Shown: in pieces, positions 1-39,062 of the stretch | Layout: each line of letters begins with the position of its first letter | Numbering within the stretch: position 1 is the first letter of the stretch | NCBI GenBank assembly: GCA_013202745.1 | Contig: JABMRJ010000056.1 | Span: 1-39,062 of the forward strand | Length of the DNA stretch: 39,062 nucleotides | Source: Candidatus Omnitrophota bacterium | GTDB lineage: Bacteria; Omnitrophota; Gorgyraeia; JABMRJ01 | Direction: 5' to 3' | Program-made: the position numbers and the translations under genes | Notes under the pieces: model-generated | What the model was told of the DNA's origin: nothing | Database searches by the model: none | Seen by the model: the letters and a program-made list of their open reading frames with translations, nothing else

Positions 1-407
1 TATTCTTCCAGGGAGAGGCTGCCCGGTGACTCACTCTTTGGATTTACCAGGCCTATCCCTGTATCACTTTCAGCCAGGGCAACCATCTTTCCAAGCCATC
101 CTGCCGTCGCGACGGTATCATTATTCATAAGGCATACATAAGGGGACGCCGCCAGCCTCAGGCCCTGATTTGCCGCCTTTATAAATCCCATATTCTCGCT
201 ATTCCTTATCAGCGTAACTGAATCGCGTCCTCTTGCCAGGCCGTTTAGGTATTCCGCCGTATACTCATCACTATTGTTGTCTACCAAAATAAGCCTGTAA
301 GGATAATGTGTAGAACGCTCTATCGCATCTACGCACTTTCTGGTAGCAGTTAGCTGGTTCCAGACGACTATGATTATGTCACACTGAGATTCGTTCATTT
401 CTCGCAT
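1..407 (-). CDS. Glycosyltransferase family 2 (N-terminal part; gene runs off the window)
   Basis: Minus-strand reading from ATG at 407 (MREMNESQCDIIIVVWNQLTATRKCVDAIERSTHYPYRLILVDNNSDEYTAEYL...NMGFIKAANQGL...LMNNDT) matches the GT-A fold N-terminus with VDNNS and NND motifs; no stop before position 1. Confidence 0.85.
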   Translation of the reverse strand, partial: MREMNESQCDIIIVVWNQLTATRKCVDAIERSTHYPYRLILVDNNSDEYTAEYLNGLARGRDSVTLIRNSENMGFIKAANQGLRLAASPYVCLMNNDTVATAGWLGKMVALAESDTGIGLVNPKSESPGSLSLEE

Positions 408-1503
408 GGCTCTTTACCACCTCAAAGACTTCTCTATAATCTATTCCTCCCAGGCACTTAAGGTCACCACATTTCGGTATCTTAAACCTTCTGTAGCATG
501 GGCTGCAATCTATGCCGCTTTTCAATGCGATATGCTTATCACTCTTAGGGTACGGGCCGTAAACGTTAGGGTCAGAAGGCCCGAATATGGATACCGTCCT
601 CGCACCGGCAGCCGCAGCGATATGGAGCGGCCCGCTGTCATTGCAGACTACTGCATCACACTGCGACATCAGCGCTGCAAGTTGCCCTATGGTCGTAGGG
701 GGCGCTATGACCGGTTCCCCCTCCATCATGCCCTTGATCTCATCTATCAAACCCTCTTCACCGGGTCCCCACATCAAGACTACCTCGGTCCCGGGTTCCT
801 TCATAAGCTTGTCAGAGAGGGCGGCAAAGCTTGAGGCCGGCCATCTCTTAAATACTATATTCTCTTTCCCAAAGCTTATACCGCCTCCGGGTGAGATACC
901 TATAACCCTCTTACCATATAGGCGCTTCTCTTTAAAAAAATTGTCTATATATTCTATATCCATGCTGCCGAACCATATGCCGGAAGGCGCGTCGTATATA
1001 TCGAGGTCTATCAGCCTCAATAGATCCTTATAGTACTCACCTATAGGCTTGTCGTCAAAACCTTTAAACTTCAGTTTGGCCGTCTGGAATCTCCCTCTGC
1101 CCTTATAATCAAACCCTACCCGCTGGGGTACACCTATAAGTTTTAGAAAGAAGCTGTATTGATGGCCAAGCGACATATCTATCGCAATATCAAAACGTTC
1201 TCTCTTAATCTGTTTTGTAAATTCCACAAAACTCTTAAGGGATAATATCTTATTCTCTCTCCATAGCCTCTTCTGGTCGCCTTTTTCAAATACATAAACC
1301 TTGTCCAGCTTAGGGCACTTCTCGATAACATCGTATGTCCTCTTGTTACAGACGAAACATAGGTACGAATCGGGAAAGCGGGTCTTTAGGATCTCTATCA
1401 ATGGCGTAGAGAATATTACATCCCCTATGCCAAATGGGTTTATGAGGAGTATCCTTAAACCTTCTGCACCGCTTTTGGATGTACCCTTTTTACTGCTTCG
1501 CAT
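379..1503 (-). CDS. GT9 heptosyltransferase-like glycosyltransferase
   Basis: ILLINPFGIGDVIFSTPLIEILK N-term, GISPGG, CNDSGPLHIAAAAGARTVSIFGPSDP motif and C-terminal CSPC...C...C typical of the GT9 family. Confidence 0.9.
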   Translation of the reverse strand: MRSSKKGTSKSGAEGLRILLINPFGIGDVIFSTPLIEILKTRFPDSYLCFVCNKRTYDVIEKCPKLDKVYVFEKGDQKRLWRENKILSLKSFVEFTKQIKRERFDIAIDMSLGHQYSFFLKLIGVPQRVGFDYKGRGRFQTAKLKFKGFDDKPIGEYYKDLLRLIDLDIYDAPSGIWFGSMDIEYIDNFFKEKRLYGKRVIGISPGGGISFGKENIVFKRWPASSFAALSDKLMKEPGTEVVLMWGPGEEGLIDEIKGMMEGEPVIAPPTTIGQLAALMSQCDAVVCNDSGPLHIAAAAGARTVSIFGPSDPNVYGPYPKSDKHIALKSGIDCSPCYRRFKIPKCGDLKCLGGIDYREVFEVVKSHARNERISV

Positions 1504-2582
1504 ATCTGATCCACATCTACCTTATCGTTGCACTTCGGCTCCACACTGCACTCGCTTTTCCAGCACGGTCTGCAGTCTACTTCGGCCGTAATCACCACGC
1601 CTCTGTCGTATAAGTCTATCTCATCTACGCACGAGATGGTAAACCAAGCAATTATCTTCTTTTTGAGGGCAACTGCAATATGTAACCCCAGCGTATCACC
1701 GGTAAGCACAATATCGCACAGGGCCACAAAGAGCAGCCCCTTTCTCAGGCCCTGCTCTGTCGGCGTAGAGATAACCTTGTTCTGCAGTTTTTTCTTAAGA
1801 AGATTGTTATTCTCCGTATCTTCCTTGCCGCCTAACAAGAGTATCTTATCCTGCGGGAATATCTTAGAGAGCTTTTTTAGAAGGAGGAGCTGTTTATCAA
1901 AGCTCAGTTTTTTATACGGATACGTGTTTGAGCAGCCTGTATTGAAACCTATGACTGCCTGGCCTTCTTTTATGCCGGCCTCTTTTTTGTATCTCTCTAT
2001 GAATTCCTTTTCTTTATCCGTAAGGTTTAAGATATATTCGTCTCTTTTATATTCGAGCACCATGGCCTCGCAGAGGAGCTCCTGCTCGGTCTTTTTATTA
2101 TCTTTGAATTTAAGCCGGTCGTTTAACCCCACCTCGTAGAGGTATTCCGCCTCTTTATTAAACGGATATATTACACCGGTCTCCGCTATACCGAAACCGA
2201 GCTTCTCTTTTGCGTCCACAAGGTTTGCGAGTGAACCGCCCACTTTCGATTTATCGACACTCATGACCAGATCAAATTTTTCTGTCAAAAGGAGGATGGC
2301 GCTTTCAGAGGAATACTCAAGCACCCTGTCTATATAATGGTTATTTTCAAGCAGCTTTACAGCACCTTTCGATGAAAGCCATGTTACATGGCTTTCAGGA
2401 TATTTCCTCTTCAACGGATGGAGCATTGCAGTCGTCCTCAGGACATCACCCAGTGCATCAAGGTTTATGATCAATATCCTCGTCCCCATCGGTGAGTAAT
2501 CCCTGCAATCCTGGCATAATTTCCCTGGCGAACACGGCTTATAGCCGCTAAAGAGCCTGCAATCAAGTTTATACTTTTCCAT
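1455..2582 (-). CDS. GT9 heptosyltransferase-like glycosyltransferase with Cys-rich N-terminal extension
   Basis: ILIINLDALGDVLRTTAMLHPLKRKYP, LTGDTLGLHIAVALKKKIIAWF; N-term CRLFSGYKPCSPGKLCQDC precedes the GT9 core. Confidence 0.85.
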   Translation of the reverse strand: MEKYKLDCRLFSGYKPCSPGKLCQDCRDYSPMGTRILIINLDALGDVLRTTAMLHPLKRKYPESHVTWLSSKGAVKLLENNHYIDRVLEYSSESAILLLTEKFDLVMSVDKSKVGGSLANLVDAKEKLGFGIAETGVIYPFNKEAEYLYEVGLNDRLKFKDNKKTEQELLCEAMVLEYKRDEYILNLTDKEKEFIERYKKEAGIKEGQAVIGFNTGCSNTYPYKKLSFDKQLLLLKKLSKIFPQDKILLLGGKEDTENNNLLKKKLQNKVISTPTEQGLRKGLLFVALCDIVLTGDTLGLHIAVALKKKIIAWFTISCVDEIDLYDRGVVITAEVDCRPCWKSECSVEPKCNDKVDVDQICEAVKRVHPKAVQKV

Positions 2583-3840
2583 TTTGCATCCCTACCTTTT
2601 TTATCCCCATTAATAACCCTAACGAGAAATAGAATAATACCACAAGCTTCAGAGAATATAGCGACGTCTCCATGCCGCTATGGAAAAGGAATGACATTAT
2701 CCCGCAGAAGAGCCCGAGATATGCAAATCTCAGGAACTCGTCATTTATTCGCCTCCATGACTTAATCGAAACGACAGCCGTCTTTATTATCATCCAGAGA
2801 AAAGAGAGCAGGCCAAATACCCCTATCTCCGCTGCCATCTGCAGATAACAGTTGTGCGCATACCATATACCTTCTTCATGCGGGCCCCTAAAGGCCTCGT
2901 AATTTGCCATGAATGTGTTAAGCCCCTGGCCTGTAAACGGCCTATCCGCAAACATCCTCCATGCCGTCGCCCACATCCTCAACCTATGCTTCCCTGAGGT
3001 ACCATATGATACGATGTTCGACAATCCTATGGGTTCCTTCAATTCCTTTGGCAAAAACAAGATCAACAATATAATGACCGCTGCCAGGCTAAAGAAGACT
3101 ACACGAAATCTCTTGCCGCTTATCAAGAAAAGAAACAAGGTAAGACCCGCTGCAAAACTTATAAATGCGCCCCTTGTATAAGTGAAGAAGAGCGTATAGA
3201 GGATCAGGGCAACCAGTATATAATTTATCGCCTTAGGTAAAAGATGGTTCTTGTGATCTCCGGTCAAAGAAGAACGTTTTGTAGTATATAAAAATGCGAG
3301 GCTTGCAAACGGAAAGAATACCATAAGCAGCCATGCGCTCAATCCATTCGGAAACTTAAAACAGGATGTTACGCGTTTAAGATTAAACATGCTATATCCT
3401 CTTATAAAATCTATGCCGATAGCCTTCTGATATAGGCCGTCGATACACACGAGGAAGGCCGATGCCGCTAATATGGCAATAAGATTGCGGACTATCCTCT
3501 TCTCGCATGCCATCTCTGCAACGATAAAATAGAGAATTACATACTCGCTAAGTTTGCGCACAAAGGCGCTTGCGCTAATATTAGGATGCGTAGACCAGAA
3601 TATACTCAACAGGCTTATAAAGTAGAATACCGCGATGGGCAAGTTTATATCGGTCCTCAGGCCATCCAATCCCTCCCTACCCAATAGGATCCTCTTTATG
3701 ACCCAACATATTATAGCTAGTGTGGCGCATATCTCTATAAGAGTTTTTGAAACGGGGATTGAGAATAAGAGGATGTAAAGAGACCACTCTATGATCTTAT
3801 TCAGGGTCTTGACCGTACTATTCTTTGCTTTTGGACTCAT
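2569..3840 (-). CDS. O-antigen ligase / polymerase family (Wzy/WaaL-like) membrane protein
   Basis: Multiple hydrophobic segments and a large loop with GTSGKHRLRMWATAWRMFADRPFTGQGLNTF...HNCYLQMAAEIGVFGLL, typical of Wzy_C/WaaL. ORF track opens at 3906, but an ATG at 3840 overlaps the upstream stop as ATGA and is the likelier start. Confidence 0.85.
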   Translation of the reverse strand: MSPKAKNSTVKTLNKIIEWSLYILLFSIPVSKTLIEICATLAIICWVIKRILLGREGLDGLRTDINLPIAVFYFISLLSIFWSTHPNISASAFVRKLSEYVILYFIVAEMACEKRIVRNLIAILAASAFLVCIDGLYQKAIGIDFIRGYSMFNLKRVTSCFKFPNGLSAWLLMVFFPFASLAFLYTTKRSSLTGDHKNHLLPKAINYILVALILYTLFFTYTRGAFISFAAGLTLFLFLISGKRFRVVFFSLAAVIILLILFLPKELKEPIGLSNIVSYGTSGKHRLRMWATAWRMFADRPFTGQGLNTFMANYEAFRGPHEEGIWYAHNCYLQMAAEIGVFGLLSFLWMIIKTAVVSIKSWRRINDEFLRFAYLGLFCGIMSFLFHSGMETSLYSLKLVVLFYFSLGLLMGIKKVGMQNGKV

Positions 3841-4862
3841 CCCTTTCGCCTTCCAGCACTCCCTACCTTGACCATCCCGAGTCTTATACCTAATGCTACC
3901 ATACAAAAAAATGCGACAAGCGCTATCAGGACAGCGGCCAATGGTGTCTTTACTCTGGACAATACAAAACCGGAGAGCCCAAGACAGAAATTTATAAAAA
4001 ATATCAAAAGCACCGCTCTTCTCTTCTTTAAACCCAGGAGTGCCAGCCTGTGAGATGAGTGGTCCTTACCCCCCTGGAATATTGACCTACCCTGGCTTAG
4101 CCTCGATATAATAACGAGTGTCGTATCGAATATAGGGTACCCCAGTATAAAGAAAGGTATGGTCAGAGAGGTAAGCTTTGTGGGCGCTGACCAATTTCCG
4201 AGTATGGCTATGACAGAGAGTAGATAGCCTATGAAGAGGCTGCCTGCGTCTCCCATGAATATATGCGCCTTGGGAAAATTATGCCTCAGGAAACCGAACG
4301 TGCTCCCGCACAGGGCAAACGCAAGGGTTGCTACCATGAGATCTCCCCTTAACCATGCCAGTACGCCGAAGAAAAAGGCAGCTATCATAGTTATGCCTGC
4401 AGATAAGCCATTAAGATTATCGAGAAGATTTATTGCATTCGTTATGCCTATTATCCAGAAACAGCTAAAGAGCATAGAGAGGTAATAATTCTCGATAAAC
4501 TCCACCCTTATGCCCAGCCTGAACACTATCAGAGCAGCCACTATCTGTCCAAAGAGCTTTAATTTCGGCATTATACCGAATCTGTCATCAATTATACCTA
4601 TGGTAAAGAGTATAATACCTCCCGTCAGTATACCTGCAACTTTTTTATCCATTCCTGCAACAAAAATTACAGCCAGGAAATATGCTGTAAAGATAGCCAA
4701 ACCTCCCAATAATGGTGTAGGATGGGCATGCGCCTTTGTGCTCTTTGGCTTGTCGAGGAGGCCTATCTTATTTGCAAAGAGGCCTGCTGCGGGTGTCAAA
4801 AGATAAGATAGTATTGCCGACAAAAAGAGCGCGCTTATTATATCTATAACTGTAAGAAACAT
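3837..4862 (-). CDS. Undecaprenyl-phosphate sugar-1-phosphate transferase, WecA/MraY family
   Basis: GLLDKPKSTKAHAHPTPLLGGLAIF, IGIIDDRFGIMPKLKL, NAINLLDNLNGLSAG, FMGDAGSLFIGYLL motifs of the PNPT family. Confidence 0.92.
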   Translation of the reverse strand: MFLTVIDIISALFLSAILSYLLTPAAGLFANKIGLLDKPKSTKAHAHPTPLLGGLAIFTAYFLAVIFVAGMDKKVAGILTGGIILFTIGIIDDRFGIMPKLKLFGQIVAALIVFRLGIRVEFIENYYLSMLFSCFWIIGITNAINLLDNLNGLSAGITMIAAFFFGVLAWLRGDLMVATLAFALCGSTFGFLRHNFPKAHIFMGDAGSLFIGYLLSVIAILGNWSAPTKLTSLTIPFFILGYPIFDTTLVIISRLSQGRSIFQGGKDHSSHRLALLGLKKRRAVLLIFFINFCLGLSGFVLSRVKTPLAAVLIALVAFFCMVALGIRLGMVKVGSAGRRKG

Positions 4863-4873
4863 ACTCTATTCTC

Positions 4874-5848
4874 CTACTTCTCAAAATCTTTTATTATACT
4901 ATCGAGCATCTCATCTATATCCACTTTTGGCTTGAAACCTACATGCTCCTTAATCTTGCTAATATCGGGCTGCCTGTTTCTCATATCTTCAAACCCTTTT
5001 TCGTATGCCTTCTCATAAGGTATGTGGACTATCTTTGAGGTTGAGTCGGTCATCGCCTTTATCTTCTCGGCAAGTTCATTTATGGATATAGATTTGGGAT
5101 TGCCTATATTATATATCTCGCCCACTGCACCTAGGTACTTAGCAAGCGCAATCAGGGCCTTCACTACATCATCTACATAAGTGAAGCTGCGAGTCTGCCT
5201 GCCATCTCCAAAAACCGTAATGGGTTGATTCAATAGCGCCTGTTTAACAAAACGCGGTATGACCATTCCGTATCTGCCTGTCTGTCTCGGGCCGCAGGTA
5301 TTAAATAGCCTCACTACAACGATCGGTAGTTTCTTCTCACGGTAATATGCAAGAGCCAGAAACTCATCGAGCGCCTTTGTGCAGGAATAACTCCATCTTG
5401 AGATACTGGTTGTGCCCAATATCCTGTCGTCATCCTCCCTAAAGGAGGCGTGCCCATCTTTATTCTTGCCGTATATCTCAGAGGTCGATGCCAGTACGAC
5501 CTTCTTCTTTGGATTGCTCTTATTGGCAAGCTCAAGGACGATCTCAGTACCCCTTACATTGGTCTGTATAGATTCAAGCGGGTTGTCTATGATATACTTA
5601 ACACCTACGGCCGCGGCCATGTGATATACCATATCGCTGTCATCTGTCAGTCTCTTCATGAGCCGCTTATTCATGATCGTATCTATGTGGTTCGCGAACC
5701 TCTTATTGTCTTTGAGGTGGCTTATATTGTCCATGCTTCCCGTAGAAAGGTTATCTATGATTACAACCTTATGCCCCTTCTTCAATAAGACATCCGCAAG
5801 ATGCGACCCTATGAAACCTGCACCACCTGTAATAAGAACTCTTCTCAT
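4874..5848 (-). CDS. NAD-dependent epimerase/dehydratase (extended SDR, nucleotide sugar)
   Basis: [19 protein letters not shown] Rossmann motif, YSCTKALDE YxxxK catalytic motif, RLFNTCGPRQ. Confidence 0.9.
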   Translation of the reverse strand: MRRVLITGGAGFIGSHLADVLLKKGHKVVIIDNLSTGSMDNISHLKDNKRFANHIDTIMNKRLMKRLTDDSDMVYHMAAAVGVKYIIDNPLESIQTNVRGTEIVLELANKSNPKKKVVLASTSEIYGKNKDGHASFREDDDRILGTTSISRWSYSCTKALDEFLALAYYREKKLPIVVVRLFNTCGPRQTGRYGMVIPRFVKQALLNQPITVFGDGRQTRSFTYVDDVVKALIALAKYLGAVGEIYNIGNPKSISINELAEKIKAMTDSTSKIVHIPYEKAYEKGFEDMRNRQPDISKIKEHVGFKPKVDIDEMLDSIIKDFEK

Positions 5849-7032
5849 GATATACCTCTCCTGATTAACTCCTCTTCGTATAACGCCTCTATATCTTTAA
5901 AAAGCCTCTCTTTAGAAAATCTTTCGCTGACGGCCGCCTTGCCCCTCTTGCCCATCTCTATACGCATATCTGGGCTGCGCAGAAGTTTGAGAAGCTTATC
6001 GGAAAAGCCTTCGACATCTCCGCTCGGGCTCAAGAGACCTGTGTCATCATTGACGACCACATCAGAGACACCACCTATCCCTGTTGCCACAACAGGCTTA
6101 GACGAAGCCATCGCCTCTATAAGGGATATGGGTGTACCTTCATTAAGGGATGTGAGACACACTATATCAAGATCCTTATATATTAGATCAGGTGATGCCG
6201 CCCATCCGGTGAAGAAGACCTTATCGTCTATCTTTAATTCCTTTGCATAAGCCTCGAGCTCACCCCTTAATGTGCCGTCCCCTACTATCAGGAATCTCAC
6301 GTCTATATCTCTATCTTTAGATATTACCCTCCTGGCCGCTTCGAGAAACATCCTGTGGTTCTTGACCTTCTCGAGCCTTCCCACTATGCCGACCAGTAAT
6401 GTTTCTTTTCTTAAGGAGAACTGCTTCCTCATATTGTCTTTTACATCCCCGTTCAAATATGGCCTGAGATTCAGTCCCAGGGGTATGACTGAGCACTTCT
6501 CAACCGGAGCAATCCTATACGTATCCCTGACATCGTTTAACTGATTATTACTTATCACAACGATCCTGCTCGTAAAAAGGGCCAGGATCTTCTCTATTGT
6601 AATAAAGATAAACGTCTTGGCCCTTCCAAAATAACTATGGAATATGTGGCCGTGGAACGTATGTATCGTGATCGGTACCTTGTTCAAGATAGCCGCTGCC
6701 CTGCCGAGCACCCCGGCCTTTGCAGTATGTGTATGTACTATGTCAGGCTTTATCTTCCTTATCAGGTTGTATAATTTGAAGAATGCACGCATATCATTGG
6801 CAATCCTTATCTCCCTGGAAAGCTCGGAGATCACGAGCGGATCTACACCCATCTGTCTCGCTTGCCCTGTAAGATCACCTTCACCATCAGCTACAGTACC
6901 GGTAACGAGGTATGATAGGAATCTCTCTTTATTGAGGCCCGATGTCAAAAGGATGACATGTGTAGCCGGTCCGCCTACATTGAGCCTGGCGATGATCCTC
7001 AATACCTTTACCCTGCCTCTATTCGTCGTCAT
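5845..7032 (-). CDS. GT4 family glycosyltransferase
   Basis: RIIARLNVGGPATHVILL, HTHTAKAGVLGRAAA, GIVGRLEKVKNH, SLNEGTPISLIEAMASSKPVVATGIGGVSDVV. ORF track opens at 7080; the internal ATG at 7032 just after the upstream TGA (7034-7036) is the likelier start. Confidence 0.92.
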   Translation of the reverse strand: MTTNRGRVKVLRIIARLNVGGPATHVILLTSGLNKERFLSYLVTGTVADGEGDLTGQARQMGVDPLVISELSREIRIANDMRAFFKLYNLIRKIKPDIVHTHTAKAGVLGRAAAILNKVPITIHTFHGHIFHSYFGRAKTFIFITIEKILALFTSRIVVISNNQLNDVRDTYRIAPVEKCSVIPLGLNLRPYLNGDVKDNMRKQFSLRKETLLVGIVGRLEKVKNHRMFLEAARRVISKDRDIDVRFLIVGDGTLRGELEAYAKELKIDDKVFFTGWAASPDLIYKDLDIVCLTSLNEGTPISLIEAMASSKPVVATGIGGVSDVVVNDDTGLLSPSGDVEGFSDKLLKLLRSPDMRIEMGKRGKAAVSERFSKERLFKDIEALYEEELIRRGIS

Positions 7033-7033
7033 A

Positions 7034-7741
7034 TCAGTCGCGGTCTCGTTCCAATTTGCGCTTAAACTCTTCGTTTGCATCTCTTCCTGTAATCTCCGTC
7101 CTCTTCAATTCGTATAGATCCGCAGTAGAGTCGTTTACACCGTCAACAGTGGTACATGCTGCCCTGTAGCCTGCATCTTTTGCAAGCAATGAAACAGCCG
7201 GGTTGTAAAAACCGTATGGATAACTAAAAGTATCTATATCAATACCAAGCGATGAGCTCAGTTCATCCCTGGATGAGAGTAGTTCTTTTTTCGCAGCCTC
7301 GCCCGTAAGGGACCTTAAGTCTACATGATGCATACAGTGAGATCCTATGCGGTGGCCTCTTTCTGCAATCTCTCTGAGATCCATCCACTCCATGCATCTC
7401 CAGTGCTGCCACTCTCTATCCGGATGAGTCTTGGTAGTCCCCAGGAAACTTACCGTTATAAAGAACGTTGCCTTAATGCCGAACTCCTCCATTATAGGAA
7501 CGGCGTTTACTATATTATCCCTGTATCCGTCATCGAATGTGATGACCAGGCCATTGTCAGGTAACGAAGCCCCCTCATCGATATATTGCACAACATCCTT
7601 TAAGTCTAGGATATTAAATCCGTTACCCTTTATAAACTCCATCTGCCTTCTGAAATTATCTATATCTACACGTATGCCGAGTGAATCCCTTTTGTCTATC
7701 CTGCCAACTGAGTGGTACAGCAATATCCTGATGCCGGCCAT
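7034..7741 (-). CDS. Polysaccharide deacetylase (NodB homology domain)
   Basis: VITFDDGYRDN, SHCMHHVDL (metal-binding HxxxH), DTFSYPYGFYN. Confidence 0.92.
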   Translation of the reverse strand: MAGIRILLYHSVGRIDKRDSLGIRVDIDNFRRQMEFIKGNGFNILDLKDVVQYIDEGASLPDNGLVITFDDGYRDNIVNAVPIMEEFGIKATFFITVSFLGTTKTHPDREWQHWRCMEWMDLREIAERGHRIGSHCMHHVDLRSLTGEAAKKELLSSRDELSSSLGIDIDTFSYPYGFYNPAVSLLAKDAGYRAACTTVDGVNDSTADLYELKRTEITGRDANEEFKRKLERDRD

Positions 7742-7742
7742 A

Positions 7743-8849
7743 TTATTTAAGAAAATCTTTTATACAACCCGCTACCGCCTCTACTTCCATCTTCTTCAAT
7801 TCAGAGTAGACCGGTACGGCTAATGTATTTGCTGCTGCCCATTCTGAAATCGGAAGATCGCCCTTCCTGTATCCAAGGTCAGAATAACACTTCTGAAGAT
7901 GGAGCGGAATCGGATAGTAGACCCTCGATTCTATGCCTTTAGAGTTGATATATTTAAGCAGGTCGTCTCTCGATTCAGATGCCAGCACATACTGATGGTA
8001 AGTATGCGTATTATATTCTGGAACGAATGGCGTAATGACACTCACTCCGGAGAGCATCTCATTATAATATGCGGCGTTCTGCTGGCGCTTTTCTATCCAT
8101 CCCTGGAGAAATTTCAATTTCACCCTGAGTACTGCCGCCTGTAGGTTATCGAGCCGGCTGTTATAGCCCACTACATCATGGTAATATCTCTTTGTGCTTC
8201 CATGGACACGGAGTACCTTTATCTTCTCCGCAAGCGCTTTGTCGTTCGTCACTACCATGCCTCCGTCGCCAAACCCTCCCAGGTTCTTGCTCGGAAAGAA
8301 GCTGAACGCCGCCAGATCCCCCAGTGAACCGGCCTTCCTGCCTTTATAAGTAGCGCCTATAGACTGCGCGCAATCTTCAATGACCTTCAAACCATTCTTC
8401 TTCGCTATCTCTGATATGGCATCCATATCAGCACATTGGCCATATAGGTGGACCGGCATTATTGCTTTCGTCCTCTTCGTTATCTTAGATTCTATAAGTG
8501 AAGGGTCGATATTATAGGTCTTCCTATCTATATCTACAAAGACAGGCTTGGCATTCAAGTATGATATCACCTCGGCCGTTGCTATAAATGTAAAAGGTGT
8601 TGTAATGACTTCGTCACCCCGCTCAATTCCCAATGCCTTCAAAGAGAGAAACAGTGCATCGGTCCCGGATGCTACTCCTATGCCGTATCGCGCCTGCGAA
8701 AAATGCGCAATTTCATCTTCCAGGCTTCGCACCTCGTTTCCGAGAACGAATGCCTGCTTCTTTATGACGTCCTTCAGGACATTTTCTATCTCGTCCTTTA
8801 TCGATTCATACTGGGTCTTCAGATCTAACAACGGTATCTTCATCTTCAC
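7743..8849 (-). CDS. DegT/DnrJ/EryC1/StrS family PLP-dependent sugar aminotransferase
   Basis: GVASGTDALFLSLKALGI, PVHLYGQCADMDAI, VIEDCAQSIGATYKGRKAGSLGDLAAFSFFPSKNLGGFGDGG (PLP Lys), YNSRLDNLQAAVL. SD-like AGGTGA upstream of ATG 8849. Confidence 0.95.
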   Translation of the reverse strand: MKMKIPLLDLKTQYESIKDEIENVLKDVIKKQAFVLGNEVRSLEDEIAHFSQARYGIGVASGTDALFLSLKALGIERGDEVITTPFTFIATAEVISYLNAKPVFVDIDRKTYNIDPSLIESKITKRTKAIMPVHLYGQCADMDAISEIAKKNGLKVIEDCAQSIGATYKGRKAGSLGDLAAFSFFPSKNLGGFGDGGMVVTNDKALAEKIKVLRVHGSTKRYYHDVVGYNSRLDNLQAAVLRVKLKFLQGWIEKRQQNAAYYNEMLSGVSVITPFVPEYNTHTYHQYVLASESRDDLLKYINSKGIESRVYYPIPLHLQKCYSDLGYRKGDLPISEWAAANTLAVPVYSELKKMEVEAVAGCIKDFLK

Positions 8850-8857
8850 CTCATATA

Positions 8858-8918
8858 TTGTACCGGGTACAATCTCAATCTCGTACCTGGTACAAGCTCA
8901 ATATTGCACCCGGTACAA
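8858..8918. promoter_or_regulatory. Three tandem palindromic 15-bp sites (TTGTACC-N-GGTACAA family) at exact 23-bp spacing; candidate operator array
   Basis: Site 1 8858-8872 TTGTACCGGGTACAA; site 2 8881-8895 TCGTACCTGGTACAA; site 3 8904-8918 TTGCACCCGGTACAA. Spacers TCTCAATC and GCTCAATA. Together they occupy nearly all of the 70-bp intergenic gap 8850-8919. Confidence 0.8.
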
Positions 8919-8919
8919 G

Positions 8920-9141
8920 CTATTTGTGGTTGAGGAGGATGCTTCTGTGTTTATTCAGTTTTCTCTGTATATAGCCTTTCTTCTCAAGCGCAAGGAGCTT
9001 GTCTATGGCGCCTTTATAAGATACTATGCTGCATCCTTCCTGTATCTCCCTTATATAAGGCGCGCGATTGTTCTTCTCTATATACGCCTTTATAAAGCTA
9101 TAGACCGCGTCCTGCTTCTTTGTTAAAAGATAACTCGGCAT
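8920..9141 (-). CDS. Small LexA-type winged-helix DNA-binding protein (no autoprotease domain)
   Basis: 73 aa, LTKKQDAVYSFIKAYIEKNNRAPYIREIQEGCSIVSYKGAIDKLLALEKKGYIQRK resembles the LexA N-terminal DNA-binding domain; no Ser/Lys peptidase region. Confidence 0.8.
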   Translation of the reverse strand: MPSYLLTKKQDAVYSFIKAYIEKNNRAPYIREIQEGCSIVSYKGAIDKLLALEKKGYIQRKLNKHRSILLNHK

Positions 9142-9164
9142 ACTAGATACCTCCGGATCAACTC

Positions 9165-10091
9165 TTACTTAAACCACGCTATTGTTTTCTTAAGTCCGTC
9201 ATTTAAAGAAATCTGTGCCTGCCATTTAAGCCGCTTCTTTGCAAGTGCATTATCCGGCCGCCTCATTTTAGGGTCATTCACAGGAAGGGATTTATACTCT
9301 ATCCGTGATTTTGAACCGGCCATCTTAATGACAGTCTTGGCAAGCTCCAGTATGGTAAGCTCATCAGGGTTGCCGAGATTGACCGGATCATTTATGTCTG
9401 AGACCATCAATTTATATATACCCTCTACGAGATCTGATATATAGCAAAAACTCCTCGTCTGCTTTCCCTTGCCGAATACCGTAAGTGGTTTTCCATCAAG
9501 CGCCTGTTCCACAAACGTAGGTATCGCCCTGCCGTCATCCCGGCGCATCCTTTCGCCGTAAGTATTGAATATACGCACTATCTTGGTATCTAATTTATGC
9601 GTATTATGGTAGGCCATCGTTATGGCCTCTGCAAAGCGCTTCGCCTCATCATAACATCCCCTCGGCCCAACACAGTTTACATTGCCCCAGTAGCTTTCAG
9701 GCTGTGGATTTACAAGGGGGTCTCCGTAAATCTCCGATGTAGAGGCCAGGAGAAAGGTCGCCCCTTTTGCCTTAGCTACACCGAGCGCATTGTGCGTACC
9801 GAGAGAGCCCACCTTTAATGTCTGTATAGGAAAAACTTTATAGTCCATGGGGCTTGCAGGCGATGCAAAGTGGAGCACATAATCGATCGCCTCATTTATC
9901 TCTATATATTTTGTGACATCCTGTTCTATAAACTCAAAGTCCGATCCGCCCTTTAAGTGCGCTATATTTTCATGCTTCCCGGTAATGAGATTGTCCATCG
10001 CTATAACACGATATCCTTTTTTCAAGAGATAGTCGCATAGATGAGAACCGATAAAACCGGCACCGCCTGTTATGAGTACGTTCTTCTTCAC
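9165..10091 (-). CDS. UDP-glucuronate decarboxylase-like (UDP-xylose synthase) SDR
   Basis: [116 protein letters not shown] characteristic of the UXS family. Confidence 0.9.
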
Positions 10092-10111
10092 ATCGCCTCC
10101 ATCTCTATAGA

Positions 10112-11062
10112 TTAAGAGAGTTCTACCTTGTTTGCATCAAACCACTTAAGCGTCTCTTTGAGCCCATCTTTAAAGCTGATTTTGGGAATCACCTTAAGTT
10201 TCTTCTTTAGCTTGCTCACATCGGCCTCTGTCCTCTTTACATCCCCTGCTCTCGTAGGCCCGAATTTGGGCGTAATATTCTTCTTCATAAGCTCGTTTAG
10301 GATATTGACCAGATCGAGGATAGAATACGCTTCCCCGCGCGCTACATTGAATACCTCGCCGCGTTTTCCAGTCTTAAACGAGGATGCCTTTATGTTGGCG
10401 TCCACGACATTCTTGACGAACGTAAAGTCCCTCGACTGCTCACCGTCGCCATCTATTAGCGGAGACTCACCTTTAAGCATCCTGAATATAAAGGCCGGGA
10501 TGACACAGGAGTACTTGGACTCAGGGTTCTGCCTTGGTCCGAATACGTTAAAATATCTCAGCGAAACCGTCTCGAGCCCATACGTTGCAGTAAACGTCTT
10601 GCAGTAATACTCCCCTGTAAGCTTTGAGACGGCATATGGTGATATGGGGCCCGGAAGATCTTCCTCATTCTCAGGAAATTTATTCGTCTCGCCGTAGCAG
10701 GAGCTGCTCGATGCATAGACAAGCCTCTTGACGCCGGCTTCTTTAGCCGCTATAAGGACATTGAGTGTCCCGTTTACATTTATATCGTTTGTGAGCGTTG
10801 GATTATCCACAGATTTTGGTACTGATCGGAAGGCGGCCTGGTGCAGGACAAACTCTATCCCCTTGGTGGCTTTTCTCATATGATCGATATCTCTTATGTC
10901 ACCTTCAACAAGCTCTATCTTTTCCATTACATCTTTTAGGTTCTCTCTTCTTCCTGTCATAAAATTATCTATGACCCTCACGTCATGCCCTTGTCTTAGA
11001 AGCTCGTCCACTATATTTGAGCCGATAAAACCCGCGCCTCCTGTTACCAGAAATTTACTCAT
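10112..11062 (-). CDS. UDP-N-acetylglucosamine 4-epimerase-like SDR (WbpP/TviC type)
   Basis: [101 protein letters not shown]. Confidence 0.85.
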
Positions 11063-12366
11063 AATTTTATAACTCTCCTTCCCTTCTTCAATATATTCTT
11101 GGTAGCGTTTCTCGTATCAAAAACAAGCTTTGAGTTCTTGACTATGCTTCCATAATTATATGCGCTATGGTCTGTAATAATAGCCACGCAATCCCTCTGC
11201 TTAAGCATCCTCGGTGTAGGCTCAACAGCCCTAAGGCGCCTGCCTTCCACGATGCACTCTTTCGTGTACGGGTCAGAATAGGATATATCCGCCCCCTTAT
11301 TCTTAAGGAGCCTCAATATCTCAAGCGCCGGAGATTCCCTCGTATCGCTGACATCCCTTTTATATGATATGCCTATTACGTGGACCTTTGCGTCCATTAC
11401 GGTCTTCTTCTTCTCGTTTAATATACCTATTATCCTTGATACCACATACTCCGGCATGCCAGAATTTATCCTGTCTGCCAGATCTATAAACTTTGCCTCA
11501 AACCCGTGCAGCCTCGCCTTCCATGCAAGATATATAGGATCGAGCGGTATGCAATGGCCTCCTATGCCCGGCCCCGGGTAGAAAGGTATGAATCCAAAAG
11601 GTTTCGATCCTGCGGCATCTATCGTCTCCCATACATCGAGCCCCAGCTTATTGCACATGAGCGCTATCTCATTTACTAGGGCGATATTGACGCTTCTGAA
11701 TGTATTCTCAAGGAGCTTGGCCATCTCAGCCGTCTTGGTAGATGAGACGAGGAATACGTCCTTTACCACAGATTTATAGAGATCCCTTGCCAGTATGCCG
11801 GAAGACCTATTAATGCCTCCCACTATCTTCGGTATATCCTTAGTCTTGTAGACCTTATTGGCCGGATCGACCCTCTCAGGAGAAAAAGCAAGGTAGAAAT
11901 CCTTGCCGCATTTAAGCCCATTTGATTCTAATAGCGGCAAGACTATCTCATCGGTAGTCCCGGGATATGTGGTACTCTCCAATACTATGAGCTGCCCGCT
12001 CCTCTTGTGTTGCATTATGGACTTAACGGCACTGAGTATATAAGAGATATCGGGCTCCTTTGTCTTAGAGAGAGGCGTCGGTACGCAGATTATAATCACG
12101 TCCAGGCTCTTTATCACGCTGTAACTTGTTGTGGGCCTGAATGCCTTGCTCTTGAGGAGTTTCGCAATGTCAGATGAGAGTACGTCCATAATGTAGGACC
12201 GCCCTTTCTTAAGCTTCTCTATCTGCTTTTTATTTATGTCGATGCCGTATGTAATAAACCCTGCCTTTGCGAATTCGATAGCAAGTGGGAGGCCTACGTA
12301 CCCCAGGCCTATAATACCTACTTTCGCTTTTCTATTATTAATCTTTTTATGTAATACCTTATACAT
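11059..12366 (-). CDS. UDP-N-acetyl-hexosamine 6-dehydrogenase (WbpA/TviB-like nucleotide sugar dehydrogenase)
   Basis: VGIIGLGYVGLPLAIEFAKAGF, VPTPLSKTKEPDISYI, LESTTYPGTTDEIV, FSPERVDPANK, GPGIGGHCIPLDPIYLAWKA, ISYKRDVSDTRESPALEI. Confidence 0.92.
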   Translation of the reverse strand: MYKVLHKKINNRKAKVGIIGLGYVGLPLAIEFAKAGFITYGIDINKKQIEKLKKGRSYIMDVLSSDIAKLLKSKAFRPTTSYSVIKSLDVIIICVPTPLSKTKEPDISYILSAVKSIMQHKRSGQLIVLESTTYPGTTDEIVLPLLESNGLKCGKDFYLAFSPERVDPANKVYKTKDIPKIVGGINRSSGILARDLYKSVVKDVFLVSSTKTAEMAKLLENTFRSVNIALVNEIALMCNKLGLDVWETIDAAGSKPFGFIPFYPGPGIGGHCIPLDPIYLAWKARLHGFEAKFIDLADRINSGMPEYVVSRIIGILNEKKKTVMDAKVHVIGISYKRDVSDTRESPALEILRLLKNKGADISYSDPYTKECIVEGRRLRAVEPTPRMLKQRDCVAIITDHSAYNYGSIVKNSKLVFDTRNATKNILKKGRRVIKL

Positions 12367-13279
12367 CCTTGCCTCTCCTTTTTAGTAAGATATAATCTTC
12401 AAGCGCTCTGTTCCAATTTCTTAAAGGTTTACCGGAAAGTTTAATATAACGGTTATTGTCCAGCACAGACATCCTCGGCCTCTCTGCAGGTCTATCGAGC
12501 TCGTCCGATACTATAGGTATAAGCTCTACATCGTAAATCCTGTAGTATTCCAGTGTCTTCTGGGCCAATTTGTACCATGAACAGTCATCGTTATTCGTAA
12601 TATGATATACGCCTCTTGATATTCTCCTCTGCGCAGCAATCTCTAGCAATCTTTTGACGGCAGAGGCCAGATCCAGGGTGTATGTCGGTGATCCAAACTG
12701 GTCGCTTACAACCTTCAGGTTCTTGGCATTCTGCGCATTCTTTATTATAGTATCCACAAAATTCTTCCCTCCCGGGCCAAAGATCCAGCTCGTCCTTATG
12801 ATGAAGTAGCTCTTCTCCTTCATTATCTCTTTTATAAACCGCTCACCATCGAGCTTGGATCTGCCGTATACATTTATAGGGTTTGGGGTATCGTCTTCCG
12901 CATACGGCACCCTCTTCCGGCCGTCAAAAACAAAATCTGTGCTTATATATACAAGTGTTGCATTACACTCCCGAGCGATCTCTGCTATATGGCGCGTACC
13001 CAATCCGTTTGCAGTCTCCGCCTTGTCCGGATCGAGCTCGCAGCCGTCTACATCCGTAAAGGCAGCGGCATGTATTATGGTATCCGGCTTTATCTTCTTT
13101 ACAGCTGCAGTCAATTTATCATAATTAGTCACATCGCATTTTACAAAAGAGCTTGGCTTCTTACCGCATTTTGTTGGCGTTAAATCCATGCCCGCTATAT
13201 TGCATGACGCATCCTTTGAGAATGCATCACGCAGGGCGTACCCCAGCATGCCGCTTGAGCCTGTTATGAGCAGCTTCAT
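12359..13279 (-). CDS. rfbD: dTDP-4-dehydrorhamnose reductase
   Basis: MKLLITGSSGMLGYAL, HAAAFTDVDGCELDPDKAETANGLGTRHIAE, STDFVFDGRKRVPYAEDDTPNPINVYGRSKLDGE, IIRTSWIFGPGGKNFV. ORF track opens at 13309; the start at 13279 overlaps the rfbB stop as TGATG. Confidence 0.93.
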   Translation of the reverse strand: MKLLITGSSGMLGYALRDAFSKDASCNIAGMDLTPTKCGKKPSSFVKCDVTNYDKLTAAVKKIKPDTIIHAAAFTDVDGCELDPDKAETANGLGTRHIAEIARECNATLVYISTDFVFDGRKRVPYAEDDTPNPINVYGRSKLDGERFIKEIMKEKSYFIIRTSWIFGPGGKNFVDTIIKNAQNAKNLKVVSDQFGSPTYTLDLASAVKRLLEIAAQRRISRGVYHITNNDDCSWYKLAQKTLEYYRIYDVELIPIVSDELDRPAERPRMSVLDNNRYIKLSGKPLRNWNRALEDYILLKRRGKDV

Positions 13280-14247
13280 CAAACGCTTCTCTCCTTTAGG
13301 GGTCTCCACCAGGTTCTATTATCCTTGTACCATTGCACGGTAAGTTCTAACGCCTTATAAAAATCGCACTTTGGCTTCCAGCCGAGGGTCTCAAGCTTGC
13401 GGGAGTTTACAGCATACCGCTTATCATGGCCGGGCCTATCCTTTACAAACTCTATGAGGCCTTTAGGCTTTTCCATTATCTTGAGGATGGTTTGCGTGAG
13501 TTCTAGATTAGTCTTTTCGTTGCCACCGCCTATATTGTAGATCTGGCCTGCTTTACCTTTCTGGAAGACACAATTTATCGCCTCGCAGTTATCGAGGACA
13601 TATATCCAGTCACGCTTATTCTTGCCGTCTGCATAAAGCGGGAGTTTTTTGTCTTCGAGCGCATTGGTTATAAAGAGCGGTATTACCTTCTCGGGAAATT
13701 GATATTGCCCGAAATTGTTCGAGCTCCTGACTATTACAACGGGGGTCTCGTATGTAACAAAATAGGAGTGGCAGAGAAGGTCCCCTGCGGCCTTGCTTGC
13801 AGAATACGGGCTTGAAGGCATAAGACAATCGGTCTCTTTAGAATAACCCTCTTTTACGCTGCCGTAGACTTCATCGGTCGAGATCTGAATAAATCTGGGA
13901 ATGGAAAATTTTTTGACGGCATCAAGGATCACCTGGACACCGCCTATATTTGTCCTCATAAAACTCTCGGGATCCTTTATCGACCTATCGACATGTGACT
14001 CTGCCGCGAAATTTATGACCGCATCACATCCTAAAACAAGCTTCTCTACTATTGCCTTGTCGCATATATCGCCCCTTACGAATTTATAACGCGGGTCTTT
14101 CTCGCAATCCTTCAAATTATTTTTATTTCCCGCATAGGTAAGCTTATCAAGGTTGACTATCGTATAATCTCTGTAATTATTCAGGAAATATCTTATAAAA
14201 TTTGAGCCTATAAAACCGGCCCCGCCTGTAATGAGGATCTTCTTCAT
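13279..14247 (-). CDS. rfbB: dTDP-glucose 4,6-dehydratase
   Basis: [87 protein letters not shown]. Confidence 0.96.
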   Translation of the reverse strand: MKKILITGGAGFIGSNFIRYFLNNYRDYTIVNLDKLTYAGNKNNLKDCEKDPRYKFVRGDICDKAIVEKLVLGCDAVINFAAESHVDRSIKDPESFMRTNIGGVQVILDAVKKFSIPRFIQISTDEVYGSVKEGYSKETDCLMPSSPYSASKAAGDLLCHSYFVTYETPVVIVRSSNNFGQYQFPEKVIPLFITNALEDKKLPLYADGKNKRDWIYVLDNCEAINCVFQKGKAGQIYNIGGGNEKTNLELTQTILKIMEKPKGLIEFVKDRPGHDKRYAVNSRKLETLGWKPKCDFYKALELTVQWYKDNRTWWRPLKERSV

Positions 14248-14248
14248 A

Positions 14249-14989
14249 TCATCCCTTCCCCTTACCTTTTTCGTCTCTCATCTCCGCTACGAGGTTATTC
14301 GCCCTAAGCAGCGAATCGAATGTCCCGGAATCAGACCACCATCCATCAAGGATCTCATACTGCAGCTCGCCCTTTTTGAGATAGGCATTATTTACGTCTG
14401 TAATCTCAAGCTCGTTGCGGCGCGAAGGTTTGAGCAACTTGATAATATCGAAGACTTGATTGTCGTACATGTAGATGCCCGTGACCACACAATTAGACTT
14501 CGGCCTCTTGGGTTTCTCTTCTATGGATATGATCTTTTTATTCTTTATCTCCACAGCCCCAAAGCGTTCCGGATCGGTGACCTCTTTTATGAGTATCCTC
14601 GCCCCTGCAGCCTGTCTCCGGAAATTGGTAACGGCCTTCTTGATACTCTTTTCTATTATATTGTCACCCAGCATCACGACGACCTTGTCGCCGTCCGCAA
14701 AATGTTCTGCAAGATCAAGGGCTGCGGCTATACCGCCCTCACCTTCCTGGTATGTGTAATTTAAGTGTTTGAGGCCGAATTCTGAGCCATTCCCCAATAA
14801 CCGCAAGAACTCACCTGCATGATTGCCGCCCGTCACTATGAGTATATTTTCTATGCCGGCATCGACCAATGTCTGGAGAGGATAATATATCATAGGTTTA
14901 GAATGGATCGGCAATAGGTGCTTATTCGTTACTTTCGTTAAAGGGTATAGCCTAGTACCGAGCCCGCCTGCCAGGATTATACCTTTCAT
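14249..14989 (-). CDS. rfbA: Glucose-1-phosphate thymidylyltransferase (short, 246-aa form)
   Basis: MKGIILAGGLGTRLYPLTKVTNKHLLPIHSKPMIYYPLQTL, VMLGDNI, FGAVEI, EEKPKRPKSNCVVTGIYMYD, WWSDSGTFDSLL. Confidence 0.92.
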   Translation of the reverse strand: MKGIILAGGLGTRLYPLTKVTNKHLLPIHSKPMIYYPLQTLVDAGIENILIVTGGNHAGEFLRLLGNGSEFGLKHLNYTYQEGEGGIAAALDLAEHFADGDKVVVMLGDNIIEKSIKKAVTNFRRQAAGARILIKEVTDPERFGAVEIKNKKIISIEEKPKRPKSNCVVTGIYMYDNQVFDIIKLLKPSRRNELEITDVNNAYLKKGELQYEILDGWWSDSGTFDSLLRANNLVAEMRDEKGKGKG

Positions 14990-15014
14990 CCTTACCTCCT
15001 TCTAGATACAGATA

Positions 15015-15464
15015 TTATAAAGTACATAATTTGTCCCAATCGTAAAAGGTATTCTTTACACGGAATTCATCAGGGTCAGATCTGTTGTATTCGTAGTCTA
15101 TGCAGTTTATCACGATGGCCTCGCCTTTCACACTCTTGAAGGCATGGAGAACGCCATTCGGTATCTTGATCATACGAGGTTCATCCTCACCTATCTTGAA
15201 TTCATTTATCTCGCCCTTTGTGCCGGAACCCGCTCTTGAGTCGACCAAGACAAGCTTCATCACCCCTTTTATGCAGGTAAAGAAGTCTGTCTGCCTCTTA
15301 TGCATATGGAAATTATCTTTATCCTTAACGGTTCCTTCGTATGCGGTAGTCATGTAGACCTGCTGAGGCCCTACACCGCTGTCTGATACGCGGAATATCT
15401 CCATGAGCCTGCCCCGCCCATCTGAATGGACTTTCAGTTTTCTAACCTCTACGCCATCTATCAT
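15015..15464 (-). CDS. dTDP-4-dehydrorhamnose 3,5-epimerase-like cupin (short)
   Basis: 149-aa cupin with HSDGRGRLMEIFR, HMHKRQTDFFTCIKGVMKLVLVD, IKIPNGVLHAFKSVKGEAIVINCIDYEYNRSDPDE; resembles RfbC but is short; its position next to rfbA/B/D supports the role. Confidence 0.8.
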   Translation of the reverse strand: MIDGVEVRKLKVHSDGRGRLMEIFRVSDSGVGPQQVYMTTAYEGTVKDKDNFHMHKRQTDFFTCIKGVMKLVLVDSRAGSGTKGEINEFKIGEDEPRMIKIPNGVLHAFKSVKGEAIVINCIDYEYNRSDPDEFRVKNTFYDWDKLCTL

Positions 15465-15485
15465 AATGACCCCTTAAGATTATTT

Positions 15486-16787
15486 CTATTTATTCCTGCC
15501 TATACCTATATATTTAAAACCCAGCCTCTTCATTTTCTTTGGATCGTATATATTCCTGCAATCCATGATAAACGGCTTGTTGAGCAATTTTTTTATCCTT
15601 GTAAAGTCCAGCTCCTTAAATTCATTCCATTCGGTAATCAATATAAGACAGTCGCTCTTTTCGGCAGCAGCATAAGGGCTCTTGCAGAATTGGATGCCCT
15701 TCAATTCTTTCTTTGCCCTCTTCATAGCCTTGGGGTCATATGCCTTTATCTTGGCCCCTTCGCTCTGGAGTATCCTTATTATATCGATTGCAGGGGCATA
15801 TCTTATATCGTCTGTATTCGGCTTGAAGGAGAGGCCGAGCACGCCTACGACCTTCTTATCGAGATCCTGCAAGTTCTGTTTTATCTTACCTATAATTACT
15901 GCCTTCTGCTCTGTATTTATCCTATCGACTTCCCTAAGCAGTCCGAAATCATACCCCAGCTTTTCGCAGATATGGACAAACGCAAGCAGGTCCTTGGGAA
16001 AACAGAAGCCCCCGAATCCTGCACCGGCATTCAGGAATGCCTTTCCGATCCTCTTGTCCATGCCCATGCCCCTGGCAACCTCTATGACATCGGCCCCGGT
16101 CTTTTCGCATATATTGCTTATGGCATTTATGAATGATATCTTGGTAGCGAGAAAAGAATTTGAGGCGTGTTTAATGATCTCTGCGCTCTTTATGTTGGTT
16201 ACAATTATGGGGGCCCTCAATGGCCTGTAGAGCTCTGCAAGGAGCCCTTTTGCCTTTTTAGTCTCAACGCCTATTACTATGCGGTCCGGATGCATAAAGT
16301 CATCTATGGCCGAACCTTCACTTAAGAATTCCGGGTTGGAGGCGACATCAAAAGAGACCTTCCGCTTAAGATTCTGCTTTATTATCTGCTCTACCCACTC
16401 TCCGGTCTCTATTGGAACTGTACTCTTCTCCACTATCAGCTTATATGAGGTCATATTATTCGCGATTTGGCAGCAGACATTTTCAACATATGTAAGGTCC
16501 GCCTCTCCGCTTGGTTTAGGCGGTGTCCCTACGGCTATAAATATGATCTGTGCATTCTTCATGCCCGCCTTTATGCTCGTTGTAAAGAGAAGCCTCTTTT
16601 GCCTTAGGTTGCGTTTTACAAGCTCCTTGAGGCCCGGTTCGTATATTGTAACCTTGCCCTTTTTGAGGCTATTTATCTTAGACTTGTCAATATCGACGCA
16701 GACGACCTTATTGCCAAGCTCTGCAAAGCATGTGCCGGTTACCAAACCCACATAACCTGTGCCTATTACGCATATATTCACGATCAT
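15486..16787 (-). CDS. ugd: UDP-glucose 6-dehydrogenase
   Basis: NICVIGTGYVGLVTGTCFAELGNKVVCVDID, VGTPPKPSGEADLTYVE, VEKSTVPIETG, NPEFLSEGSAIDDFMHPDRIVIGVE, GAGFGGFCFPKDL, GLSFKPNTDDIRYAPAI. A GTG at 16781, better spaced after AGGAGG, may be the true start. Confidence 0.95.
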   Translation of the reverse strand: MIVNICVIGTGYVGLVTGTCFAELGNKVVCVDIDKSKINSLKKGKVTIYEPGLKELVKRNLRQKRLLFTTSIKAGMKNAQIIFIAVGTPPKPSGEADLTYVENVCCQIANNMTSYKLIVEKSTVPIETGEWVEQIIKQNLKRKVSFDVASNPEFLSEGSAIDDFMHPDRIVIGVETKKAKGLLAELYRPLRAPIIVTNIKSAEIIKHASNSFLATKISFINAISNICEKTGADVIEVARGMGMDKRIGKAFLNAGAGFGGFCFPKDLLAFVHICEKLGYDFGLLREVDRINTEQKAVIIGKIKQNLQDLDKKVVGVLGLSFKPNTDDIRYAPAIDIIRILQSEGAKIKAYDPKAMKRAKKELKGIQFCKSPYAAAEKSDCLILITEWNEFKELDFTRIKKLLNKPFIMDCRNIYDPKKMKRLGFKYIGIGRNK

Positions 16788-16830
16788 TCCTCCTCTTTAA
16801 ATATTACCATATTTGAGCGTTCTTTAGGGT

Positions 16831-16859
16831 ATTATAGTATCATAATTATATTATATAAG
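16831..16859 (-). promoter_or_regulatory. Possible sigma70-type promoter upstream of ugd / polysaccharide locus
   Basis: Minus-strand TATAAT (16831-16836) in a very AT-rich 92-bp gap between lptD and ugd; no good -35 at canonical distance. Confidence 0.35.
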
Positions 16860-16879
16860 CAAGAAGAATTAGGGAGGGG

Positions 16880-19126
16880 TTAGTTTGATGTTGGAATCTT
16901 CCTCTGTACGCCGGCCGTAGGGCCGCGATAGCTCGCGCTGAACATCTTAAATGGCAATTCCGGGAAGGCCTTTATGCGGAAGGTGATCCAGAATCTATGT
17001 TCCAGATCCACCTCCTGCTCTTCTGTCTCTTTTAACTGATAATTGAATTCGACAAGCCAGCAATGGAGATCCCGTTCTATACCATAAGTCTGCTCTTCAA
17101 GCACAAACTTATTATCATCGGAATCATTCTTTATCCTATGGTATGACTTGAGCTTCCATCTGGGGCTCAAGACATAAAAGGCATCACTGGTAAATTGGCT
17201 GCTTGAACTCTCCTGTTCATCCTCTTCAAACCTGAAGCCCCAGGCAAGGCCCCAGTGGCGCTCCATTCCCGCTATAAGATCTGCATTTATGCTATTGAGC
17301 CTATTCTCTTTCAGGTCATAATGTGAATCCGAATGGATCTCAAGCCAGGAGTACGGCCGCAGTATGAGCCCTGTGCGTATGTCTTTTATGCTCTTATTAT
17401 CCCTGGCGTGGAGCAAGAGCCCGGTGGAGGTTGAGAATCTTACGAGGTCGTGAACCTCCATATCGTCGCCGCGCTTGGTCTGCAGGGTATTTACAAGTGT
17501 GAAGTCCACCCCATTATGGCCCTCGATAGCATCTACACTATCAAACTGCTTAATGTCTTCCGTCTTCATATTGGGGGTGGGCGTATAATAATAGTCTATC
17601 AGTGGATTGATGACATGTCTCAACTTATTTATATCGAGCGCTAATGCATCTGTCTCGACATCAAATACCCTAAAAAATTTGGTGGAGAACCGCGTACCAA
17701 AGGTATAGACATGCCTCAGCTCATTCTCATTCTCCATATCATCCTCGGAGTACCACGTCTCCCTAAGGCCGATATAAGGATTACATGTCAAAAACCCGAA
17801 CTGTTTGCTAAGATGTGAAATCTCTTGTTCTGTATCAAACCTGTTTGCCTTTAGCTTTGGTTCTGTATCAGTATCCTTCATACGTCGAAACTTTCTCTGG
17901 AGCATTGCAAAGGATGTAGTGGATGTGTAATAAAAATCTGTCTCCCTTACCCTCTGGCTCGTTATATTCATCTTTAGCTCCGGGAGTTTTTCAACGACTT
18001 CATAGAAATTGTGGAGGCGGTACTTTGTCAAAAAGCTGAGATTATATCCGGGCCGAGTCTTTATTACAGAAAAGTAATTCTGTGGTTCGGATTCCTTGTC
18101 AAACTCATCCAGATAATAATAATCTTTCACAAAGAGGGAGTCGCTTACTTTATGGAACTCGCCTGTAGCAAGCGTATCCTGATCTATCTGCCACTTATGC
18201 CTCAGCTGCACCCTCCACCTCTTGTTGCCTACGCCCCTGCCCAGCTCTGATTCTTCAGGAGTAATCGAATGATTTTCGTCTGTATAGTAAAAACGGAGTA
18301 AACCTTTCCCAAAATAGCCTAACTTATATTTATAGTCGAAGCCCTCGGCAAAGCCCTTCTTCTCTCTCCAGTCAAGCCTTACATAACCGCGTGACCATTC
18401 GTGAAAATAGTATCTCCATGCGGTTAGGACATAAGCTCCCCATCTTGAGTTTCTTCCGGCCAGTATCGTTACGCGCGGCCTTTTGTCATTGAGCCAGTGG
18501 ACATAATAAGGAAAGTAGAACATAGGAAAGTCGCCTATAAAGATGATGAGGTGCCGGGCCTCGATCCTGTCATTGATAAATAATTTTATACGGCGCGCCT
18601 GTATCCTGTAATGCGGATGCGGCAGGTCGCACGTTGTAATAAAACCTCTCTCTATAGCGTACTCCCCATCTGCCACCTTTGAGCCTACCTCGCCTTCTCC
18701 ATACCACGGATTGCTTCGTACCTCCGCTTCTATGATAGTGCCTCTCTCTGTATCAAAGTTATAATTGACCTTTTCGCCCCTTATTATATTCCCGTGCTCG
18801 TAGAGCACGACATTGCCTTCGGCAAAGGCCTCCTTCGTCTCCATATGCACGACGATCTTGTCGCATGTCATCTTTACATCTTTATAGGTAATGACGACAT
18901 TCTTTACGCCTACAACCTTCTTCTCTTCATATAGATATTCGACCCTGTCTCCATCTACTATAATGGGTTCCTTATCTGAACCTGCCTCCGCTTGCGCGGA
19001 ATCGGAATCGAACATATCCTGCGCATATCCGATAACGGGATAAAAGACAAAGGGGATTATAATGCAGAAGAATGCTATTAAAATGAATAGTTTTTTTAAT
19101 TTATTATATATTTCCATCTCTCTCAA
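16880..19126 (-). CDS. lptD: LPS-assembly protein LptD (OstA family outer-membrane protein)
   Basis: N-terminal signal-like segment, OstA-like repeat (VDGDRVEYLYEEKKVVGVKNVVITYKDVKMTCDKIVVHMETKEAFAEGNVVLYE), then FYFPYYVHW and beta-barrel-like C-terminal part. Confidence 0.88.
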   Translation of the reverse strand: MREMEIYNKLKKLFILIAFFCIIIPFVFYPVIGYAQDMFDSDSAQAEAGSDKEPIIVDGDRVEYLYEEKKVVGVKNVVITYKDVKMTCDKIVVHMETKEAFAEGNVVLYEHGNIIRGEKVNYNFDTERGTIIEAEVRSNPWYGEGEVGSKVADGEYAIERGFITTCDLPHPHYRIQARRIKLFINDRIEARHLIIFIGDFPMFYFPYYVHWLNDKRPRVTILAGRNSRWGAYVLTAWRYYFHEWSRGYVRLDWREKKGFAEGFDYKYKLGYFGKGLLRFYYTDENHSITPEESELGRGVGNKRWRVQLRHKWQIDQDTLATGEFHKVSDSLFVKDYYYLDEFDKESEPQNYFSVIKTRPGYNLSFLTKYRLHNFYEVVEKLPELKMNITSQRVRETDFYYTSTTSFAMLQRKFRRMKDTDTEPKLKANRFDTEQEISHLSKQFGFLTCNPYIGLRETWYSEDDMENENELRHVYTFGTRFSTKFFRVFDVETDALALDINKLRHVINPLIDYYYTPTPNMKTEDIKQFDSVDAIEGHNGVDFTLVNTLQTKRGDDMEVHDLVRFSTSTGLLLHARDNKSIKDIRTGLILRPYSWLEIHSDSHYDLKENRLNSINADLIAGMERHWGLAWGFRFEEDEQESSSSQFTSDAFYVLSPRWKLKSYHRIKNDSDDNKFVLEEQTYGIERDLHCWLVEFNYQLKETEEQEVDLEHRFWITFRIKAFPELPFKMFSASYRGPTAGVQRKIPTSN

Positions 19127-20078
19127 GTGAAACGAGTACGGCGGCGCCTACAAGCCCGGCATCCCGGCCCAGACTCGCCCTTACGATCTTTACATGCCTG
19201 CGCTGTATATTCATGGCGCGCTTCTTTACAGTCTCTTTTATAGGATTTAGAATAAATCTGCCTGCCTGCGCAACCCCGCCGCCTATGATTACCTTATCAG
19301 GGCTTAAGAGGTTTATGACTCCGGATAACATAACACCTATACGGAATCCTATCTCCTTCCAGAAGACGACAGCAAACTTATCCCTTCTCTTTGCAGCCTT
19401 ATATAATAACTCAGGGGTAATCCGCGAAACATTTCCCCCTGCCAGTCTCTTTATTATAGTCTTTTCTCCGCGGCCTATTCTGCGCTTCACTTCTTTTATA
19501 ATATAGCTGTTTCCTACATATGATTCGATGCAGGCGATGCCGCCGCAATTACACCTGGGGCCGTCTACATTTATCGGTATATGTCCTATCTCGCCAGCCG
19601 AAGAGAGGTGTCCTCTGTGCAATCTTCCGTTTATGATAATGCCTCCGCCTACACCCGTACCAAGTGTAATACATACTAAGTTCTTCTTACCCTTTCCAGC
19701 GCCCTTATGCAGCTCTGCGAGTGTCATAACATTGACATCGTTATCGATATATAATGGGATCTTTATCCGCTTTGCGAATAATCTCTTTATATTGACTCCG
19801 TTAAATCCTTTTATATTAGTTAAAGAATATATGATCCCCTTTTTGATATCCATCTGGCCCGGTATGCCCATACCTATACCTATGACATCCCTTCGGGTCA
19901 ATCCGCGCTTCTTTAAGAGGTTATTAACGGAATTGCATACTGCGGAAACAAATCTCTGAGGAGTCTTAGACGTCCTGGTAGGAAAAGAGGCCCTATCGAG
20001 AATTGCGAATCTCTTATTTATAAGAGCCACTCTCGTATTGGTACCACCCAAATCTATTCCAATAAAATACTTTTTCAT
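19104..20078 (-). CDS. ROK family sugar kinase (glucokinase-like)
   Basis: FIGIDLGGTNTRVALI, GIGMGIPGQMD, YIDNDVNVMTLAELHKGAGKGKKNLVCITLGTGVGGGIIINGRLHRGHLSSAGEIGHI, CNCGGIACIESYVG zinc motif. Confidence 0.95.
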   Translation of the reverse strand: MKKYFIGIDLGGTNTRVALINKRFAILDRASFPTRTSKTPQRFVSAVCNSVNNLLKKRGLTRRDVIGIGMGIPGQMDIKKGIIYSLTNIKGFNGVNIKRLFAKRIKIPLYIDNDVNVMTLAELHKGAGKGKKNLVCITLGTGVGGGIIINGRLHRGHLSSAGEIGHIPINVDGPRCNCGGIACIESYVGNSYIIKEVKRRIGRGEKTIIKRLAGGNVSRITPELLYKAAKRRDKFAVVFWKEIGFRIGVMLSGVINLLSPDKVIIGGGVAQAGRFILNPIKETVKKRAMNIQRRHVKIVRASLGRDAGLVGAAVLVSLERDGNI

Positions 20079-20104
20079 ATTTATAATATTATTATGTTAC
20101 ATGT

Positions 20105-20133
20105 ATTATATAAGAGCAAATAATGATTGTCAA
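20105..20133 (-). promoter_or_regulatory. Near-consensus sigma70-type promoter for the ROK kinase gene
   Basis: Minus strand TTGACA (20128-20133) - 17 bp - TATAAT (20105-20110); ROK start codon at 20078. Confidence 0.75.
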
Positions 20134-20155
20134 TAGTTATAAGTGCGGGTATAGA

Positions 20156-20367
20156 GGCATGCGGTGCTTTGCATGTTGGCTGAGCACATGGGGCTATTCG
20201 AGCGGGGCCTTTTTTTGGCGGAGCGGGCATGGTTTTTTGCTATAGATTACATACAGGCAAAAAGAGCGGAGCCAAAAAACGGAGCGAGATTTTCCACGCT
20301 GGGGAAAATCGAGCGCTCCCGCGAGAATAGCCCCATGGGCTCAGCACGGAGGCAAGTACCGCGGGCC
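20156..20367. repeat. Large imperfect inverted repeat with nested hairpins (structured intergenic element)
   Basis: Arms pair over ~44 nt each, with a perfect 13-bp core CATGGGGCTATTC (20187-20199) / GAATAGCCCCATG (20325-20337); inner stems CCTTTTTTTGGC/GCCAAAAAACGG, TTTTTGC/GCAAAAA, GGAGCGaGATTTTCC/GGAAAATCgagCGCTCC. Confidence 0.85.
20274..20319 (-). terminator. Candidate rho-independent terminator downstream of the diguanylate cyclase genes
   Basis: Minus strand GGAGCG-CTC-GATTTTCC-CCAGCGT-GGAAAATC-T-CGCTCC (20319 to 20281) followed by GTTTTTT (20280-20274). Confidence 0.65.
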
Positions 20368-20369
20368 CC

Positions 20370-21602
20370 TTACCCAGCATACACGCATACCCTATTACGA
20401 CCGGCATTCTTTGCGGCATAGAGCGCTTGGTCCGAATTCTCTATCAACTCCTCTATCTCTCCTGCATTGGATGGGAAGGACGCTATACCTATGCTGATCG
20501 TCACCTCAGTAGATTCGTCATAGGCCTTGAATCTATACTTTTGTACTATCTCCCTTATCCTCTCTGCGACCAGATGCGCTTCATCCCTGCCGGTCTCCGG
20601 AAGAATAACACAGAATTCCTCGCCCCCGAATCTACCTACAAGGTCGACTTCTCTTGTATTCTGCTTCAGTATATATACAATATCTTTCAAGACGACATCG
20701 CCAACAAGGTGGCCGTATGTATCGTTGTATTTTTTGAAATGGTCTATATCTATCATGAGAAATGAGAGGTCGTAATTGTGACGCCTCGACCTTTCAAACT
20801 CCTCTCCAAGACGTTCCATCATGTGCCTCTTGGCAAATGCCTTTGTAAGACCGTCCGTTATGGCCATCTCCTCGACCTTTTCATAAAGGACTATCCTCCT
20901 CATCTCCAATGCAAACTGGGAAGCAAGGATTGAAAACTTTTCATAATCACTGGCCGGCAAGTCTTCTATAGCCAGGATGCCCATAAGCTGATCTCCTATT
21001 ACTATAGGGATTGCCATGAATGTCTGGCAATTTTCAGGGAGGAGTTCTGCATAAGGATTCTGCTCCCACTTGCTCTTTACAATCTGTATACGCCTTATCT
21101 CATCCCTTAGGATATTAGATATTTTATTGTCGTGTTCGCATAGCGGACGCGTAGCAATCTCCAGCTTTGGTATAATACCCTTTGCCTTTAACGTACTATC
21201 CTGCAGCCCTGTGGTTTCAATGACCATATTTATCGAAGAGGTCTCATCCTCTCCTTTTATAAGGATAAGCCGCGCCTTCTTAAAGAGAAATGTCATATAA
21301 AGATATTCGGATAACATCTTGAATATATCAAAAAATTTCAAGCCTTTTGACATCTCCTTGACAATTTCATAAAGGCTCGCCTGCTCTGCCAGTTTTTCAT
21401 TAAACTTAAGGTGTGCATCATAGATAGATGCCTCCTCCGATACAAATTCATTAAAACGCCTCTCATCAGAGAGGTAGGCACCGGTAAGGCCGTTTCTGTA
21501 CTCTTTAAAGGATCCCTTGATCTTGGAGAATACAAGAGGAACCAGGATAGATGCCAAAAGCATCAGCGCTATTATATGGAGATAGTTCATCAGCTCATGC
21601 AT
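20370..21602 (-). CDS. GAF-GGDEF diguanylate cyclase (with RxxD I-site)
   Basis: N-terminal TM segment, GAF-like domain, DGLTKAFAKRHMMERL, MIDIDHFKKYNDTYGHLVGDVVL, REVDLVGRFGGEEFCVILPET, SIGIASFP. Confidence 0.93.
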   Translation of the reverse strand: MHELMNYLHIIALMLLASILVPLVFSKIKGSFKEYRNGLTGAYLSDERRFNEFVSEEASIYDAHLKFNEKLAEQASLYEIVKEMSKGLKFFDIFKMLSEYLYMTFLFKKARLILIKGEDETSSINMVIETTGLQDSTLKAKGIIPKLEIATRPLCEHDNKISNILRDEIRRIQIVKSKWEQNPYAELLPENCQTFMAIPIVIGDQLMGILAIEDLPASDYEKFSILASQFALEMRRIVLYEKVEEMAITDGLTKAFAKRHMMERLGEEFERSRRHNYDLSFLMIDIDHFKKYNDTYGHLVGDVVLKDIVYILKQNTREVDLVGRFGGEEFCVILPETGRDEAHLVAERIREIVQKYRFKAYDESTEVTISIGIASFPSNAGEIEELIENSDQALYAAKNAGRNRVCVYAG

Positions 21603-23017
21603 ACCTTATTTCTTCCCTCTTTCTTTGCGCGGTAGAGATTAGAGTCAGCGATCTTGAGTAGATCTTCCTTGCCCATGGCATTATCGGATAAGGTTGAGAC
21701 GCCTATAGAAACTGTAACGTTGGTCTTTATCCTCCTGATGTAGAAAGGCTCTTCCTCAACCTTCCGCCTTATTTTCTGTGCCATCTTTCCTGCAGCCTTA
21801 TTATCTTCACTAAAGAGTATAACAGCAAATTCTTCGCCGCCGTAACGTGCCACTATATCACCTTTACCTACTATTGAGACAAAGAGCCCTGCCAGATGTT
21901 TCAATAATATATCCCCGGCTATATGTCCGTATTTATCATTGTAGCCCTTAAAATGGTCTATATCTATCATAAGGATCGACAAAGGATGTCTCTGCTTCTG
22001 GGCCCTCTTGATCTCTGATTCAAGGCGCTCGGTAAAATACCTATGGACAAAGAGCTGTGTCAGGCCATCTTTAATGGCGAGTTCTGTAGTCCTTTGATAT
22101 AGGATATTATTGTGCAGGGCTACGGCTCCCAGATCGCCTATAATATCCAGGAGTCTGAGGTCATCCGGATTATAGGCATCTATCTTCTCGCTATCGAGCC
22201 TGAGGAGCCCTATGACCTTGTTATGGCTCACCATTGGGACCGCTATCAGAGATTTAAAGCTTATATCTTCCAGCGATATGTCGTCATGAGAAAACCTGAA
22301 GTCCTTAGCCGCATCCAATATGATCAGCGGCTGGTTCTGCCGGAGTACCCATTTATCGAAGATGTCGCCTTTCTTAGATTTGATCTTTGCAAAATGAGGG
22401 GGCTGCTTTGCATGCTTCAATATAAGTTCCTGGCGTTCTTCGTCCACAAGATAGATGAGGGCCCTCGTAGACTTTCCCACTATATCAAGAGACTTCTCTG
22501 CGAGAAAACCTATTACCTTTTCAATAGAAAATATGTCGCTTAAGTTTTCTGCTACACTCTTAAGTTCTCCGTATCTATGCAGCTTCAACTCTAAGGCCTC
22601 TATCTGCGCGCGGTCCATCTCTATCTTTTTAGAGAGGGTATTCATCTCCTCGCCCACCTTCTCTCTCTTTAATAAATATTCTGTTTGGAACTTCATAAAT
22701 ATGTTAAGGTATTTAAAAGAGTACGCTGTCGTAATAGAAAAAGGCAGGAGGTGCAGATAATAGAGCTGATTGCCGGTTATCAGGGATATGGCGAAAATGA
22801 GTATTGCGCAAAATATCAGGACTACAATACCGCCTATCCAGCCGAAGGCGAACCAACCTGAGGCGATAACAGCATTGAATACGAGCAAATAGGAGGTTAA
22901 CTGGACAGAAAATGGAGTATCTTTATTTAAGTCTAACTGAAGTAGAAAGTAGGTAAGAAACGTTATGAGGATCAAACAAACAGCGCCTAAGAATACCCTG
23001 TCTCTGATAAGATTCAT
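21590..23017 (-). CDS. GAF-GGDEF diguanylate cyclase, multi-TM N-terminus (I-site degenerate)
   Basis: Several N-terminal hydrophobic helices, GAF-like domain, DGLTQLFVHRYFTERL, MIDIDHFKGYNDKYGHIAGDILL, GKGDIVARYGGEEFAVILF, SIGVSTL. Confidence 0.93.
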   Translation of the reverse strand: MNLIRDRVFLGAVCLILITFLTYFLLQLDLNKDTPFSVQLTSYLLVFNAVIASGWFAFGWIGGIVVLIFCAILIFAISLITGNQLYYLHLLPFSITTAYSFKYLNIFMKFQTEYLLKREKVGEEMNTLSKKIEMDRAQIEALELKLHRYGELKSVAENLSDIFSIEKVIGFLAEKSLDIVGKSTRALIYLVDEERQELILKHAKQPPHFAKIKSKKGDIFDKWVLRQNQPLIILDAAKDFRFSHDDISLEDISFKSLIAVPMVSHNKVIGLLRLDSEKIDAYNPDDLRLLDIIGDLGAVALHNNILYQRTTELAIKDGLTQLFVHRYFTERLESEIKRAQKQRHPLSILMIDIDHFKGYNDKYGHIAGDILLKHLAGLFVSIVGKGDIVARYGGEEFAVILFSEDNKAAGKMAQKIRRKVEEEPFYIRRIKTNVTVSIGVSTLSDNAMGKEDLLKIADSNLYRAKKEGRNKVCMS

Positions 23018-23036
23018 ACTACTTCATAAAGTAGCT

Positions 23037-24140
23037 TTAAACTATAGTCTTTTCTGCATCCTTATCAAAGAAATGGACTTTTGACATATCAAAGACAAGG
23101 TCCATGTCCTGATTTATTACAGGGCGTGCATGCCCTCCGACCTTAGCTATAAAAGAATTCAGGCCTGTAGTGAGATAGAGATAGACCTCTGATCCCATAG
23201 GCTCGATTACCTCCACGGACGCTGTGATGGTATTCTCCGGAGGGGCTTCTGTCACAAAGAGCTTATCATAGATATCTTCTGATCTTATACCGAATGTAAT
23301 CTGTTTTCCGACATATTTCTCAAGAGAGGGAGACATCTCATCGGTAACCTTGACCTGAACTTTCCCCTCGTCGAAATACATCTTACCATCCTTCTTTATT
23401 ATCCTTCCTTCCATGAAATTCATGGGAGGCGTACCTATAAAACCGGCTACAAATTTATTTACCGGTTTATCATAAACAGTTATAGGTTCAGCCACCTGTT
23501 TTATATAACCGTCCTTCATTACCGCTATCCGGTTGCCGAGAGTCATCGCCTCTGTCTGGTCATGGGTAACATATATCATCGTCGTCTGCAGCCTTATGTG
23601 GAGTTTATTAAGCTCTGTCCTCATCTGTATCCTGAGTTTCGCATCGAGATTGCTTAAGGGTTCGTCAAATAGAAAAACATGCGGTTTTCTCACTATGGAC
23701 CTTCCCAATGCTACACGCTGCCTCTGGCCACCGGAGAGTTCTTTAGGTTTGCGCTGGAGAAGATCCTCGATATCCAAGATGCCGGCTGCCTCATTGACAC
23801 GTTCCTTTATCTCGCGCTTCGGGTATTTGCGCAGCTTCAGACTGAATGCCATATTGGCAAAGACAGACATGTGCGGATAGAGGGCATAATTTTGGAAGAC
23901 CATCGCGATGTTCCTATCCTTTGGAGGGACATCATTTACCAGCCTATCGCCTATGAATACCTCACCGCCTGTGATACTCTCAAGGCCGGCTATCATACGC
24001 AGGGTAGTCGACTTGCCGCAGCCAGACGGCCCTACGAGAACAAGAAACTCCTTATCCTCTATCTCAAGATCCACGTCTTTAACGGCACAGACCTTACCCG
24101 GATATATCTTATTTAGGTTTTTTAGTAATACTTTTGCCAT
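23037..24140 (-). CDS. Carbohydrate ABC transporter ATP-binding protein, UgpC/MalK/MsmX type
   Basis: GPSGCGKSTTLRMIAGLE Walker A, ELSGGQRQRVALGRSIVR signature, VFLFDEPLSNLDAKLR Walker B, MOBE-like C-terminal domain. Confidence 0.95.
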   Translation of the reverse strand: MAKVLLKNLNKIYPGKVCAVKDVDLEIEDKEFLVLVGPSGCGKSTTLRMIAGLESITGGEVFIGDRLVNDVPPKDRNIAMVFQNYALYPHMSVFANMAFSLKLRKYPKREIKERVNEAAGILDIEDLLQRKPKELSGGQRQRVALGRSIVRKPHVFLFDEPLSNLDAKLRIQMRTELNKLHIRLQTTMIYVTHDQTEAMTLGNRIAVMKDGYIKQVAEPITVYDKPVNKFVAGFIGTPPMNFMEGRIIKKDGKMYFDEGKVQVKVTDEMSPSLEKYVGKQITFGIRSEDIYDKLFVTEAPPENTITASVEVIEPMGSEVYLYLTTGLNSFIAKVGGHARPVINQDMDLVFDMSKVHFFDKDAEKTIV

Positions 24141-24165
24141 TATTACTCCTAATGCATTAAGAGAT

Positions 24166-24193
24166 AGTATAACATATATATTATATTAATCAA
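24166..24193 (-). promoter_or_regulatory. Candidate sigma70 promoter upstream of the ABC ATPase gene
   Basis: Minus strand TTGATT (24188-24193) - 16 bp - TATACT (24166-24171), followed by AGGAG and ATG at 24140. Confidence 0.5.
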
Positions 24194-25035
24194 TTAAAAT
24201 AGTCCAATATTTTTGTGAGGGAGCCCTTCAGCTCTTTCCTCTCGACTATCATATCTATAAGACCGTGTTCTAAGAGAAACTCCGATCTCTGGAATCCCTC
24301 GGGCAGTTTCTGTCGTATCGTCTGCTCTATTACGCGCGGGCCTGTAAAACCTATGAGCGCCTTGGGCTCAGCTATTATGACATCGCCTAATGAGGCAAAA
24401 CTCGCCATGATACCCGCCATCGTGGGATTCGTAAGAAAGGATATATACAAAAGACCCGCCTTGTTGTGCCTTGCCAGTGCCGCAGCTGTCTTCGCCATCT
24501 GCATCAGTGACAGCATGCCCTCATACATCCTTGCGCCTCCGCCGGAACCGGAGACTATGATCAGCGGCAGCTTCTCTTCTGTAGCCATTTCAGTAGCCTG
24601 CGTTATCTTCTCACCCACTACCGATCCCATAGACCCCATTATGAACCTAGAGTCGGTAACAGCAAATACCAGCTCGTGCCCCCCTATCGCACCTTTTCCT
24701 ACGATAGCGGCCGACTTCATATTCGTTATGCTCTTGTCATGCTTTAATTTATCTTTATATGTCTTGGGTCCTGAAAACTCCAGGGGATCCGCTGACTCCA
24801 TGTCTCTGCAGAATTCCGCGAAGCTTCCGGTATCGAGGAGTGTCTTTATCCTTTGGTGGGCGCTGAGCGTAAAGTGGTAGTTACAGCTGGGGCAGCACTT
24901 AAGGTTCTCTTCGAGTTTTTTGTTATAGATGATATTGCCGCATTCGACGCACTTTGTCCAGAGTCCGTCCGGCATCATCTTCTTCTTGGCAAGCTTAAAC
25001 ACCCTGTACTTAGGGTTATTGCCAAACAGGGGCAT
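24190..25035 (-). CDS. accD: Acetyl-CoA carboxylase carboxyltransferase subunit beta
   Basis: LWTKCVECGNIIYNKKLEENLKCCPSCNYHF zinc finger; SGSGGGARMYEGMLSLMQMAKT; GFTGPRVIEQTIRQKLPEGFQRSEFLLEHGLIDMIV. Confidence 0.96.
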   Translation of the reverse strand: MPLFGNNPKYRVFKLAKKKMMPDGLWTKCVECGNIIYNKKLEENLKCCPSCNYHFTLSAHQRIKTLLDTGSFAEFCRDMESADPLEFSGPKTYKDKLKHDKSITNMKSAAIVGKGAIGGHELVFAVTDSRFIMGSMGSVVGEKITQATEMATEEKLPLIIVSGSGGGARMYEGMLSLMQMAKTAAALARHNKAGLLYISFLTNPTMAGIMASFASLGDVIIAEPKALIGFTGPRVIEQTIRQKLPEGFQRSEFLLEHGLIDMIVERKELKGSLTKILDYFN

Positions 25036-25671
25036 CTATTTTACCTCTATTTTTAAGAACTCTTTTGCGAGATCCACGGCCTCAGCCGCGTCTTTGCCGT
25101 ATCCGTCGGCACCGATCTGGTCGGCGAACCCTTTTGTTATAGGCGCCCCGCCCACCATCACCTTTATCTTATCGCGCATATCATTTGCCTTAAGCCCTTC
25201 TATCGTCTCCTTCATGGCAGGCATGGAGGTGGTCAGGAGTGATGATAGAGCAAGGACCTGTGCGCCGCTTGACTTTATAGATTCTATGAATTTTTCAGCA
25301 GATACGTCTATGCCGCAGTCTTCCACTTCGAATCCGGCGCCCTTTAACATCATGCAGACAAGATTTTTGCCTATATCGTGCAAGTCGCCTTTTACTGTAC
25401 CGACCAGTACCCTCCCTGCCGGCTTTATGCCGCTTTCTGCGAGATACGGCTCGAGCAGTTTAGTTGCGGCCTGCATGGCATCGGCAGAGATGAGGACCTC
25501 CGGTATGAATATCTCATTCTTCTTAAAGCGTTCCCCAATGACAGCCATCGTTGCAATTAGGCCGTCGTTGAGTATCTCACCTGCCTTGGTCCCGGAGTCT
25601 AGGAGCCTCTTAACCTCTCCTATCAGCCCTTCGGCATCTCCGTTTGAAAGTAATCTCTTTAATTCATCCAT
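25036..25671 (-). CDS. Cobalamin-binding corrinoid protein, MtaC/MttC/MetH-like B12-binding domain
   Basis: B12-binding helical cap (FIPEVLISADAMQAATKLLEPYL), VGTVKGDLHDIGKNLVCMMLKGAGFEVEDCGIDV (DxHDxxG), LSSLLTTSMPAMKETIE, VMVGGAPIT. Confidence 0.93.
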   Translation of the reverse strand: MDELKRLLSNGDAEGLIGEVKRLLDSGTKAGEILNDGLIATMAVIGERFKKNEIFIPEVLISADAMQAATKLLEPYLAESGIKPAGRVLVGTVKGDLHDIGKNLVCMMLKGAGFEVEDCGIDVSAEKFIESIKSSGAQVLALSSLLTTSMPAMKETIEGLKANDMRDKIKVMVGGAPITKGFADQIGADGYGKDAAEAVDLAKEFLKIEVK

Positions 25672-25677
25672 TATTGC

Positions 25678-26985
25678 CTAACTATCCTTCATCTTATAGA
25701 ATACTAGTCCGCTTAGAGGTTTCGGGTAGAAATATGTGGTCTTCCGCGGCATCTTGTCGCAGGAACGGGCTACATCTTTTATCTGCCCGATCCTGGGTGG
25801 ATTTAGAAAAAAGGCAATCTGATAATTTTCATTATCTACCAGGTTTACCGCATAATCTGAGTCCCTAGTATACACTACATTATCCTTCTTTTCTACCCTT
25901 TCTTTCACTTTTAAGAGATGGTCAAATATGAACTGGTGCAGTATGGTCACATCGAGCCACTTCCATTCATATTGCTTGTCCTGTTTTATCACATCATTAA
26001 GCACTTCGTTAGATCTTAAGGCCAGGGAGAGGTACCCTTCATTTTTATAATACATGCCAAAGACAAATTCGCCTTCCCTTGCCTTCTCGATCCTGCGGAA
26101 TATCTCCTCCTTAGTCTTAAAACGCTCTATAGAAAAATATTTTTTGAGCTTTGAATATATATTTTTGAATTTAAGCACCTTCACGGACCTTATGACCCTG
26201 TGTGTTGAAAGGACGGTCAGCGCCTCATTGCTCAATGCCGAAAGGTAGACCATTATATAATCATAACCCCGCTCTTTATTCCCGGCACCCTTAGCCTTCT
26301 TTTGGCAGTAATCCCGGAAATTGAGTGATACCTCATAACGATGATGCCCGTCTGCAATGAATATCTGTTTGCCTTTGATAAGATTGCAGATCCGCTTTAT
26401 GCTTTCTGTCTCACGCAGCCGCCAGAGGCGGTGATTTACGCCGGCTTCTTCAAAATCTACTATGGGTTGGCCGGCCGCCGCACTCTCCAATATACCTGTG
26501 ATGGCAGAACCTTTATCTTCGAAGAGCGCAAATATGGGGCTTGGATTGGCTTCTATCGCCTTCACGAGGCTCAACCTGTCTCTCTTTGGTTTGGCAAATG
26601 TATATTCGTGGGGTAGGACGCGGCTCTTGTGCGGGTCTTCTATCTTCATGATGCCCATGAACCCGAAACGGCTCTTTAAACTATTCTTAAAGAGATACTT
26701 CTGCTCATAAACATATAGCGACGGCTCTTTATCCTGCATGAGTATATCACGCTTTAACCACTCATCCAGATATTGCTTTGCCCTCGTATACCTGTTATCG
26801 GATTTTGTGTCGCCTTTTTTTATCTTTCCGAGAGTAAGACGGATGATGTTGTTTTTATGGAGCCTGTAGTACTCTCCCTGCATCTTATCTGATATAACAT
26901 CGTAAGGAGGCGCAACAACCTTTGAGATATCTCCTACTATCCCGGGATTATACCGTATACCCTTAAAAGGCTTTATGCGGGCCAT
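25678..26985 (-). CDS. DUF1015 family protein
   Basis: IKPFKGIRYNP...VVAPPYDVIS, FIADGHHRYEVSLNFRDY, YIMVYLSAL, DSDYAVNLV, typical of DUF1015. Confidence 0.85.
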   Translation of the reverse strand: MARIKPFKGIRYNPGIVGDISKVVAPPYDVISDKMQGEYYRLHKNNIIRLTLGKIKKGDTKSDNRYTRAKQYLDEWLKRDILMQDKEPSLYVYEQKYLFKNSLKSRFGFMGIMKIEDPHKSRVLPHEYTFAKPKRDRLSLVKAIEANPSPIFALFEDKGSAITGILESAAAGQPIVDFEEAGVNHRLWRLRETESIKRICNLIKGKQIFIADGHHRYEVSLNFRDYCQKKAKGAGNKERGYDYIMVYLSALSNEALTVLSTHRVIRSVKVLKFKNIYSKLKKYFSIERFKTKEEIFRRIEKAREGEFVFGMYYKNEGYLSLALRSNEVLNDVIKQDKQYEWKWLDVTILHQFIFDHLLKVKERVEKKDNVVYTRDSDYAVNLVDNENYQIAFFLNPPRIGQIKDVARSCDKMPRKTTYFYPKPLSGLVFYKMKDS

Positions 26986-26986
26986 A

Positions 26987-27247
26987 TTATTCCTTGTTTG
27001 CCTTGCACTCTTTACAGCTCTTTGCTGCAGGACACGAGGCGGGTGCCTCTTTTGGGGGTGGGGATCCTTTTCTGTAATCTGTTGCGTAGAATCCCGAGCC
27101 CTTAAATATTATGCCTGCCCCTGCCCCTATAAGTCTCTTCGGTTTTCCGCTGCATTTCGGGCATTTCTCTACCGCATCTGCCGTCATGCTCTGGAATAGC
27201 TCGAATTTGTGTCCGCAGCCTGTGCATTCATATTCATAAGTCGGCAT
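26987..27247 (-). CDS. FmdB-type zinc ribbon protein
   Basis: MPTYEYECTGCGHKFELFQSMTADAVEKCPKCSGKPKRLIGAGAGIIFKGSGFYATDYR, the classic FmdB/CxxC_CxxC_SSSS pattern. Confidence 0.93.
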   Translation of the reverse strand: MPTYEYECTGCGHKFELFQSMTADAVEKCPKCSGKPKRLIGAGAGIIFKGSGFYATDYRKGSPPPKEAPASCPAAKSCKECKANKE

Positions 27248-27270
27248 CTTCTATTCCTGTCCTCTCTTTA

Positions 27271-28422
27271 TTATTTAAAAAGACCCTTCACCTTCTCAAG
27301 GAAGGACTTCGATAATGGATTGACGTTGTCACCGCAGGCGTCGGCAAAATCCTTAAGAAGGGTCTTCTGATTCTTGTTTAAGTTTACCGGGGTCTCTATT
27401 TTGACTCTTATAAACTGATCGCCTTTACCGTGTCCGTCCAGTCTCGTAACGCCCTTCTGCCTCAACCTGAATACCCTGCCGCTCTGCGTCCCCTCCGGCA
27501 CCCTCATCTTTGCCTTTCCGTCAAGCGTCGGTATCTCTATCTCTGCGCCCAGTACGGCCTGTGTAAAACCTATGGGTACCTCACAGATTATATCATAACC
27601 CTCTCTCTTGAAAATAGGGTGATCTCTAACTAGTATAAATACATAAAGGTCTCCGCTGTTGCCTCCGCGCTGACCCGTCTCACCTTCTCCCTGGACACGA
27701 AGTCTGTTGCCCGTATGTATACCTGCGGGCACCTTGACCTTTATATTTCTCGTCACCCTGACAAGGCCATATCCATTGCATTTTGTGCAGGGCGTCTCTA
27801 TAACCTCCCCGGCACCGCCGCAGCGGTCGCATGTCCTTGATATGCTAAAGAATCCGCTCGAAGTGAGTATCTGGCCTTTCCCTTTACATGCGGAGCACTT
27901 CGTCCTCTTTGTGCCGGGCTTGGCGCCGCTGCCCTTACACGTTGTGCAGGATTCGCGTCTCGGCACCTCAATCCTCTTCTCTGTGCCAAAAGCCGCCTCC
28001 TTAAAGTCTATATCAAGCTCATACTGCAGATCCGCGCCGCGCCTTGGCCCGCTCCTCCTGCCGCCGCTTTGACCGCTGAATATATCCGAACCAAAACCAA
28101 ATCCGCCCAGTATATCTCCGAAATTGCTGAAGATATCGGAGAACTCATCGAAGTGTGTAAAGTCAGACCACTTGAATCCTCCTCCGGAAAATGCGCTCTG
28201 CATCCCGGCATGGCCGAATTGATCGTATGTAGCCCTCTTCTGCGAATCGCTTAAAACTTCATAGGCCTCGGAGACCTCTTTGAACTTCTCCTCGGCATCC
28301 TTGTTGCCCTGATTTTTGTCGGGGTGGTACTTTAACGCAAGCTTTCTATATGCCTTCTTTATAGCCTCCTGGCTTGCATCCTTACTCAGGCCCAGTATCT
28401 CGTAATAGTCGCGTTTTGACAC
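27271..28422 (-). CDS. dnaJ: Chaperone protein DnaJ
   Basis: J domain with HPD (YHPDKNQGN), Gly/Phe region, four CxxCxGxG-type zinc repeats. GTG start directly abutting the dnaK stop. Confidence 0.98.
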
Positions 28423-30366
28423 TTACTGCTTACCCTTCTCCTTATCTTCATCTTCGACCTTGTATTCTGCGTCGACAATATCTTCGTTCTTCTTATCCGC
28501 TTCCTTTGGGCCTTCCGCGCCTGCCTGCGCCTGTGCCTGCTGTTGCTTCTGGGCGCTCGCCTTGTACATCTCTTCGGCAAGTTTGTGAGCGGACTTCTGT
28601 ATCTCCTCCTGAGCATTCTTTATCTCGGTTGCATTGTCGCTCGAGAGGACCTTTTTGCCTTTCTCAACGGCAGACTCGATCTTCTTCTTATCATCGGCAG
28701 ATACCTTATCGCCATATTCTTTTATGGACTTCTCTGTCGAATATATGAGCGCGTCGAGCTGATTCCTGGCATCTACAAGCTCGCGGCGTTTCTTGTCTTC
28801 AGACTCGTGCATCTTTGCGCTCTTTACCATCTTGTCGATCTCTTCTTTGGAGAGGCCGCTCGATGTCTCTATGCGAATCTTCTGCTCTTTTTCTGTAGCG
28901 AGATCCTTCGCGGACACATGTACTATGCCGTTGGCATCGATATCAAAGGCAACCTCTATTTGGGGAATACCCCTGGGAGCTGCCGGTATACCTATCAGGT
29001 CAAATCTTCCAAGAGTCCTGTTGTCACTCGCCATCTCCCTCTCGCCCTGTAAAACATGTATAGAAACGGCGGTCTGGCTGTCAGCGGCTGTTGAAAATAT
29101 CTGGCTCTTCTTTGTAGGTATGGTAGCGTTCTTCTCGATAAGTTTAGTCATAACCGCGCCGAGTGTCTCTATTCCCAGGCTCAGCGGGGTTACATCTAAG
29201 AGGACTATATCCTTGAGCTTTGAGTCACCGCTCAATATACCGCCCTGTATGCCCGCTCCGATAGCTACTACCTCATCCGGGTTGACGCCTTTATGGGGCT
29301 CCTTACCAAAGAGCTCCTTCACCAGCTTCTGCACCTTGGGCATCCTCGTCTGGCCACCGACCATGATAACCTCATCTATGTCTGAGGGTTTTAAGCCTGC
29401 GTCTTCCAACGCCTGCTTACACGGCGGCATCGTCCTATCAAGCAGGTCGTCGACCAATTGCTCCAGTTTCGAGCGGTTGAGTGTCATGGTAAGGTGTTTT
29501 GGGCCGCTCTGGTCTGCTGTTACAAAGGGGAGGTTTATCTCTGTCTGTGCATTGCTGGAGAGTTCGCACTTGGCCTTCTCCGCAGCCTCTTTCAGCCTCT
29601 GGAGCGCCATCTTATCCTGCCGGAGATCTATCCCTTCCTTCTTCTTGAATTCATCTGCGATCCAATCTATTACTCTCTGGTCGAAGTTATCACCGCCAAG
29701 GTGCGTATCTCCGTTCGTTGCCTTGACCTCGAAGACACCGTCTCCCAGTTCAAGTATGGATATATCGAATGTCCCGCCGCCGAGATCGTAAATGGCGATC
29801 TTCTCATCTTTCTTCTTCTGGAGCCCGTACGCCAATGAGGCTGCGGTCGGTTCATTTATAATCCTCAAGACCTCAAGGCCGGCTATCTTTCCCGCATCCT
29901 TTGTTGCCTGCCTCTGTGCATCGTTGAAATATGCCGGTACCGTAACTACGGCCTGGGTTACCTTCTCACCCAGATAGTCTTCGGCGGTCTGCTTCATCTT
30001 CTGGAGTATCATCGCAGATATCTCCGGAGGTGTATACACTTTGCCGTTTGCCTTTACTATTACATTACCCTTGGAGTCTTCATCTATTTTGTATGGAACT
30101 ATTCTTTCTTCTACCTCGACCTCTTCATGGCGCCTTCCCATAAAACGCTTTATCGAGAATATGGTATTCTCGGGATTCGTTATCGCCTGCCTCTTGGCCG
30201 CCTGGCCAACAAGGCGTTCATCGGACTTGGTAAATGCAACTACGGAAGGTGTCGTGCGTGCGCCTTCTGCATTCGCTATCACCATGGGCTCGCCGCCTTC
30301 CATTATTGCAACACAAGAATTTGTAGTTCCGAGATCTATGCCTATTACCTTACCCATTGACGTCAT
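28423..30366 (-). CDS. dnaK: Chaperone protein DnaK (Hsp70)
   Basis: [53 protein letters not shown], substrate-binding domain, C-term Q/A-rich linker and VDAEY. Confidence 0.99.
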
Positions 30367-30374
30367 GCCTCCTA

Positions 30375-30926
30375 TTAGTTTTGGTTTTTCTTTTTGCTGA
30401 CCTTTACCACAGACGGCCTTAAAAGGCGGCCGTTTAGTTTATACCCTGTCTGGATCTCTTCGACCACAGTATCTTCCTGGTGATCATCCGTCTCTACGAC
30501 TGCTATCGCCTCATGCACGTGCGGGTCGAACTTTTCGCCTATACTCTTAACCGCCTCTACACCATAATCCTTAAAGAGGCTGTGTAATTCCTTCTGAACC
30601 AATTTCACACCTTCTAAAACGGCATCTGATTCTTCTGTGTGCCTGATAGACGCCAGGGCCCTGTCGAAATTATCGATTATCGGTAAAAGGCGCATTATGA
30701 TATCTTCGTTGGCGAATTTTATAAACTCTTCTTTCTCCTTATTCAGCCTCTTTCTCGTATTCTCTACTTCCGCCTGTAGCCTGAGCCATTTATCATAATA
30801 TTCGTCGGATTTGCGCGCCTTCTCCACCATGGCTGTAAATTCACTTTTTTGTATGGAGATATTTTCTTTAGGTTCTTTCTTTGTCTTCTTCTGCTTATCT
30901 TTCACAAAAAAATCCTCTCGATGCAC
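30375..30926 (-). CDS. grpE: Nucleotide exchange factor GrpE
   Basis: [70 protein letters not shown] second in-frame GTG at 30905, spaced after AGAGGA, may be the true start. Confidence 0.96.
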
Positions 30927-30927
30927 A

Positions 30928-31698
30928 TTAGATCATCTCTTCAAGGAGCCTGCTTATAGAATCGGTGATACTACTCAGTGTCGGGATGACCTTCTCATAT
31001 TCCATGCGCATAGGGCCTATAACGCCCAGGGTGCCGGCCACATCTTCGTCAATGCTGTAATTCGCCGTTATGATGGTGCATTCTTTAAAATCGGTAATCT
31101 TATTTTCGCTTCCTATGTGTAATTTTATGCCGCTGTCCTTTACATCCTCCATGAGTATCTCGAGCAGGTTATCCCGCTCCTCCAATATCCTCAAGACAGA
31201 GCATATCTTGGATATATCCCTGAATTCCGGGTGTTCTGCTAGATAGTGCGCGCCGTCGAAATAGAACCTCGACCTTTCTTCGTTTATTTCAATGCTCGGG
31301 AAGAAGGCAACTCCTGCCTGTGCGGTAAGCATGGAACATAGATGGAGGGCCTTTGAGATTACATCTTCCAAGCTGGAAGATCTAAGCAGGGAGATCTGCT
31401 CATCTGTATCGTAGTTTAACCGTTCTGAAAAATCGCTCGTCTCCATCAGGGAGTTGACAAAAAACCTGTAGCCCTTATCAGTCGGTATCCTGCCCGCTGA
31501 TGTGTGGGGCTGCCTGATGAGATCGAGCTCTTCTAATTCCGACATAATATTGCGTATGGTAGCGCTTGAGAGGCCCATCTCCTTTGAGATCATACCGGAA
31601 CCTACCGGTTCTGTGGTGCTCGTATGGTATCTTACTATCATATCGAGTACTCTCTTCTGCCTATCCTTCTTCGCCTCAAACCTCATCTGATTTACCAT
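30928..31698 (-). CDS. hrcA: Heat-inducible transcription repressor HrcA
   Basis: MGLSSATIRNIMSELEELDLIRQPHTSAGRIPTDKGYRFFVNSLM, C-terminal IGPMRMEYEKVIPTLSSI. Confidence 0.96.
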   Translation of the reverse strand: MVNQMRFEAKKDRQKRVLDMIVRYHTSTTEPVGSGMISKEMGLSSATIRNIMSELEELDLIRQPHTSAGRIPTDKGYRFFVNSLMETSDFSERLNYDTDEQISLLRSSSLEDVISKALHLCSMLTAQAGVAFFPSIEINEERSRFYFDGAHYLAEHPEFRDISKICSVLRILEERDNLLEILMEDVKDSGIKLHIGSENKITDFKECTIITANYSIDEDVAGTLGVIGPMRMEYEKVIPTLSSITDSISRLLEEMI

Positions 31699-31720
31699 AA
31701 AATTCTCCTGCTTTAAGAGA

Positions 31721-31747
31721 TTAGCACTCCATTATCAGGAGTGCTAA
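31721..31747. promoter_or_regulatory. CIRCE element (HrcA operator)
   Basis: Perfect TTAGCACTC-N9(CATTATCAG)-GAGTGCTAA immediately upstream of hrcA. Confidence 0.98.
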
Positions 31748-31753
31748 GTGTTT

Positions 31754-31781
31754 ATTCTATCATGCTGCGGTTTTATGTCAA
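31754..31781 (-). promoter_or_regulatory. Sigma70-type promoter of the hrcA operon
   Basis: Minus strand TTGACA (31776-31781) - 16 bp - TAGAAT (31754-31759); CIRCE lies directly downstream across the expected +1. Confidence 0.8.
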
Positions 31782-31798
31782 GTAAAATTTGAAGCGTC

Positions 31799-33043
31799 TT
31801 ATATATCTCTTTCTATTATTTTCATAACTTGTTGTGGCACTTGGGCTTCTATATAAACGCTTGTACCTTTATCTATCCTCTTTTTCACTACACCATGTTT
31901 ATATATAAGGTGTAATAACCGCATATTATCTGCAGGTAAATCAATCCGCACAAACGTCGTAAGCCCTCCAAGGTGCGACATTATCCTGTCAATAAGTTCA
32001 TCTATGTTTGTCTTATTCAGCGCAGAGATGAGGAGGCTATCCTTAAAATCCTTGAGCAGTCTTCTTTTTAAAAAAACGTCATCAATCTTATCCTCTTTGT
32101 TCAGTACGGTGATGATAGGCTTATCCTTTATCTTAAGCTCATCCAGGACAACATAGGTAGCATCTCGCTGCTCGCGCACCTTTGGATGGCCTGCATCGAG
32201 AAGGTGTACGATGAGGTCTGCCTCCACGACCTCCTCTAAAGTCGCCTTAAATGCCTCCACCAGGCTATGGGGTAATTTATAGATAAACCCTACGGTATCT
32301 GTAAAGAGTACGCTTTGATTATTCGGCAGGGTGTACTTCCTGATAGTCGGATCCAATGTGCTAAAGGGCATATTATCGGTCTGGATACCGGCACCTGTAA
32401 GCGCATTAAGGAGTGTCGATTTTCCGGAGTTTGTATAACCGACAAGCGCTATATTGAGGACGGAGAACCTGTCTCTCTTTTTTCTCCTCATAGACCTCTG
32501 CTTTGCGACACTATCTAAATCTTTCTTCAGCCTCGCCACCTTCGACCTTATGCGTCTCCTGTCGACTTCGAGCTTCTGCTCTCCGGGCCCTCTCGTCCCT
32601 ATGCCGCCTCCCAGCCTTGAAAGCATTACACCATCGCCGGAGAGACGCGGTAAGAGATACTCCAATTGAGCAAGCTCTACCTGTATCTTCCCTTCGCCTG
32701 ATTTAGCGCGCCTTGCAAATATATCGAGTATGAGCTGCGTCCTGTCTATAGTCTTGATGCCTACTATCTCTTCAATATTTCTCTGCTGCGTTCCGTTTAG
32801 GTCTTCACTGAATATTATGACATCGGCATCTTGCTCCTCTGCAATGAGGCGTATCTCATCGATCTTACCCTTACCGAGAAATAGGGACGAGGATATCTCT
32901 TTTATATTGCAGACCACCGTCTCGGCAAGCTTGACCCTGGCAGAGCGCACAAGTTCAGAAAACTCACCGGATATGTCTCCTGCGCTCCAATTATCCTTCT
33001 TTATCTTTTCTGTAATTATTATTACACCGACTGCTCTCTCCAT
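31799..33043 (-). CDS. hflX: GTPase HflX
   Basis: GGGIGTRGPGEQKLEVDRRRIRSKVARLKKDL, ALVGYTNSGKSTLLNALTGAGI, FSTLDPTIRKYTLPNNQSVLFTDTVGFIYKLPHSLVEAFKATLEEV. Confidence 0.97.
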   Translation of the reverse strand: MERAVGVIIITEKIKKDNWSAGDISGEFSELVRSARVKLAETVVCNIKEISSSLFLGKGKIDEIRLIAEEQDADVIIFSEDLNGTQQRNIEEIVGIKTIDRTQLILDIFARRAKSGEGKIQVELAQLEYLLPRLSGDGVMLSRLGGGIGTRGPGEQKLEVDRRRIRSKVARLKKDLDSVAKQRSMRRKKRDRFSVLNIALVGYTNSGKSTLLNALTGAGIQTDNMPFSTLDPTIRKYTLPNNQSVLFTDTVGFIYKLPHSLVEAFKATLEEVVEADLIVHLLDAGHPKVREQRDATYVVLDELKIKDKPIITVLNKEDKIDDVFLKRRLLKDFKDSLLISALNKTNIDELIDRIMSHLGGLTTFVRIDLPADNMRLLHLIYKHGVVKKRIDKGTSVYIEAQVPQQVMKIIERDI

Positions 33044-33044
33044 A

Positions 33045-33962
33045 TTATCCTGATATATCCTTTACTATTTGTTCTATCGCGTCTTTACTGGAGATCTTTT
33101 CTATATCTATCCAGGCTATATCTTTATCCGCCCTAAACCACGTAAGCTGCTTCTTTGCAAGATGTCTCGTATTCTTTTTAAGGAGCCCTTTTGCCTCTCT
33201 GAGCGAATACTCCCCGGCCAGATAACCCGACACCTCTTTGTATCCTACAGATGCCGAGGCCGTAATGCTCATCTTGCCTTTCTTTATTCTCTGCACCTCT
33301 TTTACAAGCCCCGCAGCAAACATCTCCTCGACCCTCTCTTCTATCCTTTTGTAGATTATATCCCTGGGCCTTATCAGCCCGAATCTCTTCACATTAAACC
33401 GCTTCTGTATACCTTCGGCCTTTTTCTTCTGCTGGGAGATGGGAAACCCTGTTAAATGGTATACCTCGAGGGCCCTTACGATGCGCCTAAGATCATTGGG
33501 GTGGATACTATCTGCTGCGGCAGGGTCTACCGCCTTTAACTTCTCATGCAATCGGCCCTTTCCGAATCTTTTTGCTTCTGCCTCCAAGCGCCTTCGCAGA
33601 TCCGTATCCTTCTTAGGCGATGGAAAGAGGCCGCCTATCAAAGCCTTTATATATAATCCGCTCCCACCCACTATAAGAGGTATCCTGCTCTTTTTTATAA
33701 TATCTTCTATTAAGGCGCTCGCCCTCTTTGCAAATTCTGCTGCGCTATATTCCTCGCCGGGATCGAGCATATCTATCAAGTGGTGGGGGACTGCCCGTCT
33801 TTGTTTCGGCGTAGGCTTCTGGCTCACTATATCCATAGAGCGGTAGGCCTGCATAGAATCGGCGGAGATTATCTCCCCGCCTATCCTCTTTGCAAGTCTT
33901 ATTGCAAACTCTGTCTTGCCAACGGCCGTAGGGCCGGCTATCGTTATGACCTTATCCTTCAT
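33045..33962 (-). CDS. miaA: tRNA dimethylallyltransferase
   Basis: ITIAGPTAVGKTEFAIRLAKRIGGEIISADSMQAYRSMDIVSQKPT, HHLIDMLDPGEEYSAAEF, IVGGSGLYIKALI, HPNDLRRIVRALEVYHLTG. Confidence 0.98.
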   Translation of the reverse strand: MKDKVITIAGPTAVGKTEFAIRLAKRIGGEIISADSMQAYRSMDIVSQKPTPKQRRAVPHHLIDMLDPGEEYSAAEFAKRASALIEDIIKKSRIPLIVGGSGLYIKALIGGLFPSPKKDTDLRRRLEAEAKRFGKGRLHEKLKAVDPAAADSIHPNDLRRIVRALEVYHLTGFPISQQKKKAEGIQKRFNVKRFGLIRPRDIIYKRIEERVEEMFAAGLVKEVQRIKKGKMSITASASVGYKEVSGYLAGEYSLREAKGLLKKNTRHLAKKQLTWFRADKDIAWIDIEKISSKDAIEQIVKDISG

Positions 33963-33964
33963 CT

Positions 33965-34546
33965 CTAATATGCCGTTATAGCTGCCTGGTATCCTATTCT
34001 TTTCAATTTTCCGGCAAATACTACAGCTTCTTTACGCGTTTTAAACTTCCCTATCTTCACCTTATAGATAGTGACCCTGCCTGACTGCTTTTCTTCTATG
34101 CGGACCGTATATTTTCTTCTCTTGAATTTTTTGTACAATCTATCTGCGTTTCTCTTACTCTTAAAACTCCCTACCTGCGCACAATAAAACTGTGGCTCTT
34201 TGATAGAAGGGCTCTTTTCTTGTATATACCCGAGTGCGCTGCCCGCCTCCCTTACTATGATCTCGTCTTTGGAAATATCGATTACGTATTCAAAATACTT
34301 CTTAGCCTTCACAAACTCATCCAATTTAAGATAACTTAATCCCCCGAGATAAGCTATTTCGCACTTAAACGCTGCTTTCTTATGCCCGGAGAAGAGCCTG
34401 TCGCATTCGTAGGCCGCTGCCCTGTAATCGTCCTGCAGATACAACCTCTCTGCAAGCTCCAGCTTTTTATTTATAGCGTGCGCATCATTAGCTATAAGAA
34501 AAAGGCTTAAGAAAAAAATCAACAGTATGGCAGAGCATCTTTTCAT
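33965..34546 (-). CDS. SPOR-domain protein with signal peptide and TPR-like segment
   Basis: Hydrophobic N-terminus; FYCAQVGSFKSKRNADRLYKKFKRRKYTVRIEE...YKVKIGKFKTRKEAVVFAGKLKRIGYQAAI matches the SPOR repeat. Confidence 0.85.
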   Translation of the reverse strand: MKRCSAILLIFFLSLFLIANDAHAINKKLELAERLYLQDDYRAAAYECDRLFSGHKKAAFKCEIAYLGGLSYLKLDEFVKAKKYFEYVIDISKDEIIVREAGSALGYIQEKSPSIKEPQFYCAQVGSFKSKRNADRLYKKFKRRKYTVRIEEKQSGRVTIYKVKIGKFKTRKEAVVFAGKLKRIGYQAAITAY

Positions 34547-35301
34547 AAGAGCTTCTTCCCGTCTTTTTTAAATATATTGGATTGGAATATACCGCCCTTC
34601 TGGGCGACATACTGTAATCCTGTCTTTAGCACATTTAACCCGTATACAGTGCTGCGTGTAAAATTTATGGATGATGAATCATTGGCATACTTCGCAGGAC
34701 AGGCTATCTCACCTATCCTGAACCCGAAATATACGGCCTGGACGAGTATCTGGTTATCGAAGACAAAATCATCTGAATTCTCAAGGAGGGGCAACGTCTC
34801 CAATACCTTACGGCTGAATGCGCGAAGGCCTGTATGGTACTCGGAAAGTTTTTGGTTAAGCATGATATTATCATACAGCGTAAGAAATCTGTTTGCAATA
34901 TACTTATACACAGGCATACCGCCCTTTATGGCATTCTGGGCAAGGATGCGTGATCCCAGGACAATATCGTACTCGCCCGACTCTAGAAGTGAAATCATGG
35001 CCGGTATCAATTTCGGAGTATACTGATAATCGGGATGTATCATTATGATTATATCCGCCTCGCTCTCGAGGGCTTTCTTATAACAGGTCTTTTGATTGGC
35101 GCCGTATCCCTTATTTTCATCATGCGTAAAGATTGTAAGGCCTAGGCGCTTAGCTACACCTACAGTATTATCATTGCTCTTATCGTCAACTACTATAACC
35201 TCATCGACAGCACCTTTCGGTATATCCGAATATGTCTTCTCTAAGGTCTTCTCCGCATTGTATGCGGGCATAATTACGACTACCTTCTTTCCGTTAATCA
35301 T
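34543..35301 (-). CDS. Glycosyltransferase family 2 (dolichol-phosphate mannosyltransferase-like)
   Basis: VVVIMPAYNAEKTLEKTYSDIPKGAVDEVIVVDDKSNDNTV, HDENKGYGANQKTCY, IIMIHPDYQYTPKLIPAMI, FDNQILVQAVYFGFRIGEI. Confidence 0.92.
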   Translation of the reverse strand: MINGKKVVVIMPAYNAEKTLEKTYSDIPKGAVDEVIVVDDKSNDNTVGVAKRLGLTIFTHDENKGYGANQKTCYKKALESEADIIIMIHPDYQYTPKLIPAMISLLESGEYDIVLGSRILAQNAIKGGMPVYKYIANRFLTLYDNIMLNQKLSEYHTGLRAFSRKVLETLPLLENSDDFVFDNQILVQAVYFGFRIGEIACPAKYANDSSSINFTRSTVYGLNVLKTGLQYVAQKGGIFQSNIFKKDGKKLL

Positions 35302-36436
35302 ATAATATCCTCTTATTTTTCGATATTGATTTCTGTAGAACCAGAAGTTCCCTGTGGCGCTTCTCTTTTACTTCCCTCGGAACATCATCTTCCATCTTAG
35401 ATGAAGGGGCCGGAGGGCGCGGAGAATACTTAAATATATAAGCGGCATTGAACCTTACCTGTTTAAGCAGGCTCTTCGTGGCCTCGAAATCCTTCTCTGT
35501 CTCACCCGGAAAACCTACTATGACATCCGTAGTAAGCATGTGATCGGGGACTATCTTTCTGAAATGCTTTATCTTGCTCAGATAATATTTGGAGTCGTAT
35601 CGCCTATTCATATTAAGCAGTATCTTATCGGATCCGGACTGCGCGGGCAGGTGCAGATGCTTGGAAATGCCTTTCAGCTCACCCATCGTCTCAAATAATT
35701 CTATCGATGCATCCTTAGGATGGCTCGTCATAAATTTTATATTCTTCTTACCGTTTAAAGCGTCCATTGCCCTGAGGAGTTTTACAAAATTGATATTACC
35801 CTCAAGGTCCTTTCCGTATGAATTTACATTCTGGCCCAGGAGTGTGATATTTACATACCCCCTCACGAGGAGATCCTCCACCTCTTTTATAATATCATCC
35901 GGCCTTCGTGAGCGCTCATTCCCCCTTACATAAGGGACTATGCAATATGTGCAGTAATTATTGCACCCCCTGCTTATGGAGACGTAGGCGCTTCTCTTGT
36001 CGTTTCTGTGGCGGGGATTGGCCTCCGGCAGGTGGCCTGAAAGCTTACCCACATGCAGCTCTTTTTCGCGCTTTTTGATAATCTTTTTTATGATATCCGG
36101 TATTGTACCAATATTACCGGTCCCGCATACAAAATCAAGATGCGGCAAACTGTTAAAGAGCCCCTTACCGCGATGCTCTGCAGTGCAGCCCATTATACCC
36201 ATAATAATATCGGGGTTATCTTTCTTAATCTTCTTAAGCTGGCCCATATTGCTTATCATCCTGTCTTCGGCATGCTTCCTGACAGAGCAGCTATTATATA
36301 TGACAACATCCGCCTTATCCGGTGAGTCTGCCAGGCAAAACCCCTTCTCAAGAAGTATACCCGTCACAAACTCCGAGTCCCTCTCATTCATCTGACAGCC
36401 GAAGGTACGGATGTACACACTGGATTTATTTTTCAT
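35294..36436 (-). CDS. miaB: tRNA-2-methylthio-N6-dimethylallyladenosine synthase
   Basis: VYIRTFGCQMNERDSEFV, SCSVRKHAEDRMISNMGQLK, VSISRGCNNYCTYCIVPYVRGNERSR radical SAM CxxxCxxC, TTDVIVGFPGETEKDFEAT, TRAM-like end. Confidence 0.96.
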   Translation of the reverse strand: MKNKSSVYIRTFGCQMNERDSEFVTGILLEKGFCLADSPDKADVVIYNSCSVRKHAEDRMISNMGQLKKIKKDNPDIIMGIMGCTAEHRGKGLFNSLPHLDFVCGTGNIGTIPDIIKKIIKKREKELHVGKLSGHLPEANPRHRNDKRSAYVSISRGCNNYCTYCIVPYVRGNERSRRPDDIIKEVEDLLVRGYVNITLLGQNVNSYGKDLEGNINFVKLLRAMDALNGKKNIKFMTSHPKDASIELFETMGELKGISKHLHLPAQSGSDKILLNMNRRYDSKYYLSKIKHFRKIVPDHMLTTDVIVGFPGETEKDFEATKSLLKQVRFNAAYIFKYSPRPPAPSSKMEDDVPREVKEKRHRELLVLQKSISKNKRILYD

Positions 36437-36493
36437 AACTTATTTACTTTCTTATAGTTATATAAACTACTTAGTCCGCATAGTTCATCTGCT

Positions 36494-36518
36494 TAACCTG
36501 GCAAATCTAACCAGGTTA
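36494..36518. repeat. 8-bp inverted repeat (TAACCTGG-N9-CCAGGTTA) in the miaB/SDR intergenic gap
   Basis: Perfect arms 36494-36501 and 36511-36518 separated by CAAATCTAA; no T-tract follows on the minus strand. Confidence 0.6.
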
Positions 36519-36607
36519 GAATATTGAGAATATTGCATAAGTCTTTCTATCTCTGCCAGTTGTCATTTTGCTTCCGTTCTTTTATATAGGCTCTCAATAG
36601 TTCGGTG

Positions 36608-37420
36608 TTACCACGCTGTCCAGCCTCCATCGATCATTAAGCAATCACCCGTAACATATGAAGAAGCCTCTGACGACAAAAATAAAGCCCCGCTCACTAT
36701 CTCATTTGATCTAGCCATTCTACCCAAAGGAGTCAATTTGGAATAATTTTTAACAAATACCTTGTCGTGCTTATTAAAAACACCACCGGGGCAGATGCAA
36801 TTAATTCTTATGTTATACTTGGCAAAGTAGGTGGCAAAGTACTTCGTCATGCTAATTATGCCCCCTTTTATCAAGGGGTAAGCAGGGGGACAGGTTATTT
36901 TGGTACTATTGTATATAGAGAAATTCGGCCCTACAATACCGTAAATTGAACTAAAATTCAATATTACTCCTGATCTTTGTTTTTTCATCTGTAATGCCAT
37001 CTTTTGTGTACAAAGAAAATATCCACCAAGATGACTCAATAGATCTTCTTTAACGGACTTGAAAGGTATTTCATCCACGTTTTTTAACCGGCCTTTCGTT
37101 TTTGGCCAACTGCAGTTTACAAAAATATCGATTTTTTTAAAGGTTTTGAGTGTAAATTTTATAAGGGCCTTAACGCTAACTTCAGAGCTTATATCCACAG
37201 GATGATAAAATACTTTTCCATCCTTCAGTTTGTTTAGTTTATTTTTTAGCTGTTTTCCTTTTTTTGTATTCCTTGAAGAGAGTATAACAATCGAGCCTTG
37301 CTCTACAAATCCTTCTGACAATTCTTTTCCAATTAACCCAGTAGCGCCCGCTATTACAACAACTTTATTCTTTAGATCGGAAAAATTAACTTTCATGTTG
37401 TCACCTCCAATATTCACCAA
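36608..37420 (-). CDS. Short-chain dehydrogenase/reductase
   Basis: VVVIAGATGLIGKELSEGFVEQGSIVILSSRN, NCSWPKTKG, LNFSSIYGIVGPNFSIYNSTK, INCICPGGVFN, YVTGDCLMIDGGWTAW. Confidence 0.9.
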   Translation of the reverse strand: MVNIGGDNMKVNFSDLKNKVVVIAGATGLIGKELSEGFVEQGSIVILSSRNTKKGKQLKNKLNKLKDGKVFYHPVDISSEVSVKALIKFTLKTFKKIDIFVNCSWPKTKGRLKNVDEIPFKSVKEDLLSHLGGYFLCTQKMALQMKKQRSGVILNFSSIYGIVGPNFSIYNSTKITCPPAYPLIKGGIISMTKYFATYFAKYNIRINCICPGGVFNKHDKVFVKNYSKLTPLGRMARSNEIVSGALFLSSEASSYVTGDCLMIDGGWTAW

Positions 37421-38459
37421 TGAGTTTCATATCACACTGCTCAGCGCATTTAATCCCTCTTTTAACGTTAAACTGATCTTCTCTAAACCTCTTATATTTT
37501 TCGCCGTTCCAAATAGCATATAATGATTCTTTCCTCGCATCCCCCAAAATAATCTCATTATTAAAATCTTCAACGCACATAGCTGCTTCACCATTAGATT
37601 TTATGGTCATGGAAGACCATGGAAATTGGCAGAACTCTGTCCAGTGTATTGATTGGGTTGCTTCTTTCTTTGTTTCATACCATTGCTGATCCTGGCTTTT
37701 AAGGTAAATATATGCATCCAAATCTTTAAATGCCTCAATGAGTCTTTTATATTCTTTCTTTTGACCTGGCTGCTCTAGGTTCAGCATCGTGATAACAATT
37801 ATAACTTTGTACTTATGTTTTTTCTTATGTTCCAGTAATTCAAGTATTTTTTTGTAGCCCTCTGTAAAATTAGAAGCCTTCCCCCTGATGTATTTATGAA
37901 TAACATTATCGACGCTTTCGATTGAGAATTTTATGTAATCCAGTCCCTTTTTGAATAATTCTAACGTTTTTTCAATATTAATATTAGCAGGGTTACAGCT
38001 AAAATATGAGGGGATTCCTCTTTCAGTCAATATACTGACTCTCTCAGCCATATGAAGATCCAAAAGAGGGGCACCATAACCATGAAGGACGATTACCTTT
38101 GGAATTATATGCAAAAAGAAATGATTTTCGCTCATATCATTTCTATCTATGCTGTATTTTTCTTCAACAAAATTCTGCCATGCTGCCCACTCTTCTTTTG
38201 TAAATGGTTTTATTTGATCAACTATTCTTTTAAAAGTATCTACATCCAATGCCTCTATCTTTCTGGTCATCATCGTAGTTCTCGGGCACATCTTACATCT
38301 CATATTGCAAAGATTAGTTGTCTCGATATTGTATATTACGGGACCTTTACTGCGAAGTTTGTCAAATTGATCGGCAATAGATTGTTTATCAAACCGCTCC
38401 TCATTCATTAATCGTTTTTTTAATTCAAATATTTTCATATAAAAGCCGATATCAATCAT
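37401..38459 (-). CDS. Radical SAM protein with SPASM/twitch-like C-terminus
   Basis: NIETTNLCNMRCKMCPRTTMMTRKIEALDVDTFKRIVDQI (CxxxCxxC), C-terminal MCVEDFNNEIILGDARKESLYAIWNGEKYKRFREDQF...CAEQCDM. Confidence 0.9.
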   Translation of the reverse strand: MIDIGFYMKIFELKKRLMNEERFDKQSIADQFDKLRSKGPVIYNIETTNLCNMRCKMCPRTTMMTRKIEALDVDTFKRIVDQIKPFTKEEWAAWQNFVEEKYSIDRNDMSENHFFLHIIPKVIVLHGYGAPLLDLHMAERVSILTERGIPSYFSCNPANINIEKTLELFKKGLDYIKFSIESVDNVIHKYIRGKASNFTEGYKKILELLEHKKKHKYKVIIVITMLNLEQPGQKKEYKRLIEAFKDLDAYIYLKSQDQQWYETKKEATQSIHWTEFCQFPWSSMTIKSNGEAAMCVEDFNNEIILGDARKESLYAIWNGEKYKRFREDQFNVKRGIKCAEQCDMKLIGEYWR

Positions 38460-38474
38460 GCCTCTACCCTTCTA

Positions 38475-39062
38475 TTATTTCAAGTGAATGTCTAACTTCG
38501 TACCAAATATATGTTTTGTTCGCAAACATACCCTCACCAGCATAAGCATAACCGGTACTTCAATTAAGACACCCACTACTGTTGCTAATGAAGCCCCTGA
38601 TGATAGACCAAAAAGCATTACAGAGGTCGCTATTGCGACCTCAAAATGGTTGCTTGCGCCGATAAGCGCAGATGGTGCAGCATCCCTGTATGGCAATTTA
38701 AGCCATCTCGCCGCTGCATATGTGAGGATGAATATAAAGCAGGTCTGTATGAAGAGCGGTATCGCTATAAGCAGTATGGTTTGCGGGTGCTTAATTATGA
38801 GCTCCCCCTTAAATGAAAAGAGGAGAATGAGCGTAATGAGCAGCGCCCCTATAGATACCGGGGTCAGGCAATGGAGGAATCTCTCCTCAAACCATTTAAA
38901 TCCTTTTCTTTTGATTATTGCCTTGCGTGAATGGTACCCCAGAAAAAGCGGCAGCCCTACATAGATAATAACTGACAAGACTATCGTCTGCCATGGTATA
39001 GGCATCTTATTTACGCCTAATAACCACCCGCCCAGTGGGGCGTATAAGAATAACATCGCTAA
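38475..39062 (-). CDS. ACR3-type arsenite efflux / bile acid:sodium symporter superfamily transporter (C-terminal part; runs off the window)
   Basis: Multi-[55 protein letters not shown] matches ACR3; reading frame open to the window edge. Confidence 0.85.

Follow-up and report, generated by a model that had tools for sequence, protein, structure and literature searches.

A probable MITE-like family of branched palindromic elements dispersed in Omnitrophota and other uncultivated bacteria

Introduction

The ERIC-like palindromes of enterobacteria are imperfect, exceed 100 bp, lie between genes, and occur in many copies; to our knowledge, neither a three-way-junction core nor a spread over many uncultivated phyla is a known feature of theirs. 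The element described here, which we compared with them by description only, is also an imperfect intergenic palindrome of >100 bp present in many copies. As a non-autonomous, multi-copy extragenic palindrome, it likewise resembles the REPs and REPINs. However, REPs measure 20–40 bp (PMC3733652), whereas this element, at approximately 240 bp, is about six times longer and has a different fold with a three-way junction, and genomes carrying at least 17–21 copies of it had no detectable Y1_Tnp (the REP, or RAYT, transposase). For these reasons, the REP-like option raised in a preliminary description of this locus was set aside.

Palindromes within palindromes, intergenic and regarded as selfish, occur in Volvox organelle DNA, where nested short palindromic repeats average about 50 nt with a 3–5 nt loop (PMC2670323), and among the double-hairpin elements of Allomyces mitochondria. 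These resemble the present family, but they are eukaryotic organelle repeats, whereas the element here comes from bacteria and its core is branched and conserved. As in MITEs, the element is short and non-coding, has terminal inverted repeats, is dispersed between genes in multiple copies, lacks an enzyme of its own, and is insertion-polymorphic at orthologous sites. No target-site duplication was recognised by eye and no parental transposon was found at the scanned loci. Unlike MITEs, its copies nest at hairpin tips, and different phyla have in common a three-way-junction core in which the loop letters are fixed and the stems are free to vary. Here we describe the copy found in a 39,062-nucleotide stretch of contig JABMRJ010000056.1 (assembly GCA_013202745.1; hereafter, the window), together with its relatives in other genomes.

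Results

The element occupies approximately 240 bases between neighbouring genes in an uncultivated Omnitrophota bacterium, at positions 20143–20380 on the + strand, as delimited by the outermost predicted pairing in the fold; the inverted repeat I1 is further evidence for it. The preliminary description had placed an imperfect inverted repeat at 20156–20367. This repeat is real, and its three named blocks are all present: CATGGGGCTATTC (20187–20199) pairs with GAATAGCCCCATG (20325–20337), CTGAGC (20180–20185) with GCTCAG (20339–20344), and GCGGT (20161–20165) with ACCGC (20358–20362). The arms assigned to it (20156–20199 and 20325–20367) do pair, but the pairing runs beyond these limits, to about 20143 and 20380. 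The arms at 20179–20206 and 20318–20345 were 89% complementary and formed the longest inverted repeat found in the window. With RNA parameters, the + strand of 20140–20400 folded at −123.3 kcal/mol (z = −8.21; none of 200 shuffled sequences was equally good) and the − strand at −111.9 kcal/mol (z = −6.95); with DNA parameters, z was −7.57 and −6.68 for 20150–20390. The complementarity had been judged unlikely to arise by chance, and the fold was far better than that of shuffled sequences on both strands and with both parameter sets. The minimum-energy fold was a three-way junction with two inner hairpins, an architecture that had been anticipated and that is also backed by covariation across genomes.

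The conserved three-way-junction core (20184–20338) scored 103.1 bits with the covariance model R1, which was built from 74 sequences including the window copy itself. All parts of the element are given on the + strand. The outer stem P1 is formed by a 5′ arm at 20179–20209, ending in a TTC-GA-GCGGGG block with a G.A step, and a 3′ arm at 20315–20345 (GCTCCCGC-GA-GAATAGCCCCATG..GCTCAGC). The P2 arm (20210–20279) consists of the stem TTTTTTTGGC/GCCAAAAAA, an internal loop, and, within the same interval, the distal hairpin P2b (TTTTTTGC..GCAAAAA). The conserved GAGCGGGCATGGT on the 5′ side of the internal loop (20221–20233) faces the conserved GAGCGG on its 3′ side (20264–20269). The hairpin P3 (GGAGCGAGATTTTCC-ACGCTGG-GGAAAATCGAGCGCTCC) lies at 20281–20319.

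Both neighbours were identified with Pfam and lie on the − strand. To the left is a ROK family gene (PF00480; 19104–20078), the promoter of which (TTGACA-17-TATAAT; 20105–20133, −) matches the consensus at 12 of 12 positions and is intact just outside the element. To the right is a GGDEF diguanylate cyclase gene (PF00990; 20370–21602), the 3′ end of which overlaps the outer arm. The outer arm had been described as abutting the cyclase stop codon; the contact is real, but the right end of the element overlaps both the last codons and the stop codon (20370–20372). No terminator-like site was found in the window region around the element. In a separate observation, diguanylate cyclase genes lie side by side at 20370–23017 (−) of the window, one GGDEF and one GAF-GGDEF, and two adjacent cyclase matches also occur in relatives (e.g., G001 and G006).

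The first relatives of the element came from plain DNA similarity alone, at a stage when no pattern or structure had yet been presupposed; they occurred in 10 of 59 genomes. RNAalifold identified 21 pairs in this similarity-found set, 12 of them with two-sided changes. In the 74-sequence alignment, 36 pairs were supported, and paired cells accounted for 80.2%, compared with 56.4% in column-shuffled alignments and 34–52% in slid controls. Cells with two-sided changes numbered 700 in this alignment versus 252 in shuffles, and covariation was 0.564 versus 0.176. The arms thus covary, with stems that change yet stay complementary, which is how the covariance check on homologues suggested in the preliminary description turned out. 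Across the family, P1, P2, and P3 are joined in a three-way junction. The internal loop of P2 is purine-rich (GAGCGGGCAYGGT/GAGCGA), the loop of P3 reads WCGCTGG in the context CC-WCGCTGG-GG, and the inner end of P1 in the similarity-found copies reads GAGCRGGG/CCCYGCGA. Because the pattern used to choose the 74 sequences fixes loop letters, the invariance of those letters in that set arises by construction; much the same letters were seen, independently of the pattern, in the similarity-found set. The G.A steps of P2 were near-invariant in the pattern-chosen set, and those of P1 and P3 were common without being universal. Some copies in G031 carried TTCGGGCA/GAGAAA in place of the usual P2 internal loop; copies in this genome were sharply bounded (CGGGTG.../...GACCCG), and the host bases immediately flanking them were often complementary to each other. 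The family had no match in Rfam 15 at the gathering score or at E ≤ 10, and no description of it was found in the open-access literature searched, an earlier description elsewhere being possible; it is apparently uncatalogued.

The preliminary description had proposed a similarity search for further copies, and these were found both in the same genome and in relatives. The window's own genome contains one other full copy (contig C78; 86% identity over 163 nt), copies truncated at contig ends in C61, C42, and C158, and only right-half copies in C62, C29, C72, and C149. Another repeat, TTGTACCGGGTGC...AGCTGTCCCC(A/G)GGGACAGCTT, adjoins the copies in C78, C42, and C158 (loci L002, L004, and L005) and looks like a separate REP-type element. 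In C72 (locus L008, about 1610–1750), the right-half copy is closely followed by a promoter and by a leader resembling, by eye, an FMN riboswitch. Among relatives at the class level, the covariance model detected the family in 77 of 147 genomes, with at least 12, 21, and 20 copies in G011, G048, and G021, respectively, when up to 21 candidates were scored per genome. When one genome per species was scanned with the pattern, at least 118 stretches matched. Record titles among the matches listed include Omnitrophota, Aminicenantes, Parcubacteria and other Patescibacteria, Auribacterota, WOR-3, Bipolaricaulota, and Acidobacteriota, among others; these names are the depositors' titles, and some bins may be mislabelled. 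Three loci (L034, L042, and L051) that by eye appeared to be chance matches in coding DNA were left out.

In 16 genomes reached via the pattern matches, the covariance model found 1 to 56 copies each, including 56 in one Aminicenantes genome, 34 in one Auribacterota genome, 20 in a Parcubacteria genome of 0.8 Mb, and 11 in a single-contig Candidatus Omnitrophota chromosome (CP070655.1). The matches in G105, a genome of the window's class, have coordinates identical to those in the genome containing CP070655.1, and this assigns the window to Omnitrophota. One bin titled Actinobacteria bacterium FK_Sedi_B_Bin.138 (G156, locus L038) has 35 copies, apparently close in sequence to the Aminicenantes ones, and its taxonomic label may be wrong. 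The pattern matched once in 2.9 million viral contigs and the window copy had no match among phage or plasmid records, and a phage or plasmid origin was accordingly rejected.

The copies are intergenic, occur in either orientation, and commonly lie within longer palindromes. For the 92 copies with both neighbours, the neighbouring gene strands were −− in 41, ++ in 26, +− in 14, and −+ in 11. No neighbour protein recurred around the scanned loci; those common to a few of them were all from ordinary housekeeping families. Replication-strand bias, taken as a sign of lagging-strand transposition, was absent (39 of 80), and a lagging-strand ssDNA mechanism thus gains no support.

Comparison of orthologous sites showed that copies are gained and lost, including at the window's own cyclase–ROK gap. 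G001, which belongs to the same family as the window genome, preserves the cyclase–ROK gene order and a near-identical, intact ROK promoter and lacks the element. Within genus g18, G139 carries copies at three sites where several congeners have none. At one of these (site B), a plain 32-bp palindrome similar to the outer arms of the G139 copy is present in one congener and a different palindrome in another, and two have neither. The element is absent from G084 at all four sites occupied in G132, and from G118 at the three that can be compared, the fourth being split between contigs; at one of these sites, G118 retains the same outer arms (TTTGCGGGTGGC/GACAGGACCCGCAAA) around a different hairpin, and at another it has an unrelated palindrome. 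From these vacant and altered sites in g18 and at the G132 loci, it follows that palindromes are gained, lost, and exchanged there. At site A, the gap in G111 (locus L254) contains a different palindrome, AGTAGCGGAGCGAGTCCCGACG...CGCTTCGCTACT, apparently branched with G.A steps and possibly representing a further related family.

In genus g18, 15 loci, some of which overlap so that the independent sites are fewer, carry a palindromic insert at the tip of the P2b hairpin. In some cases the insert is the element itself in reversed orientation, and in others it belongs to a second palindromic family; the two motifs flanking it are 175–228 bp apart. This second family (..CATTCGGCAC...AATGTGCCTCAG..) was seen at the P2b tip of many copies (L199, L207, L209, L211, L214, L215, and L216). 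No gene was found inside the P2b of interrupted copies, only other palindromes. The self-nested copies belong to a single outer subfamily and could derive from one event followed by spread as a unit. Across 120 copies, the complementarity between left and right flanks, intrinsic P1 included, had a median score of 14.5 versus 7.5 for flanks of different copies, and exceeded the 99th percentile of controls in 93. At the sites compared, no target-site duplication was recognised by eye, and the outer flanks of several copies were inverted repeats. Insertion at hairpin tips accounts most simply for both the nesting and the flank complementarity. The empty sites in G001, G084, and others, however, have no obvious palindrome and do not support insertion into an existing hairpin, so that the arms may instead have grown after insertion, by fold-back synthesis.

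Discussion

The preliminary description had offered several explanations for the locus, including a structured RNA and a cis-regulatory element. A chimeric foldback created during assembly has a negligible probability: amplification or assembly can generate long inverted repeats, and several copies lie at contig ends, but the same conserved structure recurs in independent assemblies, among them the single-contig chromosome CP070655.1 with its 11 copies, and this earlier worry is thereby refuted for the family. A role as a riboswitch, attenuator, or terminator of the cyclase or ROK gene would suit a position between a stop codon and a promoter; it is nevertheless very improbable, given that copies occur in both orientations beside unrelated housekeeping genes, that the G001 ortholog has an intact promoter without the element, and that the region contains no terminator-like site. 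A multi-copy family of structured non-coding RNA genes outside Rfam, with transcription from the + strand, would agree with the strong covariation and with the conserved internal-loop and hairpin-loop letters and G.A steps, which resemble RNA tertiary motifs. In all stems, G.T mismatches outnumbered A.C mismatches (133 versus 73; p = 3.5e-5), so that the + strand as written is the folding strand, again as such an RNA would require; a fold without strand preference, suggested by equal G.T and A.C numbers in the inner stems, was rejected because the P1 arms show a G.T excess. The G.A oppositions recur in P1, P2, and P3 and would be C.T mismatches on the complementary strand; together with the mismatch bias, they favour a single-stranded + form. 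However, A.C mismatches were far commoner than in 33 tRNAs from the same loci, where G.T to A.C was 18:1 (Fisher p = 0.005), and this surplus leans towards DNA over RNA without deciding between them. Orientation independent of genes, up to 56 copies, insertion polymorphism, and nesting would be unusual for an RNA gene, and Rfam was unmatched even at E 10. Nothing specifically favoured a non-coding RNA, and we regard this explanation as unlikely.

Alternatively, the copies may be a class of palindromes maintained by the host, for example as sites for gyrase, HU, or a hairpin nuclease, that spreads passively by template switching or recombination at hairpins without a dedicated transposase. The turnover of palindromes at the same spots in sister species and the exchange of outer-arm contents are consistent with this, as is the failure of any tested transposase to track with the element. 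Y1 transposase was found in 118 of the 147 genomes, but Y1_Tnp was undetected in G016, G048, G073, G009, and G051, which have at least 17, 21, 8, 7, and 8 copies, respectively, and none of 30 Y1 loci contained the element. RVT_1 was undetected in G048, G105, G152, G153, G158, and G161, and IS110 in G016, G048, G073, G153, G156, G158, and G161. These are metagenome-assembled genomes, in which a single absence is weak; G016, G048, and G073, however, are related, 93–98% complete, and all without detectable Y1 and IS110. RAYT/Y1, reverse transcriptase, and IS110 were therefore each rejected as a required partner, subject to the completeness of these genomes, and the mover would be an enzyme of another class or host repair at hairpins. 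Around the scanned loci, neither an autonomous partner nor a linked enzyme turned up, which weighs against a mobile element. On the other hand, the conservation of the same unpaired letters in many phyla speaks for specific recognition, and about half of the relatives have no detected element, which makes host maintenance rather unlikely.

We consider that the family probably represents dispersed, non-coding, palindromic mobile elements, similar to MITEs and mobilised in trans. Of the options in the preliminary description, a palindromic non-autonomous mobile element is the one that the multiple copies, empty orthologous sites, and nested copies support. A putative enzyme supplied in trans would recognise the single-stranded + strand, the intermediate could be DNA or RNA, and insertion would prefer the tips or loops of existing hairpins. 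Such a preference would explain why P1 runs into complementary flanks that are specific to each locus. The window copy would have been inserted between the cyclase stop codon and the ROK promoter, breaking neither. More tentatively, and with considerable doubt, the family may form a mobile-element class of its own, in which a branched single-stranded nucleic acid, recognised through conserved unpaired letters, is moved by an enzyme and inserted at hairpin tips, including those of its own kind, in many uncultivated phyla.

Shared by Omnitrophota, Aminicenantes, and Patescibacteria, including genomes of 0.4–0.9 Mb, the family constitutes an unannotated part of their mobile DNA. Its branched core, in which the loop letters are fixed and the stems covary freely, provides a defined substrate for finding the enzyme that recognises it, and the family offers a natural test of insertion at hairpin tips. 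The element also probably causes contigs to break in metagenome-assembled genomes.
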